Source of the DNA: Halothermothrix sp.
Lineage (GTDB): Bacteria; Bacillota; Halanaerobiia; DY22613
DNA length: 64,000 nucleotides
NCBI GenBank assembly: GCA_016841825.1
Contig: JAENYK010000001.1
Location: forward strand, 62,001-126,000
Reading direction: 5' to 3'
The position numbers and the translations under genes were made by a program. Every line of letters starts with the position of its first letter. Within the stretch, counting starts at the first letter, position 1. The notes beneath the pieces were generated by a model. The model made no database searches. It saw only the letters and a program-made list of their open reading frames with translations, and was not told the origin of the DNA. Below are positions 1-64,000 of this stretch, one piece after another.

Positions 1-189
1 CATAGTACCACTGGGAACAAATAGAGCAGCCTCTTTGCCAACCTTCTCAGCTGCCAGTTCTTCTAAACGATTTATCGTCGGATCTTCACCATATACATCG
101 TCACCCACTTCAGCTTCAGCCATCGCTTTCCTCATCTCGGCAGTTGGTTTAGTTACTGTATCACTCCGAAAATCAACTAATTTGGTCAT
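1..189 (-). CDS. ltaE: Low-specificity L-threonine aldolase, N-terminal part (cut by left edge)
   Basis: The minus frame from ATG 189 to the edge gives 63 residues beginning [19 protein letters not shown] and containing [16 protein letters not shown]. That is the usual N-terminus of fold-type I PLP threonine aldolases, which split L-threonine or L-allo-threonine into glycine and acetaldehyde in the cytoplasm. The PLP lysine lies outside the window. The start overlaps the 3' end of the EamA transporter by 17 bp, and its GGAG ribosome site lies inside that gene, so the two are probably translationally coupled. Glycine production could feed the SHMT encoded elsewhere in the window, but that link is inference. 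Confidence 0.88.
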
Positions 190-1081
190 CTCCAGTCACT
201 CCTTTGTTATTTATTACGAGTTGTAAATAATCTCCTACCTCAGCAAGAATCATCCCCAAAATAATCATGCCTCCCCCTATCAGACTCTGCCCAGTAATAG
301 GTTCAGCAAGAAGTAGAAATGCAAAGATCATGGCAAATACAGGTTCCATCGAAAAAATTATCGCAGTTCTAATCGAAGTTGTGAACTGTTGTGCCCAATT
401 TTGAATCAAGAAAGCTAAACCTGTCGCCATCACTGCCATATATACTATCGCCCACCAGACCTTAGCAGAATAAAACAGCTGTAACTGTCCACTCACTCCA
501 GCAGCAGCTCCAGAAAAAACACTGACAACTCCAATCTGCACCAAGGTCAAAAGGATCGGATCACGCTTCTGCACAAACTGACCAACAAAGAAGATATGCA
601 AACCAAAAGAGATAGCACATAACAGAATTAATAAGTCTCCAATAGTAAAAGTCCAGTTCCCATCATATGATAAAAATAAGAGTCCGCCTACTGCCAATCC
701 AACTCCAGATAGAACAGGAATTGAAGGCAACTTTTTCGTATAAAAAATCGAAATAATCGGTACAATCACCACTGATAATCCAGTAATGAAACCTGCCTTA
801 GAAGCAGTAGTGAATTGTAAACCACTCACCTGAAAGATAAATCCTCCCGTCAAAGCCAGCCCAAGATAAATACCTAACCGAATCAGATCAGGTTGTAGTT
901 TCTTTAACCTCTTCCAATAAGCTATCCCCAAAACCAGAGTGGCAATAGAAAATCTGATAAAGATAAAATTCAAAGGCTTAATTTCTTTAAGCGCATCTTT
1001 CATCAAAGGAAAAGTAGTACCCCAGATTAAGACAATAATAAGTAAAACTACATCAGCAATTATTCGCTTATACTTTCCCAT
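173..1081 (-). CDS. EamA/DMT-family transporter
   Basis: A 302-residue, very hydrophobic protein with about ten membrane segments arranged as two EamA halves. The N-terminal segment contains [17 protein letters not shown], the typical WG-x-x-F signature of the first half. The C-terminal half carries the family's [20 protein letters not shown] helix. Members export amino acids or other small metabolites; the substrate cannot be read from sequence. A strong GGAGGAG site precedes ATG 1081. It lies 15 bp after the Crp/Fnr gene and overlaps ltaE, so the three probably form one transcript, and the linkage to threonine aldolase hints at an amino-acid substrate. Confidence 0.9.
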
Positions 1082-1096
1082 CCAAACTCCTCCTGC

Positions 1097-1753
1097 TTAT
1101 CGAATATAACTCATCAATTGTGACAAATCTATTATTACTATCTTTCGATTAACGATCTCGATTAAACCCTCTTCCTGAAATTGTTTCAAAGTTTTAGTGA
1201 CAGTAACCCGGGATGCTCCCAGAAGATTAGCAATCTCCTGATGAGTCAAAATTAAATCAATCAAGATTCCGCCTTCTGTCTGTTTACCAAATTGCTCATA
1301 AAAAGTGTAGATCTGACTGGCCAGTCGTCCAGTTATATCATAAAAAACTATATCCTTAACCTGTTGAGTAATTAACCTCATCTTCTCAGACATCATCTTC
1401 AATAGTTCTAATGCCAGATCAGGAGTTTCTATCATCAGTTCCCGCATCTCTTTATAACCAATGGCATAAGTAACCGTTTCTGTTAAAGTTTCAGCATTCA
1501 CCGCATACTCATGACTATCTCCCAACGCAACCTCTCCAAAAAATTGGCCCCGAGGAAGAATAAATAAAGTCTTCTCCTTACCTTCATTGGAAAACATTGA
1601 TAGTTTGACCAGACCTGTCCCTATATAATAAAGGCATCCTTCCTTATCATTCTCCATAAAGATCATCTCATTAGCTTTAAATCTTTTCGGATTACCCCTT
1701 TTCCTAAACAGCAGTTCTAATTTTCCGTTTAAATTTTCTTTTACTATACCCAT
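1097..1753 (-). CDS. Crp/Fnr-family transcription regulator
   Basis: A 218-residue regulator. An N-terminal cyclic-nucleotide-binding-like beta-roll (GQFFGEVALGD signature) is joined by a long dimer helix to a C-terminal helix-turn-helix (LTHQEIANLLGASRVTVTKTL). No Fnr-type cysteine cluster is visible, so an Fe-S sensor is unlikely; the effector is unknown. The frame extends 18 codons further upstream, but GGAGG eight bases before ATG 1753 makes this the better start. It heads a probable operon with the transporter and ltaE. A 16-bp near-palindrome upstream (1877-1892) may be its own operator. Confidence 0.88.
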   Translation of the reverse strand: MGIVKENLNGKLELLFRKRGNPKRFKANEMIFMENDKEGCLYYIGTGLVKLSMFSNEGKEKTLFILPRGQFFGEVALGDSHEYAVNAETLTETVTYAIGYKEMRELMIETPDLALELLKMMSEKMRLITQQVKDIVFYDITGRLASQIYTFYEQFGKQTEGGILIDLILTHQEIANLLGASRVTVTKTLKQFQEEGLIEIVNRKIVIIDLSQLMSYIR

Positions 1754-1876
1754 TATTCTTCCTCCCTTCTCTTTGGCAATCGTTATATATTTCGGTATCG
1801 GAAGCAATAATTCCTCTATCGTTACTTAAGATTCCTACAAGAAAAATTTATCTAGTAAATATCCCCTAGCCTAAAC

Positions 1877-1892
1877 TTGTCAAATTTGATAA
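1877..1892. promoter_or_regulatory. Candidate Crp/Fnr-type operator
   Basis: TTGTCAAATTTGATAA is a 16-bp inverted repeat with one mismatched pair. It lies between the divergent ends of the Crp/Fnr gene and feoA. On the minus strand it overlaps a TTGACA hexamer, a possible -35 for the regulator, though no strong -10 follows. Autoregulation is inference. Confidence 0.35.
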
Positions 1893-1895
1893 ATA

Positions 1896-1930
1896 AAAAG
1901 GGAATCAAAACTGATTTATTTTGACTCCCT
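1896..1930 (-). terminator. Rho-independent terminator after feoA
   Basis: A 12-bp stem (arms 1899-1910 and 1919-1930, one G-T pair) with an 8-nt loop, followed on the minus strand by a run of five T. It sits 14 bp past the feoA stop. Confidence 0.85.
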
Positions 1931-1943
1931 CGTCCAGAGGATA

Positions 1944-2174
1944 CTATTTTGTTGTCACTAATACTTCAATCAATCCACAAGTTTTTCGATCCAGAGCAAT
2001 CTGGGTAAAGCCAAGCTGAATCAGGTAAGTCGGAAAGGTCTGAATAACTTTGACTTCACTTCCCGGAAAGAATCCCAGGTTTAACAGTTTCCGATAAAAA
2101 TCTGCTTTATCTGTATTCAAAGCGTAGATTTTTCCCTGTTCCCCCACCCTCAATTGACTAAGATTCACCTTCAC
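1944..2174 (-). CDS. feoA: Ferrous iron transport accessory protein FeoA
   Basis: A 76-residue single SH3-like FeoA domain. The centre reads LLNLGFFPGSEVKVIQ, the conserved core of the family. The C-terminus has the usual IALDRKTCGLIEV beta-strands. FeoA is a cytoplasmic protein that assists FeoB in Fe(II) uptake. It starts 19 bp after feoB, so the order is feoB-feoA, the reverse of many genomes, and it is followed by a terminator. No feoC is seen. Confidence 0.95.
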   Translation of the reverse strand: MKVNLSQLRVGEQGKIYALNTDKADFYRKLLNLGFFPGSEVKVIQTFPTYLIQLGFTQIALDRKTCGLIEVLVTTK

Positions 2175-2193
2175 CCCCTTACCTCCCCTCTAT

Positions 2194-4134
2194 TTACAAA
2201 ATACTCAAAAGCAGATGGACCAGATAACCTATCCCAAAAGCAAAAGGAAAGATAAAACCGGTAATCAACAATCCTACCTTTATTCCATATTCTTTAATCA
2301 TCACAGCCAATTGAGCCAGACATGGAACAAATAAAGTTAAAGTTATTGATGCAACAATTAGCCCTCCATCATCCAAAATACCCTGATGATAGATATCAAA
2401 AAGACCCGCTGCTCCATAATCTCTACGGAAAAATCCAAAGAGAAAAGTAACCGCCGTCTCTGCCGGCAATCCTAAAGCCTTCACCACTGGTTCCAGAAGA
2501 GACAATAGTCTAGTGAACAATCCAGTAAGCTGACCTATCCAGATTAGAACACTGGAATAAACAAAGATAGGCAATATCTCTAAGAAGTACCACTCTATTC
2601 TCGCCCGGGTTTTGCTCAAAATATTTCCTGGACGGGGCCAGCGCAGTGAAGGCACCTCCATATAAAATCCCCCTTGCTCTCCCGGTAAAAACTTACCAGC
2701 CAGATAACCTACACTTAGCATAACAGTACCTACCACAATCAACCACCAGATCAGGCCTCCCGGTACAGTTGCCAACAACCCACTAATCACTCCCAATTGA
2801 GCTGAACAGGGAATAGCCAATGCCAACAGCAGTGTAGTCAAAACTTTCTCTCGTTTCGTCTCTAAAATTCTGGTGGTCAAAGTAGCCATAGTATCACACC
2901 CTAATCCCAGAACCAGCGGAATCACAGCACGCCCATTCAAACCTATCACCTTCAGTACCCGATCTACCAACAACGCTAATCTTGGCAAATAACCCGAATC
3001 TTCCAAAATAGAAAAGACAAGAAAAAATGTACCTACTATCGGTAAAATTATTGCCACAGCATACCGTAATCCCAGGGTAAAAATTCCATATTCCCCCACC
3101 AGAAGTAGCTGCAGACTATCCCAGGGAAGCAATCGTTCCACCCAGGTGGTGAATAGAGGATTTAACCATTGACGAAAAACTACCCCTTCCAGAAAATCTA
3201 CCACTACTCCAGCTCCAAAACCACCAACAAATCGATATATCCCAAAATACAAAACCAGTAATACGATCGGTATTCCACTTAAAGGTCTGGTACAGATCTG
3301 ACTCAATTTTCGCTGTAAATAAGGATTTTTTGCACCATGTAACTCCAGACACTTAGCCAATATCTGTTCAGCTTTCCGCTGCCTGGTCATCGTTATTGCA
3401 TATGCTACAGAACGTTTATCCCCAGTCATCCTCTTTTCGAGAATCGTGTTAATCCTGTCATAAGTACGTTGGTTTTCTGTCTTCTGAACCACTTTTAACA
3501 TCTCACCATCCTGCTGCAGTACAAACAATGCCATACTCTGATTGCTGAACGAATATTTTCCCCGTAACATGCCAGAGATGCGTTGAATATTCAGCTTAAT
3601 CTCTCCCGGGTAATTCAATAAGATTTTACTGTTACTCCAACTCTCCATTCCCAATATCCACTCACCAATTACCCTTTTTAATTCCAAAATCCCCTCTTTT
3701 TTGATTGAAACGGTCGGTATAACTGGTATCCCAATTAACTTTGATAACTTATTACAGTCCAGTTGTATTCCACACCGTCTGACTTCATCCATCATATTCA
3801 CAACCAGAATCACCCTAAACTCAGCTTCCAACAGTTGTATAGTAATGGGTAACATCCGTTGTATATTTTTCCCATCAACAATATGTAGAATTAGATCCGG
3901 TTCCTCTGTGAACAACAGATCTCTAGTCACCTTCTCTTCACCACTGATGGGGAATAGAGAATAAATGCCAGGCGTATCCACAACCTCAACTTTCTCTTCG
4001 CCCCATTTGAACTGGCCCCAGGTTACCTCAACTGTAGTGCCCGGATAATTGGAGACTGTAACATATTTACCAGTCAGATGGTGAAAGATCACACTTTTTC
4101 CCACATTCGGTGAACCTACCAGGGCAATTTTCAT
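2194..4134 (-). CDS. feoB: Ferrous iron transporter FeoB
   Basis: 646 residues. The N-terminal G domain shows G1 GSPNVGKS, the switch region NYPGTTVEV and G3 DTPG. A helical spacer follows, then two Gate regions rich in membrane helices with the family's LGLGCDTMAT and IPCSAQLGV motifs (the cysteines are proposed to line the iron path). It imports Fe(II) across the inner membrane in anaerobes. Two ATGs lie at the start; 4134 is preferred because the GAGGTGG site lies at proper distance, whereas 4140 directly abuts it. It lies downstream of a Fur-family gene, with a hairpin between them, and upstream of feoA. Confidence 0.95.
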   Translation of the reverse strand: MKIALVGSPNVGKSVIFHHLTGKYVTVSNYPGTTVEVTWGQFKWGEEKVEVVDTPGIYSLFPISGEEKVTRDLLFTEEPDLILHIVDGKNIQRMLPITIQLLEAEFRVILVVNMMDEVRRCGIQLDCNKLSKLIGIPVIPTVSIKKEGILELKRVIGEWILGMESWSNSKILLNYPGEIKLNIQRISGMLRGKYSFSNQSMALFVLQQDGEMLKVVQKTENQRTYDRINTILEKRMTGDKRSVAYAITMTRQRKAEQILAKCLELHGAKNPYLQRKLSQICTRPLSGIPIVLLVLYFGIYRFVGGFGAGVVVDFLEGVVFRQWLNPLFTTWVERLLPWDSLQLLLVGEYGIFTLGLRYAVAIILPIVGTFFLVFSILEDSGYLPRLALLVDRVLKVIGLNGRAVIPLVLGLGCDTMATLTTRILETKREKVLTTLLLALAIPCSAQLGVISGLLATVPGGLIWWLIVVGTVMLSVGYLAGKFLPGEQGGFYMEVPSLRWPRPGNILSKTRARIEWYFLEILPIFVYSSVLIWIGQLTGLFTRLLSLLEPVVKALGLPAETAVTFLFGFFRRDYGAAGLFDIYHQGILDDGGLIVASITLTLFVPCLAQLAVMIKEYGIKVGLLITGFIFPFAFGIGYLVHLLLSIL

Positions 4135-4148
4135 CAACATCCCACCTC

Positions 4149-4199
4149 AAAAAAAAATCCTCACTCCCTACTATTTATATGAGTAGAGAATGAGGATTT
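4149..4199 (-). terminator. Terminator or attenuator between fur and feoB
   Basis: A long stem (about 4156-4172 with 4182-4199, two wobble or mismatch positions) followed on the minus strand by nine T. Because only 63 bp separate the two genes, feoBA may be reached by read-through of this hairpin from the fur promoter. Confidence 0.8.
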
Positions 4200-4203
4200 A
4201 TGC

Positions 4204-4647
4204 TCATTTATCCTGCGCTTTCCGACAGTCAGCACAATAACCATAAAATTTAATTCGGTGATCAACAACATCAAACTCGTATTGAGATTGGATATGATCT
4301 TCCAGATTTTTCAACATATCATCATTAAATTCCACAATCTTGCGACATTTTAAACAGATCAGATGATGGTGATGTTTATCTCCCTGTTCCAATTCATATC
4401 TCCGACAGTTGTTATCAAAATTAAGTTCATGTAAGATTCCCAGTTCACACAACAACTCCAGGCTGCGATAAACAGTAGCCAGTCCAATATGCGGGTTCTG
4501 CTTGCGTACCAACTGATAAATCTCCTCAGCACTGGGATGTTCATTAATATTCTCAATCAACGTCTTAAGAATAAGTCTCCGTTGACTGGTAAGTTTAAAA
4601 TTCTTCTCACTCAAGCGTTCCTCGTACTCCCGAAGCTTGTCCTCCAT
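4204..4647 (-). CDS. fur: Fur-family metal-dependent repressor
   Basis: 147 residues. The N-terminal winged helix contains TSQRRLILKTL and ATVYRSLELL, the latter matching the Fur recognition helix. The C-terminal half has the HHHHLICLKCRKIVEF metal site and a second C-x-x-C (CADC), so it binds structural zinc and a regulatory metal. Adjacency to feoB and feoA supports iron sensing, although Zur or PerR function cannot be excluded from sequence alone. GGTGGTGA precedes ATG 4647, and a consensus sigma-A promoter lies just upstream. Confidence 0.9.
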   Translation of the reverse strand: MEDKLREYEERLSEKNFKLTSQRRLILKTLIENINEHPSAEEIYQLVRKQNPHIGLATVYRSLELLCELGILHELNFDNNCRRYELEQGDKHHHHLICLKCRKIVEFNDDMLKNLEDHIQSQYEFDVVDHRIKFYGYCADCRKAQDK

Positions 4648-4689
4648 TTCTCACCACCTACCTTTTTCAGTGGATAAGCGTTTTCAATC

Positions 4690-4718
4690 ATTATATCAAA
4701 GCTACGCGAGGGAGTCAA
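4690..4718 (-). promoter_or_regulatory. Sigma-A promoter of fur
   Basis: On the minus strand TTGACT and TATAAT are separated by exactly 17 bp. The predicted start lies about 35 bp before the fur ATG. The -35 lies inside the last codons of the preceding gene (4702-5088), so fur has its own promoter. Confidence 0.8.
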
Positions 4719-5088
4719 GGGCAATCTCTTCTAAAATTAGCCTTTTAATACGAAAAATAATCTGCTGTAACCCACTCCCCAGATGACTGGGTAAGCTTTT
4801 TTGTTTGAAAAATACCGGATTAATTCCAACAATCAGAATCCGATCATTTATCGTAATAAAATTTAATGAAGTAGGATCATCATTGTCTTCGTCTGCAAAC
4901 TGATCAATAATTATAATTTTATCTACATTAAGTGCAATAATTTTATGATATATATCCCAACTGGTCGAACTGCAATGAAGAAACCTCACATCAGGTTCTC
5001 TCATCGTATTTTGTAACTTTTCGATAAGACGCTTTATACCCATATTAGGTATATAATTAACTCCGATCACCGCAATACTCTTTGCCAT
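4702..5088 (-). CDS. Conserved hypothetical protein, hydrogenase-maturation-protease-like fold?
   Basis: 128 residues, not recognised with confidence. The first strand reads KSIAVIGVNYIPNMG and is followed by a helix. The pattern NVDKIIIIDQFADEDNDD recalls the alternating alpha/beta order of HycI/HupD-type maturation proteases. The metal-binding acidic pair expected after the first glycine is missing (IPNMG), so if related it is probably not an active protease. AAAGGTGA precedes the ATG. It is a separate gene upstream of fur, and no hydrogenase gene lies nearby. Confidence 0.6.
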   Translation of the reverse strand: MAKSIAVIGVNYIPNMGIKRLIEKLQNTMREPDVRFLHCSSTSWDIYHKIIALNVDKIIIIDQFADEDNDDPTSLNFITINDRILIVGINPVFFKQKSLPSHLGSGLQQIIFRIKRLILEEIALDSLA

Positions 5089-5232
5089 GATGAAATCACC
5101 TTTCTGAACATTTTATATTTAATGTACCCAGAAAAGTGAAAAACTAAACAATTGGTCCCCAATAATTTATTTATCATCCCAATTAATTTGGTTCATTAGA
5201 TGTAAGTTAACTTATAAATCGATCAATTCATC

Positions 5233-6189
5233 TTAATATCCTCGATCAAAATTCACCAGATTCTCTAAAGGTTCACCTTTCAGATAATGATCCAGATTCT
5301 GTGCCAGAATCATCATCGCCCGTTCCATATAGTGATCTGAAAGTGCAGACATATGGGGTGAGATATAGACATTGTCCATCTTCCAGAGAGGAGATTCAGG
5401 ATCTAAAGGCTCTTTCTCAAAAACATCAAGGATTGTCGCTTTAATCTGACCTTGCTGTAAAGCTACGATCAGAGCCTGTTCATCCACTACATCACCTCTA
5501 CCAAAACTCATAAAAATCGCTGATTCTTTCATCACCTCAAACGCTTCCTTACCAATCATGTGACAAGTTTTCGGGGTATATGGCAGAATTGAGAGTACCA
5601 CATCTCCCTCCTGAATAGCTGCCAACCAATCTTCTGCTCCATAAACTTTGTCCACATTTTCAACCTCAGCAACCGTTCGTTTTACACCTACAACTCGAAC
5701 TCCGAACGATTTAGCTCTTTTAGCCACTTCCCTACCAATATTACCCAAACCAAGAATAACCAAAGTCTTATCGTAAATCTCCGCTACTCTAGGTTTAGCC
5801 CATTCTCCTTTTCGTTGATTTTCCCGCAGGTCAAATAGCCCTCTGGTTACTCCCAATAGCATTCCCAGGATATGCTCTGCCATGGGAACTCCATGAATAC
5901 CTTTTGAAGAGGTAAGCATAATCCCTCTCTCAGGTATTTCAGGAAGAAGAAAATTATCCACTCCTGCAGTCAAAGTCTGAATCCAACGCAACTCATTTCC
6001 GATAGTTACATATTTGGGATCAAAGGTACTCCACCAGGAGATAAATATTTGTGCATCCAACACTTCTTTCTCCAGAACTGATTTGTCATCAGAAGCAATA
6101 ATCTGCAATTCTACTCCATTCTCCAGACCTACATTTTGAAGGAGTTGAATATATTTAGGATTAACCTTTGTGCCCAGTAGAATTTTCAT
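5233..6189 (-). CDS. D-2-hydroxyacid dehydrogenase
   Basis: 318 residues. The NAD-binding Rossmann motif is GLGNIGREVAKRA. Catalytic residues appear as Arg in SFGRGDVVDE, Glu in DVFEKEPLDPESPLW and His in ISPHMSALSDHY, the R-E-H triad of the family that reduces 2-ketoacids to D-2-hydroxyacids. The exact substrate is not predictable. The frame reaches 6252, but GGGGGAG five bases before ATG 6189 gives the better start and a family-typical N-terminus (MKILLGTKV). Confidence 0.9.
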   Translation of the reverse strand: MKILLGTKVNPKYIQLLQNVGLENGVELQIIASDDKSVLEKEVLDAQIFISWWSTFDPKYVTIGNELRWIQTLTAGVDNFLLPEIPERGIMLTSSKGIHGVPMAEHILGMLLGVTRGLFDLRENQRKGEWAKPRVAEIYDKTLVILGLGNIGREVAKRAKSFGVRVVGVKRTVAEVENVDKVYGAEDWLAAIQEGDVVLSILPYTPKTCHMIGKEAFEVMKESAIFMSFGRGDVVDEQALIVALQQGQIKATILDVFEKEPLDPESPLWKMDNVYISPHMSALSDHYMERAMMILAQNLDHYLKGEPLENLVNFDRGY

Positions 6190-6303
6190 GATAACTCCCC
6201 CCAGCATTGTGTATTTACCTCTATTATATATAATTTTATTATCAATTAGCAAGTTAATTCTTTACAACACCCCATTGCAGCTGGAGGAAGTTATTGTCCA
6301 AAA

Positions 6304-7215
6304 TTACTTAAAACCATTCTTCAAATCCAGGAAATTTCCAAGATTAGCCAATACCTCACCCCACTGTAAGGGCATATAAATCTTGCTTGCCTGTCCGTCC
6401 GCGATCTTCTCTAAGGTCTCCAGATACTGTAAAGCAATTATCCTTTCATCTGGTGCACCTTCATGGATTGCTTTGTAGACTTCTTTAATCATATCAGCTC
6501 TGGCCTGTTCAACAACCCTAATCTTTTCTGCTTCACCCTGGGCTCGAAGAATAGCAGCCATCTTCTCACCTTCGGCCCGGGCTATCTCTGCTTTCCGTTC
6601 ACCTTCAGCTGCTCTGATTGCCGCTTCTCTCTTTCCTTCAGCAAGCAAGATTCCTGCCCGTTTCTCTCGCTCGGCTTTCATTTGAGTCTCCATCGCATCC
6701 AAAATATCTTCTGGTGGTGCAATATCTTTTAACTCTACTCGATTGACCTTTACTCCCCATTTATCAGTAGCTTCATCTAAGATCAAACGTAATTTGGAAT
6801 TTACTGTATCACGGGAGTTTAAAGTCTCATCTAACTCCATCTCACCGATCACGTTTCTTAATGTAGTCGCTGTCAAATTTTCGATAGCTGATTCCACATT
6901 CGAGATCTCATACTGAACTTTAACTGGATCAGTTATCTGATAATAAACGATTGTATTAATTAGCATTTTCACATTATCCTTGGTAATCACCTGCTGGGGT
7001 TCAAAATCCCGCACCTGCTCTTTCATGTCCAATTCACTCACCATAGTATCGGTAAAAGGCATAATAAAATTGATTCCACTATGAGCGATCTTATGAAAAC
7101 TACCGAGTCTTTCCACAACACCCACTCTGGATTGTTGAACAATCTTCAGACAAAATTTCCCCAATAGAACAGCAAAAATAGCTAACAGCAGGAGAACAAT
7201 AATCCAGATCAACAT
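6304..7215 (-). CDS. Stomatin/prohibitin-like SPFH membrane protein
   Basis: 303 residues. One N-terminal membrane helix (about 3-24) is followed by an SPFH/band-7 domain (VGVVERLGSFHKIAHSGI start) and a long Ala/Glu/Lys-rich helix with repeated AEGER/AEGEK units (about 190-235), typical of slipins. Such proteins form oligomeric scaffolds in membrane microdomains. It is cotranscribed with a short NfeD protein, the usual partner, 76 bp upstream. GGAGGTG precedes the ATG. Confidence 0.92.
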   Translation of the reverse strand: MLIWIIVLLLLAIFAVLLGKFCLKIVQQSRVGVVERLGSFHKIAHSGINFIMPFTDTMVSELDMKEQVRDFEPQQVITKDNVKMLINTIVYYQITDPVKVQYEISNVESAIENLTATTLRNVIGEMELDETLNSRDTVNSKLRLILDEATDKWGVKVNRVELKDIAPPEDILDAMETQMKAEREKRAGILLAEGKREAAIRAAEGERKAEIARAEGEKMAAILRAQGEAEKIRVVEQARADMIKEVYKAIHEGAPDERIIALQYLETLEKIADGQASKIYMPLQWGEVLANLGNFLDLKNGFK

Positions 7216-7291
7216 ATTTTCACCTCCTAATATTTGGACTACCTACTTTCCATAGATATTCTTATGTAAAGGTGTTTTAGAACCGAATAAT

Positions 7292-7699
7292 CTAACTTTT
7301 CACCTTTAATTTAGTACCATTGACTTCAACTATCTTTACTGTTGTCCCAACAGATATCTCACCATCTTCGCAATAAGCTCGCCAGGCTTCCCCATGGATT
7401 TTGACCAATCCCCGGTCACAATACACCCGTTGAACTGTCTCAATTACCAATGCTTCCTTACCAATCAAAGCATCTACATTAGTTCTGGTACCATTCTTCC
7501 AGAGAACAAGCTTACGGGAGCTAATGGTGAAAATAACCGAAATCAGCACAAAAACCAACAATTGATAGACGAAAGGATAAAAAATAGCTGTGACTGCAGC
7601 GGCGAACGCACCTAAAGCAAACCAGAGCAGTAAAAATTGGACCGTAACCAATTCTCCAATCCCCAAAAATATACCTAGAATTAACCATAACCACTTCAT
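7292..7699 (-). CDS. NfeD-family membrane protein (short form)
   Basis: 135 residues. Two to three N-terminal membrane helices are followed by a soluble C-terminal OB-fold (about 75-135: LIGKEALVIETVQ through VKIVEVNGTKLKVK). The ClpP-like protease domain of long NfeD proteins is absent. Short NfeD proteins pair with stomatin-like partners in membrane domains, and the partner lies immediately downstream. GGAGGTGA precedes the start. Confidence 0.9.
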   Translation of the reverse strand: MKWLWLILGIFLGIGELVTVQFLLLWFALGAFAAAVTAIFYPFVYQLLVFVLISVIFTISSRKLVLWKNGTRTNVDALIGKEALVIETVQRVYCDRGLVKIHGEAWRAYCEDGEISVGTTVKIVEVNGTKLKVKS

Positions 7700-7825
7700 C
7701 TTCCTTTCACCTCCTATTAATCATATTTATAGCAGAGTAAAATTAGAACATAACTAAATTGCATCGGATATATCTTAGTCTATTTTATAAATTCGCAATT
7801 TTTTTTATTATTTTTATAATAAATA

Positions 7826-7854
7826 TTGAAATTCCTTGGAAGTTTATATATAAT
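7826..7854 (+). promoter_or_regulatory. Sigma-A promoter of the AbrB-like gene
   Basis: TTGAAA and TATAAT are separated by 17 bp, about 60 bp before the chosen ATG. The surrounding A+T-rich tract could act as an UP element. Confidence 0.75.
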
Positions 7855-7913
7855 AATCTTACCAGAGTATGTCGGATTTAGAGAAAATTTTACAAAATGA
7901 GGAGGAATTGAGT

Positions 7914-8153
7914 ATGCAATCAACAGGTTTAGTACGGCGAGTTGACGAACTGGGGAGAATAGTTATTCCCATCGAATTGCGCCGAAGTCTGGATATCGAC
8001 CCAGGCGATCAGATGGAGATTATTGTGGGGGATGAAGAGATTATCTTGAAGAAGTATATTCGAACCTGTATCTTCTGCGGCAGCGGAAATGATACACTGC
8101 AATTTAAAAATCAGGTTATGTGTGCCAAATGTAAAGAGGAGATGCTTCGTTAA
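7914..8153 (+). CDS. abrB: AbrB-family transition-state regulator with zinc-ribbon tail
   Basis: 79 residues. The SpoVT/AbrB swapped-hairpin DNA-binding domain is complete (TGLVRRVDELGRIVIPIELR). The C-terminal half carries CIFCG and CAKC, a putative zinc site also seen in B. subtilis-type AbrB relatives. The reading frame starts 15 codons earlier, but GGAGG eight bases before ATG 7914 marks the true start. It probably acts as a global regulator of growth-phase or sporulation genes. It has its own promoter and terminator. Confidence 0.92.
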   Translation: MQSTGLVRRVDELGRIVIPIELRRSLDIDPGDQMEIIVGDEEIILKKYIRTCIFCGSGNDTLQFKNQVMCAKCKEEMLR

Positions 8154-8171
8154 AAATTACTGAACTTAGTC

Positions 8172-8202
8172 AGCCATCAGTTAAACCTGGTGGCTTTATC
8201 TT
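8172..8202 (+). terminator. Terminator after abrB
   Basis: A 9-bp stem (8172-8180 with 8187-8195, one G-T pair) with a T-rich but interrupted tail. It lies just past the abrB stop. Confidence 0.6.
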
Positions 8203-8292
8203 GTCTGTAAAAGGATTTGCCAAGACAAAAATTCCCTTGTATCTTCCTCAGCAGAACACACACACTATAATAAAAAGGAGATGCAAGCATTA

Positions 8293-8670
8293 ATGGCTAC
8301 AACAACTAATATGGAAGTTTTCAACGCAGCAGCTATGCTAAACAAGATAGTTCCAAATCAAGAGTTAAAGATTGGTGTCGGGAAGGTTTTTGAAACTGAG
8401 CAGATGAGCTTCTATCTGGCCCAGGTTGGAAATGAAGTTCCACCACACTATCACAAGAAAAGCGACGAAACCTATTTTATTTACAAAGGTCAGGGTAAAA
8501 TGCAGGTTGATCAGGATTTTCGCGATGTCAAACAGGGGGATATTATACTTATTCCTAAAGGCTCGATTCATGGACTAAAAAATACTGGTCATGAAGATTT
8601 AATTATCTTCTTCATCTCATCACCTGCTTTCGATCAACAGAATGATCGTTTCGTACCTCAAACTCATTAA
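8293..8670 (+). CDS. Small cupin-domain protein
   Basis: 125 residues forming a single conserved cupin barrel. Motif 1 (PHYHKKSDETYFIYKG) supplies two His and a Glu. Motif 2 (GDIILIPKGSIHGLKN) supplies the third His, so a bound metal is likely. Function is unknown: stand-alone cupins range from isomerases to binding proteins. ATG 8281 touches the GGAG ribosome site, so ATG 8293 is preferred. It is transcribed alone, convergent with the beta-barrel candidate. Confidence 0.85.
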   Translation: MATTTNMEVFNAAAMLNKIVPNQELKIGVGKVFETEQMSFYLAQVGNEVPPHYHKKSDETYFIYKGQGKMQVDQDFRDVKQGDIILIPKGSIHGLKNTGHEDLIIFFISSPAFDQQNDRFVPQTH

Positions 8671-8874
8671 AACACCAACACTTATTTTCCCCGAATTGTT
8701 GACTGAATTGCAGCTGAAAAATTAGATTAATCTTACAGCACAATCTTCAATTAATCTGTCATGATTGAGTAAAAACCCGGGTGTCTGGAGGCATAATAAT
8801 CATTTTTGGATGTTTAAAACCAACTATTGATTGTTAATGTTCCCGACACCTTTTATTATTGTCGTCTCATCAAA

Positions 8875-8921
8875 AATCGCAAAAGAACAGGTTAATAGCG
8901 ATAACCTGTTCTTTTGCGATT
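8875..8921 (-). terminator. Strong terminator, 20-bp perfect stem
   Basis: Arms 8875-8894 and 8902-8921 are perfectly complementary with a 7-nt loop. The stem overlaps the stop codon of the exported barrel protein. T-rich flanks on both sides suggest it can end both this gene and the convergent cupin gene. Confidence 0.9.
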
Positions 8922-11373
8922 AAAAACCGAACTCCAACCCCATTACTATTCCCCAACTATTAATTAACTCCTGGGGAGGATTCTCAGATTCATCATCAGA
9001 AGAATCTTCAGCGTCAGGAAGATCAAACTTATAATCCCGCATACCTTGAAGAAAGATTGATTGTTTTTCTGATATTTTATACTTTAATTCTAGAGAAAAG
9101 CTATCCATTTTTAAAGGTGTGCTTAAAGAATTCTCATGTTGATAACTAATTTTAGGTTCAATTTTCAACATCTGCGGCAGAGTCAAAGCCAGATTCGATT
9201 TACTTCCCAGTTTCTGTGTATCCAGATTGTATCCCAGCTCACTATTCAAATCCAGAACAGATCCTACTAACGGGTACTGAATCTTACCATAACATGTCAC
9301 CAATGGGTCTACATCTACAGGTTCATAGATAACTTCCAGAGAAAAATTTTGATTATATGCTTTTTCATAAGCAGCTCCTATACCATAGACAAATCCATTG
9401 TTTTTTGTATGCACAGTGACATATTCCCCGTCCTGATAAACATTATTCCAGGTATGATTAATCTTATAGCCCAATTTAGTATTCAAAGTTAGATAATCAT
9501 TGAAAAGATACCCCAATGTTAGATTTTGCAGATAGATATCACTACCACTATAAACTGAATCATCCTGTTTTGTCTCCTGATTGTAACTATCTAGATCCCC
9601 ACTATATTCCAGTTTAAACTTTCTTAATACTGGAAAACTTGCCCCAGCCTGAACTTCCTGTACATAACTTTTGGAAGTTTGGGTATTGTTGTTGATCCGC
9701 AAATAATACAACTTATAGGAACTGTTCTTGAATTTATTATAGTTTAGATCCAAAATATAGCGGTTACCTTCGGCTTTATCTTTCTGCCTGGTAAAATACA
9801 CATACTGTCCAGTACCAGAGAATCCGGGTATAGCAAAAGTATTAGCATTAACCAAAAGTCGAACATCTCCATGTAAATTCTCGTAAAGGTGGCGATATTC
9901 GAGAATTGTATTAATATCTATTACATCAATTGGTCGAAGAGTACTAACTATGTTCAGTTGATGCTCTTTACCTTTAATCGTCTCAGCCACAGTATAATCT
10001 GAACCTAAAGTTAAATTATCCAGATCAATACTACATTCAACAAAACGATTATCCGGATCAATCAAATACTGACCCAAACTTAATGTAAAAGGTTTTTTCT
10101 CATAAGTATAACCTAAAGCGATATCTGTCTTTCTTTTATTTAGATCTTCCGTATTCATCTCTAAATCTTCCACAATAAATTGACAGGATTGATTCTCTGT
10201 AATCTGACAATCAATAATTTCCTGAGTCAGACTATTGGTTACTTCTTGATCAGTATCTTCATAGTAAGTACTGTGTAATAGTATCAAATTAAAATCTTCA
10301 GCACATTGATAATCTAGACTAATCTCCTGAGACAACCCCTGCGCAAATGAACTAACACCTAGATTTCTAAATTCATCATCAATTGTACTAATTTTATAAT
10401 CAGCCTTAAATTTTTCTTCCATAATCTTCATATCCAGATAATAGGCATGTCCCTGCTCTAAATCTTTTCCATCAGATATTGCCCATTCACCCTCAATACT
10501 AATCGGTCCATCGACATACCTACCTGCAATCCCGCCAATGTCGATAAGATTATCCCCCCGTTTAATATAAAATGTAGTTAGATTATTCTCCAACCAACGT
10601 TGAGTATAAACTCCACCCTGAAGAATCTCTGTTGGTAAAGATAGCTCTTCTTTGGTCGGTTTAAATTGGAACTTAGCTTCAAGAACTGTCTCTGGATTCA
10701 ATGGTGTCAATAAAGTCAAATCCGAATTCAAATAATTAAGGATATAATCTTCCTCGCGTTTCAGAGTTATACCATTTGCTGTAATGATCTCACTGTATTC
10801 TACAATATCTCCTCCGGATGCAGGGATAGAATCATCACCATTATCCACACCATCATTATAATAATCAAACAGTCTGATCTTGGTCGTTCCCGGCATGAAT
10901 CCCCTGACAACGATAGTCATCGGAAAAATAGCTTCTTTGCCATAGAATAAGGTCAAACTTGATTCATCTTCCAATGTCTCAAATTCAAAACCATCAACAG
11001 CATTCTTTGTAAAAGCCAGATTGATTTCCGGAAAGTCCAGTCGTATATCCCGATCATAACAGAGAGCAAACCAGGGATTAGTCCAATGAAAACTCCAATT
11101 TAGATCATCCCCCACCTCTTTACTAAAAGCATAAGAGAGATTTGAGTTATCTTTGATCGCTGTTCCAGATAGGTTTAGACTATAACTATACATAAGATTA
11201 TCAAAAGTAAGACCATATCCCTCAGACACACCTTGCCCCGAAAGATATCCTAACATCAAACGAATATTCCCCTGTTGTTCTAAGATAATATCACCATAAT
11301 CTGCTAAGGCTCCTGAAGTCAGAAGAAATAAAGATATAGATACAAATAGTATAACTTTTATTGATCCTCTCAT
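8920..11373 (-). CDS. Putative outer-membrane beta-barrel protein
   Basis: 817 residues and not assignable to a named family by eye. The start has a basic n-region, a hydrophobic core (IKVILFVSISLFLLTSGALA) and a likely signal peptidase site after ALA. The rest is rich in alternating polar and hydrophobic beta strands with aromatic girdles, and has no further membrane helix. The C-terminus reads SWGIVMGLEFGF: hydrophobic residues alternate and the last residue is Phe, the classic signal for Bam-dependent outer-membrane proteins. This fits a diderm Firmicute. ATG 11373 is favoured because AGGGGG lies nine bases upstream; ATG 11379 is the alternative. Confidence 0.75.
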   Translation of the reverse strand: MRGSIKVILFVSISLFLLTSGALADYGDIILEQQGNIRLMLGYLSGQGVSEGYGLTFDNLMYSYSLNLSGTAIKDNSNLSYAFSKEVGDDLNWSFHWTNPWFALCYDRDIRLDFPEINLAFTKNAVDGFEFETLEDESSLTLFYGKEAIFPMTIVVRGFMPGTTKIRLFDYYNDGVDNGDDSIPASGGDIVEYSEIITANGITLKREEDYILNYLNSDLTLLTPLNPETVLEAKFQFKPTKEELSLPTEILQGGVYTQRWLENNLTTFYIKRGDNLIDIGGIAGRYVDGPISIEGEWAISDGKDLEQGHAYYLDMKIMEEKFKADYKISTIDDEFRNLGVSSFAQGLSQEISLDYQCAEDFNLILLHSTYYEDTDQEVTNSLTQEIIDCQITENQSCQFIVEDLEMNTEDLNKRKTDIALGYTYEKKPFTLSLGQYLIDPDNRFVECSIDLDNLTLGSDYTVAETIKGKEHQLNIVSTLRPIDVIDINTILEYRHLYENLHGDVRLLVNANTFAIPGFSGTGQYVYFTRQKDKAEGNRYILDLNYNKFKNSSYKLYYLRINNNTQTSKSYVQEVQAGASFPVLRKFKLEYSGDLDSYNQETKQDDSVYSGSDIYLQNLTLGYLFNDYLTLNTKLGYKINHTWNNVYQDGEYVTVHTKNNGFVYGIGAAYEKAYNQNFSLEVIYEPVDVDPLVTCYGKIQYPLVGSVLDLNSELGYNLDTQKLGSKSNLALTLPQMLKIEPKISYQHENSLSTPLKMDSFSLELKYKISEKQSIFLQGMRDYKFDLPDAEDSSDDESENPPQELINSWGIVMGLEFGF

Positions 11374-11623
11374 AGTCATTAACCCCCTAGAATAATCGTT
11401 ACTCCGCAAGCAATATATACAATTTTATTGTTTTATCCTTAAACTTCCAGTTATTATTATCTTATTTGTGGTAAAGTAAAACAATTAGCTGCATTTCAAG
11501 ACACTATATCACCATAATATCATATATTCTATAATTATTCCAGTTTTACCTAATAATTTTTCTAGCAAAAATTTATTCCTATTAAATTCACAACTAATGG
11601 TATACAACACCGTACACCGATTA

Positions 11624-11668
11624 GACAAATAAAATCCAATAACACCTATCACGATGTTATTGGATTTT
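11624..11668 (-). terminator. Terminator of the decayed flavodoxin-like gene
   Basis: A perfect 14-bp stem (11631-11644 with 11655-11668), followed on the minus strand by an interrupted T run. It is placed 22 bp past the remnant stop at 11690. Confidence 0.75.
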
Positions 11669-11689
11669 AGATTAAGCTTCATTTCTATC

Positions 11690-12119
11690 CTATTGTAGGT
11701 ATTTAGGCAAGCCTTTTATCATCTCTACAAGCTTATTATTCCAATCAAGGTATTCATAGGTACTTGTTTTAAAGCTGCCATTCTTTGAGATAAAAATATC
11801 TAAAAAGCTTCTCTTGTGGAAGATAATTACCAATATTCATATTGAATGATCTATAAAGCTGAATCAATCACCAAATTATCTGCTCTTTTTCTACAAATTT
11901 AAAATCATCAGATCCCTGTCGTCTTTCAGAGGACAATATTCCTCACCTTTATCAAAGCATAAATTACACCCTTTGCAATAATCAAAATAATACTCTTTCA
12001 AAAAGACATATTCAAAGTCAATATCCCTCATATGATTTTAGATTCTTTTCAAAATCTTGTACTGCTTGATAAGTTGCATGCTTCCGTGGACTTCCAATAA
12101 ATACAGTAACTTTTTTCAT
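11690..12119 (-). pseudogene. Decayed flavodoxin-family NAD(P)H oxidoreductase (FMN reductase-like)
   Basis: From ATG 12119 (GGGAGG upstream) the frame begins MKKVTVFIGSPRKHATYQAV, the FMN-binding N-terminus of multimeric flavodoxin-like reductases. It hits a stop near residue 34. One frame over, the protein continues with DIDFEYVFLKEYYFDYCKG and CNLCFDKGEEYCPLKDDRDLM, a family-typical cysteine segment. A further frame yields a C-terminus ending MIKGLPKYLQ before a stop at 11690. Only about 430 bp remain where roughly 600-650 are expected, so there is at least one frameshift plus an internal deletion. No intact copy is in the window. Confidence 0.8.
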
Positions 12120-12136
12120 TTTCGACCTCCCAAATA

Positions 12137-12172
12137 GATAATGTGAATGAATATTTTTTTATTCATATTATC
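12137..12172. promoter_or_regulatory. Inverted repeat upstream of the pseudogene (candidate operator)
   Basis: 12-bp arms 12137-12148 and 12161-12172 differ at one position and flank a T-rich centre. The site is 18 bp upstream of the pseudogene start, where a MarR- or HxlR-type repressor would be expected; no such regulator is adjacent. The stretch 12173-12283 shows nothing else recognisable. Confidence 0.4.
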
Positions 12173-12283
12173 ACATGTAGATATTTTCCTGTCAAACATT
12201 ATTATGAGTTATAAAGACACTTCACAATTTTCGTACAGTTGACGTTGTACATACGATTGATTTACTTGCTTTTAAAAATTGGG

Positions 12284-12312
12284 CAAAAAAAAACGCGTAC
12301 TCAACGTACGCG
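12284..12312 (-). terminator. Terminator after the double-thioredoxin-fold gene
   Basis: A 7-bp GC-rich stem (CGCGTAC at 12294-12300 with GTACGCG at 12306-12312), loop of 5, then nine T on the minus strand. Confidence 0.9.
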
Positions 12313-12322
12313 CATAAACTTA

Positions 12323-13543
12323 CTATTTTATGTTAAAAGTATCTTTAACCACCTGTTCAACAGTCAGATCTCCACTGGCTGTTACAGCAATACATCTTCC
12401 CAGACTCAAAATGTTGACCACATTCAGGTTCTCATCACAGACAAACACTGAAGGAGTAGCTTCCAGACTGGAATAATTGTAAAATTCCCATTCCTGATCA
12501 AAAAAGACTGGCTTGTCTTCCAATCCGTGACCTACAATCAAAGAATTAATATCTTTGATTGCATTATCGGTAAAATTTGACTCAATATTATAGGTATCAT
12601 AATATTCTTTGGTCATTCGCCCGGTAACAGATTCATTATCATATAAAACCAGTGCCACATTGATATTATCTTTATACCTGGCATAAATATTATTGACTAC
12701 AGAATAGGCTTGTTGATTTAATCTAACATGTGGCCAATTCACAAAAAATAAAGTAGGTTTACCAACAAAGTCCTGAGTAGTATATTCCCTACCAGACAGA
12801 TCAGTCATTGTTGGAAAATTCAACTTTTTACCTTTGAATACATAGTCAAGTTTTTGCTCAACAACCTCACCCGTTGTTACAAATGTATCGATAATTTCTT
12901 TAGCTAATTTCCACTTGGGAATGTCAAAACTATATAAACCGTAAACCAATATACCATTCTCATCAATTAACAAACTCTCATATTTCTGATACTCTGGATC
13001 CACTAAGTTATCTAAATCAGCTGTGGTCACTGTAGTGATTCCGGCATCAACTAACTCCTGCTTAATCCGATCATTAGTACTGGGTGAACCGTATAACACT
13101 GCTCTAACATCCAATTTATCGGAAAATCTTTCTACCCACTCTTTGAATAAAGGATAAAATTTCTGACAACCCGAACACCCAGAATTAGAGAAAGTCAACA
13201 AAACCTTTTTACCGGGAGTCGACTGTTCAAATCCCAGTTTGCTAAAATCAAATTTCTCATTTGTATTGATTACTTCTCCCAGAAGAGACTTCTTCCTGAC
13301 AACTTCAAAATATGACTCTCCTTCTTCTACCACGCATAGTTCAGGTGCTATTTGTGCACTCTCTTCAACAGCTTCCGGCACTGCTATTATCTCTGTTTCT
13401 ATCTCTGACTGTTCAGCATCACTCTGAGTAATCTGCTCTCCTGGATCAGCATTGATCTCATTATCTCTTGAAACTAACCAAAAACCACCTATAACAAGCA
13501 AAACTAATACAATAATACCGATTCCTAAGTATGTTTTTTTCAT
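12323..13543 (-). CDS. Membrane-anchored protein with two thioredoxin-like domains
   Basis: 406 residues. An N-terminal membrane helix (about 4-24) is followed by an acidic linker (to about 70), so the rest should face the periplasm or outside. The first thioredoxin-like domain contains CSGC (Cys123, Cys126), a redox-active C-x-x-C. A second thioredoxin/AhpC-TSA-like fold starts near 250 (LSGREYTTQDFVGKPTLFFVNWP) but its active-site cysteines are replaced. It may reduce or oxidise exported proteins or cofactors, with the second domain serving binding. It is monocistronic, with a strong terminator. Confidence 0.8.
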   Translation of the reverse strand: MKKTYLGIGIIVLVLLVIGGFWLVSRDNEINADPGEQITQSDAEQSEIETEIIAVPEAVEESAQIAPELCVVEEGESYFEVVRKKSLLGEVINTNEKFDFSKLGFEQSTPGKKVLLTFSNSGCSGCQKFYPLFKEWVERFSDKLDVRAVLYGSPSTNDRIKQELVDAGITTVTTADLDNLVDPEYQKYESLLIDENGILVYGLYSFDIPKWKLAKEIIDTFVTTGEVVEQKLDYVFKGKKLNFPTMTDLSGREYTTQDFVGKPTLFFVNWPHVRLNQQAYSVVNNIYARYKDNINVALVLYDNESVTGRMTKEYYDTYNIESNFTDNAIKDINSLIVGHGLEDKPVFFDQEWEFYNYSSLEATPSVFVCDENLNVVNILSLGRCIAVTASGDLTVEQVVKDTFNIK

Positions 13544-13739
13544 CCTTCCTTCCCCCTATGTATATGATTTTAGTATTATATATTCTTTATATTTACTGTT
13601 TTTCCTTCTATTTAATTGTAATATTGTTGATTATTTGAGTCAGGGGTGTTTACTTCCATAATATTAAGAAAAACGATTCAATTTTCTCCCTAAGTGAATT
13701 TAACAGGAACCTTATTTGCTTAAAATACTAATTTTACTC

Positions 13740-13774
13740 AAAAAAAACTGGCTCACCATAATTGGTGAACCAGT
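13740..13774 (-). terminator. Terminator after the purine permease
   Basis: A 12-bp stem (13747-13758 with 13763-13774, one G-T pair) and a run of at least seven T on the minus strand. It lies 14 bp beyond the permease stop. Confidence 0.9.
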
Positions 13775-13787
13775 ATCATTTAGAAAA

Positions 13788-15170
13788 CTATGCAAAGATA
13801 TATTTTGCAAGGAAAGCAAGACCCAACAAGTATACAAGCCAGTGTACTTCTTTACCCTTACCGGTTACTAATTTCATAATCGGATAAGTGATAAAGCCCA
13901 GTGCAATACCTTCAGAGATCGAATAAGTTAATGGCATTGCAATCATAGTGACAAAGGCTGGTAACAGTTCAGTAAAATCTTCCCAATCGATCCTGGTAAC
14001 ATTTTTCATCATCATTGTACCAACAATGAGCAGAGCTGGAGCAGTGGCAGCGCCAGATACCATACCGATTAATGGTCTAAAAAATAGAGCCAATAGGAAA
14101 AACAGAGAAACAAAGATACCTGTTAAGCCAGTACGACCACCTTCAGATACACCAGATGCAGACTCTACGTAGGTAGTAACTGTAGAAGTACCAAATAGAG
14201 CACCACCAGTCGTACCAATAGCATCTGCCAACAGAGCACCACTGGCTTTGGGCAAATTCCCATCTTTATCAACATATCCAGCCTGAGTACTCACACCAAC
14301 CAGGGTACCTGCAGTATCAAACATATCTACAAAGAGAAAAGCAATCAGTACAGCAAAAAGCCCACCGCTAAAGATTCCCTGCCATGCTCCCGCAATATCT
14401 AACTTCAGGAAGACAGGAGCCCAGTGACCGAAAGATGGAACCTCTACCAGGCTCTTTAAAAATGCAAAAAATCCTTCTTGTGAACCAGCTGGAAGTTGTG
14501 TAACCCCATTAATACAGCCCAGGAGTGTTCCGGCCAAAATCCCCCACAATAATGCACCTTTGACCCGATAAGCATATAGAATTCCTGTAAAAAGTAAACC
14601 AACTAAAGCGATTAATGCAGGTCCACTCATAATATTACCAAGTTGAACCAGTGTATCCGGATTACTTACAACAATATCTGCATTCTGTAAACCAATAAAT
14701 GCGATAAATAGACCAATACCTGCAGCAATTGATGCTTTCAAACCCATTGGAATACAGTTGACAATCATCTCACGAATGGGGAGTACACTCAAGATAATAA
14801 AGATAATACCCTCGATAAAGACAATACCAAGAGCAATTTGCCAGGAGACTCCCATTCCAATGACTACAGTATATGTAAAGAAAGCGTTTAACCCCATACC
14901 TGGAGCCAGAGCGAAAGGATAATTGGTCAAAAGTGCCATACACAACGTACCTAAAGTTGCACCAAAAATCGTAGCATAAAATACTCCATTAAAATCCATT
15001 CCTGCAGCACTCAAAATACGTGGATTAACAAAAATAATATACGCCATAGTTAAAAATGTTGTTAACCCTGCAACAAACTCTCTCTTCACAGTAGTGTTGT
15101 TCTCAACTAATTTGAATTGCTTATTCCAAAAAGAATTTTGAACCTGTGAATTTGTCTTAACTTCTGCCAT
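13788..15170 (-). CDS. NCS2-family purine permease (AzgA/PbuG type)
   Basis: 460 residues with about 12-14 membrane segments. Early motifs REFVAGLTTFLTMAYIIFVNP and PFALAPGMGLNAFFTYTV are those of the AzgA-like branch that imports hypoxanthine, guanine or adenine by proton symport. FVDMFDTAGTLVGVSTQAG in the middle is another family block. It lies at the end of the purine island, 314 bp past adenine deaminase, so adenine or hypoxanthine is the likely substrate. GGAGGTAG precedes the ATG. The long spacer before it may carry regulatory structure. Confidence 0.92.
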   Translation of the reverse strand: MAEVKTNSQVQNSFWNKQFKLVENNTTVKREFVAGLTTFLTMAYIIFVNPRILSAAGMDFNGVFYATIFGATLGTLCMALLTNYPFALAPGMGLNAFFTYTVVIGMGVSWQIALGIVFIEGIIFIILSVLPIREMIVNCIPMGLKASIAAGIGLFIAFIGLQNADIVVSNPDTLVQLGNIMSGPALIALVGLLFTGILYAYRVKGALLWGILAGTLLGCINGVTQLPAGSQEGFFAFLKSLVEVPSFGHWAPVFLKLDIAGAWQGIFSGGLFAVLIAFLFVDMFDTAGTLVGVSTQAGYVDKDGNLPKASGALLADAIGTTGGALFGTSTVTTYVESASGVSEGGRTGLTGIFVSLFFLLALFFRPLIGMVSGAATAPALLIVGTMMMKNVTRIDWEDFTELLPAFVTMIAMPLTYSISEGIALGFITYPIMKLVTGKGKEVHWLVYLLGLAFLAKYIFA

Positions 15171-15484
15171 ACTTCTACCTCCTTTTTTTCAACACCTTCA
15201 TCCCAAGACAACCTTACCTGAACAGATGCTTACAATGCAGTGATTTATTACTGTCAGTTCCGGAACTGTTATACTCTCTAATCTAATTCTCTCCATGAAC
15301 CAGACATTAAACAGTTGAACACTCAGATCTCTCTTCTTTCAATAATAGATACCTGATATAAGCTTCTCGCTATACACTGTAAGCATATGTTACTACTTCC
15401 CTCCTTTCCCGAATCTATAGTGCCTCACGGCAGATAAATACTCTACCCACATTACCACCCCTATAAAGTAGAGTATAAATAATC
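15171..15484 (-). other. Long structured spacer between ade and the purine permease
   Basis: No gene is seen. Reading the minus strand, a perfect 9-bp stem (15468-15476 with 15438-15446) begins 9 bp after the ade stop and has a G-rich 21-nt loop but no T run. It is followed by a small TGCC-GTGA-GGCA hairpin. Nearer the permease lies a perfect 14-bp palindrome, CAGTTCCGGAACTG (15255-15268). The purine-riboswitch core was looked for and not recognised. The block could be an unrecognised RNA element, an operator region, or both. Confidence 0.4.
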
Positions 15485-17215
15485 CTAATACCTCTCCTGA
15501 TAACTATCCTCTACCGCCAGATTAACAAATTTATTCTGATTCACATTAAACAATCCCTGTGATGTAATCTTTAATTCTGGAATCACTGGCAGTGCCATAA
15601 AAGATAAAGTCATATAAGGATCACTCAGTTTGACCCCCTGAGCATAGGCTAACTGATGTAAATGGTTCAACTTCTCGGTAACCCAGGCTATTGGTTGATC
15701 AGATATGAGTCCACCCAATGGTAATGGTAATATCTCCCGTAAATGTCCATCCAGAGCAATAGCCAGACCACCCTGTTCTAAGATTATTCGCTGCAGCACA
15801 GCCAGAATACTTAAATCATCCTTACCGACAATAACAATATTGTGGGAGTCATGAGCTACACTAGAACCCATAGCCCCTCTCTCTAAACCAAAACCTTTAA
15901 TCAATCCAATGCCCATCTGCGATCGACCCCGATAGCGTTCGACTACTATAATCTTGGCCACATCCGGTTCCAGAATCTTTGTACCGCCTTCCTCCATCGC
16001 CACCCTTCCAATAATCTGACTGGTCAAAAGCTGATCAGACTGAATGCACATAATCCGATACCGCTCAGCTAAGGGAATTTGGAGGTCAGCTAGCTTGACT
16101 TCTCCTACCTGAACTGTATTCCTCAATTGAATCTCTGGTGAATAACCAATATCCCGAACCAACTTACCATCCTGTGCAGCCAATCGACCATCTTTAAAAA
16201 CATGGGTAACCTGAAAATTACGCAGATCGTTAACTACCACCATGTCAGCTCTTTTTCCCGGAGCTATCGCACCCAGCTCATTCAATCCCAGACATTCAGC
16301 AGCATTTAAGGTAGCCATTCTCACCGCCTCGATTGGTGCTATTCCCCCAGCGATAGCTTTTCGAACAACGTAATCCATATGTCCCTCTTCTAAAATATCA
16401 GTTGGATGACGGTCATCGGTACAGAAAACAAAACGTCGGGCATTTTCTGCCTTAATTAAAGGTAAGATCTTTGTCAAATCTTTTGCAGCAGATCCTTCCC
16501 GGATCATCACATACATACCTCTTCGGATCTTCTCTCTTGCTTCTTCGATACTGGTACACTCATGATCTGCACCAATTCCTGCAAAACAATATGCATTCAA
16601 AGCTTCATCTACCAATAAAGGGGCATGACCATCTTTAAATCTTCCCCTCATTATCTCTAATTTTTGCAAAACTTCTAAATTTCCTTCTACAACTCCAAAA
16701 AAATTCATCATTTCTCCTAAACCATGAATCCCAGGTAAATCCAATAGTGGTTCCAGGTCTTCAGCCAGGAGAGTAGCTCCGGATAGTTCGTTAGGAGTGG
16801 CCGGTACACAGGATGGAAGTTGAATCAAAATATTTAACGGCAATCGTCCACAATATTGACGAATAAATTCAATTCCCCTAATGCCCGCTACATTGGCAAC
16901 TTCGTGTGGATCGACAGCAACTGTAGTAGTACCATGAGGCAAGACTACCCTACAGAACTCGTCGGGTAATACCATCGAACTTTCTAAATGCAGATGAGCA
17001 TCGATTAATCCGGGAAGTAAATAAGAACCTTGAATATCCAGTTCTCTCTCACCTGTATACCTTCCCCATCCAATTATTTTACCATGATGAATCGCCAGAT
17101 CAGTTAGGAAAATCTCTCCCGAATATACATTAACGATTCTAACATCCTTCAACACCAGTTCAGCAGGACTGTCTCCACGGGCTATAGCGAGATAATTGTG
17201 TAATCGATCAATCAT
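15485..17215 (-). CDS. ade: Adenine deaminase
   Basis: 576 residues, full length for bacterial Ade. The metal-binding DAHLHLESS motif, DPHEVANVAG, and the C-terminal-side FCTDDRHPTD motif are all present, followed by the typical second domain with GMGLIKGFGLERGA-type and SSVAHDSHNI blocks. It deaminates adenine to hypoxanthine with loss of ammonia. Its position beside a purine permease and the molybdenum hydroxylase genes fits channelling of adenine into purine breakdown. AGGGGGT lies upstream of ATG 17215. Confidence 0.95.
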   Translation of the reverse strand: MIDRLHNYLAIARGDSPAELVLKDVRIVNVYSGEIFLTDLAIHHGKIIGWGRYTGERELDIQGSYLLPGLIDAHLHLESSMVLPDEFCRVVLPHGTTTVAVDPHEVANVAGIRGIEFIRQYCGRLPLNILIQLPSCVPATPNELSGATLLAEDLEPLLDLPGIHGLGEMMNFFGVVEGNLEVLQKLEIMRGRFKDGHAPLLVDEALNAYCFAGIGADHECTSIEEAREKIRRGMYVMIREGSAAKDLTKILPLIKAENARRFVFCTDDRHPTDILEEGHMDYVVRKAIAGGIAPIEAVRMATLNAAECLGLNELGAIAPGKRADMVVVNDLRNFQVTHVFKDGRLAAQDGKLVRDIGYSPEIQLRNTVQVGEVKLADLQIPLAERYRIMCIQSDQLLTSQIIGRVAMEEGGTKILEPDVAKIIVVERYRGRSQMGIGLIKGFGLERGAMGSSVAHDSHNIVIVGKDDLSILAVLQRIILEQGGLAIALDGHLREILPLPLGGLISDQPIAWVTEKLNHLHQLAYAQGVKLSDPYMTLSFMALPVIPELKITSQGLFNVNQNKFVNLAVEDSYQERY

Positions 17216-17306
17216 CTCCTATCTTAACCCCCTTTCGGTTTTATACATCTACTCTTTATTCTTCCAATAAGTCAAAGTGTTTATTATTAGTATTACGTTC
17301 TATGTA

Positions 17307-17355
17307 GTAATAAAATAACCAGGTCGCAGAAGAAATTCTACTTAAACCTGGTTAT
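17307..17355 (-). terminator. Terminator after the flavin/Fe-S dehydrogenase gene
   Basis: A perfect 10-bp stem (17315-17324 with 17346-17355) around a 21-nt loop, with a TTTTATTA tail on the minus strand. It separates the xdh transcript from ade. Confidence 0.7.
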
Positions 17356-17375
17356 CATTAATCCTCTCTGAACAT

Positions 17376-18461
17376 CTACCAATTATGGACTATAGCATCA
17401 CGCGGACATCTGGTGACACACAATCCACACCCGAAACATTTATCTGCATCAATGAAGGCAATCTTTTCTAAAGTAATTGCTTGGTATGCACAGCTTCTGG
17501 CACAGATTCCACAGGCTGTACAGGCTTCGCTATCGACTTGCGGGGTTACTGGATTCATTGTAGCAGTCTCGGGCTTGTTCTTGAGGGCCAGGCCGTGAAA
17601 ATCTTGTAATGATTGATATCCTGCTTTCTCCATATAACTTTCCATCTCTTTGACGATTCTACCATATACAGTCGGTCCTTCTAAAATAGCTGCGGTACAG
17701 GTCTGCACCGCAACGGCTCCTGCCATAATCATCTTGATGGCATCAGTACCAGAGCTTATTCCACCAACACCGATAATTGGGATATCTACTGCCTGTGCTG
17801 CCTGATAGACACAACGCAAAGCCAATGGGAAAATAGCTTTACCAGACAGCCAGCCATACCCAGTATCACTTCCCATCACAGATTTACCAGTTTTGAGATC
17901 TATATCTAAGCAGGGGCCAAAGGAGTTAATTAAGACAATTCCATCTGCACCTGCCTTCTCTGCTGCTCTGGCAAAGGTCGGAATATCCACCTGTGGGCTC
18001 AATTTAACAAATATCGGCAAGTCACAGGATTCTTTTGCAGCCCTAATCGCTCTCTCCACTGGTGAAGTATCTCCACCCAGATAATGGGTTGATAACTCAA
18101 ATGCATCGGCAAAAGGAGCAACCTGGGGAACCAATTGTCGGATATCATCTTCAGTATATCCTAAACCGGCAATAATTGGTAAGCCTACTTCTCTTACCAG
18201 AGGATACTCTGCTGCCAACCAGATCTCAGGGTCCAACTCGGACCACAATTCAGTGTTCAAAAACCCTCCCCTAAACGGCTCAGCCATACACGGTCGTGGG
18301 ACTTTAGCACCCTGAGCAGAGATAGTCTTGGTCACTATCGCCCCGGCACCTCCTTTAGCAGCCTCAATAGCTGCCTGACCATCACGAATTGGAGGGCCAG
18401 CCGCAGGCATTACAGGATTACTCAACCTAATACCACAGAATTCAGTGGATAGATTTACCAT
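17376..18461 (-). CDS. Dihydroorotate/dihydropyrimidine dehydrogenase-like flavoprotein with two [4Fe-4S] clusters
   Basis: 361 residues. The first about 290 form a PyrD/PreA-type FMN barrel (NPVMPAAGPP start, VKLSPQVDIP, GVGGISSGTDAIKMIMAGA). The C-terminal about 60 residues are a bacterial ferredoxin with CTACGICARSC and CFGCGLCVTRC motifs, the layout of PreA of dihydropyrimidine dehydrogenase. No PreT-like FAD/NADH partner is adjacent. It starts 40 bp after the xdhA C-terminal ORF and probably shares its transcript, so it could move electrons to or from the molybdenum hydroxylase or reduce a ring intermediate. This role is inference. Confidence 0.85.
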   Translation of the reverse strand: MVNLSTEFCGIRLSNPVMPAAGPPIRDGQAAIEAAKGGAGAIVTKTISAQGAKVPRPCMAEPFRGGFLNTELWSELDPEIWLAAEYPLVREVGLPIIAGLGYTEDDIRQLVPQVAPFADAFELSTHYLGGDTSPVERAIRAAKESCDLPIFVKLSPQVDIPTFARAAEKAGADGIVLINSFGPCLDIDLKTGKSVMGSDTGYGWLSGKAIFPLALRCVYQAAQAVDIPIIGVGGISSGTDAIKMIMAGAVAVQTCTAAILEGPTVYGRIVKEMESYMEKAGYQSLQDFHGLALKNKPETATMNPVTPQVDSEACTACGICARSCAYQAITLEKIAFIDADKCFGCGLCVTRCPRDAIVHNW

Positions 18462-18501
18462 TTATCTGTCACCTTCTTTTTATAAGATTCTATAAATTCG
18501 A

Positions 18502-19503
18502 TTAATTACCTGCTGCTAGCTTTTTTAATTCCCGAAGAATTTTTTCCGGAGTAGCCGGAAGTTCTTTAATCCTGACACCACACGCATTATAGATAGCATT
18601 GATGATGGCCGGAGCAGTACTGATCATAGCTGGCTCTCCGATTCCCTTAGCTCCGAAAGGACCTAAAGGTTCTTCATCTTCTACGATAACTGTCTGCATT
18701 CTCGGCACATCCAATGATGTAGGAATTAAGTATGTAGATAGATTTGGATTTAAAAGGGTTCCATATTCGTCAAACAAAATTTCTTCCATCAACGCCATAC
18801 CAATTCCCTGGGCTGAACCCCCTTCCATCTGACCTTCCACATTCTGGGGATGAATAGCCTGCCCTACATCGGGTGCAGCTACCATCCTGATAACCTCAAC
18901 CTGACCTGTTCCCAGGTCTATCTCAACCTCCGCTATGGTGGTTACAAAAGTATAGGAGACATACACACGCTCTCCCTGACCGTTACTGGGATCTGGAGGA
19001 GTAGTAATCGGAAAATATGAACCTTCAGCTTCCAACTTTTCACCACGTTCAGCAGCAATCTTAGCCAATTCAGCAAAACTAATTTTCTTCTCCTCGGCTC
19101 CATGGGGAACCACACAACTATTCTCAAAATACAGTTCAGGATAAGTTTTACCATATACTTTTACTGCCAGATCAAAGATTATACTCCTCAAAATCTGTGC
19201 TGTATTCATCACAGCATTCCCGGTAAAGAAAGTCTGGCGGGTAGCGGAAGTAGAACCAGAACTCCTGGTGACAGCTGTATCTCCATTAACCAGATCTATT
19301 GATTCCACCGGAACACCCAAAATCTCTGCAGCAATCTGACTTACTACAGTTAAAACCCCTTGCCCCACATCCGCTGCGGCTGTCTTTACCTCTACCCTAC
19401 CATCAGGTTTTATTCTGATAGATGCGGTAGAATGATCTGGAAATCCTTCACCATAGCCAAATCCAAACATCACAGATGCAATACCTACACCTCTCTTTTT
19501 CAT
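18502..19503 (-). CDS. xdhA: Molybdenum hydroxylase large subunit, C-terminal ORF
   Basis: 333 residues matching the C-terminal part of xanthine-dehydrogenase-type molybdopterin subunits. AADVGQGVLTVVSQIAAE and GSTSATRQTFFTGNAV contact the cofactor. GPFGAKGIGEPAMI contains the catalytic glutamate. The ATG lies inside the stop of the upstream ORF (ATGA overlap), and a G-rich stretch eight bases upstream could act as ribosome site. Alone it cannot be active because the other Mo-site motifs are in the preceding ORF. Either two polypeptides assemble, or a -1 frameshift makes one protein of about 755 residues, the usual length. Confidence 0.88.
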   Translation of the reverse strand: MKKRGVGIASVMFGFGYGEGFPDHSTASIRIKPDGRVEVKTAAADVGQGVLTVVSQIAAEILGVPVESIDLVNGDTAVTRSSGSTSATRQTFFTGNAVMNTAQILRSIIFDLAVKVYGKTYPELYFENSCVVPHGAEEKKISFAELAKIAAERGEKLEAEGSYFPITTPPDPSNGQGERVYVSYTFVTTIAEVEIDLGTGQVEVIRMVAAPDVGQAIHPQNVEGQMEGGSAQGIGMALMEEILFDEYGTLLNPNLSTYLIPTSLDVPRMQTVIVEDEEPLGPFGAKGIGEPAMISTAPAIINAIYNACGVRIKELPATPEKILRELKKLAAGN

Positions 19504-20771
19504 CTGATCACACCCCCCAGCCTTTCAAAAGCTTCCACAGCTTTGATAATGGTCTCCTTCACACCAACACTGGCATAAAGTTTCTGCCCATTTGGGGTTG
19601 TAGATCCTACCTGATAAGCATTTTTCAAACGCAGTTCAATCGGGTTAATTCCCAGCTTTTCTGCAATAATATCCATCTGAGATTCATAGGCAAAAGCCGT
19701 CTGAGTAGCCCCGAATCCCCGCATGGCTCCAGCATAGGTATTATTTGTATAGACCGTATAGGCGACTCCCCGCACGTTAGGACAGTCATAAGGTCCAGTA
19801 CAGTGATAAAGCCCCTTGTGCACTACAGCCGGGCCAGAAGAAGCGTACGCCCCTGTATCACCAATCACCGTCGCTTCCCAGGCAGTCAGAGTTCCATCTT
19901 TTTTCACACCTGTTCTAAACCTGAAAATCATTGGATGACGCTTGGATGTAGCAATAATCGATTCTTCCCGGCTATAAATAGTTTTTACAGGACGTTTAAC
20001 CTCTCTGACAGCGATAGCCAGATGCAGTTGAGCAATAATGTCCTCTCGTTTACCAAAAGCTCCTCCAATTGCCGGCTGAATAATCCGAATCTTCTCTACA
20101 GGAAGTCCCATTGCCTGGGCTACATCCACCCTGGTATCATGAAGCCACTGAGTAGCAGCCCAGATACAGATAGTATCATCTTCTTCCAGAGTTGCCAGAC
20201 CGGCATCAGGTTGGAGAGTGATATGCTCAACATGCTGTGTTTTGAACTCATTATAAACAATCAAATCTGCTTCCATAAATCCCCGGACTATGTCACCTTT
20301 ATCTAACTTATGGGTACAGACAATATTTCCAGCGGTGTGAATTGTTACTGCATCCTCTTCCATAGCTCGCAGAGGGTCAGTTATAACCTCTAATTTGTCA
20401 TATTCAACCTTTATCTTCTTTATAGCTTTCCGAACCTGAATATTACTCTCACCAATGACAATAGCCAGAGTATCACCAGTGAATCTAACTTTCTCACCAA
20501 TTCCCACCAGGGCAGGCTGATCTTTAAAGATTAGACCATGATTTTTTAAACCTGGTAGATCTTCTTTAGTAATGATTCTCACAATCCCTGGTACTGCTAG
20601 AGCCTGAGCCAGGTCTATCTTTCGAATGACAGCATGGGCATAGGGTGCACGTAACACCTGCATATAGAGCATATCTTCCATATACAGATCTGTAGCGTAC
20701 AGAGCTTTGCCCGTGACTTTGGCTTTAGCGTCAACCTTGGGAACAGAATGACCTACAATATTACCTTTCAT
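19500..20771 (-). CDS. xdhA: Molybdenum hydroxylase large subunit, N-terminal ORF
   Basis: 423 residues matching the N-terminal part of the xanthine dehydrogenase catalytic subunit: a/b-hammerhead domain first (GKALYATDLYMEDMLYMQVLRAPYAHA), then the first Mo-binding block with PAIGGAFGKRED and AMRGFGATQTAFAYE. It ends just before the region where intact homologues continue. Before the stop the 0-frame codons are CTG-GGG-GGT, giving G-GGG-GGT, a shape that allows -1 slippage. The ATG at 20771 has GGAGG eight bases before it and overlaps the Fe-S subunit gene by 11 bp. Confidence 0.88.
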   Translation of the reverse strand: MKGNIVGHSVPKVDAKAKVTGKALYATDLYMEDMLYMQVLRAPYAHAVIRKIDLAQALAVPGIVRIITKEDLPGLKNHGLIFKDQPALVGIGEKVRFTGDTLAIVIGESNIQVRKAIKKIKVEYDKLEVITDPLRAMEEDAVTIHTAGNIVCTHKLDKGDIVRGFMEADLIVYNEFKTQHVEHITLQPDAGLATLEEDDTICIWAATQWLHDTRVDVAQAMGLPVEKIRIIQPAIGGAFGKREDIIAQLHLAIAVREVKRPVKTIYSREESIIATSKRHPMIFRFRTGVKKDGTLTAWEATVIGDTGAYASSGPAVVHKGLYHCTGPYDCPNVRGVAYTVYTNNTYAGAMRGFGATQTAFAYESQMDIIAEKLGINPIELRLKNAYQVGSTTPNGQKLYASVGVKETIIKAVEAFERLGGVIR

Positions 20772-21255
20772 CCCCGCCACCTCCCATCACTTCAGCTGCA
20801 TCTTTAATGGCATCAACAATCTTTTGATAACCAGTACAGCGGCAGAGATTACCCGAGATTCCTTTTCTAATCTCCTCCTCAGACGGATTTGGGTTCTTAT
20901 CCAGAATAGCTTTTGCTGAGAGAACCATCCCGGGAGTACAGTACCCACATTGAACTGCTCCCTGACGGATAAAAGCCTCCTGAATTGGATGCAGTTCTTC
21001 ACCATCACCCATTCCCTCAATAGTCAAAATCTCTGAACCATCAGCCTGGAAGGCCAGCACCATACATGAATTAACCGTCTTACCATTCATGATAATTGTA
21101 CAGGCCCCACACTCACCTTTCCCACAACCTTCCTTAGTACCGGTAAGACCCAGCTCATCCCGGAGAAGATCCACTAATCTGAGTTCAGGATCAACCTGTA
21201 ATTCATATAGGCGGTCATTAACAGTCACTTTAATCATCAATCTATTATCTCCCAC
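20761..21255 (-). CDS. xdhC: Molybdenum hydroxylase [2Fe-2S] subunit
   Basis: 164 residues. A plant-type [2Fe-2S] domain (GCGKGECGACTI plus a later Cys) is followed by an all-helical domain with the second cluster (QCGYCTPGM and NLCRCTGYQ). This is the electron-transfer subunit of xanthine-dehydrogenase-like enzymes. The start is GTG 21255 with GGAGG nine bases upstream, overlapping the FAD subunit gene; ATG 21237 is a possible alternative. The symbol follows E. coli naming. Confidence 0.93.
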   Translation of the reverse strand: MGDNRLMIKVTVNDRLYELQVDPELRLVDLLRDELGLTGTKEGCGKGECGACTIIMNGKTVNSCMVLAFQADGSEILTIEGMGDGEELHPIQEAFIRQGAVQCGYCTPGMVLSAKAILDKNPNPSEEEIRKGISGNLCRCTGYQKIVDAIKDAAEVMGGGGDER

Positions 21256-22120
21256 TGCGTCCTACCTCCTTGTTTACAATCTTCTGAAGACCCTGGGTGA
21301 CCAATTCTCTTGCTATATCTGTACGGTATTGCTGACTTCCCCGTATATCCGAAATAGGTGCTATATCTTTCTCTAGCTGTCCCAATATTTCAAACGTATT
21401 ACTCTTTGTAACGTCTTGACCCTGCAATAGTTCTTCCACAAGTTTAGCCCGTTTGGTTGTAGGAGCTACTGCTCCCAGGGCAATTCGACAATCTTCAATC
21501 AGATTACCCTGTAATCCCAACATAATCGCTGCATTTACAGTAGAAATAGCTAATGCTTTACGATATCCTAGTTTGACAAACGCTCCAACAGTATTATCTT
21601 TGGGGATTGGAAAGATTAATGCTGTGATCAGTTCATCTTTCTTCATAATATGACGCCCTGGTCCGACCAGAAACTCTTCTAAAGACACTACTTTTTCCCC
21701 TCTGTCTAAACTGACAAATTTGACACTGGCATCCAGAGCCAATAATGGTGTTAGCGTATCCCCGGCGGGAGATGCGTTAGCAACATTACCACCGATAGTA
21801 CCACGATTTCTAATCTGGGGTGAACCTACCGAACCAGCAGCCTCAGCCAACAGCGGTGCATTTTGCTGAATAATCGTCGAATCCTCCAGTTGTGTATGAG
21901 TTACCAGACTACCCACTTCGATCTGATCATTGATAATCCTGATGCTCTTCAATTCTTCCAACTGCCAGATATTTAACACTCTGTGTAGTTCATCCAGACG
22001 TTCATGATATTTGACCAACACATCTGTGCCGCCGGCGATTATAGTGGTCTCATCACCATATTGGTGAAGATATTGAAGAGCTTCATTTAGACGACGGGAC
22101 GTAAAACCAATAATCCCCAT
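21245..22120 (-). CDS. xdhB: Molybdenum hydroxylase FAD-binding subunit
   Basis: 291 residues of the CoxM/XdhB family. AGGTDVLVK near residue 30 and RNRGTIGGNVANASPAGDT near residue 105 are the two FAD-binding motifs of the vanillyl-alcohol-oxidase fold. A C-terminal CO-dehydrogenase flavoprotein domain follows. It passes electrons from the [2Fe-2S] subunit to NAD or another acceptor. It is first in the tight xdhB-xdhC-xdhA series with overlapping ends, and GGAGGTG precedes the ATG. Confidence 0.93.
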   Translation of the reverse strand: MGIIGFTSRRLNEALQYLHQYGDETTIIAGGTDVLVKYHERLDELHRVLNIWQLEELKSIRIINDQIEVGSLVTHTQLEDSTIIQQNAPLLAEAAGSVGSPQIRNRGTIGGNVANASPAGDTLTPLLALDASVKFVSLDRGEKVVSLEEFLVGPGRHIMKKDELITALIFPIPKDNTVGAFVKLGYRKALAISTVNAAIMLGLQGNLIEDCRIALGAVAPTTKRAKLVEELLQGQDVTKSNTFEILGQLEKDIAPISDIRGSQQYRTDIARELVTQGLQKIVNKEVGRSGR

Positions 22121-22224
22121 AGTTACACCTCCTTATCAGATCCACATTCTATGTTTCATCTGAAATGTCTTTACATGGTTATATTATACATTTGAGTAAT
22201 ACAATCCTTTATTTTCACACAAAA

Positions 22225-23556
22225 TCAAAAACGTTGCCATAATTTATCTGCCAGCTTCCTGGAATAAGCATGCACTTTTTCCAAATCTATTCCTCTGATT
22301 TCACGGTCTTTCATCAGTATCTTACCATTGACAATGGTGGTCACAACCCGTCCCCCGGAGACTCCAAATAACAGATGACTATAATATGTGCTATCAGTCA
22401 GTGGTGTAGGTGGATCATAATCAAGAATAATCAGATCAGCATAACTCCCAACTTTCAATTGACCCACAGGTCTGGAAAAATATTTCCCAACAATCAATCG
22501 ATTATTTGTAAAAACCATCTCGGGAACTTCTGTCCATGATGCTGATGGATTTCCTTGTTCATGTTTATGCAAAACATTGGCAGCTTTAATACTTTCAAAC
22601 ATATCTGAAGTAAATCCATCAGTACCAAGTCCTACCAGCAGACCTTTGTTGAGCATTGTCGTCACATCTGCACAGCCAACAGCATTACCCATATTTGACT
22701 CAGGATTATGGACTATAGCTGTACCTCTGGCCTTTAAAATGTCCATCTCTTCCTGAGTAATCTGAACACAATGAGCCGCAATACTTTTCTCATTCCAGAC
22801 GCCGAATTTATCTAATCTTTCGACAACTCTGAGTCCAGAACGCTGCAGGCTGTCTTCTACATCCTGGATTCCTTCCGCTGTGTGAATATGAAAACCTGTA
22901 TCCAGACCAGCTACAGCCTCACCACAGGCTTCCAGAGTAGCATCTGACAAAGTTAAAGACGCATGAAGACCAAAAAGTCCGTTGATCAGATCATCATCTC
23001 TCTGGCGGCAGGCCCGAATAAATTCAACATTTTCTTTAATTCCCAATTGAGTAATCTCCTGACCATCCCGATCGGAAACCTCATAGGCCAGACAGGCTCG
23101 AATCCCCAATTGTTCTACTGCCTCAGCCAGAATTCCCAGACTACCCTGAACAGCATATGGACTGGCATGATGATCGATCAAAGTGGTAGTACCATATCTG
23201 ATACTATCTATTAATGGAATTAATGCCGAGTAATAAATATCCTCTTCCGTTAATTGTTTATCTAATCTCCACCAGAGTCTTTCCAATATCTGACGAAAAT
23301 CTCCGGGTGGTCTTTTCAAAGCCAGACCTCTGGCGAAGGTACTATATAAGTGCATGTGAGAATTAATCAGCCCTGGCATAACTATTCTCCCTTGAGCATC
23401 CAGGACTTCTGAATAGTCATATTGATCCACTAAATCTGTGGTCTGTCCCACCGCCTTGATCAGATTGTCTTCAATAATTAAAGCTCCATCTCTGATGACC
23501 TGCCTGCCTTCTTCAAAATTCAGGGTGATAAGCCAGGCATTTTTAATCAAGATCAT
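22225..23556 (-). CDS. ssnA: SsnA-type amidohydrolase
   Basis: 443 residues of the metal-dependent amidohydrolase superfamily. The N-terminal metal site is MPGLINSHMHLYSTFARGL, followed by the LWWRLDKQLT block typical of SsnA. Further ligands lie in FHIHTAEG, AAHCVQI and GLGTDGFTSD. SsnA homologues sit with selenium-linked molybdenum hydroxylases and purine catabolism genes; the exact reaction is not settled as far as known here. The frame opens at a TTG, but ATG 23556 lies nine bases after AAGGAG. It follows the 8-oxoguanine deaminase gene by 54 bp. Confidence 0.88.
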   Translation of the reverse strand: MILIKNAWLITLNFEEGRQVIRDGALIIEDNLIKAVGQTTDLVDQYDYSEVLDAQGRIVMPGLINSHMHLYSTFARGLALKRPPGDFRQILERLWWRLDKQLTEEDIYYSALIPLIDSIRYGTTTLIDHHASPYAVQGSLGILAEAVEQLGIRACLAYEVSDRDGQEITQLGIKENVEFIRACRQRDDDLINGLFGLHASLTLSDATLEACGEAVAGLDTGFHIHTAEGIQDVEDSLQRSGLRVVERLDKFGVWNEKSIAAHCVQITQEEMDILKARGTAIVHNPESNMGNAVGCADVTTMLNKGLLVGLGTDGFTSDMFESIKAANVLHKHEQGNPSASWTEVPEMVFTNNRLIVGKYFSRPVGQLKVGSYADLIILDYDPPTPLTDSTYYSHLLFGVSGGRVVTTIVNGKILMKDREIRGIDLEKVHAYSRKLADKLWQRF

Positions 23557-23610
23557 CCTCCTCAACTCCTTTTTAAGTCAAAGCTCACAGTATCCAGCGG
23601 TCGAGAACTG

Positions 23611-24972
23611 TTATCCTTCAATAATCTGTTGACTAATTCTATTCTGGTCAACCACTAATCTCTCCTCATCTATAGTGTTGATTATCCCATGGTCTACAAC
23701 GATTTGCCCATTGACAATGGTATAATCCACAACCTGAGAATCTCCACAATGAATCAAAGCAGATACTGGGTCTAGCTGGCCACCGGCGAAACCAATTCGC
23801 TGCGAGCTGACCATAAATAGATCACCCATCTTTCCAATCTCCAGAGAACCAATATCATCTCTACCCAACAGTTTAGCACTACCTCTGGTAGCCAGATATA
23901 GAGCTGTTTCTGCAGGCATAGAAGTAATCCCAGATGTCACCCGATGGATTAAGAAAGCTGCCCTCATCTCAGCAATCATATTGGACGAATCATTACTGGC
24001 ACTACCATCGACAGCCAATCCAACAGGGATGTCCAGTTTTAACATTTCCGGAACTCTGGCAATCCCGGAAGCTAATTTTTGATTAGACACAGGACAATGA
24101 GCTACACCGGTCTTTGTCTCAGCCAAAATCTTTAGCTCTTCATCATTAAAATGAATACCATGAGCATACCAGATATCTGAACCAATCCATCCTACACTCT
24201 CCATATATGCCAATGGACGCATATCATGCATCTCGATACAATAATTCTCTTCATCTATCGTCTCACAAAGATGGGTATGACAGTGTACACCATACTCTCT
24301 GGCTAATATAGCTGTCTCTCTTAAAAGATCAGTGGTCACCGAAAAAGGAGAACAGGGAGCCAGAACGATCTGAACCATTGAACCTTTATCAGGATTATGG
24401 TACTCTTCAATCAAACGCTGACAATCTTTCAAAATCTCATCAGGAGTCTGGACTACACTGTCGGGTGGTAATCCTCCATCTTTTTGACTTCGAGACATGC
24501 TTCCTCTGGCGGCATGGAATCTCATACCTATCTTCCGGGCCGCACTAATCTGTTCATCTATCAAAGTAGTGGGTTGGCCTTTAGGAAATACATAAAAATG
24601 ATCAGAAGAAGTAGTACACCCTGTCCGCAAAAGTTCTGCCTGTGCCAAAAGAGTACTGGTGTATACTGCTTCTGGAGTAAGCTTACTCCAGATGGGATAA
24701 AGGTATTGTAACCAATCAAACAGTTCCACATCCTGCACCTGCGGTATATTCCGGGTCAAAGTCTGATACATATGGTGATGGGTATTAATCAAACCCGGAA
24801 AAGCCCACATATCTGTCCCATCAATAAATTCATCTATATCTATGGCAGTGATCTCAGGTTCAATTCTCGTAATCACCCCATCTTCAATTAACAGATCATA
24901 ACCTGTAAAACGCCGTCGTTGGTCATCCATAGTAATAATCTCTTTTAGATTGCTAATCAATAATCTCGCCAT
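23611..24972 (-). CDS. 8-oxoguanine deaminase (amidohydrolase)
   Basis: 453 residues. The metal motif is FPGLINTHHHMYQTLTRN; further ligands are in VHCHTHLCET, YAHGIHF and GLAVDGSASND. The segment WLQYLYPIWSKLTPEAVYTS is characteristic of the 8-oxoguanine deaminase / hydroxyatrazine hydrolase branch rather than of guanine deaminase. The expected reaction is 8-oxoguanine to urate plus ammonia. The neighbours (ssnA, xdh) agree with a purine role. Guanine-type or triazine-type substrates remain possible. Confidence 0.85.
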   Translation of the reverse strand: MARLLISNLKEIITMDDQRRRFTGYDLLIEDGVITRIEPEITAIDIDEFIDGTDMWAFPGLINTHHHMYQTLTRNIPQVQDVELFDWLQYLYPIWSKLTPEAVYTSTLLAQAELLRTGCTTSSDHFYVFPKGQPTTLIDEQISAARKIGMRFHAARGSMSRSQKDGGLPPDSVVQTPDEILKDCQRLIEEYHNPDKGSMVQIVLAPCSPFSVTTDLLRETAILAREYGVHCHTHLCETIDEENYCIEMHDMRPLAYMESVGWIGSDIWYAHGIHFNDEELKILAETKTGVAHCPVSNQKLASGIARVPEMLKLDIPVGLAVDGSASNDSSNMIAEMRAAFLIHRVTSGITSMPAETALYLATRGSAKLLGRDDIGSLEIGKMGDLFMVSSQRIGFAGGQLDPVSALIHCGDSQVVDYTIVNGQIVVDHGIINTIDEERLVVDQNRISQQIIEG

Positions 24973-24994
24973 CTTAATATTTCCCTCCTCGACG

Positions 24995-25053
24995 AAAAAA
25001 GCCCGGGTGAAGCAGCATCTCTAAAAAGAGATGCTACCTACCAAAATTCGGGC
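24995..25053 (-). terminator. Two-tier hairpin terminator after glyA
   Basis: An outer GCCCG/CGGGC stem (25001-25005, 25049-25053) encloses a perfect 9-bp inner hairpin (25014-25022 with 25027-25035), and six T follow on the minus strand. The layered shape is larger than a simple terminator and might act as an attenuator before the deaminase gene. Confidence 0.8.
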
Positions 25054-25133
25054 AATTTTTGCGCAATTTGCGCCAGATGAGATTATCCCACCTGGAAAGA
25101 GTGCTCAGAAGATGAGCTCTCAGACTATTCACT

Positions 25134-26360
25134 TTAGAAACGTTGACATAATGCCTCTATTCGTTCTTTAATCCCGGTAAGTTCACTGTCATTATCCCGG
25201 TTAGTAATGGTATCATAGATCAATTGAGCAATCTCTTGCATCTCACCTTCTTTAAAACCGCGGGTTGTGACCGCAGGAGTACCAATGCGAATACCACTGG
25301 TTACAAAAGGACTTCTGGTCTCAAAAGGAATAGTATTTTTGTTTACAGTAATTCCTACTTCGTCCAGAATGTGTTCGGCTTCTTTACCGGTTACATCCAT
25401 ATTTGTCAGGTCAACCAACATCAGATGGTTGTCGGTACCTCCAGATACCAGCCTAAAACCTTTCTCCATCAGAGCGTCTGCCAATACTGCTGCATTTTTG
25501 ATGATCTGCTGTTGATATGCTTTAAAATCATCTGCCAATGCTTCCTTAAAAGCAACAGCCTTAGCGGCAATAATATGCATCAAAGGTCCGCCCTGTAATC
25601 CCGGGAAGATAGCTTTGTCAATAGCTTTAGCAAATTCCTCTTTACACAGGATCATCCCACCCCTAATACCTCTCAGGGTTTTGTGGGTAGTAGTTGTTAC
25701 AAAATCAGCATATTCAACTGGATTTGGATGCAGGTCTGCTGCTACCAATCCGGCGATATGGGCCATGTCTACCATGAAATATGCCCCAACTTCATCGGCA
25801 ATCTCTCTAAATTTTGCAAAATCAATAATCCGGGGATATGCACTGGCACCTGCTACAATTAATCTTGGTTTATGCTCTAAAGTCAGAGATCTAACCTGAT
25901 CATAATCAATAGTCTCTGTTTCTTTAGACACTCCATAGTGGACGAAGTTATAATAAGTACCTGATTGATTAACTGGACTACCATGTGTTAAGTGGCCTCC
26001 ATGAGACAGATCCATTCCCAGAACAGTACCACCAATTGGAACCATGGCAAAATATACACCCTGATTAGCCTGAGAACCAGAATGAGGCTGCACATTAGCA
26101 TGATCAGCACCAAATAATTGTTTTGCCCGATCAATTGCCAATCTCTCTACCTCATCCACAAACTCACAACCGCCATAGTATCTTTTACCCGGATAGCCTT
26201 CAGCATATTTATTTGTCAGTACAGAACCAGCTGCTTCCATCACTGCAGGGCTAACAAAGTTTTCAGATGCAATTAACTCTACCTTATCATGCTGACGTGC
26301 TTCTTCCTTTTTAACCCAATCAAAAACTTCTGGATCAACCTTTCGCAAATTCTCCAACAT
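25134..26360 (-). CDS. glyA: Serine hydroxymethyltransferase
   Basis: 408 residues, complete. The early block [19 protein letters not shown] and the PLP site [16 protein letters not shown] (Schiff-base lysine) are diagnostic. It interconverts serine and glycine with tetrahydrofolate. In purine-fermenting anaerobes glycine plus one-carbon units from purine breakdown pass through this enzyme to serine and pyruvate, which explains its place between ygeW and the deaminases. The start is ATG 26360, six bases after GAGGTG; the frame extends 11 codons upstream without a better site. Confidence 0.96.
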
Positions 26361-26476
26361 TATGTTCACCTCATACCAATTTTTTTGACGCACCTAACAT
26401 TTACGCCTCAATGATTAGTATTCACAACTAAATGCCAAATTCCTCTTTGGAAAAATTATTTTTACTAAAAATTACA

Positions 26477-27466
26477 TTAAGGACGACCGGCCATACATAG
26501 AGCTAATAGAGCTTTGGTAATGTGTAGTCTATTCTCAGCTGCATCAAAAACCACAGAGTGAGGGCCGTCAATAACTGCGTCGGTAACTTCATTACCCCGA
26601 TCTGCAGGCAAGGCGTGCAGATAGATAGAATTCTGTGCAGTCATCGCCATCCTTCTCTCATCACAGATCCAATCTCTATATTTCTCACCTAAAGCCAGAG
26701 ATTCTTTCTCATCGGTAGTAGTCAACTGGGCACCCCAACTTTTAGGAATCACCACATGAGCACCTGCAAAAGCCTCATCCATATCATGGGTAATGGTAAA
26801 TTTGCTGCCTGTAGCAGCAGCATTTTCCTTAGCCTGTTCCACAATCTCGGGCATTAATTGGAACTCTTCGGGAAATGCCAGAGTCACATCCATCCCAAAA
26901 CGTGGGAAGAGAAGAATTTGAGATTGAGGTACAGATAATGGTTTCATATAACTCCTAGTATAAGCCCAGATCACAGACACCTTTTTACCTTTAACTTCAT
27001 TGGAAAATTTCTCCTGAATAGTCATCAAATCAGCCATCGCCTGGTTTGGATGATAGATGTCACACTGCATATTGAAGATCGGAATACTGGAATGCTCAGC
27101 AACCTCTCTAATATATTTGTTACCAATACCATAAAAACAGTTTCTGATAGAGATCCCATGCCCATACCTGCTTAACACTTTGGCAGTATCTTTAGGAGCC
27201 TCACCATGACTGATCTGCATCTTGTCAGGTGTTAAGTCATGGGCATGACCACCTAATTGAGTCATACCGGCTTCATGGGAGTTGCGGGTACGGGTCGATT
27301 GTTCAAAAAACATCATAAACAGAGTCTTATCTTGCAGAAGGCGATGAGGAATACCAATCGCGAATTGCCTTTTTAAATCCCTGGCTACATCTAATACCAT
27401 ATTCAGTTCTTCTTTAGTCCACTCCTGGGTTGAAATAAAATGTTTGCCTCTTAATAACGAATGCAT
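26477..27466 (-). CDS. ygeW: YgeW-type knotted carbamoyltransferase
   Basis: 329 residues of the ornithine/aspartate carbamoyltransferase superfamily. The carbamoyl phosphate site is FFEQSTRTRNSHEAG, with HPNQAMADL (HPxQ) and LHALPADRG near the C-terminus. KPLSVPQ after the second strand is the proline-rich loop of the knotted subgroup, as in YgeW. E. coli YgeW is longer (about 396 residues), the difference being mainly near the C-terminal third. It may split a carbamoylated (ureido) intermediate. ATG 27466 follows GGAGG by eight bases. Confidence 0.85.
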   Translation of the reverse strand: MHSLLRGKHFISTQEWTKEELNMVLDVARDLKRQFAIGIPHRLLQDKTLFMMFFEQSTRTRNSHEAGMTQLGGHAHDLTPDKMQISHGEAPKDTAKVLSRYGHGISIRNCFYGIGNKYIREVAEHSSIPIFNMQCDIYHPNQAMADLMTIQEKFSNEVKGKKVSVIWAYTRSYMKPLSVPQSQILLFPRFGMDVTLAFPEEFQLMPEIVEQAKENAAATGSKFTITHDMDEAFAGAHVVIPKSWGAQLTTTDEKESLALGEKYRDWICDERRMAMTAQNSIYLHALPADRGNEVTDAVIDGPHSVVFDAAENRLHITKALLALCMAGRP

Positions 27467-27558
27467 CAAAATAACCTCCTTTAATTTATTAAATATTGTG
27501 CTTATTCATTTATTTTTCAGTTAATTAATAATATTCAGATAAATTTAGTTAGCTCATT

Positions 27559-28782
27559 CTATTCAGTCATTTTAGAGTAGATAATCGGGAAAGCTGCATA
27601 ATAACCTGCTGCTTTAACCAGATGTTCGACAGGAATCTGATCATTAACAGAGTGAGCATAAATCTCATGAGCTGGTCCAAAACCAACACAGGGAACTCCG
27701 TGCATCCCCATAACGGCTACACCATTAGTACTAAATGTCCATTTATCAACTTTTGGTTCTTTCCCAAAAACCTGCCGATAAGTCTCGACAGCACTCAAAA
27801 TCAAAGAATGATCTTCAGGAAGTACCCAGGTTGGGTAATACTTCTCGGTCTCATAGACCAATCCAGTATAACTGGGCGTATCATAAGTCAATACCTTAAC
27901 CTCAGCCTCAATTCCTGCTTCTTTAATCACAGCTTCAATCTGCTGCACAGCCAGTTCTTTATTCTCACCTACAGTCAAACGCCGATCCAGGTGAATATAG
28001 CATTGATCTGGCACTGCACAGAGACTGGGAGTCTTACACTCAATATAAGAGACCGTAATCGTACCTTTACCCAGGAAGGGGTCATCCTTTAAACATTCAT
28101 TCAGCTTCTCAATTCCCTGGAGAATAGGAGCCATCTTATAAACAGCATTCACCCCACGTTCAGGCGCACTTCCGTGACAGGAGATACCTTTAGTGATCAC
28201 AGCCATCTCCATTCTCCCCCGATGACCACGGTAAATGTTCAAATTGGTTGGTTCGGTGATTACCACACATTCTGGTATTAGTTTGTCTTCATTAATTATG
28301 TATTGCCAACATAGACCATCACAATCTTCCTCCTGAACGCTGCCCACCATCCAGAGAGTATAGTCATCAGTCAGCTGAAGATCTTTAATGATCTTACCGG
28401 CATAAACCATACTGACCATCGCACCTTCCTGGTCTGTAGCACCACGTCCGTAAATAATTCCATCCTCTAGCTTACCTTCATAGGGGTTCCATTCCCATTC
28501 ATCAATATCACCGATCCCAACAGTATCAATATGAGCATCCATGGCAATAATCCGGGGCCCACTGCCAATACGGCCCAGAATATTTCCCATCGGATCAATC
28601 TTAACTTCATCAAAACCCACTTTCTCCATCTCTTCCTTAATCCGCTGGATTACTTCAGCTTCCCGAGTACTCTCACTGGGGATTTTGATCAGATCCTGCA
28701 TAAATTGAACCATTTCAGTCTCATAATACTTAGCCCGATTATCAATTCTTTCGACCAGTCCCTGTTCCAATATTCTGGCCAT
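27559..28782 (-). CDS. ygeY: YgeY-family M20 metallohydrolase
   Basis: 407 residues of the M20 dinuclear zinc peptidase/deacylase family. Metal and catalytic motifs are DAHIDTVG, YGRGATDQEGAM, VQEEDCDG and a C-terminal GFGPAHEIYAHS. The pattern, and its position next to ygeW, match YgeY, the hydrolase of the selenium-linked molybdenum hydroxylase clusters. It would hydrolyse an amide or N-carbamoyl intermediate of purine breakdown; this is inferred from context. GGAGG precedes ATG 28782. Confidence 0.88.
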   Translation of the reverse strand: MARILEQGLVERIDNRAKYYETEMVQFMQDLIKIPSESTREAEVIQRIKEEMEKVGFDEVKIDPMGNILGRIGSGPRIIAMDAHIDTVGIGDIDEWEWNPYEGKLEDGIIYGRGATDQEGAMVSMVYAGKIIKDLQLTDDYTLWMVGSVQEEDCDGLCWQYIINEDKLIPECVVITEPTNLNIYRGHRGRMEMAVITKGISCHGSAPERGVNAVYKMAPILQGIEKLNECLKDDPFLGKGTITVSYIECKTPSLCAVPDQCYIHLDRRLTVGENKELAVQQIEAVIKEAGIEAEVKVLTYDTPSYTGLVYETEKYYPTWVLPEDHSLILSAVETYRQVFGKEPKVDKWTFSTNGVAVMGMHGVPCVGFGPAHEIYAHSVNDQIPVEHLVKAAGYYAAFPIIYSKMTE

Positions 28783-28833
28783 TCAAACTCCCTCCTTAAT
28801 TAGGTCTGTAGTTAGTTGATTAATAATATCAGC

Positions 28834-28868
28834 AGCTGTTCTCTAGCCAATTCGCTTACAGAACAGCT
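28834..28868 (-). other. Intra-operon hairpin without T tract
   Basis: A perfect 9-bp inverted repeat (28834-28842 with 28860-28868) between the XRE-cupin gene and ygeY. No U run follows in the direction of transcription, so it may stabilise or process the mRNA rather than end it. Confidence 0.45.
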
Positions 28869-28883
28869 AAATATTTACCTACT

Positions 28884-29423
28884 TTAAAAAGCTGGTGGAG
28901 TCATCGCTGAGTACCAGATGAGGTCTTCATCCCCAATACTGGTCACCCGATGCGGAATCATTGAAAAATAGTAGATACTATCTCCCGGTTCTAACTGATA
29001 AACTTCTTCACCTATCTCAATCTTCATCTCTCCCTGAACCACCCACATACACTCTTCACCCGGATGAGTTAATGGTTCTTCACAGGAAGAAGCACCTGGT
29101 TCTAATCTGGCTTCCATAATCTCCATCTTGCGATTCAGGTCGGGAGAGATTAATTCAAAAGTCAGTTGTGATTCGGGAAATCGTAATACTTTCCGCTCAC
29201 TACGACGGACAACCGGATTATGTTCAGATGTATCCAATAAGAAATAAAAGATCGGTACATCCAGAGCCTCCGAGATCTTTCTTAATGATGTTATCGAAGG
29301 TTCAGCTAACCCCCGTTCAATTTGACTTAAAAAACTGGGAGTACGGCCTATCTTTTCTGAGAGATCAGTCAAACTTAAGCCCTTCTCTTGACGCTTCTGT
29401 CGAATCTTTTGACCCAACATCAT
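28884..29423 (-). CDS. XRE-family regulator with cupin sensor domain
   Basis: 179 residues. The N-terminal helix-turn-helix covers about 3-58 (LSLTDLSEKIGRTPSFLSQIERGLAEPS). The C-terminal cupin, about 105-175, holds LTHPGEECMWVVQGEM and LEPGDSIYYFSMIPHRVTS. PuuR-like regulators of this design sense small metabolites. It lies inside the purine island, 27 bp after the PLP enzyme gene, so it probably controls this island. GTCAT-N6-ATGAC at 30751-30766 is a possible binding site. Confidence 0.9.
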   Translation of the reverse strand: MMLGQKIRQKRQEKGLSLTDLSEKIGRTPSFLSQIERGLAEPSITSLRKISEALDVPIFYFLLDTSEHNPVVRRSERKVLRFPESQLTFELISPDLNRKMEIMEARLEPGASSCEEPLTHPGEECMWVVQGEMKIEIGEEVYQLEPGDSIYYFSMIPHRVTSIGDEDLIWYSAMTPPAF

Positions 29424-29450
29424 AATTCAATCACACCCTTTCAAAGATAC

Positions 29451-30701
29451 TTAGATCAAATCTCGCTCCTGAAGAACTTTATCCAATTGATCAATATCAG
29501 GAGCCAATTTTAGCGGTTCGCCAACAGCTTTCGCAGCATTGGCGATGTCTTTTAAACCATTTCCTGTAATAGCTACTACAAAGGTCTCTTCGGGTGAGAT
29601 TCGCTGATTCTCGATAAGTTTTTTTAAACCAGCAAAACCGGTCACACCAGCCGGTTCACCAAAGACTCCACTATGTCGCCCGATAAATGACTGCATCTCC
29701 AAAATCTCCTGATCTGAAACATTAACCATCAAACCATTCGATTCCCGAACAGCACGTAAAGCCTTCTCTGGATTTCGGGGACTACCAACTGCTATACTAT
29801 CAGCTAATGTATTTTCTTCAGTCTTCTGCCAGTGTTTAGAGGTCTCCCAGGCTCTGGTTAGAGGAGCACATCCCTCTGCCTGTACACCAATCAGTTTAGG
29901 AATCTTAGCAATCATTCCCAACTGATATAGATCATAAAATCCCTTATAAGCACCGGCGATAGTACAACCATCTCCTACAGAGAATACTGCCCAATCAGGA
30001 GCTTGCCAATGCAGCTGCTCACAGATCTCTATAGCGACCGTCTTCTTGCCTTCCACAAGATAAGGATTAATGGCAGCATTTCGATTATACCAGCCATAGC
30101 GTTCTATTGCAGCTGTCGATAGATCAAAAGCATCTCCATAATTACCCTGAACGCTAATTACGGTGGCTCCAAAGATTAAGAGTTGTGCTACCTTTCCTGC
30201 AGGTGCTCTCTGTGGAACAAAGATACAGGCATTGAGAGCATACCCTGATAATGAAGCCACATTACCGGCCAGGGATGAAGCAGCATTACCGGTAGATGAA
30301 CAGGCTACTGTACTGGCTCCGGCTTCTACTGCCTTAACCACAGCAATGGCAGAAGCTCTGTCTTTAAGCGAAGCTGTCGGGTTTAAACCGTCATCTTTAA
30401 TGTATAGTTTATCAACCCCTATAGCTTCTCCCAACTTACAGGCATGATATAAAGGAGTGCCACCTACTCTTAAATTAGGTCGTAGAGTATCAGTTTCTAT
30501 GGGCAAAAGGGGTAGGTATCTCCAAATAGAAAAGTCTCTATCTTCTGCCAGACTCTCTTTAGTCCAAACTTTTTTAATCTGCTCATAATCATAAATAACA
30601 TCTAATATTCCATCAAAACCACAATGCTGACAGGTCGTCTGCTGAGGAGTCGTGGGATACTCTCTTCCACAGGCAATACACCTTAAGTGTTTTACATACA
30701 T
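29451..30701 (-). CDS. Threonine-synthase-like fold-type II PLP enzyme
   Basis: 416 residues. An N-terminal zinc-ribbon-like pair (CIAC, CQHC) is followed by the fold-type II PLP domain. LNPTASLKDRAS carries the Schiff-base lysine, ACSSTGNAASSLAG binds phosphate, and SVGDGCTIAG is the glycine-rich loop. This is the threonine synthase layout. No homoserine or threonine biosynthesis genes are nearby; it heads the purine island at the place where E. coli has ygeX, a PLP 2,3-diaminopropionate ammonia-lyase of the same fold type. A beta-elimination on such an amino acid is a plausible alternative to threonine synthesis. Confidence 0.8.
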   Translation of the reverse strand: MYVKHLRCIACGREYPTTPQQTTCQHCGFDGILDVIYDYEQIKKVWTKESLAEDRDFSIWRYLPLLPIETDTLRPNLRVGGTPLYHACKLGEAIGVDKLYIKDDGLNPTASLKDRASAIAVVKAVEAGASTVACSSTGNAASSLAGNVASLSGYALNACIFVPQRAPAGKVAQLLIFGATVISVQGNYGDAFDLSTAAIERYGWYNRNAAINPYLVEGKKTVAIEICEQLHWQAPDWAVFSVGDGCTIAGAYKGFYDLYQLGMIAKIPKLIGVQAEGCAPLTRAWETSKHWQKTEENTLADSIAVGSPRNPEKALRAVRESNGLMVNVSDQEILEMQSFIGRHSGVFGEPAGVTGFAGLKKLIENQRISPEETFVVAITGNGLKDIANAAKAVGEPLKLAPDIDQLDKVLQERDLI

Positions 30702-30750
30702 AATTACCCTCCTCTACTTAGAATAATAATTCTGGAATATGCTGATGAAG

Positions 30751-30766
30751 GTCATCTCACTATGAC
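30751..30766. promoter_or_regulatory. Candidate operator upstream of the purine island
   Basis: GTCAT-CTCACT-ATGAC is a perfect 5-6-5 inverted repeat about 50 bp before the PLP enzyme start. Short and low in information, it is offered only as a possible XRE-cupin site. The rest of 30702-31059 is A+T-rich and shows nothing recognisable. Confidence 0.25.
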
Positions 30767-31059
30767 AACATTTAAAATAAGTTTTAACACCGACTTTTAA
30801 TGTGGTTTAAATCATTACTATGTATATTCAATATAAGTATATAAATTCCTGCCCGTTTTTTTACATCCGATTAAATTTTTTGCGAATTTTAAATCACATT
30901 TCAAAAAATTAGAGAACTCACTCCAACATAATTTGAACAAAACAATCTCATTAGCTCAAAGTTTGACGAAACCCGAAAGTTACTGTCGACTAATCACCAG
31001 GCTCAAAATAAGATTAATCATTTCTACTAAAAAAAAATTATTTTTACAACAAAAACTAG

Positions 31060-31088
31060 TTGCCAAGGGCCTGAAAACAGAGTATAAT
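31060..31088 (+). promoter_or_regulatory. Sigma-A promoter of the zinc-ribbon gene
   Basis: TTGCCA and TATAAT are separated by 17 bp, with A-rich tracts upstream. The predicted start near 31095 gives an untranslated leader of about 120 nt. Confidence 0.8.
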
Positions 31089-31094
31089 TAGGAT

Positions 31095-31217
31095 GATTGA
31101 TACCACCTGTTGAACATTAAGGTCCGCATAGTTTCCCTAACCTCTCTTGGTAAGCGGTAGATTATGGTCATGTCCCTGGCAACTGGCGGTTAAAACCTAA
31201 AGGAGGTTATTGAAACT
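31095..31217 (+). other. Long untranslated leader of the zinc-ribbon gene
   Basis: About 120 nt, more GC-rich than its surroundings, between the predicted start and the AAAGGAGG ribosome site. Short complementary segments can be paired (TAACC at 31139-31143 with GGTTA late in the leader) but no known riboswitch core was recognised. Its length and composition suggest post-transcriptional control such as a cold-shock-type leader; this is a guess. Confidence 0.4.
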
Positions 31218-31520
31218 ATGGCTTTTGCTGACAAAATTTTGACCTGTAAGGACTGCGGAAAGGACTTTACTTTCACTGCTCGTGAGCAAGCTTTTTATGC
31301 TGAAAAAGGATTTGACAACGAGCCCGGAAGATGTCCAGACTGCCGCAAAGCTCGCAAACAATCAAGAAACAACCATCGTAACAGTGGTGGAAGACAAGGT
31401 AACAAACGTCCATTATACGATACCGTTTGTTCTGCCTGTGGCAGAGAGACTAAGGTTCCTTTCAAACCAACTGGTGAGAGACCCGTATACTGCCGCGATT
31501 GTTTTGAAGAGCATAGATAA
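31218..31520 (+). CDS. Small double zinc-ribbon protein
   Basis: 100 residues. The N-terminal half has CKDCGKDF and CPDCRKARK. The C-terminal half has CSACGRETKVPF and CRDCFEEHR, separated by a basic Asn/Arg/Gly-rich linker. These are two C-x-x-C pairs each, so two zinc ribbons. The lower half resembles the CxxC-20-CxxC small zinc-ribbon proteins common in Firmicutes, of unknown function and probably nucleic-acid binding. It is alone in its transcript, with a consensus promoter, a long leader and a good terminator. Confidence 0.9.
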   Translation: MAFADKILTCKDCGKDFTFTAREQAFYAEKGFDNEPGRCPDCRKARKQSRNNHRNSGGRQGNKRPLYDTVCSACGRETKVPFKPTGERPVYCRDCFEEHR

Positions 31521-31529
31521 GTAAGCAAC

Positions 31530-31565
31530 ATAGTCAGGGAAGCCTATTCTCTGACTATTTTTTTT
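31530..31565 (+). terminator. Terminator after the zinc-ribbon gene
   Basis: An 11-bp stem (31530-31540 with 31548-31558, one G-T pair) followed by eight T. Confidence 0.92.
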
Positions 31566-31642
31566 GAATTCAGCTTTAAGTCTTTTCTTAATTTGTGTTA
31601 TACTAAAGACTGTAGATAAAGAATTTGACAGAGGAGGCTATT

Positions 31643-32149
31643 ATGATACATAAAGCAGTTTTTTTGGATCGTGACGGTGTGATTAATGATAATACGAACC
31701 ATGTAAATCAACCTGAAGACCTGGTTCTATACTCCTGGACTGCATCCTCTATTCGCCGCTTGAAAGAGGCCGGTTACCTTGTCTTTGTAGTGACAAATCA
31801 GGGTGGTATCGAAATGGGGTATTTCACCGAAACCGATCTCAATGCCATTCATGCCCATATGGAAGCAATACTGAAAGAAGAGAATGCTACTCTTGATGAG
31901 ATAATCTTTTGCCCCCATTTTAAAAGCAAATGTGATTGCCGCAAACCCAATCCCGGAATGATTTTAACTCTGGCCCATAAGCACAATGTTGATCTTTCTA
32001 GCTCCTGGATGGTAGGAGATTTTGCTACAGATATTCAGGCCGGAAATGCTGCCGGGTGTAGAACTATTAAAATAGGTGCTCCCGACCCTGATGCAGACCA
32101 TTCCTGCTCAGATTTAAAAAAAGCAGTAGATCATATACTGCACAACTAG
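31643..32149 (+). CDS. gmhB: D-glycero-D-manno-heptose 1,7-bisphosphate 7-phosphatase (HAD)
   Basis: 168 residues of the HAD histidinol-phosphatase-like group. The catalytic motif is FLDRDGVIND, motif II is VVTNQGGI, and MVGDFATDIQAG is the acidic end motif. CPHFKSKCDCRKPNPGM is the zinc loop typical of GmhB. The enzyme removes the 7-phosphate in ADP-heptose synthesis for LPS core or S-layer glycans. No other heptose genes lie nearby. ATG 31643 follows GAGGAGG by five bases; the frame also has an earlier TTG. Confidence 0.85.
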   Translation: MIHKAVFLDRDGVINDNTNHVNQPEDLVLYSWTASSIRRLKEAGYLVFVVTNQGGIEMGYFTETDLNAIHAHMEAILKEENATLDEIIFCPHFKSKCDCRKPNPGMILTLAHKHNVDLSSSWMVGDFATDIQAGNAAGCRTIKIGAPDPDADHSCSDLKKAVDHILHN

Positions 32150-32196
32150 ACCACTAGTAATCTATCATCTGCAGTATCTCCAATATTATAAAGTAC

Positions 32197-32232
32197 GAAA
32201 ACAGCTCCTCTTAATGAGCTGTTTTCATTTTC
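32197..32232 (+). terminator. Terminator after gmhB
   Basis: A perfect 11-bp stem (32197-32207 with 32216-32226), 8-nt loop, then ATTTTC. Confidence 0.75.
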
Positions 32233-32262
32233 AACATCTACAACAATCCAGAGAGTGAACTT

Positions 32263-32345
32263 GTTCAGCTAAAGCTGAACTTCTGAGGCTTTAGCTGGGG
32301 ATTCAACCCCACCTGAAAGGTAGCTCCAACTTATAGCAGGGAAAG
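32263..32345 (+). repeat. Compact hairpin cluster resembling an IS200/IS605-type end
   Basis: A 10-bp perfect inverted repeat (32266-32275 with 32288-32297) overlaps a second 7-bp hairpin (32263-32269 with 32274-32280). A GGGG-ATTCAA-CCCC hairpin (32297-32310) and CCACCTGAAAGGTAG follow. Competing stems plus the GGGGATTCAACCCC block recall subterminal structures and omega-RNA-like ends of IS200/IS605 elements. No transposase or TnpB gene is present, so if mobile it is a remnant. The rest of the 387-bp gap, up to 32500, shows nothing else. Confidence 0.35.
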
Positions 32346-32500
32346 TCATAGAATTTAGATATAACCTTTCGATATTCTTCCTTGTTAATGATTTACCCTT
32401 TCTCTCTCCTGAAAAAATCATAACCTACAGTAAAAAACGATTCTTTTCAAAAAATTCACCTACTCGTGTATCTCCAAAAGTTATCTGATAATCAACTAAC

Positions 32501-32527
32501 AAAAACTCCTCAAGAAGAGGAGTTTTT
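32501..32527 (-). terminator. Terminator after the amidohydrolase
   Basis: A perfect 11-bp stem (32501-32511 with 32517-32527) ending in TTTTT on the minus strand. Confidence 0.88.
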
Positions 32528-32536
32528 GGGCAAAAT

Positions 32537-33709
32537 TTATTTAGTATTATCTACTACTAACTTACCATGCTTAATGACATATTGCAGTGTATCCAGATTA
32601 TTAATATCTTCCAATGGATTGGCGCTAAACACCAGTAAGTCAGCCTTTTTACCTTCTTCGATAGTACCGTATTGATCTTCGACACCCAAGCATTTAGCGC
32701 AATTAAGCGTGGCAGCTTCAATAGCCTGGGCTGTTGTCATGCCTTCTTGAACCAGTAACTTTATCTCAAAACGTAACTGTCCATGTGGATTAAATGGAGA
32801 ACCGGCATCAGTACCAGTAGCCATTTTGACACCCTTTGCTAAAGCAACCCGATAGGCGTCAAAATGCGTTTTAACCAACACTTCCATCTTATCAATCATC
32901 CATTGAGGAAAACCAGAATCTGCCATTACATCATGGAACATTCTGTATGGAGGGGTCAAAGTAGGTACATACCAGGTATCTCGTTCTACCATTAAATCAA
33001 TAGCATCTTCTTCAAAAAGAATACCATGCTCTACAGAATGAATACCTGCCTTAACCGCATCAATACAGGCTTTATTACCACCAATATGAGCAGCTACTTT
33101 ACGCCCATGACGGGCAGCTTCTTCAACTACTACCCTAAATTCCTCTTCAGTGTATTGGGGAGTGCCGGTATCAATGCCATCCTCCATACATCCCCATGTA
33201 CCCATCACTTTTATGAAGTCTACATTATGTGCCAGTTGCTCACGTACAGCCCGTCTTAGCTCAACTTCACCTTCTGCCTGACGTCCACCTTCATACGCAT
33301 GACCGCCAGTCATAGTTATGTACTGACCACAACAATGAATAGATGGTCCCACAAAGATTCCATCCTGCACTGCCTGCCTGATTCTTGTCATCACTTGCTT
33401 ATAACTTCCAACATCTCGAATAAATGTAATACCATCTTTCAAATAATCCTGAAGACGTTTTGCAGTCTTGATTACTAAACTTACCTCATCAAAATCGTAC
33501 ATATAGGGCTCACCTGTAAAAGTTGTGTGCACATGGACATCCATGAAACCAGGAAAAACTACGGCTCCATGTAAATTAATCTTTTCACAACCTTCAGGCA
33601 CAGAATCGGTCAACTCTTTGATAGTGTCACCTTCAATTATAACATTCGTCCGACCACTAATTTCCCACTTCTTCGAATCCAAAACATGACAATTCTTTAA
33701 GACTAACAC
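32537..33709 (-). CDS. Amidohydrolase family protein (imidazolonepropionase/prolidase-like)
   Basis: 390 residues. PGFMDVHVHTTF is the first metal motif. DFIKVMGTWG offers a lysine that may be carboxylated. VAAHIGG, HSVEHGI and GTDAGSPFNPHGQ supply the remaining ligands. The family, often labelled Xaa-Pro dipeptidase or imidazolonepropionase-like, has varied substrates. It starts at GTG 33709 with AAGGGGGT eight bases before. It is monocistronic with its own terminator and separate from the purine island, though a related role cannot be excluded. Confidence 0.82.
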   Translation of the reverse strand: MLVLKNCHVLDSKKWEISGRTNVIIEGDTIKELTDSVPEGCEKINLHGAVVFPGFMDVHVHTTFTGEPYMYDFDEVSLVIKTAKRLQDYLKDGITFIRDVGSYKQVMTRIRQAVQDGIFVGPSIHCCGQYITMTGGHAYEGGRQAEGEVELRRAVREQLAHNVDFIKVMGTWGCMEDGIDTGTPQYTEEEFRVVVEEAARHGRKVAAHIGGNKACIDAVKAGIHSVEHGILFEEDAIDLMVERDTWYVPTLTPPYRMFHDVMADSGFPQWMIDKMEVLVKTHFDAYRVALAKGVKMATGTDAGSPFNPHGQLRFEIKLLVQEGMTTAQAIEAATLNCAKCLGVEDQYGTIEEGKKADLLVFSANPLEDINNLDTLQYVIKHGKLVVDNTK

Positions 33710-33916
33710 TTTATTGACCCCCTTTGCAATTAATATACTTTATATATTCGCTATCTACTGTAAAATTCCTTTATTTTTTTTAATATTTTGTATTATTATC
33801 TTTATACGTATTTTTGTTCATTTTCATCCTATGTAATTTATCTTTTAAGTAGTTTAGACGAATATTTACCTAAGCTAATTATCTTTGCAATCATCTGTTC
33901 CGGGTATATTTATCAC

Positions 33917-33956
33917 AAAAAAAAGCACTGCTTTTTTTAAAAAAACAGTGCTTTTT
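33917..33956 (-). terminator. Terminator after the GNAT-like gene
   Basis: An 11-bp stem (33920-33930 with 33946-33956) with A/T loop and eight T on the minus strand. Confidence 0.88.
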
Positions 33957-33966
33957 GACAATTAGT

Positions 33967-35211
33967 TTAGAATTTTTTTTCAAAAATTCTAAATACTTTT
34001 GCATCCTGACCGCCCATGCCTTTACACATATTCATAGACTTATGATTATCTTCCACAATCCAGGAATAGCTAACTTCAGTAAAGTCATGTCTTTTCAGAG
34101 CTTCAGACATAGATTTCCAGATGACTTTACTGACACCTTTAGTTTGATATTCTGGCAATATACCCATAATATATGCTTTAATTCGATTAGGTTTTGCCTC
34201 CAGATTGAATCTCTGTCCATGCTTTCTCTGATTCCCATCTTCATGGAAGAAAGAAAAGCCTACGGGTTTTCCATAATGTTCCATGATAAAAAAGCAACCT
34301 TCTGGAATATGATCATCGTAATAATAGTGAATAAAATCCAGACACTCATCTTCTGCAATCGGACAAAAGCCCCAATGTCTGGCAAAACTAGTGTTAAACA
34401 CCCGCCGAACTTTTTCCACATCCTCGTCAAAGTTCGCAGGGTCAAACTCTCTGATTGTAAACTCCCCAGAAGCAGTAATATGGTCAGCATCACCAAATTT
34501 TTTGTCAGCAAAGGCATACAAATCTTCCATACTCCCTAACAGTTCAACTACATCCTTAACTTTAGAATACTCAGCTTTCTCAAATAGAGCAGGGTAATAA
34601 TCAGGATTATACGCCAGTCCATGGGTTGGTACTTCATTAAATCCTTCTATTACAAATCCAACAGTGTCATTAGAAGTAAAACTAAATGGTCCATAGACCC
34701 CAGTTTTACCCTGTTTACGAATCCAGGCTTCAGCAGATTTTAATAGCATATTGGCTACATCCTGATCATTAACACTCTCATAAAAGCCAACAAAACCAAT
34801 ATTTTGATTCCATAACCTGTTATATGTATCGTTAATCGTAGCACAGATACGCCCAACCACTTCACCCTTCTTTTCGGCAATAAATAATTGAGTTTTAAGA
34901 TACTGAAGGCTAGTATTTATTTCTGGATTAAATCTAGCCAGTTCCTCAGCATCATCTTGTCCAATCCAGGACGGATCATTTTGATAAATTTTGTGTGGTA
35001 ATTGCACAAACTTTAACAGATCTTCCTGACTTAAAACCGGTGATACGTCCACATTTGCCTTTCCACCAGGAATAAGGACAAAGTGAGATTTCGAACTGTC
35101 TTCAGAGTTCCTTTCCACTACACCCCCCTGTAGTGCTAAAGAACCTTCCTCCTCGAGACCATAGAAGTCGATAAGTTCCTCACTTTGCATGTTATTCTTT
35201 TTTTTACTCAT
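33967..35211 (-). CDS. GNAT-fold N-acetyltransferase-like protein (YghO-like)
   Basis: 414 residues. An acidic N-terminal extension precedes NDPSWIGQDDAEEL, then QLFIAEKKGEVVGRICATI, a GNAT core strand. GVYGPFSFTSNDTVGFVIEGF marks the YghO-like group. A second GNAT-like half covers about 255-410 (VGFSFFHEDGN, IKAYIMGILPEYQTKGVSKVIW). The substrate is unknown. GAGGGGG lies about ten bases before ATG 35211. An overlapping 36-codon ORF precedes it (35204-35314), which could couple its translation. Confidence 0.78.
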   Translation of the reverse strand: MSKKKNNMQSEELIDFYGLEEEGSLALQGGVVERNSEDSSKSHFVLIPGGKANVDVSPVLSQEDLLKFVQLPHKIYQNDPSWIGQDDAEELARFNPEINTSLQYLKTQLFIAEKKGEVVGRICATINDTYNRLWNQNIGFVGFYESVNDQDVANMLLKSAEAWIRKQGKTGVYGPFSFTSNDTVGFVIEGFNEVPTHGLAYNPDYYPALFEKAEYSKVKDVVELLGSMEDLYAFADKKFGDADHITASGEFTIREFDPANFDEDVEKVRRVFNTSFARHWGFCPIAEDECLDFIHYYYDDHIPEGCFFIMEHYGKPVGFSFFHEDGNQRKHGQRFNLEAKPNRIKAYIMGILPEYQTKGVSKVIWKSMSEALKRHDFTEVSYSWIVEDNHKSMNMCKGMGGQDAKVFRIFEKKF

Positions 35212-35314
35212 TTAAGTGTCCCCCTCTCGAAATCCCTAAAACAATACCCTCCATGAAAACCATTTCATTCAGGCTTATATCTCCTCCAAGATATAAGCCT
35301 GACGCCCGTCGCAA
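35204..35314 (-). CDS. Possible 36-residue small protein or leader peptide
   Basis: TTG 35314 follows AAAGGAGGTGA, a near-perfect ribosome site, at five bases. The frame runs 36 codons to a TAA that overlaps the ATG of the GNAT gene by 8 nt. A 14-bp perfect hairpin (35269-35282 with 35289-35302) lies inside the ORF, with GGAGG in its loop. The peptide (MRRASGLYLGGDISL start) matches nothing known. The strong site and overlap suggest translational coupling; a chance frame in a structured leader is the alternative. Confidence 0.4.
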   Translation of the reverse strand: MRRASGLYLGGDISLNEMVFMEGIVLGISRGGHLNE

Positions 35315-35339
35315 ATTCACCTCCTTTCCATATTATAAA

Positions 35340-35396
35340 ATAAAAAACTTTATCCTCCATTCCTGCTTTAATTTTACAAGATTTAGAGGATAAAGT
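35340..35396 (-). terminator. Terminator after the chemoreceptor gene
   Basis: An 11-bp perfect stem (35347-35357 with 35386-35396) with a 28-nt loop and a T-rich tail on the minus strand. Confidence 0.7.
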
Positions 35397-35473
35397 CAAG
35401 CTAATATTTTTATTAATTTTTAGTTATTAGTATTAGTTTTGTGTTAAAGTTTTTACTTTGTGAGAAAAATTGA

Positions 35474-37135
35474 TTATTTTAATCTAAATTGACTAACAAC
35501 CCTTTTCAATTCTGATGCCATCTCTTTTAAGGTTGCAGCAGAAGCAGAAACCTGTTCCATAGTCGCTGTCTGTTCTTCAGTAGAAGCAGAAACTTCTTCT
35601 GCGGAAGCAGAAGTCTCTTCTGCAATACCAGCAACTTCATGTACCCGATCAATAATCGTATCAGATAGCTTAGCTGCCTGTTGTAAAGCCTGATTTGCTT
35701 CTTCTGAACCCTTTAAATTACTCTGTGATGCATCAGTAATCTGATTAAATAATTTGCCAGCCTCATCAACAACCTGCACGCCATCTTTGACTTCTTTCTT
35801 TCCGGTCTCCATAGCTTGACTGGCCCGTTTTGATTCTTCCTGAGTCTCTTTAATTAAACCTTTGATCTCATTCGCTGACTTCATAGATTCTTCAGCTAAT
35901 TGCTTAATCTCATCAGCTACTACACTAAATCCCCTCCCGGCTTCTCCGGCTCTTGCAGCTTCAATAGCAGCGTTTAAAGCCAGAAGTTGGGTCTGATTTG
36001 CAATACTATCAATCAAATTGACAATCTCACCAATTTGCGTAGTCTTTGTAACCAGGGTTCCAATTACATCAGAAATCTGCCCAATCACTGAATTAATATT
36101 ATTCATCTGAGCGATAACATTAGTTATAGATTTCTTACCTTGTGATGCAGTTTCTAAAGTAGTAGATGCAAGTTTAAACGCTTCATTCCCCAATGAAGAA
36201 GAATTATCCAGATATTGAACCAGTTGTGTAACGGCATCCATTGTTTGATTCAAATAATTGGTCTGGTCACTGGCCCGATTAGCAACCTCTTCAATGGAAG
36301 CTGATACTTCTTCAGATGCAGCTGAGGAATCTTCTGATGCTTCAGCTAATTGAACGCCTGATTCCAATAAGCTATTTGAAGCCTGAGTAACTTTTTCCAA
36401 TACATCAATCCAATTGTCTAATAACTTCAGGAAAGAACCAACCAAAACTCCAATTTCATCTTTCCTGGTATGATACTTTTTAATTTTAATTGAAGTAAAA
36501 TCAAGATTTTCAGAAATATAGGTAACATCAGTTGATACTTTCTTAATTGGAGTAGAGATTGAATTGGCAAAATAAATAGCTACTCCAGCTATAATAACTG
36601 CAAAAAGTGCGATAAACAATAACATACTATTACGCATGTTCCGTGCAGATTCTAAAATCTCATCCTGGGGAGCAATAGCCCAAATAACAGCTCCCAGATG
36701 TGAATTATAAGCTAAAAAGCTTTCAAATTGTTTCCCACTATATTCAAATTTGTAAGAACCTTCTTTTTGGGCGATCGCCCCTGCAATATACTCTTCTTCA
36801 GCTAAATTTTGAGAAACCAAATCTGCGTCAGGATGATAAACCATAGTACCATCCTCTTTAAGTATGGCCAAATAACCTGTCTTAAAATATTTCTCATTAA
36901 CAGCCTTCTCTGATAAGGTAGTGAAAACAATCTGCTGCAGAAAACCTGTTAGTTCCCGATCTCCTACTTCTTGATTTACTATCTGAGCAAAGGCCTGCAA
37001 TTTGGCTTCCAAAAACAATCTTCCTTGTTCCTCTAAAGCTGTTGTTGTTGTAGAGGTGGAATAAATAGCTATAATCCCCATAGGTAACAACGATATTAGA
37101 AGGAACAGGACGACTAATTTAAATCTAATGCTCAC
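35474..37135 (-). CDS. Methyl-accepting chemotaxis protein
   Basis: 553 residues. TM1 lies at about 7-24. An extracytoplasmic Cache-type sensor (about 30-165, with [17 protein letters not shown] and GAVIWAIAP) comes next, then TM2 at about 170-190 and a HAMP region. The long cytoplasmic coiled coil has the conserved tip [20 protein letters not shown]. The [16 protein letters not shown] stretch is typical of single Cache ligand pockets. No C-terminal CheR tether is seen. It lies 38 bp downstream of a polyamine-type binding protein gene, probably in one transcript. Confidence 0.93.
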
Positions 37136-37173
37136 TTTACCACCTCCTAAAACGTAGGGTGAATCATCTTTAA

Positions 37174-38235
37174 TTATTTAACTTCATTCCAAAGATTCTT
37201 ATACATATTCATCAATTCAGGTGTACCAATATTTAAGAATTCAAACTTTTTCAAAAGACTTGCAGGTGGATACATTGTTGGATCATTTGCCAGAGCTGGA
37301 TCTAGCAATTCCTCAACACCAATTACCGGCATTGGCAAACCGACAAACGCTACCTGCTTCGCAGCTATTTCAGCTGTTAAAATAAAATCAATAAATTTAT
37401 AGGCCATCTCTTTATTTACTGCATTTTTAGCGATCATCATGTTATCTGAAGCAATAATTCCACCCTCTTCAGGCATAACGAACTCCAAATCTTCTGGTAA
37501 TCCAAGGAAATTCTGCACAAATTTTTTGTTTGCATAGAACATCGCCATATCAGCCTGACCCTGTACAATTGCAATACCTGGGTCAACAACTGTACGACTC
37601 AAATCCCACGCGCCATCAATACAATTCGCTTTCAAATTTGATAACAGCATCTTGGCCAACTCTAGATCAGCAGATTCGGTACTGTTGGCTGATTTCCCCA
37701 TATACTTTAATGCTAAGCCAACCATACATCTAACATCTGGATAAAAGGTAACTCTATTCTTTAAAGCATCTTCTGTCTCAAAAAGATTCTTCAAAGTGAC
37801 TGCATCAGCAGAAATTGTGTTCTTATTGTAGGCCAGTCCAAAAAATGCATAAATATAAGGAACAGTATAGTTATTACCTTTATCAAATGGTAGATCGACA
37901 AACCATGGATGGATATTTTTGAAGTTCTTCAACATGGTTTTGTCCAATGGTTCGAGCATATTATCCTCAAGTAGCTCTGGTACTACCCAACCAGCAGTAA
38001 TTACCAAATCATAACTTCCGGGATCATTATATAAATGTTCTTTCATTACATCTAAGCTCAAATAATCAGTAATTACAAGTTTTGTACCATATGTACTTTC
38101 GAATTGTTCAATTACTTCTGGGCTTATGTAACCTTGCCATGTCAAAACCTTCAATTCATCAGCTAATACCCCACCTCCAACTAATACTACCAGACACATA
38201 ATTAGTCCAAACACCACAACAACTCTCTTAAACAT
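37174..38235 (-). CDS. PotD-like extracellular solute-binding protein
   Basis: 353 residues. A signal peptide (hydrophobic segment about 4-24, ending VLADE) has a cysteine but no clear lipobox. The mature part starts [19 protein letters not shown], the polyamine-binding-protein type, and contains [20 protein letters not shown] and [17 protein letters not shown]. Family members bind spermidine or putrescine for ABC import. No permease or ATPase genes are adjacent; the next gene is a chemoreceptor, so a sensing role is possible. ATG 38235 follows GGAG by eight bases. Confidence 0.88.
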
Positions 38236-38253
38236 CTCTAGCACTCCTTTCAT

Positions 38254-38787
38254 ATCCCTTTGTATATTTTTGAACCTTTCCAGGTTAATAAAACCAGCAT
38301 TATCTAATTAATTGTTATATAAAATATTAATAAATTGGCAATTATTATTAATGGTTTTGTATTTAAAATGTCACATTATTTGTAAAAAACGTGTAAAAAA
38401 GTTGGCGAGTTTTATTTACCCGAATTAACATAATAAACTATTGCTTGTCCTGATAAGTAATATCAGCTACAAGTCTTCTGTTAATCACAAAATAATTCGG
38501 TAATTTCGCCACTATCTATCAATTTATATAATTCTAATGTCAATTACATCCACTGTAATATCAATATTTATGAAAATAGCTAAATTCCCAAAAAATTATC
38601 CAAAAAACTAAGAATGTTACTATTTTCACATAAAACTTCCTACTATTTTATTGTTATAATTCAGTAGTGAAGTATTGGTTTTATATTATATTTCTATAAT
38701 ATTCCCCATTTTCCTTCAAGAAAATGCCTAGATTTGATTTTTTTTTTGAATATGTCTTCTACTACAAAACTCGCAAAAATAATTCAA
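38254..38787. other. A+T-rich intergenic region, no gene seen
   Basis: 534 bp between the HD phosphohydrolase stop and the binding-protein start. It is very A+T-rich with many stops in all frames. No confident promoter, terminator or repeat was found, although the binding-protein promoter must lie at its left end. Confidence 0.5.
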
Positions 38788-40071
38788 TCATGGTTTCCTT
38801 AAGACAAATTCGTTATTATATTTAAAATAACTTTCGCAAAGTTCCCCGGCCTGGATAACTTTTTCTTTGGGGACACAGACATAAAACCTCCAGAGGTTCT
38901 CATACTGATCTTCTAAAACCTTAACATCTACAGGTGGATTCAGACGGGGTTCGTTTAAGCGGTGAACACCCAGGGTGGTCTTAACTAAAGCCGCCGATTC
39001 CTTCATCACCCACTCTGTAGGGCAGTAAATAACGACTTCTGCAGAAGATATACCCAATTCTCCCGCAATCTCTTCCTCTACTTCTTCTCTGCGTTTCCCC
39101 GGGCCATTATATGTCCCGATCAAGTCATGCCTATCTTTTCTACCTAATTGACCCGTTGAGAGAACATATGCCCGTTTCAGCAAACGACGTGATTCAACAC
39201 GGCTAATCAAACTGCTGACCCTTTCATCGTGATTATCTTGACCGATCTGCTTTAATCGCTCAATCAATGTAAAATCATTGCTAAACAATAGATCATTTTC
39301 GGTTAGGCCATAACCTGTGGCGATCTCCACTGCTTTCGCAATCATCGTCCCGGCAATTATCTTCGTATGATGGGAATACACCCTTTCCATCATAAAATAT
39401 CTAAATCGTAAAAGGTGTAGTATTTCAGACCGCGCATCTAATCGATCTAAACCATGTTTAACCATATTAATTGCCAGGGAATCGTCAATAATAGTAAAGT
39501 AACTAAAAACTCGCTCATCATAATCATGGGCCAGACCTGCAAAATACGCATCACGTTTGAGATAATCTAATACATCGGCATCCAGAGTGCTGCTAATAAC
39601 TTCCTTCACCCACTGGGGGAATAGCTTAGATTTACCTTTCAAAGTTAACATTTGCAGTACTGCTTCTTTTAGTCCCAACTTATCCAAAACTTGACCTACT
39701 TCACCCTGATTAATCAGTAGGTCATACCGATTCCCAGTGTCGTGGCGGGGAAAGATCTGTCTTTCATCTTCTAGTGTATGACCATAGGGCAGATGGGTGA
39801 TGTCATGCAATAATGCTGATACAGTAATTAATTCCTCCAACTCATCTTCAACCTTATGGCCATTCCACCTCAATGCCTGCAGAATCTTTTTAGCAGTATG
39901 AGCTGTTCCTAAAGAATGCTCAAAGCGGGTATGAATACACCCCGGATATACCAGATTTGCAGTTCCAAGTTGATGCAGCCCCCGTAAACGTTGAACCACA
40001 TATGTATCTATTACTTCTACCTCACGATCAGTAAAAGAGATATCTCCATGAATAGGGTCACGTAGTATCAT
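38788..40071 (-). CDS. HD-domain phosphohydrolase (SAMHD1/dGTPase-like)
   Basis: 427 residues. The N-terminal DPIHGDISFTDREVEVIDT and QRLRGLHQLGTANLVYPG motifs, HTRFEHSLG, and the HD doublet in LLHDITHLPYGH define the YdhJ/SAMHD1-type HD fold, a metal-dependent phosphohydrolase. The C-terminal 130 residues are less conserved. It may act on dNTPs or a nucleotide signal; this cannot be decided here. It lies 35 bp after the AIM24-like gene. Confidence 0.88.
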   Translation of the reverse strand: MILRDPIHGDISFTDREVEVIDTYVVQRLRGLHQLGTANLVYPGCIHTRFEHSLGTAHTAKKILQALRWNGHKVEDELEELITVSALLHDITHLPYGHTLEDERQIFPRHDTGNRYDLLINQGEVGQVLDKLGLKEAVLQMLTLKGKSKLFPQWVKEVISSTLDADVLDYLKRDAYFAGLAHDYDERVFSYFTIIDDSLAINMVKHGLDRLDARSEILHLLRFRYFMMERVYSHHTKIIAGTMIAKAVEIATGYGLTENDLLFSNDFTLIERLKQIGQDNHDERVSSLISRVESRRLLKRAYVLSTGQLGRKDRHDLIGTYNGPGKRREEVEEEIAGELGISSAEVVIYCPTEWVMKESAALVKTTLGVHRLNEPRLNPPVDVKVLEDQYENLWRFYVCVPKEKVIQAGELCESYFKYNNEFVLRKP

Positions 40072-40106
40072 AGATGGTGCTCCTTTCGTTTGCAGAATAA
40101 TGTGAA

Positions 40107-40790
40107 CTAATCTTTTTTATGAGGGAGAAAAGGAATAATCCTTTTGGCGACATTTTCAATAGGCATCGTCTGCAACCAGACAGTTCCCGGTCCCCTCAAG
40201 TCAGTTAAAAACAGACCTTCTCCACCAAAGAGAATGTTCTTAAACCCTTTAACTGTACTAATATCGTAGTGAACCGAAGGAGTAAATGCAGCTACATGAC
40301 CTGTATCCACTTTCAAAAGTTCTCCGGAGGCTAACTCTTTTTTGACAATACTTCCATCCATCTCCACAAAAACCGTACCCGGGCCAGTTAATTTTTGTAA
40401 GATAAAACCTTCACCGCCAAATAACCCTGCACCTAACTTTTTCTTAAAATAGATTTCTAAATTGACAGAGCGTTCAGCACAGAGAAAGGCATTTTTCTGA
40501 CAGATAATACTCTCACCGGCTGCTAAATTAAATTCCACAATATTACCGGGAGCCGAAGAAGCAAATGCAATCTCACCGCTACTTCGCTGACAGGAATAAG
40601 TCACCATAAAAAGGCTCTCTCCGGAAAAACTGCGCATCAGACCGCCTAAAAATCCACCTTCCATATTGGTCTCCATCTTAATATTATCTGTCATCCAGGC
40701 CATTCCCCCACTCTCGGTAAACAGGCTCTCACCTGGTTCTAGCTGACAGATGACAACCGGAAGATTACCCCCTTCAATCCTGTATTGCAT
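40107..40790 (-). CDS. AIM24/TIGR00266-family protein
   Basis: 227 residues. The family pattern of repeated beta segments is clear: GESLFTESGGMAWM, ESLFMVTYSC, GAGLFGGEGFILQKLTGPGTVFVE and LFGGEGLFLTDLRGPGTVWLQ. Function is unknown. The first codon of the frame is GTG 40799; ATG 40790 is preferred, eight bases after GGAG. It is probably cotranscribed with the HD phosphohydrolase. Confidence 0.88.
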   Translation of the reverse strand: MQYRIEGGNLPVVICQLEPGESLFTESGGMAWMTDNIKMETNMEGGFLGGLMRSFSGESLFMVTYSCQRSSGEIAFASSAPGNIVEFNLAAGESIICQKNAFLCAERSVNLEIYFKKKLGAGLFGGEGFILQKLTGPGTVFVEMDGSIVKKELASGELLKVDTGHVAAFTPSVHYDISTVKGFKNILFGGEGLFLTDLRGPGTVWLQTMPIENVAKRIIPFLPHKKD

Positions 40791-40868
40791 AGCGATCACT
40801 CCTTTTTAAATTTTCTCTTAAATAATATTCCAGTGGAATTATTTTATTAACATATTTAATCTCTCTGA

Positions 40869-41132
40869 CTAATCAGCCCTATATTCTGCTATGATAAATG
40901 GATACTCGGGTGGAAATTTTTCACTATTACATTGGCATGGTCCGAAAGACTGATTAAAATTGAGCAGAGCCTGGCATTCAATCTCAGGTAAGATCTGCGG
41001 TTCCCATGCTCCATCTTCAAGGGGTTTTAAGATAATCGGTTTCTTTAACTTTGCAATTGCCAGAAATAACTCCCCATCATTGTTAACAATCTGACTGTTT
41101 ATGATCTTCTGATGTACATTCTGTTTACTCAT
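40869..41132 (-). CDS. Small hypothetical protein
   Basis: 87 residues, no recognised family. It is charged at the N-terminus, followed by LFLAIAKLKKPIILKPLEDG and a C-terminal FGPCQCNSEKFPPEYPF with a C-x-C. The ribosome site is weak. Upstream lie three tandem hairpins, which could serve its mRNA. Its length and composition look protein-like, but it could be spurious. Confidence 0.5.
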   Translation of the reverse strand: MSKQNVHQKIINSQIVNNDGELFLAIAKLKKPIILKPLEDGAWEPQILPEIECQALLNFNQSFGPCQCNSEKFPPEYPFIIAEYRAD

Positions 41133-41169
41133 TTTATTAGCTCTGAAAAGATGTTAATAATCTTTCCTT

Positions 41170-41218
41170 ATATCCAACGGATATTAATACAGTCTCCTGT
41201 ATTGTGCGAGCCAGCACA
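41170..41218. other. Three tandem short hairpins
   Basis: ATATCC/GGATAT (41170-41184), AATACAG/CTGTATT (41186-41203) and TGTGC/GCACA (41203-41218) stand side by side between the PNPOx-like gene and the 87-residue ORF. No T tract is present, so a terminator role is doubtful; an mRNA leader or processing region is possible. Confidence 0.35.
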
Positions 41219-41341
41219 CTTGATTCAACTCCTTTCTGATATAAGCTATATTAACTGAGTGCTTCTGAACCAGAATAAACTCGATCCATTCTCTAACATT
41301 CTCCGTAATCGACTCGACATAGTTTTATCTTAGCCTGATTC

Positions 41342-41833
41342 TTAAGAATCGGTGGATAGGTTAGTTTTGCCACTCATCCCCTGAATCTGAACTCGAATGA
41401 TGGCTGCAGTTGTAGTAATATCCTTGCCCTCAAACCTCTTTTTAACAGGTTCCGGATCATCCTCCAACTGCTCAATCAACAGATGGAGTGCATAGCGAAT
41501 CTCTTCTATATCGGTTACCTTTTCAGCGTTTCCCTTAAATTGAACTGTCAGAAATGCGTGATTACATTTACCATGCATATAACCTCTGTCATCCAGCACC
41601 TGACCCCAAACCAGTGGATTAGCTTGCAGATAATCGATCTTTTTTCCCTGATGAGCACAGTGAAAATAGAAACAATTCCGCCTTTCATCAAAAGCATAAC
41701 TCAAAGTAACCAGATAGGGTTCATTATCTTTGGTCATGGCAAGCGTCATATATTTCTGAGATTTGATCACTTCAACCATCTTATCCCTATTCTGAATCAT
41801 CTTTTCTGGCCTGCGAAAATGATATTTCTCCAT
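41342..41833 (-). CDS. Pyridoxamine-5'-phosphate-oxidase-like flavin-binding protein
   Basis: 163 residues forming a split beta-barrel of the PNPOx/NimA-like type. YMTLAMTKDNEPYLVTLSYAFDE and CFYFHCAHQGKKIDYLQANP are the FMN-binding regions. The protein probably binds FMN or heme; true PNPOx activity is unlikely at this length. Gene order: it lies 22 bp downstream of a lipoprotein gene, possibly in one transcript. Confidence 0.85.
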   Translation of the reverse strand: MEKYHFRRPEKMIQNRDKMVEVIKSQKYMTLAMTKDNEPYLVTLSYAFDERRNCFYFHCAHQGKKIDYLQANPLVWGQVLDDRGYMHGKCNHAFLTVQFKGNAEKVTDIEEIRYALHLLIEQLEDDPEPVKKRFEGKDITTTAAIIRVQIQGMSGKTNLSTDS

Positions 41834-41855
41834 AGCATATCAATCTCCTCTCCAT

Positions 41856-43007
41856 TTATTCACCATTGATACCCGCCAATTTCCAGAGACCACCTTCTTT
41901 GACAAGTCTGATGTCATAATAAAATGTATTATCATGAGCCGCAGCACCCCATTCTCTGACGGGGTAATATTTGGTAATTTCCAGAGCAACATTAGCAGTA
42001 TTAGTATTACGGTTAGTGACTCTGGCAGCCTCTACAACTTCATGAGTGGGAAATGAAGCTTCACCTTCCCCGCTGGCATAATAATCTCTCAATAGTTTTA
42101 CCTGCGAATCCACGATCTTATTCACAGCCAATCTCTGAATCCCGGTCTGATAAACAGAAACAATCTGCTCAAAATTCTCCTGACTGGCACTAGTTAATCT
42201 ACTCAGATTTATATAACTCTCATAGGCCGACTGAAAGAGTGAGCGCAGCTGACGTTCCAGTTGATACCCCAACAGGGCCAGTTCAGGATCAGATAGACTA
42301 ACTGCGGTAGTCTCGGTCGTTTTAAGCTCTGTGTTCTCCTCCGAAGTCTCAGGTGTAGTAGCAAAACCATAGGATTTTAATTTGGATGTAACCTGATAGT
42401 CTTTATCTTTAAACTCCCGAAGAATTAAGCCAACATTCGGAGCATAGTATTCATAATTCTCAGCAGTACTATCGGCTGAAGTAATCTTAACTTTGATAAC
42501 ATAATAAAATGTACCTGCAGGCACGGTTACAGTCTCATCAATACCAACAATCTCCCGGGTCCGACTGGCAGACTTCCATGTAGTGTTCATTTGCACAGGA
42601 TTTTGCAAAATCACCTCATCTGGTGAATCATCATCTGTCTTCTGCAAAAGGCTGCCTTCACCATAATACTCTCCTTCTTCAAAAATTTGAACAATCTTAT
42701 CATTCTGCACATTATAAACCCGGGCTGTGATGGTTCCACCATTGTTATCATGAAATTGAACTTTTGATTCTCCGGCAAACTTAATCTCCCGGACAAAAGA
42801 AGCAAATTCGTTACCTTCACCGGCAAAATCAAAGATCATACCTGGAGTTATCGGAAAATAGCTTCTCAGATCTACTTTCCTTTCTACTACTAAATCCTCC
42901 TGGGGTTTAACTTCATCTAAAGGTTCTTTTTCTACACATCCCAGCAAAACTCCTAGCATTAATAGAAAAATTACGCCAAAAAATAAATATCTCCTGTTAA
43001 TTCTCAT
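41856..43007 (-). CDS. Lipoprotein of unknown function
   Basis: 383 residues. A type II signal peptide ends LMLGVLLGC, so the protein is lipid-anchored. The N-terminal domain (about 55-210) is all-beta (SYFPITPGMIFDFAGEGNEF, VTVPAGTFYYVIKVK). The C-terminal domain (about 240-380) is mostly helical, then ends in an NTF2-like YDIRLVKEGGLWKLAGING. No named family is assigned. ATG 43007 follows GGGAGG by seven bases and begins MRINRRY. Confidence 0.8.
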   Translation of the reverse strand: MRINRRYLFFGVIFLLMLGVLLGCVEKEPLDEVKPQEDLVVERKVDLRSYFPITPGMIFDFAGEGNEFASFVREIKFAGESKVQFHDNNGGTITARVYNVQNDKIVQIFEEGEYYGEGSLLQKTDDDSPDEVILQNPVQMNTTWKSASRTREIVGIDETVTVPAGTFYYVIKVKITSADSTAENYEYYAPNVGLILREFKDKDYQVTSKLKSYGFATTPETSEENTELKTTETTAVSLSDPELALLGYQLERQLRSLFQSAYESYINLSRLTSASQENFEQIVSVYQTGIQRLAVNKIVDSQVKLLRDYYASGEGEASFPTHEVVEAARVTNRNTNTANVALEITKYYPVREWGAAAHDNTFYYDIRLVKEGGLWKLAGINGE

Positions 43008-43119
43008 CCGAAATCCTCCCTTAATCTTCATTTAATTTACTATATTTATTCCACCTTAGTTTTTACTATATTTATCATAACTATAAGTCAACAGAACAAA
43101 TTTTCGCTAATTCTCTCGA

Positions 43120-43155
43120 TAAAAAGGAATACCGCAGAGAGTAATCCCTGCGGTA
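43120..43155 (-). terminator. Terminator downstream of sleB
   Basis: An 8-bp GC-rich stem (43130-43137 with 43148-43155), extendable by three pairs including G-T, followed on the minus strand by TTCCTTTTTA. Confidence 0.75.
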
Positions 43156-43168
43156 CATGGTTAAAGTC

Positions 43169-43302
43169 GCATTAACAAGGCTGCTAATGCTTGGGTTTAA
43201 CGACTTCAGAAGGAGATTTGTACCCCCATTGACATAAATACCATTTAGTTATTTACCCCACCTATAAAGACCGGGAGACTTCCCTTCTGAAACGTCGTTA
43301 AA
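43169..43302. repeat. Structured element downstream of sleB
   Basis: A GCATTA/TAATGC hairpin (43169-43190) stands beside a long interrupted stem: 43196-43213 pairs with 43283-43302 over nine plus nine bp with a two-base bulge. It encloses about 70 nt that include an AAATA/TATTT hairpin and ACCCCACCTATAAAG. It could be a small MITE-like insertion or a stable RNA; no ORF fits. ACCCCACCT followed by AAAG also occurs in the 32263-32345 cluster. Confidence 0.4.
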
Positions 43303-43315
43303 TTAATATTTTGCT

Positions 43316-43999
43316 TTACCAGGCAAACACATGTGAACCAATTCTGGTTGCTTTCGGACGGGTTACAGCTACCCAATTCTTCTTGGCTGCAGTCTTTGGA
43401 TTATAAAAAAACAGAGCACCATAAGTAGGGTCATAACTCAATATAGCTGCTTTGGCAGCTTCAATGGCTGTCTGACTTGGATAGAGATGGACTTGTCCAT
43501 CTCCCAATGTACAGAACTGACCTTCCTGCAAGATAACTTCTCTCACAGTGTTGGGGAATAGATCACTATCCACCCGATTTAAGATCACTGCACCAACAGC
43601 TACTTGACCTTTGAATGATTCACCCCGGGCTTCAGCATGAATCACTCTGGCAAGAAAGATCAATTCTTCCTGAGTGTACTGACCCCTGGTTGGTAGAGCA
43701 TTGGATTGGGGCAAAACTGCATAGGTTTTCGGACCTACCACCCCATCAGTGTAAAGATTGTTATCTTTCTGCAGCTGATTTACCGCAGCTAAAGTCTTCT
43801 TCCCAAAGAGTCCATCAATTCTCTCCTGATAATATCCTGCTTCCTGTAAACGGTACTGCAGGATGGCTACATCTGGACCTTCATCTTCATACTTTAAGCT
43901 TCGTGTTCCAAATTCCACAGCCTGTACATTGGCAGCTATACCTACTCCCAACAAAATCACTAGACTTAAGCAAACCAGAATACGAGTCAAAGGTTGCAT
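43316..43999 (-). CDS. sleB: Spore cortex-lytic enzyme SleB-like cell wall hydrolase
   Basis: 227 residues. A signal peptide (about 1-27) is followed by a PG_binding_1 domain (about 35-95: DEGPDVAILQYRLQEAGYY, FGKKTLAAVNQLQK, DGVVGPKTY). The SleB hydrolase_2 domain (about 110-227) has ARVIHAEARGESFKGQVAVGAVILNR, with the catalytic glutamate in HAEARGE. It cleaves cortex peptidoglycan during germination. No ypeB follows. GGAGG precedes ATG 43999. It supports a spore-forming host, together with sigK nearby. Confidence 0.92.
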   Translation of the reverse strand: MQPLTRILVCLSLVILLGVGIAANVQAVEFGTRSLKYEDEGPDVAILQYRLQEAGYYQERIDGLFGKKTLAAVNQLQKDNNLYTDGVVGPKTYAVLPQSNALPTRGQYTQEELIFLARVIHAEARGESFKGQVAVGAVILNRVDSDLFPNTVREVILQEGQFCTLGDGQVHLYPSQTAIEAAKAAILSYDPTYGALFFYNPKTAAKKNWVAVTRPKATRIGSHVFAW

Positions 44000-44113
44000 A
44001 GATTAGCCTCCTTTCACACAAATAATATATTATCCTGTATCAAAAAAAATATACTGGAATTAATTGCAATCATATTATAACTCAGAACGTCTAAAAATAA
44101 ACTTAAAAAATTA

Positions 44114-44629
44114 TTAATCCTGATCATTTAATAACCCTCTCCGCCGCAATCCAGTGAGCACAAGTCTTTCAAAACGACGAACAAAGAGCGTCCAGAATAA
44201 CTCCTTCTCAGCAATCGGATGGACCAAAATCGTCTTCAACGCTAAACGTTTTCCACCAAATATATCGGTAAATAGCTGATCTCCAATCACTACAATCTCC
44301 CGGGGGTCTACCCCCAGCCTGTCCACTGCTTTGCGAAAAGCACCCTTACGGGGCTTAATTGCAGCGGGAATAGCATCAATTTCCAAAATCTGAGCAATAC
44401 CGTTAACCCGATTATGCAGGCTGTTGGAAAGCAGACAGAGCTTGAAATCAGCTGCCTTCAAAGTGGCAAACCAATCAATGATCTCGGTCTGTAAAATATC
44501 CTCATCCCAGGGAATAATGGTATTGTCCAGATCGCAGATAATTCCCCGAACTCCCATGCTTTTCAGCAGTGCCGGATTTATATCTAATATATTGGTCATG
44601 TACAGATCTGGGCAGAGATATTTAAACAA
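44114..44629 (-). CDS. yqeG: YqeG-family HAD phosphatase
   Basis: 171 residues of the HAD IIIA type. The catalytic motif is GIICDLDNTIIPWDE, then CLLSNSLHNRV, AIKPRKGAFRKA and VIGDQLFTDIFGGKRL. In Firmicutes YqeG usually precedes the yqeH-aroE block; this is not so here. YqeG relatives are PgsA/PGP-type phosphatases in some lineages. The physiological substrate in this organism is unknown. Confidence 0.88.
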   Translation of the reverse strand: MFKYLCPDLYMTNILDINPALLKSMGVRGIICDLDNTIIPWDEDILQTEIIDWFATLKAADFKLCLLSNSLHNRVNGIAQILEIDAIPAAIKPRKGAFRKAVDRLGVDPREIVVIGDQLFTDIFGGKRLALKTILVHPIAEKELFWTLFVRRFERLVLTGLRRRGLLNDQD

Positions 44630-44733
44630 GTCTATTCACCTCAACACGTGTAAATAAATGCTATTTTTTAAGAAGAAACTTTATTCGTTTTGATTATAAC
44701 ATATTTATGGGGAAAGGGAAAGGGAAATCTTTT

Positions 44734-45438
44734 CTAATGTTTCTCTTTATCAAACTTCTTAGCCAATTTTTGGACTGCTTTCTTCTCTATCCTTGAGACA
44801 TAAGAACGGGAAATACCTAATTTTTTGGCAATCTCCCGCTGAGTATATTGCTCACCATCTTTGAGCCCATAACGCATTATGATAACTGTACGCTCCCGGT
44901 AATCCAACTCTCTTAAAAGTTCATATAGTTTCTCTTCTTCCAAAGTCAACTGCACCTTATCCATAACCATATCAGGATCTGTTCCCAAAATATCGATCAA
45001 GGTAATCTCATTACCCTCTTTGTCTGAACCGATAGGTTCATGAATTAACATTTCTCCCTGCAATTTTTTAGTGGAGCGCAGATGCATTAATATCTCATTC
45101 TCGATACAGCGTGCCGCATAGGTAGCCAACCGGGTGTTTTTGGTATAATCAAAAGTCTGGATGGCCTTGATTAAACCTATGGTTCCAATTGAGATCAGAT
45201 CCTCACTATCTTCTCTGGTGTTTTCAAACTTTTTGACTATATGGGCCACTAGACGTAAATTATGTTCGATTAATGTGTTGCGTGCTTCCTGATCTCCATT
45301 CTTCATCTGTTTTAAGCAATTCAGTTCTTCATCTGCTGATAAGGGTTGGGGGAAAACATTGTTAGTAACATAGGAGACCAGAAACAGGACTCCCTCAAAT
45401 AAAGAAAGACCCAGGATGGTCAGTAAAAAAGGCACCAT
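44734..45438 (-). CDS. sigK: Sporulation sigma factor SigK (pro-sigma-K)
   Basis: 234 residues. The first about 20 hydrophobic residues ([20 protein letters not shown]) form the pro-sequence that SpoIVFB removes. Region 2 ([34 protein letters not shown]) and region 4 ([42 protein letters not shown]) are intact. It directs late mother-cell transcription, such as coat and cortex genes. There is no skin-like element splitting the gene. GGAGGTG lies five bases before ATG, and a CATANNNTA -10 lies upstream. Confidence 0.95.
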
Positions 45439-45466
45439 ATTTCCACCTCCACATAAGCTCTACTAG

Positions 45467-45495
45467 TATCTTATGTGGGATGTAGAAAAAAAGTG
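45467..45495 (-). promoter_or_regulatory. Candidate SigE/SigK-type promoter of sigK
   Basis: CATAAGATA at 45475-45467 (minus strand) fits CATANNNTA, with a CAC 17 bp upstream as the short -35. The start would lie about 20 bp before the ATG. ACATAAG/CTTATGT arms (45451-45457, 45470-45476) form an inverted repeat that could bind SpoIIID. This fits B. subtilis sigK control, but the -35 match is loose. Confidence 0.4.
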
Positions 45496-45625
45496 CCTGT
45501 CTCTGATATGGGAAATATTGGTCTAATCTAATGTTTGACGAGATTTCAAAAATGGAGTCTCCCGAACCTCTATAGGTGGGAGTATGGATAACAATAGGCA
45601 TTAAGAGCCTGCTGTCAATGTGATT

Positions 45626-46864
45626 TTAATCGGTCTGTCGCTCTGGTTTCTCCCGTCTTACCATGTCCAATGGTCGTACAGGATGATTTACTGGGATACG
45701 GATAATCTGATGGGGATGAGGTGCTTCCTCAATCTGATTATTCTCCTCATCTTTGATATAGGTCAGATCAGCAGTGAATACCCTGGTCTTCGGACCAAAG
45801 ATCTCGATCCGATCACCCCGGAAAAACTTGCTTCGAACCTCAATGACTGCTTCTTTAGTCCCAGGCAGATAATCGGTGACAAAACCCATAAAATCATAAT
45901 TGCGGACATAGGCCGAACTCTGATAGTTATGCTCATCTGATCCGGGAGGGTTGAAGTAGAAACCGGTAATGTAACTCCGATGGCTGACTTTCTTTAACTC
46001 CTCCAGCCAGATAGGATCAAACTGATAGTTATCGGGATCTTCCAGATAACTATCAATAGCTTGACGATAGACATAGGTAGTAGTGGCTACATAGTGTAAA
46101 CTCTTCATTCTGCCTTCAATCTTCAAACTATCCAGACCCAGTCTGACCAGTTCCGGAATGTGTTCAATCATACACAGATCTTTGGAATTGAATACATATG
46201 TACCGCGTTCATCTTCGAAGACCGGGTAATAGACTCCCGGGCGTTTTTCCTCAACCAGAGCATATTTCCAGCGACAGGATTGGGCACACTGGCCCAGATT
46301 GGCATCTCGATGGGTCATATAGTTACTCAAAAGACACCGCCCTGAATAGGAGATACACATGGCGCCATGAACAAATACTTCCAGACCTACATCGGGAACC
46401 CGTTCTCTGATCTCAGCGATCTCCTTTAGCGACAACTCCCGGGCCAATACTATGCGTTCAACCCCCTGTTGATGCCAGAACTGAACACTACGCCAGTTAA
46501 CTGCATTGGCCTGGGTACTTAGATGAACTTCCATCTCCGGAATGGTCTCCCGCACTATAGTTAAGATACCTGGGTCAGCAACAATCACAGCGTCTACCTG
46601 TAACTCTGCAAGATGCTTCAAATATGTCGGCAGTCCCCCAAGATCATGATTATGAGGGATAATATTCACTGTAACATAGACTCTTACTCCTCTTTGATGG
46701 GCAAATTCAATCCCTTCACGCATCTCATCAAGGGTAAAGTTATCTGCCCCTTCACGCAATCCGAAGTTCTGTCCACCGAGATAAACAGCATCGGCGCCAT
46801 ACAAAACTGCTACTTTTAGTTTTTCCAGACTACCGGCTGGTGCTAATACTTCTGGTCTTTTCAT
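45626..46864 (-). CDS. trhP: Peptidase U32-family tRNA hydroxylation protein TrhP
   Basis: 412 residues. RPEVLAPAGSLEKLKVAVLYGADAVYLGG is the U32 start. VFVHGAMCISYSGRCLLSNY and the NLGQCAQSCRWKY cysteine cluster mark an Fe-S binding family, and SLKIEGRMKSLHYV the C-terminal block. TrhP proteins help form 5-hydroxyuridine at tRNA position 34. The gene overlaps the TrmR gene by 4 bp (ATGA), the next enzyme of that pathway. In B. subtilis two adjacent U32 genes (yrrN and yrrO) follow yrrM; here only one does. Confidence 0.9.
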   Translation of the reverse strand: MKRPEVLAPAGSLEKLKVAVLYGADAVYLGGQNFGLREGADNFTLDEMREGIEFAHQRGVRVYVTVNIIPHNHDLGGLPTYLKHLAELQVDAVIVADPGILTIVRETIPEMEVHLSTQANAVNWRSVQFWHQQGVERIVLARELSLKEIAEIRERVPDVGLEVFVHGAMCISYSGRCLLSNYMTHRDANLGQCAQSCRWKYALVEEKRPGVYYPVFEDERGTYVFNSKDLCMIEHIPELVRLGLDSLKIEGRMKSLHYVATTTYVYRQAIDSYLEDPDNYQFDPIWLEELKKVSHRSYITGFYFNPPGSDEHNYQSSAYVRNYDFMGFVTDYLPGTKEAVIEVRSKFFRGDRIEIFGPKTRVFTADLTYIKDEENNQIEEAPHPHQIIRIPVNHPVRPLDMVRREKPERQTD

Positions 46865-47520
46865 TCTGCGCTCACTTCCTTTAGACTTACTGCCATACCA
46901 TCACCAATAGGTATAATAGATGAGGTCAATTGTCGATGATTCATTACCAGTTGAATGTAATCTGTCATCCGATTGACCATGGTTTTCATCCTTCGACTGG
47001 GGATTAATTCCTGATCGGCTACCCAGCCATTTAATAGAACATTATCTGCAATAATCAGACCTCCAGGATTCAAAAGCTTAATCGCATCTTCGAAAAAGGT
47101 CAAATATTGACCTTTGGCTGCATCCAAAAATATCAGGTCAAACTGAGTGTCCAGTTTGGAGATCAGATCAATGGCATCACCAACAATATTTTGAACCTGT
47201 TCTTCTATTCCCGCTGTTTTAAAGTTAAGCCAGGCTTCATAGGCCCGATCTTCATTGATCTCGATGGTTTTGATTAGTGAGTCTGGCCCCGCTGCTCTGG
47301 CCATCCAGATGGTAGAGTAGCCGATAGCTGTCCCAACCTCCAGAATAGTCTTCGGTCGATGTACTCTGATTAGAAAATGCAAAAACTGGGCAACATCAGG
47401 ATGAATTATCGGAATATGTTCATTGGCCGCCTGCTTCTCCAATCTTACGAGAAACGACTCCCTCGGCGGCACTGTATCGGTCAAAAATGTCTGTAACCAT
47501 TCAGGCAAAAGTTCACCCAT
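46861..47520 (-). CDS. trmR: tRNA 5-hydroxyuridine methyltransferase TrmR (O-methyltransferase)
   Basis: 219 residues. A class I SAM methyltransferase (YrrM/TrmR group): TILEVGTAIGYSTIWMA is the SAM motif I, IKTIEINEDRA follows, and DLIFLDAAKGQY and GGLIIADNVLLNG are metal-linked blocks. It methylates hydroxyuridine at tRNA position 34 to methoxyuridine. The start is ATG 47520, seven bases after GGAGG. It lies between mltG and trhP, as in B. subtilis. Confidence 0.9.
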   Translation of the reverse strand: MGELLPEWLQTFLTDTVPPRESFLVRLEKQAANEHIPIIHPDVAQFLHFLIRVHRPKTILEVGTAIGYSTIWMARAAGPDSLIKTIEINEDRAYEAWLNFKTAGIEEQVQNIVGDAIDLISKLDTQFDLIFLDAAKGQYLTFFEDAIKLLNPGGLIIADNVLLNGWVADQELIPSRRMKTMVNRMTDYIQLVMNHRQLTSSIIPIGDGMAVSLKEVSAE

Positions 47521-47546
47521 GCCTCTCCCTCCAAATAACCTCAATT

Positions 47547-47571
47547 GCCCCCATTAACTAATTATGGGGGC
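47547..47571 (-). other. Hairpin between mltG and trmR
   Basis: An 8-bp GC-rich stem, GCCCCCAT/ATGGGGGC (47547-47554 with 47564-47571). There is no T tract on the minus strand, so it is more likely an mRNA stability or partial termination element within the operon. Confidence 0.5.
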
Positions 47572-47608
47572 TGGTTTTAGTATCTCCAACGCAAGCGTAC
47601 CTTAATCG

Positions 47609-48631
47609 TTAGTCAAGGTATTTCTGTACTGCTCTGGAGTGTTCTTCATAAGTTCGACTATAATAAGTGGTACCATCAGGCAGTGCAAAATAGAAGAAAT
47701 ATGGTACATCTTCAGGGTTTAGTGCTGCCTGTATAGATTTTAGACCCGGATTAGAGATCGGTCCAGGAGTTAAGCCAGGATGTTGATAGGTGTTATAGGG
47801 TGAATCAATCCTGGTATCAGCCGTTGATAGTCTATCTTTCTTCACTCCCAGGACATAGAGGACACTGGCACAAAGCTGCAGATTCATCCGCTGCTCAAGA
47901 CGGTTATAGACAACTCCACTAATCATCGGGCGATCTGCATCCAACTTGGCCTCTTCTTCAATCAGAGAGGCAATGGTAATGACCTCCCAGATGTCCAAAG
48001 TTCGTCCCCGTACCTGAACTTCTTCGCTTCCGACGACTTTTTCAAAACGTTTAAGCATGATCTTTATCAGATCGGTAGCGGTCGCTTTGCGAGGTATCTG
48101 ATAGGTATCCGGGAATAAAAATCCCTCTACCTGGAACTCCACATCCTGTTCAGGCATAAAATCTAACTTATACGCTCTGGCCGCTGTGAGAAATTCTTCA
48201 GCAGTGATGTCAGTCTTCTCTCCAATCAGCGAAGCCATCTCCTTAACTGTCAGTCCTTCGGGAATGGTCAGCTTAAAGGTAGCCACATCACCTGCCACAA
48301 TTCTGTTGATAATCTGTGAAATAGACATATTGGTGGTAAATTCGTAATAACCAGCCTTAAGTTTACTCTGTACTCCCTTAAATCGGCTAAGGGCAACAAA
48401 GTATGAAGATTTGCGAACCAGACCTGCTTCTTCTAAAGATCGGGCTATACTGGTAAGATTACTCCCTGAAGGAATGTTCACCTCCACCGATTTTGGAGAA
48501 AAATAAGCGACTGGCCCAATTAAATACTGGATATAGAAGATAACCCCTCCCAGAAATACCAGAACCAGCATAATTAAACTGACAACCTTTTTGGAATCAA
48601 GGTGGGTTTTCGCGGGTAAAAGTTGAGCCAT
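47609..48631 (-). CDS. mltG: Endolytic transglycosylase MltG
   Basis: 340 residues. An N-terminal membrane helix (about 17-38) is followed by a LysM-like segment (VNIPSGSNLTSIARSLEEAGLVRK) and the YceG/MltG catalytic domain with ASLIEEEA (catalytic Glu), VVYNRLEQRMNLQLC and SPYNTYQHPGLTPGPISNPG. It cleaves nascent glycan strands near the membrane. ATG 48631 follows AAAGGGTGAG. It has its own promoter next to the old end of the CRISPR array. Confidence 0.93.
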   Translation of the reverse strand: MAQLLPAKTHLDSKKVVSLIMLVLVFLGGVIFYIQYLIGPVAYFSPKSVEVNIPSGSNLTSIARSLEEAGLVRKSSYFVALSRFKGVQSKLKAGYYEFTTNMSISQIINRIVAGDVATFKLTIPEGLTVKEMASLIGEKTDITAEEFLTAARAYKLDFMPEQDVEFQVEGFLFPDTYQIPRKATATDLIKIMLKRFEKVVGSEEVQVRGRTLDIWEVITIASLIEEEAKLDADRPMISGVVYNRLEQRMNLQLCASVLYVLGVKKDRLSTADTRIDSPYNTYQHPGLTPGPISNPGLKSIQAALNPEDVPYFFYFALPDGTTYYSRTYEEHSRAVQKYLD

Positions 48632-48667
48632 AAACTCACCCTTTCTATTATAAAGTAACATATTTTC

Positions 48668-48697
48668 ATTATAACTTAAAGCGACTGGATTTTGCAA
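48668..48697 (-). promoter_or_regulatory. Sigma-A promoter of mltG-trmR-trhP
   Basis: TTGCAA and TATAAT on the minus strand at 18-bp spacing, about 30 bp before the mltG ATG. It lies only 67 bp from the last degenerate CRISPR repeat. Confidence 0.7.
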
Positions 48698-48763
48698 ATA
48701 TTTGTTGAGAGAAATTTGTGGTAAGGGTTATTTTTTATCCTTTCTGTTTATAGACACTTTGTT

Positions 48764-51432
48764 ATTTACACCTACTGTAGTTCTATTAAAAGTGTAAAGA
48801 AAAAATCATCTGTAACACTGCCATTGATATTTACATTCTACGGTAGTTCTATTAAAAGGACAATCCGATATCCCTTTTGTATAACATACTTGACATTTAC
48901 ATTCTACTGTAGTTCTATTAAAAGAGGGATTCCACGCGTACCCTCTAGACACCCTCTAAGATTTACATTCTACTGTAGTTCTATTAAAAGACCGTAACCT
49001 TTGCCGAATATTGGGACGGGTCGAACATTTACATTCTACTGTAGTTCTATTAAAAGGACGAGATTGCCAAAGGTCGAAGAATTAGATTGTCATTTACATT
49101 CTACTGTAGTTCTATTAAAAGTAATGGAGACCTCAAGCCTAACTCAAGCTAAACTTGATTTACATTCTACTGTAGTTCTATTAAAAGAATGCGAAAGATT
49201 GCAAACAATACCAGATGATTATACATTTACATTCTACTGTAGTTCTATTAAAAGGATAATGGTGCAGGCAAAACAACTATTGCTGATGCGATTTACATTC
49301 TACTGTAGTTCTATTAAAAGCAACTCGGGTAACCACAACACTGGTAACCGCAACACATTTACATTCTACTGTAGTTCTATTAAAAGATCAAGGAAAGGTT
49401 GCAATACACTTTTATCTACCATATTTACATTCTACTGTAGTTCTATTAAAAGTGTATTATCGTGCGTGCTTGTGCGTGCGGGTATTAAAATTTACATTCT
49501 ACTGTAGTTCTATTAAAAGGGTAGACGTGGCACAAATATCTTGTGATGGATTATAATTTACATTCTACTGTAGTTCTATTAAAAGACCCAATAATCAAGG
49601 TACTGTTTTTTGGTGATGCTACATTTACATTCTACTGTAGTTCTATTAAAAGTGTATCCGATCAGAGGGGGTTGAACGTAACCCAGATCATTTACATTCT
49701 ACTGTAGTTCTATTAAAAGGATCAAACATACATTTAAAGTATGTTTGTATATCTAATTTACATTCTACTGTAGTTCTATTAAAAGCGGTCACACTTACGT
49801 TGTATTCCTTATAGTCATCAATTTACATTCTACTGTAGTTCTATTAAAAGAAGAATTGTTGGAAGTCCATCATGCTTGCAATGATTATTTACATTCTACT
49901 GTAGTTCTATTAAAAGCAATAATGCTAAGCCTATGGTAGATAATGCAGACATATTTACATTCTACTGTAGTTCTATTAAAAGTAAGATGTATGTATTTCG
50001 CCATTCATCAGGTTGATCATTTACATTCTACTGTAGTTCTATTAAAAGATATCTTACACTGTGCAGGTTGTGATCATGTAATATATTTACATTCTACTGT
50101 AGTTCTATTAAAAGGTGCACTTAGATGCATATCAGCAACAAGGTAATAGCATTTACATTCTACTGTAGTTCTATTAAAAGCTAAAGGGGGATTTTGTAAC
50201 ACTAGAGGGAGGAGGCATTTACATTCTACTGTAGTTCTATTAAAAGAATCATCGTAACTGGCGAAGAGATCGCCTATTATGAATTTACATTCTACTGTAG
50301 TTCTATTAAAAGGCGGTGACAAAACTTGTAACAAAAGTACCTTTAGAGATTTACATTCTACTGTAGTTCTATTAAAAGAAGATAACTTCGCACCAAAGTT
50401 TATCATGGACGGACATTTACATTCTACTGTAGTTCTATTAAAAGCCGCAATTGAGGTAGGTTGTCCTAAAATCCGATTTTATTTACATTCTACTGTAGTT
50501 CTATTAAAAGCACCCTTTTGTGAGTGCTAGAAAAGCTTTCAAAATCATTTACATTCTACTGTAGTTCTATTAAAAGGGGGATTAAATCAATATGTATGCG
50601 TCCTAGTTGTTTATTTACATTCTACTGTAGTTCTATTAAAAGCAGGAAGCATTTGAGATGGTCAAAACGGAATCATTTATTTACATTCTACTGTAGTTCT
50701 ATTAAAAGGCTGTAGACCCCAAGTATGGCTGGGGATACAAAATCATTTACATTCTACTGTAGTTCTATTAAAAGATGGATGTATCCGATACATAGTGATT
50801 CTCAAACCGCATTTACATTCTACTGTAGTTCTATTAAAAGTATTGTTTACCTCTTTACAGGAAGGAGACACCTGGATTTACATTCTACTGTAGTTCTATT
50901 AAAAGCGTTCCTTCTCCTCACGAATAAACTGATCAATTTCAATTTACATTCTACTGTAGTTCTATTAAAAGCTTATATCAACTATTGACGATCAAAGAAA
51001 GATACGTATTTACATTCTACTGTAGTTCTATTAAAAGAAAGAGTTATACACAGTCCTGTGGCTTATGAGTGTTATTTACATTCTACTGTAGTTCTATTAA
51101 AAGCCTTGCGCCTTACAGCGTTAAGGAAGTTGAAATCAATTTACATTCTACTGTAGTTCTATTAAAAGGTCGAAACATATATCAGAGATGCAACTGGCAA
51201 AGACATTTACATTCTACTGTAGTTCTATTAAAAGTTGTCAGGGAGACATTTAGCAGATTTAAAGGAAGCAATTTACATTCTACTGTAGTTCTATTAAAAG
51301 CCAATCCATCGAAAATGTCTCTACCTTCAATCCTTTATTTACATTCTACTGTAGTTCTATTAAAAGTCAAAGATGGGCATAAACGAGAGCAACTGTAAGG
51401 GAATTTACATTCTACTGTAGTTCTATTAAAAG
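48764..51432 (-). CRISPR. Type I-B CRISPR array, 41 repeats and 40 spacers
   Basis: The 30-bp unit reads, on the plus strand, ATTTACATTCTACTGTAG then TTCTATTAAAAG. Spacers are 35-37 nt (mostly 36). The repeat at 48764-48792 is degenerate (29 nt), and that at 48829-48858 has one substitution; the others looked identical. On the minus strand the repeat ends GAATGTAAAT, like clostridial type I-B repeats whose last 8 nt form the crRNA 5' handle. So transcription runs minus, with the leader at 51433 on. Degenerate repeats at the left are then the old, trailer end, agreeing with orientation. Confidence 0.98.
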
Positions 51433-51617
51433 GCCGGCTTCCTTATACCGTTGCAATGCCAAGGTTTTTAGACGTGTTTTTGTCCATCGGACTTTTTTTT
51501 AATTAGTCAGCTGTTCTCTTCGTTCATTATCTCCAAAATAGTTCAAAAAACGTTATCCTATCTAGATTGTCGATCTACGAGGTTTTTTACATTACTATAG
51601 ATCGACAGATTTAAAAT
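51433..51617 (-). promoter_or_regulatory. CRISPR leader region
   Basis: 185 bp between the youngest repeat and cas2. It is A+T-rich with two T or A tracts. It holds a perfect 10-bp inverted repeat (51568-51577 with 51598-51607, loop 20) just past the cas2 stop, which could bind an architectural protein or end the cas mRNA. No convincing -35/-10 pair was identified. Confidence 0.7.
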
Positions 51618-51896
51618 CTAAAAAAAATTAGATGTCTTATCATCATTAATTCCCATAAATTCTTTGACCAACCATTTTTCATCCCTACTCTTAAAGATAA
51701 TCAAAGAATCCTGATCACTTCTAATATAATTGTTTAATTCCCTCTTTAATTTCATCAATTGTAATTCTGTCAAATTGCCCTCAAATACTGATTTTTGAAT
51801 ATGAGTTAAGTATTTTTTGCATATTTTAAATGTATTTCTAAGAACTTTAGGGCCAGTTTCATCCATTGTTATATCGTATATTAAGACTACATACAT
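51618..51896 (-). CDS. cas2: CRISPR-associated Cas2
   Basis: 92 residues of a ferredoxin-like endonuclease fold: MYVVLIYDI first strand with the conserved Asp, then LRNTFKICKKYLTHIQKSVFEGNLT. Cas2 dimerises and, with Cas1, integrates spacers. The frame opens with GTG codons, but ATG 51896 lies six bases after GGTGGTG. It is the last cas gene, next to the leader. Confidence 0.94.
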   Translation of the reverse strand: MYVVLIYDITMDETGPKVLRNTFKICKKYLTHIQKSVFEGNLTELQLMKLKRELNNYIRSDQDSLIIFKSRDEKWLVKEFMGINDDKTSNFF

Positions 51897-51901
51897 AAAA
51901 A

Positions 51902-52894
51902 TCACCACCAAATTTTAAATCCATTATATTCTTTTTCATCAATTATTTCCTTTATAAGTTTATAACATTCTAGTCTGATCAAATATCTATATGATACTTC
52001 TCGATTTAAATCTCTATGTAAGATTGTGCGTTTTAGCCTCTTATCATACTCCATTAATATTGTTCTTTTTGCAGGTTCCTTTAAATACAAAAAGTTAGAT
52101 TCTTTTTCAAAGTCATTTTCGGTAATCTGTTTTTTATTAAGAAGAGAAAATATCATTCGTTCTCCAATTAAAGGTTTGAATATTTCCGCCAGATCTAAAC
52201 ACAATGAAAATCTTTTTGTTCCTGGTTCATGCAAAAAACTTATTGTTGGGTTTAACTGAGTTTTATAGATTTCCGATAGCACTGTTGTATAGACAAGACT
52301 GTTTACAAAAGAAAGTAAAGAATTTATCATATTATCTGGTGGTCTTTTCACTCTTTTCTCAAAATTAATATCCTGCTTAACAATACTATTCCATGCCCGG
52401 TAATATATTTTTCTGATATTGCCCTCTATTCCCATAAGTTGACTAATGTCTGTCCCATTCCCCAGCTTATGAGTCAAATTTTGAATTTCTTTCATTGGAT
52501 CATCAAGGTCAACCCCTCTACCATTATAATACCTTAAATTTCTGTAAATGTTATAAGCAGCAGTACTTAATATCTCTTTTGCTATCTTAACTCTAGATTC
52601 ATGATTATCATATTTTTTTACCTGATTTACCAATAAATATCCACTAATATTTTTTTCTCTCGGATAAAAACTTCCACTGTAAAACCCATAATAATTAAAC
52701 ACATGAAGCACAATTTTTGCTTGCGACAAAAAATTCAACAATTTTGTATTCATCCCAACTTCCCCAAAAAGGTATATCTCTTCGGTAACTTCTGCTTTTA
52801 AATTCTTCTCATCCCCCTCTGTTGTAGTTATTACAATATTGTTATCTTTTCTCCTCAAATCTCCATTCCGAAAAATATAAAATGTTTCTCCCAT
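51902..52894 (-). CDS. cas1: CRISPR-associated Cas1 integrase
   Basis: 330 residues. Catalytic metal ligands are visible as Glu in LMGIEGNIRKIYY, His in SFLHEPGTKRFS and Glu in DLAEIFKPL. With Cas2 it captures and inserts protospacers. ATG 52894 follows GGGAGG by five bases; the frame runs 13 codons further up, overlapping cas4. Length is standard for type I-B Cas1. Confidence 0.96.
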   Translation of the reverse strand: MGETFYIFRNGDLRRKDNNIVITTTEGDEKNLKAEVTEEIYLFGEVGMNTKLLNFLSQAKIVLHVFNYYGFYSGSFYPREKNISGYLLVNQVKKYDNHESRVKIAKEILSTAAYNIYRNLRYYNGRGVDLDDPMKEIQNLTHKLGNGTDISQLMGIEGNIRKIYYRAWNSIVKQDINFEKRVKRPPDNMINSLLSFVNSLVYTTVLSEIYKTQLNPTISFLHEPGTKRFSLCLDLAEIFKPLIGERMIFSLLNKKQITENDFEKESNFLYLKEPAKRTILMEYDKRLKRTILHRDLNREVSYRYLIRLECYKLIKEIIDEKEYNGFKIWW

Positions 52895-52904
52895 ATCTAC
52901 CTCC

Positions 52905-53396
52905 CTATATATAACAGAGTTCATAATATGCACATTTTTTACATATAGATTTCTTAATAATCTCTGGCGGTTGCTTTAATAACATAATTTTTTCAATTTT
53001 ATTCAGAATATCTTCTAACTTTTGTTCATCTTTTTCAGTCAAAAAAACTTTCTCTCTTTTTCTTAAAAGCGGATAATCCAAAATTCCTTTCTCTATAGCA
53101 ATACCTTTTTTCTTCAATAACCAGATATAATACTTTAATTGCCACTTAGATGCTTCCTCAATCTTTCTAGATTTCTTAACTTCATGGATAATTCTCCAAT
53201 CTTTTAAAAAATCTATATTAATATTTTCATCGATTAGAATATTTTTCTTTTCTCTTTTGTAAGATGTTTCATCTATTAATTTCCCCATGCTTACAAGATC
53301 ACTACTCTGCTCCATTGTCAGATCGTTAACAAAATACCATAACTTTCTGCTACATACAAAGTAATAATAGACCATAACACCAGTTACTTTTTTCAT
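52905..53396 (-). CDS. cas4: CRISPR-associated Cas4 nuclease
   Basis: 163 residues of the RecB-like exonuclease family. One cysteine lies near the N-terminus (YYFVCSRKLWYF), and the C-terminal CKKCAYYELC supplies the other three for an Fe-S cluster. The middle shows GKLIDE and EEASKWQLKYYIWLLKK, the QxxxY motif. Cas4 trims prespacers and helps select PAM. It lies between cas3 and cas1. Confidence 0.92.
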   Translation of the reverse strand: MKKVTGVMVYYYFVCSRKLWYFVNDLTMEQSSDLVSMGKLIDETSYKREKKNILIDENINIDFLKDWRIIHEVKKSRKIEEASKWQLKYYIWLLKKKGIAIEKGILDYPLLRKREKVFLTEKDEQKLEDILNKIEKIMLLKQPPEIIKKSICKKCAYYELCYI

Positions 53397-53417
53397 GTTT
53401 TTAACCTCTCAAAAATT

Positions 53418-57264
<3,847 letters not shown>

Positions 57265-57275
<11 letters not shown>

Positions 57276-58944
57276 TTTGTTCTCCTCCATTCTTTTTACC
57301 ATCATCTTTTCCTTCAATTAATCCAGACACAAAAGCGTAACCAATAGTTTTGTATTGCTCTTCATCCCTTAAAGCTTCCAGGAAAATACTCGGTACGGTC
57401 TTCTGAACATATAAATAACAGTTAAGAACGGTATCCATAAACATATTATTATTGCAGGTTTTCAAAGCATTAAGTAATCTATAAGCAATACCATTAAGCT
57501 TGTCTTTTGATCCTTTACCTTTATACTCTTCTCTAAGATAATACCCTGAGGCATTAGCCGATTTTATAATATCTTTCTCAGTTTTTTGCATATAACCCAT
57601 CCCTTCCATTATTCTCAAATTAATAATCATCACCTTAACAACTTGCGAAATACTAAATTTACAATCTTTGGACTTAGATAACTTAAAAATCAGAAGCTTA
57701 TGTATTAAAGTAAATAAGTTTTGATTATTTAAAACACGATCAATCACAAGTTCATAAATATTAAAGTATGTTTTGATTTCCAAAAATCCACCAGTAATTA
57801 TTTTATTCAAATCATCCTTCGATCTATGTATGATACTCAGCATAGGCCGAGATAATATATTAAACGAATATTTATTATCCTTAAGTTTAATAATCTGGAT
57901 ATCTGCAAGTTCATATTTTATAGTTTCATTTGATTGCTCATTAATAGCATTTATCAAACTCTTATAAGTAAGAAGTGAGTTAAATTCAGTTTCTTGTAAT
58001 ATTTCCATTCGTATTTTGTTATTTATTCTTTTTGAATTTTCGAAGGTAGAGTTATCATTAATATATATGCCCTTATCATACGTATAAGTGAAACCGGCAG
58101 GCACACACGAATAAACTAATTTGCATAGAGGGCATACGGCAACATCATTAGCAAAATTCCAGACATGAGATGATTTTTTTCCTACATCAAAGCCAAAATT
58201 GTTTAAAAAGCACAAATCATTCTTTAAATTGCTAATTGGTTTATCGCAGGTAAAACAATTATATTTAAATTTAGATTTGTTATTTTCTATATATTTAATT
58301 GCAGGTTTGATAAAATATTCTTTATAGTCAATATATAAATCTTTTTCCTCAGTTTTTGGATTTAAAAAACATATTCCATTCCAAGCGTTTTTTATTATAC
58401 TATAGATTACATTCTTTGCAGCAAGGTATTTTTTACTTTTTTCTTCATTACAAAATTTTATTATTATCTTTAACTTTTCAAAAGTAGCTTTTATATCTGG
58501 AAGCTTATCCTCAATAATCTCCTGCTTTTTTAAATTAATACTATCTAAGACTTTTACCTTTCTTATAATATCTAACTCACTATTAATCAAATCATATGCT
58601 GATTTATAACTGGCACTATTTAAATATTTTTTAACTACGTTTTTTAAATATGTATTTAGAGCTTCTAAATCTTTCTCTTGAAAAGATTGTAAATCATTAT
58701 TCTCATGTTGCCGAATTACTTCTTCATAAGAGACTATTTTGTACCAGGAAAGAGTTTTCTCATACTTATCTATAAAATAATTAAAATACTTTTCCTCAAA
58801 ATTTTCAAAAAGGTCAGTATCAAATTCAATACTTTGACCTTTTGATTCCACATAATCTCCAGCATTCTCTAAAATATTATACAATCCCACTAAGCCAGCA
58901 TTATATAACCAATCACTCATTTCTAATCTTATTTTTTCACCCAT
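57265..58944 (-). CDS. cas8: CRISPR-associated Cas8 (Cst1, CXXC-CXXC type)
   Basis: 559 residues. A central zinc-binding part has CFTCDKP (around 240) and VCPLCKLVYSC (around 280), the two C-x-x-C pairs that name the Cst1 family of type I-B (Tneap). It is the large Cascade subunit and recognises PAM. The gene starts 13 bp after cas6, with GGGAGGTG before ATG. The divergent sequence is normal for Cas8. Confidence 0.88.
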
Positions 58945-58957
58945 CTACTCACCTCCC

Positions 58958-59686
58958 TTAAACAATATCCAACATTCCAAAGCCACTGCTGCGTTTACTA
59001 CCTATTCCCGCCTTGTATAAATATTCTAAAATATATGGTTGCCCTTTAATTCTTATCCCTCCTACATTAGAGAGAACAACTATTCCATAATTTTTTACCT
59101 TCACTTCTTTATTGTTCTCTGCTATTTCGACACATATCTCTTCAAAATCTGGCAGTACTCTTTCCCCATATTGATTTTTTAACTGATATTGTAAATTATT
59201 CATGAAAATAGTCTGTCCAGTTTCGTTATTTAAGGAATGGTACCAGGTGGTTTTATTGTCTCCATGATGTTCCCTAACTACAATCGGACTCATTGTTTTA
59301 AATATTGCTTCATGACCATAAATTGGCTTCTCCTTAACTATATTTATATTTCCAATAGTGATAGTATTATTTTTAATCGAGTGTTGTTTGCCTTTGCTAC
59401 TCATGAAAGAATTAAAAAACATAATTCCATCCTCTGAACTATATGTAGAAAAATTCAGGATTATCTTCTTTTCTGGAATCATGATTTCTTCTCTTAAAAA
59501 TTTACAATCTCCCAGATACAATGCAAAAGTGAAGTTTTTAATCTGAGTTAAATTGTTGTTATATAATTTGTCGTAGTATTCTTGGTTATAAGAACTAAAG
59601 CAACTTTTTAGTATAGACATAATGATTCTGTTTTTGTCTTTAGGAACGATTTCATTTTCTAATAAAAGCTCTGTAGAAAATCTCAT
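58958..59686 (-). CDS. cas6: CRISPR-associated Cas6 pre-crRNA endonuclease
   Basis: 242 residues. A double RAMP fold is indicated by the start (RFSTELLLENEIVPKDKNR) and the C-terminal G-rich loop GIGSKRSSGFGMLDI. It cuts within the repeat to leave an 8-nt 5' handle. It is first in the cas operon, with GGGGGAGGTG before the ATG. Confidence 0.93.
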   Translation of the reverse strand: MRFSTELLLENEIVPKDKNRIIMSILKSCFSSYNQEYYDKLYNNNLTQIKNFTFALYLGDCKFLREEIMIPEKKIILNFSTYSSEDGIMFFNSFMSSKGKQHSIKNNTITIGNINIVKEKPIYGHEAIFKTMSPIVVREHHGDNKTTWYHSLNNETGQTIFMNNLQYQLKNQYGERVLPDFEEICVEIAENNKEVKVKNYGIVVLSNVGGIRIKGQPYILEYLYKAGIGSKRSSGFGMLDIV

Positions 59687-59764
59687 TAGCTCACCTCCCC
59701 CTAATGTTATTTAGTTCTGTCAATTTACGATAACGGTATATGTTAATAATACTCCTTTCATTTA

Positions 59765-59793
59765 ATAATATATTAAAATGGTAAATTAATCAA
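59765..59793 (-). promoter_or_regulatory. Candidate promoter of the cas operon
   Basis: TTGATT and TATTAT on the minus strand at 17-bp spacing, about 80 bp before cas6. The region is extremely A+T-rich, so chance matches are likely. The gap 59794-59966 holds nothing else recognisable. Confidence 0.4.
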
Positions 59794-59966
59794 CTATAAA
59801 AATCATTATAACTAAAATTTTAATAACTGTTTTTCCGATTAATTGTATGATAGGTAAAATAATACTTATAGTTATTTAATATACAGCATATATGTGGTTT
59901 TATGCAAATCAATATGAGTTTATCAACTGATATTTAGGAAAAATAATTTGTCCTTCCCTACCAACC

Positions 59967-60004
59967 AAAAAAAGACCCCCAATCGTCATCCCGATCGGAG
60001 GTCT
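59967..60004 (-). terminator. Terminator after yrzB
   Basis: A 13-bp stem (59973-59985 with 59992-60004, two wobble or mismatch positions) followed by seven T within nine bases on the minus strand. It ends the ruvX-yrzB transcript before the cas operon. Confidence 0.88.
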
Positions 60005-60021
60005 CGCTATCAACCTGTACT

Positions 60022-60327
60022 TTATTTCTCTTCCTCAAAATCATCCAGTTCATCCAATGCTTCCTGAACCCGTGTCAGTTCAGTTTCATCTTCAACAGCA
60101 GCCAGGTAAGAGTCACCTGTCTCTGGGTCTTCATCAACCCGTAAAGCTATGTACTCGCCCAGGCTTACTTCATCTTCATGACAGAGGATCAGATATTTTT
60201 TACCTGATACTTCCACATCCTCTTCAATGATAAATCTCTCCTTATTCCCTTCCTCATCTTCCAGAATCAAATATCCTTGTTCAGCATCTACACTGAATGT
60301 TCCGCCTGCATTGTTATCTGTCATCAT
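60022..60327 (-). CDS. yrzB: DUF1292 protein YrzB
   Basis: 101 residues, very acidic, DUF1292 fold: YLILEDEEGNKERFIIEEDVEVSGKKYLILCHED. Function is unknown. In many Firmicutes it sits directly between ruvX and mltG; here mltG lies about 11 kb away beyond the CRISPR-Cas locus. AGGAGTG precedes the ATG. Confidence 0.92.
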   Translation of the reverse strand: MMTDNNAGGTFSVDAEQGYLILEDEEGNKERFIIEEDVEVSGKKYLILCHEDEVSLGEYIALRVDEDPETGDSYLAAVEDETELTRVQEALDELDDFEEEK

Positions 60328-60336
60328 TATTCACTC

Positions 60337-60750
60337 CTATCTATAATATCTTTCCAGATAGCCCTGCAAAATAATCACAGCAGCTAATTTATCAATCACC
60401 TGCTTCCGCTTTTGCCGACTGATATCTCCTTTGATCAGAGTTCGTTCAGCCTCAGCGGTGGAAAGTCGTTCATCCCATGTCTCTATCGGTATTGACAGAC
60501 GATTCTTTAACTTTTCAACGAATTTTAAGGTCTCCTCTGCCCTGGGACCATAAGTCCCATTCATATTTCGCGGTAAGCCGACAACAATCCGCTCAACCTC
60601 CTCATCTTTGATGAGTTCATCCAATCGTTGAAAATCTTCTTTCCAACTGGTTCGTCTGATAACCTCTTTGCCCTGAGCGGTAATCTTTAAAGCATCACTT
60701 AAGGCAACCCCAATGGTTTTATCACCATAGTCTAAAGCCATTATTCTCAA
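60337..60750 (-). CDS. ruvX: Holliday junction resolvase-like RuvX (YqgF)
   Basis: 137 residues of the RNase-H-like YqgF family. MRIMALDYGDKTIGVALSD has the first catalytic Asp, RIVVGLPRNMNG the middle, and WDERLSTAEAER the second acidic site. It acts in 16S rRNA 5' maturation and perhaps Holliday junction cleavage. The start is TTG 60750, eight bases after GGGAG, one base past the previous stop. Confidence 0.94.
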   Translation of the reverse strand: MRIMALDYGDKTIGVALSDALKITAQGKEVIRRTSWKEDFQRLDELIKDEEVERIVVGLPRNMNGTYGPRAEETLKFVEKLKNRLSIPIETWDERLSTAEAERTLIKGDISRQKRKQVIDKLAAVIILQGYLERYYR

Positions 60751-60751
60751 A

Positions 60752-62335
60752 TTAGATACTCCCTTCCTCCGATTCTGTAGGGTTTCGGACTAACACCCGA
60801 ATGGCAAAAGTGAATTTGGGAATTCGCGTCTTGCCACCGGTAAGAATCTGAAAATATCTTATCTCGTTCATTTTACGCAAAAGTTGATCGGCATATTCAA
60901 CAGTCTGACCTTTTAACTTCTCAGTTATCTCCTCTGACCTGATCTGGGCCACCACCTGACCAACAGTTTTCAGCTTAACTTTAATCGTCTCATCTTCCTG
61001 AATAACTGCCTGCAACTCCGAAATCTGAATTCCAGAAGAATAGAGTTCATAAGACTCGGGCATCTCAGCTATATACAACTGCTCGGTAATCACTCGAAGA
61101 TCATCTTTCAACAATAGATAACCAGATGCCAGAATTTTGCCAGTCGCAGTAATCTCTTCAGCATCTTCATCCACAGAATGGTCTATCTTCACATCACCCA
61201 TCTCATATTGTAATGTGTCTTCCAATACCAGATAGTCAGATCCGATCTCTTTATCCCATTGAACCTTAATCGAGTTCTTCAATTCTTCTTCCAGTTTACT
61301 GATAACCCGATCTAAATCTGCCTGGGTCACCACAGGCTCTTCCCGATCTTTTCCATCACGAGTAGCTTCTGGGTTGCGTACCTGTAAGCCGTAATCTTTA
61401 CCGTCAAATTGAGTAATCCGACCACTGGAGACATTTCCTGCAGTGCCCGCTTCTAAGGCCACGATGTTCACTTCCGCTGTTCCAACAGTGGTTCCAACCA
61501 TCATCCCGGCAATCTCCTGAACCTGAACTTTGGGAACAGTTACTTCCTGTACGGTCTTAAACTTAACCCCAGTACCTGTCCGCAATACTGTGCCTGCCGG
61601 TACAGTGATCGCCTGATTGCCGGTATTGGCAAAAAGCACAACTCCTTCTGCCCTGGTAAACCCAATCTTTTTACTACCAGTTGTAGCCACTACAGCCTGA
61701 CCTTCCACATCAGAATTGAAAGTGATCAGAGGTATCTTCCGCTCATCCACCCTGACCTGTTCCAGATTATAGTCACAGATAACCTCTAACTCTCTCTCCC
61801 ACTTCCGTACAGATGGACTAACCTCCACAGTAACCAATGGAAATCCTATGTACACCCAGGCCAGTCCTGCCAATAACACAATCGCAAAGAGGGCAACCAC
61901 AATTCTCCTACCCCATCTGGCTTTGCGTCGTCTGGCACTTCTGGACATAGTAGGCGCCATCTCTGTCTCATCATATTCCACTGCACCTAACTCCGGAAGA
62001 AGCTCCTCAGTAGATAAAGATGTGACAATCGGTGATTCTATATCCGTTATCTGCTCATCATTCTTTAATGCATCCAGATCGGGATATAACTTCAAATCTG
62101 ACTCTAACACCAGACGAATTAGGCGCATCTCCTGTGAGACAAAGACCAGTTCCTTATCCCAGTCCTTTAAATATTTCTGTAATAGCTGAAGATTAATCTT
62201 ACTGTTAAAAACGTTAGAACGCTGATCTACTACAAGGGCCAGCTTCTCTGCTGATACTTGTTTCAATTCGGTGAGCAAACTATTGATATCTTCTTCTGGA
62301 TCAAGATAAAAGACCCGATACCCCCGTATATTCAT
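60752..62335 (-). CDS. Membrane protein with Baseplate-J-like domain
   Basis: 527 residues. A soluble N-terminal part (1-135) is followed by a basic stretch (RSARRRKARWGRR) and a single membrane helix (about 147-168). The C-terminal 350 residues contain a Baseplate_J-like fold (NTGNQAITVPAGTVLRTGTGVKF, LEAGTAGNVSSGRIT). The phage-derived fold is known in cell-envelope assemblies. It neighbours a PilM-like ATPase, suggesting a shared envelope apparatus. This is a guess. Confidence 0.82.
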   Translation of the reverse strand: MNIRGYRVFYLDPEEDINSLLTELKQVSAEKLALVVDQRSNVFNSKINLQLLQKYLKDWDKELVFVSQEMRLIRLVLESDLKLYPDLDALKNDEQITDIESPIVTSLSTEELLPELGAVEYDETEMAPTMSRSARRRKARWGRRIVVALFAIVLLAGLAWVYIGFPLVTVEVSPSVRKWERELEVICDYNLEQVRVDERKIPLITFNSDVEGQAVVATTGSKKIGFTRAEGVVLFANTGNQAITVPAGTVLRTGTGVKFKTVQEVTVPKVQVQEIAGMMVGTTVGTAEVNIVALEAGTAGNVSSGRITQFDGKDYGLQVRNPEATRDGKDREEPVVTQADLDRVISKLEEELKNSIKVQWDKEIGSDYLVLEDTLQYEMGDVKIDHSVDEDAEEITATGKILASGYLLLKDDLRVITEQLYIAEMPESYELYSSGIQISELQAVIQEDETIKVKLKTVGQVVAQIRSEEITEKLKGQTVEYADQLLRKMNEIRYFQILTGGKTRIPKFTFAIRVLVRNPTESEEGSI

Positions 62336-62379
62336 TATATCACTCCCCTAAGATTATGTTAAGTCTCAAAGGTAAATTT

Positions 62380-63618
62380 TTAAGCTAACCTTTGATCTAA
62401 CAGATTTTGGGTAGTCAAAAAAGCTGCCTGTAATGCTAAAGCCCGGGGAGTCACATTCTCTTCACCACTGACCAGATTATCTGGATCATTAATCCTATCG
62501 AGCTCCTCTGCTTTGAGCATATAAATATCTGGTTTTTTAAAGAAAGGCAGCCTTTCGTGAATCCGTTTCTCTTTAACTCCATCAATTAGACCTTTTAATG
62601 CACTTCCCCCACCACAGAAATAGATCCTGGGTGGTAACGCATTCCCTCTGGCCAATTCGGTTAATGCCATCTCCAGTCCATCAAACAATAGGTGTAGATC
62701 AGGAATAATCATATCTCTGATCTCTTTAGTCATATCTGGCGGCAGTTGGTTATGCGAATACCTTAACTTTAGCTCTTCTGCATCCCGTAAAGTTATATTC
62801 AACTCCCGGGCGATCTTTCTGGTAAAGGAACGACCACCAATGCCAACCATCATGGTTCCCTCAATTCCTCCATTTCTGATTAATGCTACATCCATAGTTC
62901 CGCCGCCGATATCAACGACGATAGCTCCAAACTCACATGCTTCATCTGTGAGAATACTGTTGGCAACTGCATAAGGTTCTGCAATCGTTCCCACCAGTTG
63001 ATAACCCAGACCTTCTACAACTGTAGCCAATGGTCCAACATTGACCAATGGGGCATATGTATTAAATAGACTTAATGAGATATTTTTCCCCTGAAATTGA
63101 TAAGGGTTAGATACCTTATATCCATCAATCTTCACTTCCACCAACGCTGTATTGACCAGTTCTATCTCCAGATTACTCACACCTGTTGATCTGATTAGCT
63201 CTTCTCGTCCCTGACGATATGCCAACTGTTGGGCTTTTTCAATTAGTATCTCCAGTTCTTTAATGCTTATACGTTCAGTTGGTTCTTTTCGCTCTTCATC
63301 AAGGGTTGTCATCACACCTTTGACAAATTCACCAGCTATCCCGACAATTGCATCAATAGGTTCATGGGGAGTCTCCTGCTGGGCCAGTTCTACCGCCTTA
63401 CGGGCTGTCTGCAAAACCCCCTGAATATTGGCAATCGCTCCTCCCATCATGTCACTATACCTCTGTTGTACCCTTCCATATCCAACAATATTACTCTCGC
63501 TGGCATTATATTCAACGATTACAGCCTTCATATATTCTGTACCTATATCTAAAGCCAGGCGATACTTGTAACCATTGGAATCCTGGATCTTAGTCTTCCT
63601 GCTAAATAAATTTAACAT
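62380..63618 (-). CDS. PilM/FtsA-like actin-fold ATPase
   Basis: 412 residues. LALDIGTEYMKAVIVEY is the phosphate-1 motif, VVDIGGGTMDVALIRNG phosphate-2 and IYFCGGGSALKGLIDGV the adenosine motif of the actin/FtsA superfamily. PilM-type proteins anchor type IV pilus or similar machines; FtsA itself would have a C-terminal amphipathic helix, not seen here. ATG 63618 follows GGGAGG by nine bases. Confidence 0.85.
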   Translation of the reverse strand: MLNLFSRKTKIQDSNGYKYRLALDIGTEYMKAVIVEYNASESNIVGYGRVQQRYSDMMGGAIANIQGVLQTARKAVELAQQETPHEPIDAIVGIAGEFVKGVMTTLDEERKEPTERISIKELEILIEKAQQLAYRQGREELIRSTGVSNLEIELVNTALVEVKIDGYKVSNPYQFQGKNISLSLFNTYAPLVNVGPLATVVEGLGYQLVGTIAEPYAVANSILTDEACEFGAIVVDIGGGTMDVALIRNGGIEGTMMVGIGGRSFTRKIARELNITLRDAEELKLRYSHNQLPPDMTKEIRDMIIPDLHLLFDGLEMALTELARGNALPPRIYFCGGGSALKGLIDGVKEKRIHERLPFFKKPDIYMLKAEELDRINDPDNLVSGEENVTPRALALQAAFLTTQNLLDQRLA

Positions 63619-63724
63619 TTTCTTATCCCTCCCTATCACCTTTCTTCTTTTACAATTTTCTCCAAAAGTTTAGAAAATCCTTTCTCCCACCGAAAATTTT
63701 TTCTGTTTTTTGAAAAAAATTTGC

Positions 63725-64000
63725 TTAAAACTGATCTGACTCAGCCTCTTTTAGAAACAGGTAAATTAACGGATGTACTGCAAAGAACAGTAAAGTCGCT
63801 GCAGCTACCACTCCAGAATCATTGACCATCATGGTAATCACACTTCCCAGAATAACTCCCATAAAACCCAGGGTGAAGTTGGGGTGGTCACTAATCAATG
63901 CCTGAAGGTATCCCTTTGGACGCTTGAAAAGCAGAGCCAGTACGGCAATGAAGGTCAAAAGCACCCTTGTCCAGATCGTCCACCGCAAAAGTTTCAGATT
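63725..64000 (-). CDS. C-terminal part of a multipass membrane protein (cut by right edge)
   Basis: The minus frame is open to the window edge, giving about 91 residues with three membrane segments (TRVLLTFIAVLALLF, LGFMGVILGSVITMMV, GVVAAATLLFFAVHPLIYLFL). A TTG at 63988 is not a credible start, because the frame continues beyond. VNDSGVVAAA is a distinctive sequence near the end of some large membrane-bound alkaline-phosphatase-superfamily proteins, but the identity cannot be settled from this piece. Confidence 0.75.
   Translation of the reverse strand, partial: NLKLLRWTIWTRVLLTFIAVLALLFKRPKGYLQALISDHPNFTLGFMGVILGSVITMMVNDSGVVAAATLLFFAVHPLIYLFLKEAESDQF

Follow-up and report, generated by a model that had tools for sequence, protein, structure and literature searches.

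The locus considered here raises the question of how a whole type I-B CRISPR-Cas system came to lie within a block of host genes. In the window, that is, the whole 64,000-nucleotide stretch of DNA analyzed, the minus strand carries in order ruvX–yrzB, a type I-B operon, a leader, a 41-repeat array and mltG–trmR–trhP, and every gene of the locus and its flanks is present as an open frame on that strand in the window's ORF list (Table 1). Family models identified the cas genes, yrzB and mltG, and ruvX, trmR and trhP were assigned by inspection and from the gene order of G001, the single genome of the same family returned. These ORFs and models confirm a complete type I-B locus between the two sets of host genes, as an earlier note on this DNA had described it; the interval given there, 48631-60327, is bounded by the start codons of mltG and yrzB and so includes yrzB. 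The mltG start was taken as the ATG at 48631, an alternative TTG start at 48697 also being open, and trmR composition was computed from 47526, not 47544. Our main reading, held at a probability of about 0.86, is that a complete cassette of the Cas8b1/Cst1 branch, predicted to be working, was gained horizontally and settled downstream of the yrzB terminator and upstream of the mltG promoter, with no gene broken. This reading draws on the complement of genes and the repeat array, on the junction being empty in relatives, and on the foreign affinity and base composition of the cassette.

Table 1. Features of the type I-B locus and its flanks, in minus-strand order.
Feature	Coordinates	Strand	Basis or description
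ruvX, upstream flank	60337-60750	-	ORF; order matches sister genome G001, locus L044
yrzB (DUF1292), last gene before cassette	60022-60327	-	Pfam DUF1292, 2.9e-11
yrzB intrinsic terminator	59972-60005	-	14-pair stem, then T run
cas6, crRNA-processing nuclease	58958-59686	-	TIGR01877 over cut-off; PADLOC Cas6b
cas8b1 (Cst1), Cascade large subunit	57265-58944	-	TIGR01908, 30.1 bits (cut-off 19.4)
cas7 (Cst2/DevR), Cascade backbone	56391-57317	-	TIGR02585, 211.8 bits
cas5 (Cas5t)	55661-56404	-	TIGR01895 over cut-off
cas3, HD nuclease and helicase	53418-55664	-	TIGR01587 (4.6e-68) and TIGR01596 (1.7e-23), both over cut-off
cas4	52905-53396	-	TIGR00372 and PF01930 over cut-off
cas1	51902-52933	-	TIGR03641 (type I-B Cas1b), 431.5 bits
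cas2	51618-51911	-	TIGR01573 and PF09827 over cut-off
Leader of array	51433-51617	-	Between cas2 and first perfect repeat; boxes common to other carriers
Leader box 1, TGTCGA, starts -175	51602-51607	-	Comparison of carrier leaders
Leader box 2, TCGACA, starts -141	51568-51573	-	Comparison of carrier leaders
Leader box 3, TGGACA (one mismatch to TCGACA), starts -54	51481-51486	-	Comparison of carrier leaders
CRISPR array	48763-51432	-	41 repeats of 30 bp, 40 spacers of 35-37 bp
Phage-matching spacer	49188-49224	-	Dcm-type DNA methylase gene, Flavobacterium phages, 33/37 bases
Putative mltG promoter, TTGCAA-18-TATAAT	48668-48697	-	10/12 matches
mltG, downstream flank	47609-48631	-	TIGR00247, 259 bits
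trmR	46861-47544	-	By eye and G001 order
trhP	45626-46864	-	By eye and G001 order

The operon runs cas6-cas8b1-cas7-cas5-cas3-cas4-cas1-cas2 and comprises the complete type I-B set. Its Cas3 helicase carries an HD nuclease domain, the signature of type I, and its large subunit is a Cas8b, the signature of subtype I-B, the cas8b1 product also matching the PADLOC Cas8b model (512.8 bits, 3.9e-154). With these come Cas7, Cas5 and Cas6 proteins of I-B type, a Cas1-Cas2-Cas4 adaptation module, and a repeat-spacer array whose leader adjoins the cas genes. Cas1 matches eleven distinct sequences among solved structures, and Cas8 has no solved-structure match at E 0.01. Apart from the cas genes, eight in all, and frames derived from the array, no long ORF was seen between yrzB and mltG (small frames were judged by eye), and Rfam gave zero matches across the window at gathering thresholds. 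In gene content, cas6-to-array order and 30-bp repeats the cassette is like the Cas8b1/Cst1 branch of type I-B (TIGR01908/TIGR02585/TIGR01895, 'TNEAP'), and the same order and repeat length are found in the genomes G285, G412 and G413 and in Acetoanaerobium noterae. The cassette is probably functional. From what is known of type I-B systems, the leader would drive an array transcript that Cas6 would cut into crRNAs, Cas8-Cas7-Cas5 would form the surveillance complex, Cas3 would degrade the target, and Cas4-Cas1-Cas2 would add spacers at the leader end beside cas2.

In the array, 39 of the 41 repeats are perfect; the two degenerate ones (7 and 1 mismatches) are confined to the end far from the leader, towards mltG, and the repeat folds no better than chance (z -0.19). 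A search of a phage collection with E up to 1 gave 11 records in all. Six Flavobacterium phage records match a single spacer (Table 1) at E 1e-5, in a phage-type cytosine-methylase gene, three Cellulophaga phage records (E 0.8) match the same spacer, and where annotated these matches fall in DNA methylase genes. Two further records, both of a single large phage (E 0.2), matched the repeat through a single-copy 34-base stretch, which was set aside as coincidental. At an E of 1 or lower, the other 39 spacers matched nothing in either the phage or the plasmid collection; the single plasmid match with E up to 1, in Acetoanaerobium noterae, was driven by the repeat, and plasmid words at E 9 (22 bases staphylococcal, 32 bases Salmonella), found in 20 records sampled across the 445 matching ones, were taken as chance. 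An exact scan of viral contigs with three of the 40 spacers returned 0 matches each, and no spacer matched the remainder of the window. Against the collected loci, five window-overlapping ones omitted, the spacers gave two 16-base matches and nothing more, and the array matched only itself in its own genome. No clear adjacent motif that could be a PAM accompanies the single phage match. A spacer match speaks to function, not to how the locus arrived, and leaves the odds of a gain unchanged.

The earlier note had proposed that the locus was gained at the yrzB-mltG junction, a proposal supported both by empty junctions in relatives and by the closer affinity of the cas than of the host genes to another class. 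Among the 56 genomes with yrzB and mltG matches on one contig and strand, yrzB adjoins mltG without the locus in 54, the same-family G001 included, at a distance of at most 1,733 bp. The two exceptions are the present genome (G000; 11,414 bp) and G017 (15,257 bp), where the same junction holds a different large insert, with unrelated cargo and no cas genes seen by eye. The genes ruvX, yrzB, mltG and trmR overlap one another in a class relative whose own I-B cassette lies on a different contig (MltG and DUF1292 were found by search, ruvX and trmR named by eye). Cas8 matches are sparse, with 17 of 398 genomes of the phylum in one draw and 16 in another of the same size, this genome counted. While its gene content is identical to that of the Cas8b1/Cst1 branch, the cassette shares its chromosomal site with none of the twelve carriers checked: it lies away from mltG in ten other carriers with MltG located and likewise in G057 and G026, the check leaving out six Cas8 carriers (G137, G147, G206, G232, G256 and G390). 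A contig scan with MltG gave a single distant locus, at 31% identity, and was uninformative.

The closest cassette is that of G285, a genome of the same phylum and another class. Identity to G285 is 78% for Cas1, 77% for Cas2, 78% for Cas7, 73% for Cas4 and 57% for Cas8, with 35% for MltG and 53% for TrhP among host proteins; to the class relative G006 it is 48% for Cas1 and 28% for Cas8, against 41% for MltG and 66% for TrhP. The cas tree and the host-marker tree conflict. In AU tests the cas tree rejects grouping G000 with G006 (p 3e-44) or with the closer class relative G057 (p 6e-5), and the host-marker tree rejects G000 with G285 (p 3e-79) as well as G000, G001 and G285 together (p 6e-7). 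The DNA aligns to G285 over 48765-59518 and, past an insertion in the G285 cas6, over 59575-59698, so the similarity starts in the array and ends 12 bp upstream of the cas6 start codon. The cas genes have a GC content of 27-34%, and GC3 in the six long cas ORFs is 0.23-0.29, compared with 0.357 on average (sd 0.042, minimum 0.273) across 33 other long ORFs in the window; the more A+T-rich codon use that had been noted for the cas genes is a real contrast. Composition alone nevertheless proves little because the G285 copy of the cassette is also low in GC (32%), and it was dismissed as sole proof of transfer. Elsewhere in the window, the ORF at 35474-37135 is nearly as AT-rich at third positions as the cas ORFs.

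At neither edge were inverted repeats or inverted termini found, or a recombinase gene recognized (small ORFs were judged by eye). The target-site duplication or short homology that the earlier note suggested seeking was not found there either; the flanks share no word longer than 11 bp (59803-59813 and 48666-48676), and shared words of at least that length arose in 9 of 100 mononucleotide shuffles, placing the match at chance level. The edges show no recognizable recombinase gene, terminal repeats or target duplication such as would mark a transposon or integrative element. The shared 11-bp word sits in promoter-like -10 sequence. The exact edges are not fixable because the intergenic DNA of G001, which is 70% identical in MltG, does not align. 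As to the expression signals ascribed to the two genes, the yrzB terminator held up as the strongest of six terminator-like sites (4.4 in shuffles, so that the scan as a whole is near chance). A promoter-like site does precede mltG, beginning 66 bp from the array end, but the promoter scan was at chance level, with 61 such sites against 63.6 in shuffles. On these predicted signals, both flanking halves may stay expressed.

The gain could be older than the present lineage, the cassette having been acquired horizontally at this site by an ancestor of the family and deleted in G001. The searches yielded two genomes of the family in all, and the G001 junction, about 800 bp, is unusually long and contains an element with imperfect 41-bp inverted arms, its yrzB–mltG distance of 851 bp being among the longer ones in the 56 pairs. 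However, G001 has no Cas1 match, and its gap holds no convincing array or cas remnant: the best repeat-like word has 11 mismatches (shuffle mean 12.4, minimum 10), the G285 repeat fits with 13 (12.9 in shuffles), and tblastn matches are weak, of at most 42 residues with a best E of 0.024 in an 800-base subject. The short gaps of the other 54 paired genomes are too small for cas genes, and the G017 interval has none by eye. A single sister genome does not distinguish acquisition in this lineage from an older acquisition that the sister has since lost; we consider the older gain unlikely, and it alters the date of the gain, not its fact.

It is far less probable still that a foreign CRISPR contig was misassembled into this genome or contaminates it. 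The genome is a draft of 43 contigs with an estimated contamination of 4.72%, and the composition of the cassette is unlike that of its flanks. Yet the contig is 715 kb long, and a single G001 block is collinear with both flanks at 69-77% DNA identity, so a chimera would need 11 kb inserted exactly between two adjacent genes. This genome also carries two more cas loci, of different types, so CRISPR loci are normal for it. Horizontal gain into the yrzB–mltG gap is the reading we retain.

Comparison of carrier leaders revealed a three-box layout (Table 1) kept in seven carriers whose leaders otherwise differ. In these seven, boxes 1 and 2 have a constant spacing of 34 bp, box 3 lies a constant 53–54 bp from the first repeat, and the linker measures 85–92 bp. 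The layout was ruled out as a general feature of type I-B leaders: among 30 Cas1 loci an array was detected in 22, of which five (G000, G285, G412, G413 and G228) show it, with some boxes off by one base. A trait of the host genome was also ruled out, TGTCGA and TCGACA occurring at this genome's two other cas loci without forming the layout, as judged by eye. Isolated words were seen in other leaders, TCGACA at -182 in G303, G410 and G175 and TGTCGA at -214 in G428, and TTGTCG/CGACAA words stand 42 bp apart in G115, G392 and G355.

The three-box layout may be a candidate spacer-acquisition signal, of which the boxes would form part and which would have arrived together with the cassette. A more tentative proposal, which we consider possible but doubtful, is that the leader consists of two rigid modules with a flexible linker between them: the inverted TGTCGA/TCGACA pair, 34 bp apart, and the third box, 53-54 bp away from the first repeat. 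By contacting both the inverted pair and box 3, a dimeric DNA-binding protein would bend the leader into a loop that guides Cas4-Cas1-Cas2 to the first repeat. Such an arrangement would be an IHF-independent counterpart, in Bacillota, of IHF-guided integration, and the signal would travel with the cassette, recurring before arrays of unrelated repeats in another family. Work by Santiago-Frangos in 2021 reportedly, from its title, concerns the phasing of leader motifs facilitating adaptation, and work by Buyukyoruk in 2025 is said, also by title, to be linked with fixed-phase leader motifs in other subtypes. Boxes 1 and 2 form an inverted pair here, as in the leaders of C. difficile type I-B arrays, for which a published study describes inverted-repeat motifs (PMC8406132); the likeness noted here lies in the inverted arrangement.

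The locus fits an ordinary case of horizontal gain of a known antiviral system, and the insertion would be a clean example in which a whole adaptive immune system arrived and left the host gene block undamaged. The side result on the leader layout is more interesting than the insertion itself. If confirmed, the boxes would give a testable recognition rule for type I-B spacer acquisition and a route to the factor that reads it.

The eight cas genes, leader and array that separate yrzB from mltG in the source genome (G000, a 5.08-Mb draft in 43 contigs) all lie on the minus strand; the window corresponds to G000:C22:62001-126000. NCBIfam, Pfam and PADLOC models agree on a complete type I-B locus at this site, as the earlier note had read it, and assign it to the Cas8b1/Cst1 branch; Cas8 scored modestly against its NCBIfam model (30.1 bits, cut-off 19.4) and at 512.8 bits against the PADLOC Cas8b model. 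The array holds 41 repeats and 40 spacers. Because its two imperfect repeats are both at the mltG end, and given the boxes found in the leader, the leader adjoins cas2. The genome also carries two more cas loci with different repeats, L045 and L046 (G000:C41 and G000:C2), of type I-C (Cas8c/Csd1) and type III-A (Csm1, Csm4, Csm5).

Features of the yrzB-mltG junction, in window coordinates
Feature	Position	Strand	Remark
yrzB	60327-60022	minus	cassette flank
leader	51433-51617	minus	three phased boxes
mltG	48631-47609	minus	cassette flank

The junction was compared across 61 genomes: G000, a single member of its family, 57 members of its class and two more genomes from the phylum. MltG was present in 58 and DUF1292 (yrzB) in 57, with both on one contig and strand in 56; of the MltG genomes outside this pairing, G008 had no DUF1292 match and G050 had it on another contig. 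The relatives keep yrzB near mltG without the locus, the two being 11 to 1,733 bp apart in 54 of the 56 paired genomes; the exceptions are G000 (11,414 bp) and G017 (15,257 bp). In G017 the interval (L056 1995-16812) holds about 15 kb of lipoprotein-like, repeat-rich ORFs, one of them 2,475 aa long, among which no cas genes were seen by eye; it is an independent insertion at the same site. Reading the ORFs of the gap in seven relatives showed one similar ORF of about 100-130 aa in five of them, one of 460 aa in G060 and none of at least 60 aa in G022. The class relative G057 carries an I-B cassette of its own on a different contig, and its ruvX, yrzB, mltG and trmR mutually overlap. The sister G001, the single other genome of the family in the comparison, shows the gene order of G000 (trhP, trmR, mltG, yrzB, ruvX) with an 800-bp gap between mltG and yrzB; this gap holds a MITE-like element (L044 4230-4444) whose 41-bp inverted arms are imperfect (4230-4270 and 4404-4444, 76% complementary). 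Cas1 had no match in G001 in a search of the 61 genomes that was positive in 34, nor in a second search. The junction is therefore an old one, mostly closed or almost closed, and different lineages have taken different inserts there.

The affinity of the cassette lies outside the class. Among 398 genomes of the phylum, 17 gave a Cas8 match; a second draw of 398, weighted to relatives, gave 16 (G000 included in each). In both, the best match besides G000 itself was G285, from another class. Cassette order is collinear in G285 and other carriers, including Acetoanaerobium noterae NZ_CP154629.1, a PLSDB plasmid entry, yet 2.6 Mb long; the G250 cassette has no cas1 or cas2 alongside and only a partial cas4 match. 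Between G000 and G285, identity is 78, 77 and 73% for the adaptation proteins Cas1, Cas2 and Cas4, and 59, 66, 78, 57 and 62% for Cas3, Cas5, Cas7, Cas8 and Cas6; for the host proteins MltG and TrhP it is 35 and 53%. Against the class relative G006 the values are 48% (Cas1), 28% (Cas8), 41% (MltG) and 66% (TrhP), and against G057 they are 57% (Cas1) and 36% (Cas8). In quick trees, flagged for a long branch and uneven composition, the cas proteins paired G000 with G285 (support 100), and the markers, two genes only, paired it with G001 and then G006. AU tests, on pairs picked after the identities were known, rejected G000+G006 and G000+G057 for the cas tree; for the marker tree they rejected G000+G285 and G000+G001+G285. 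At the DNA level the cassette resembles that of G285 over 48765-59518 and 59575-59698; between these blocks the G285 cas6 is split by two ORFs (L078 12448-14962) that resemble an IS21 pair. The trhP matches carry in-frame stops in two carriers, two TAG in G285 (L108) and one TAA in G413 (L103).

The cassette edges showed neither a recognisable recombinase nor terminal repeats, and no significant duplication of the kind for which the earlier note had proposed to look. The cassette starts past the yrzB terminator and stops short of the putative mltG promoter; selection for harmless insertions therefore accounts well enough for its position. As far as a single sister genome permits, gain of the locus at this junction is confirmed, as an ordinary horizontal acquisition; the system is of a known kind, and the site, though unusual, is harmless.

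One spacer (49188-49224) is identical at 33 of 37 bases to a gene of Flavobacterium phage FPSV-S27 annotated as a Dcm-type site-specific DNA methylase, with E 1e-5 in six Flavobacterium phage records and E 0.8 in three Cellulophaga phage records. Translated in frame, spacer and phage gene both give CERLQT(I/L)PDDY, a stretch conserved in cytosine-5 methylases, and the spacer probably derives from a gene of this kind carried by a phage or another element. The hosts of these phages belong to a phylum unrelated to that of G000, and the matched phages are homologues rather than the likely target. Searched against phage and plasmid collections, the remaining spacers matched nothing at an E value of 1 or below.

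The leader was compared among seven carriers: G000, G285, G412, G413, G228, G250 and A. noterae (besides the window, loci L078, L097, L079, L081, L085 and L082). Aligned ungapped from the first repeat the leaders are 25-42% identical, a figure that understates kinship, as gapped alignment finds some common stretches, mainly around the first two boxes of G000 and G285. All seven leaders have an exact box 1 (TGTCGA); box 2 (TCGACA) is exact in four and at most one base off in six; box 3 (TCGACA) is exact in five and at most one base off in all. Boxes 1 and 2 form an inverted pair with 34-bp spacing in every leader (box 2 of G250 having two mismatches), and box 3 always begins 53 or 54 bp before the first repeat; between box 2 and box 3 the distance ranges over 85-92 bp. 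Across ten leaders, at most one mismatch was seen in 20 of the 30 box slots, whereas 500 mononucleotide shuffles gave 0.94 such slots on average and never more than 4. This count is descriptive, since the slots were set after the boxes were first seen and three leaders (G153, G405, G136) lack the boxes. The layout was not seen near the type I-C and III-A arrays of G000. In another repeat family (L142, L143, L144), TTGTCG and CGACAA lie exactly 42 bp apart in the leaders, at differing distances to the array.

A scan of 398 genomes for the box pattern is less circular than the slot count. It gave nine matches in seven genomes against seven for the reversed control, hardly an excess by number; G000 itself, with box 3 off by one base, is not among them. 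In seven of the nine a CRISPR array follows, with its first repeated word 52-60 bp beyond box 3, so that the pattern, tallied on its own matches alone, is enriched by place rather than by number. Two of these seven are G285 and G413, loci from which the pattern was derived; with them set aside, five of seven new matches are at leaders. A single genus accounts for these five, through three of its genomes (G066 twice, G150 twice, G112), and the arrays behind them have unrelated repeats. Cas1 is about 7.7 kb from one box site in G150; the other two genomes have none above the family cut-off, G112 giving no match and G066 only a piece below that threshold, about 2.3 kb from one of its sites. G236, a further member of the genus, has Cas1 and no pattern match. 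Around the matches in G394 and G245 no array was found within the stretch examined.

Leader motifs of types I-A, I-F and II-A are reportedly covered by published papers, and two further works, by their titles, deal with leader motifs. For C. difficile type I-B leaders, a published article describes two conserved inverted-repeat motifs (PMC8406132). Relative to such published motifs we make no claim that the three boxes are new; their layout in these leaders deserves follow-up.
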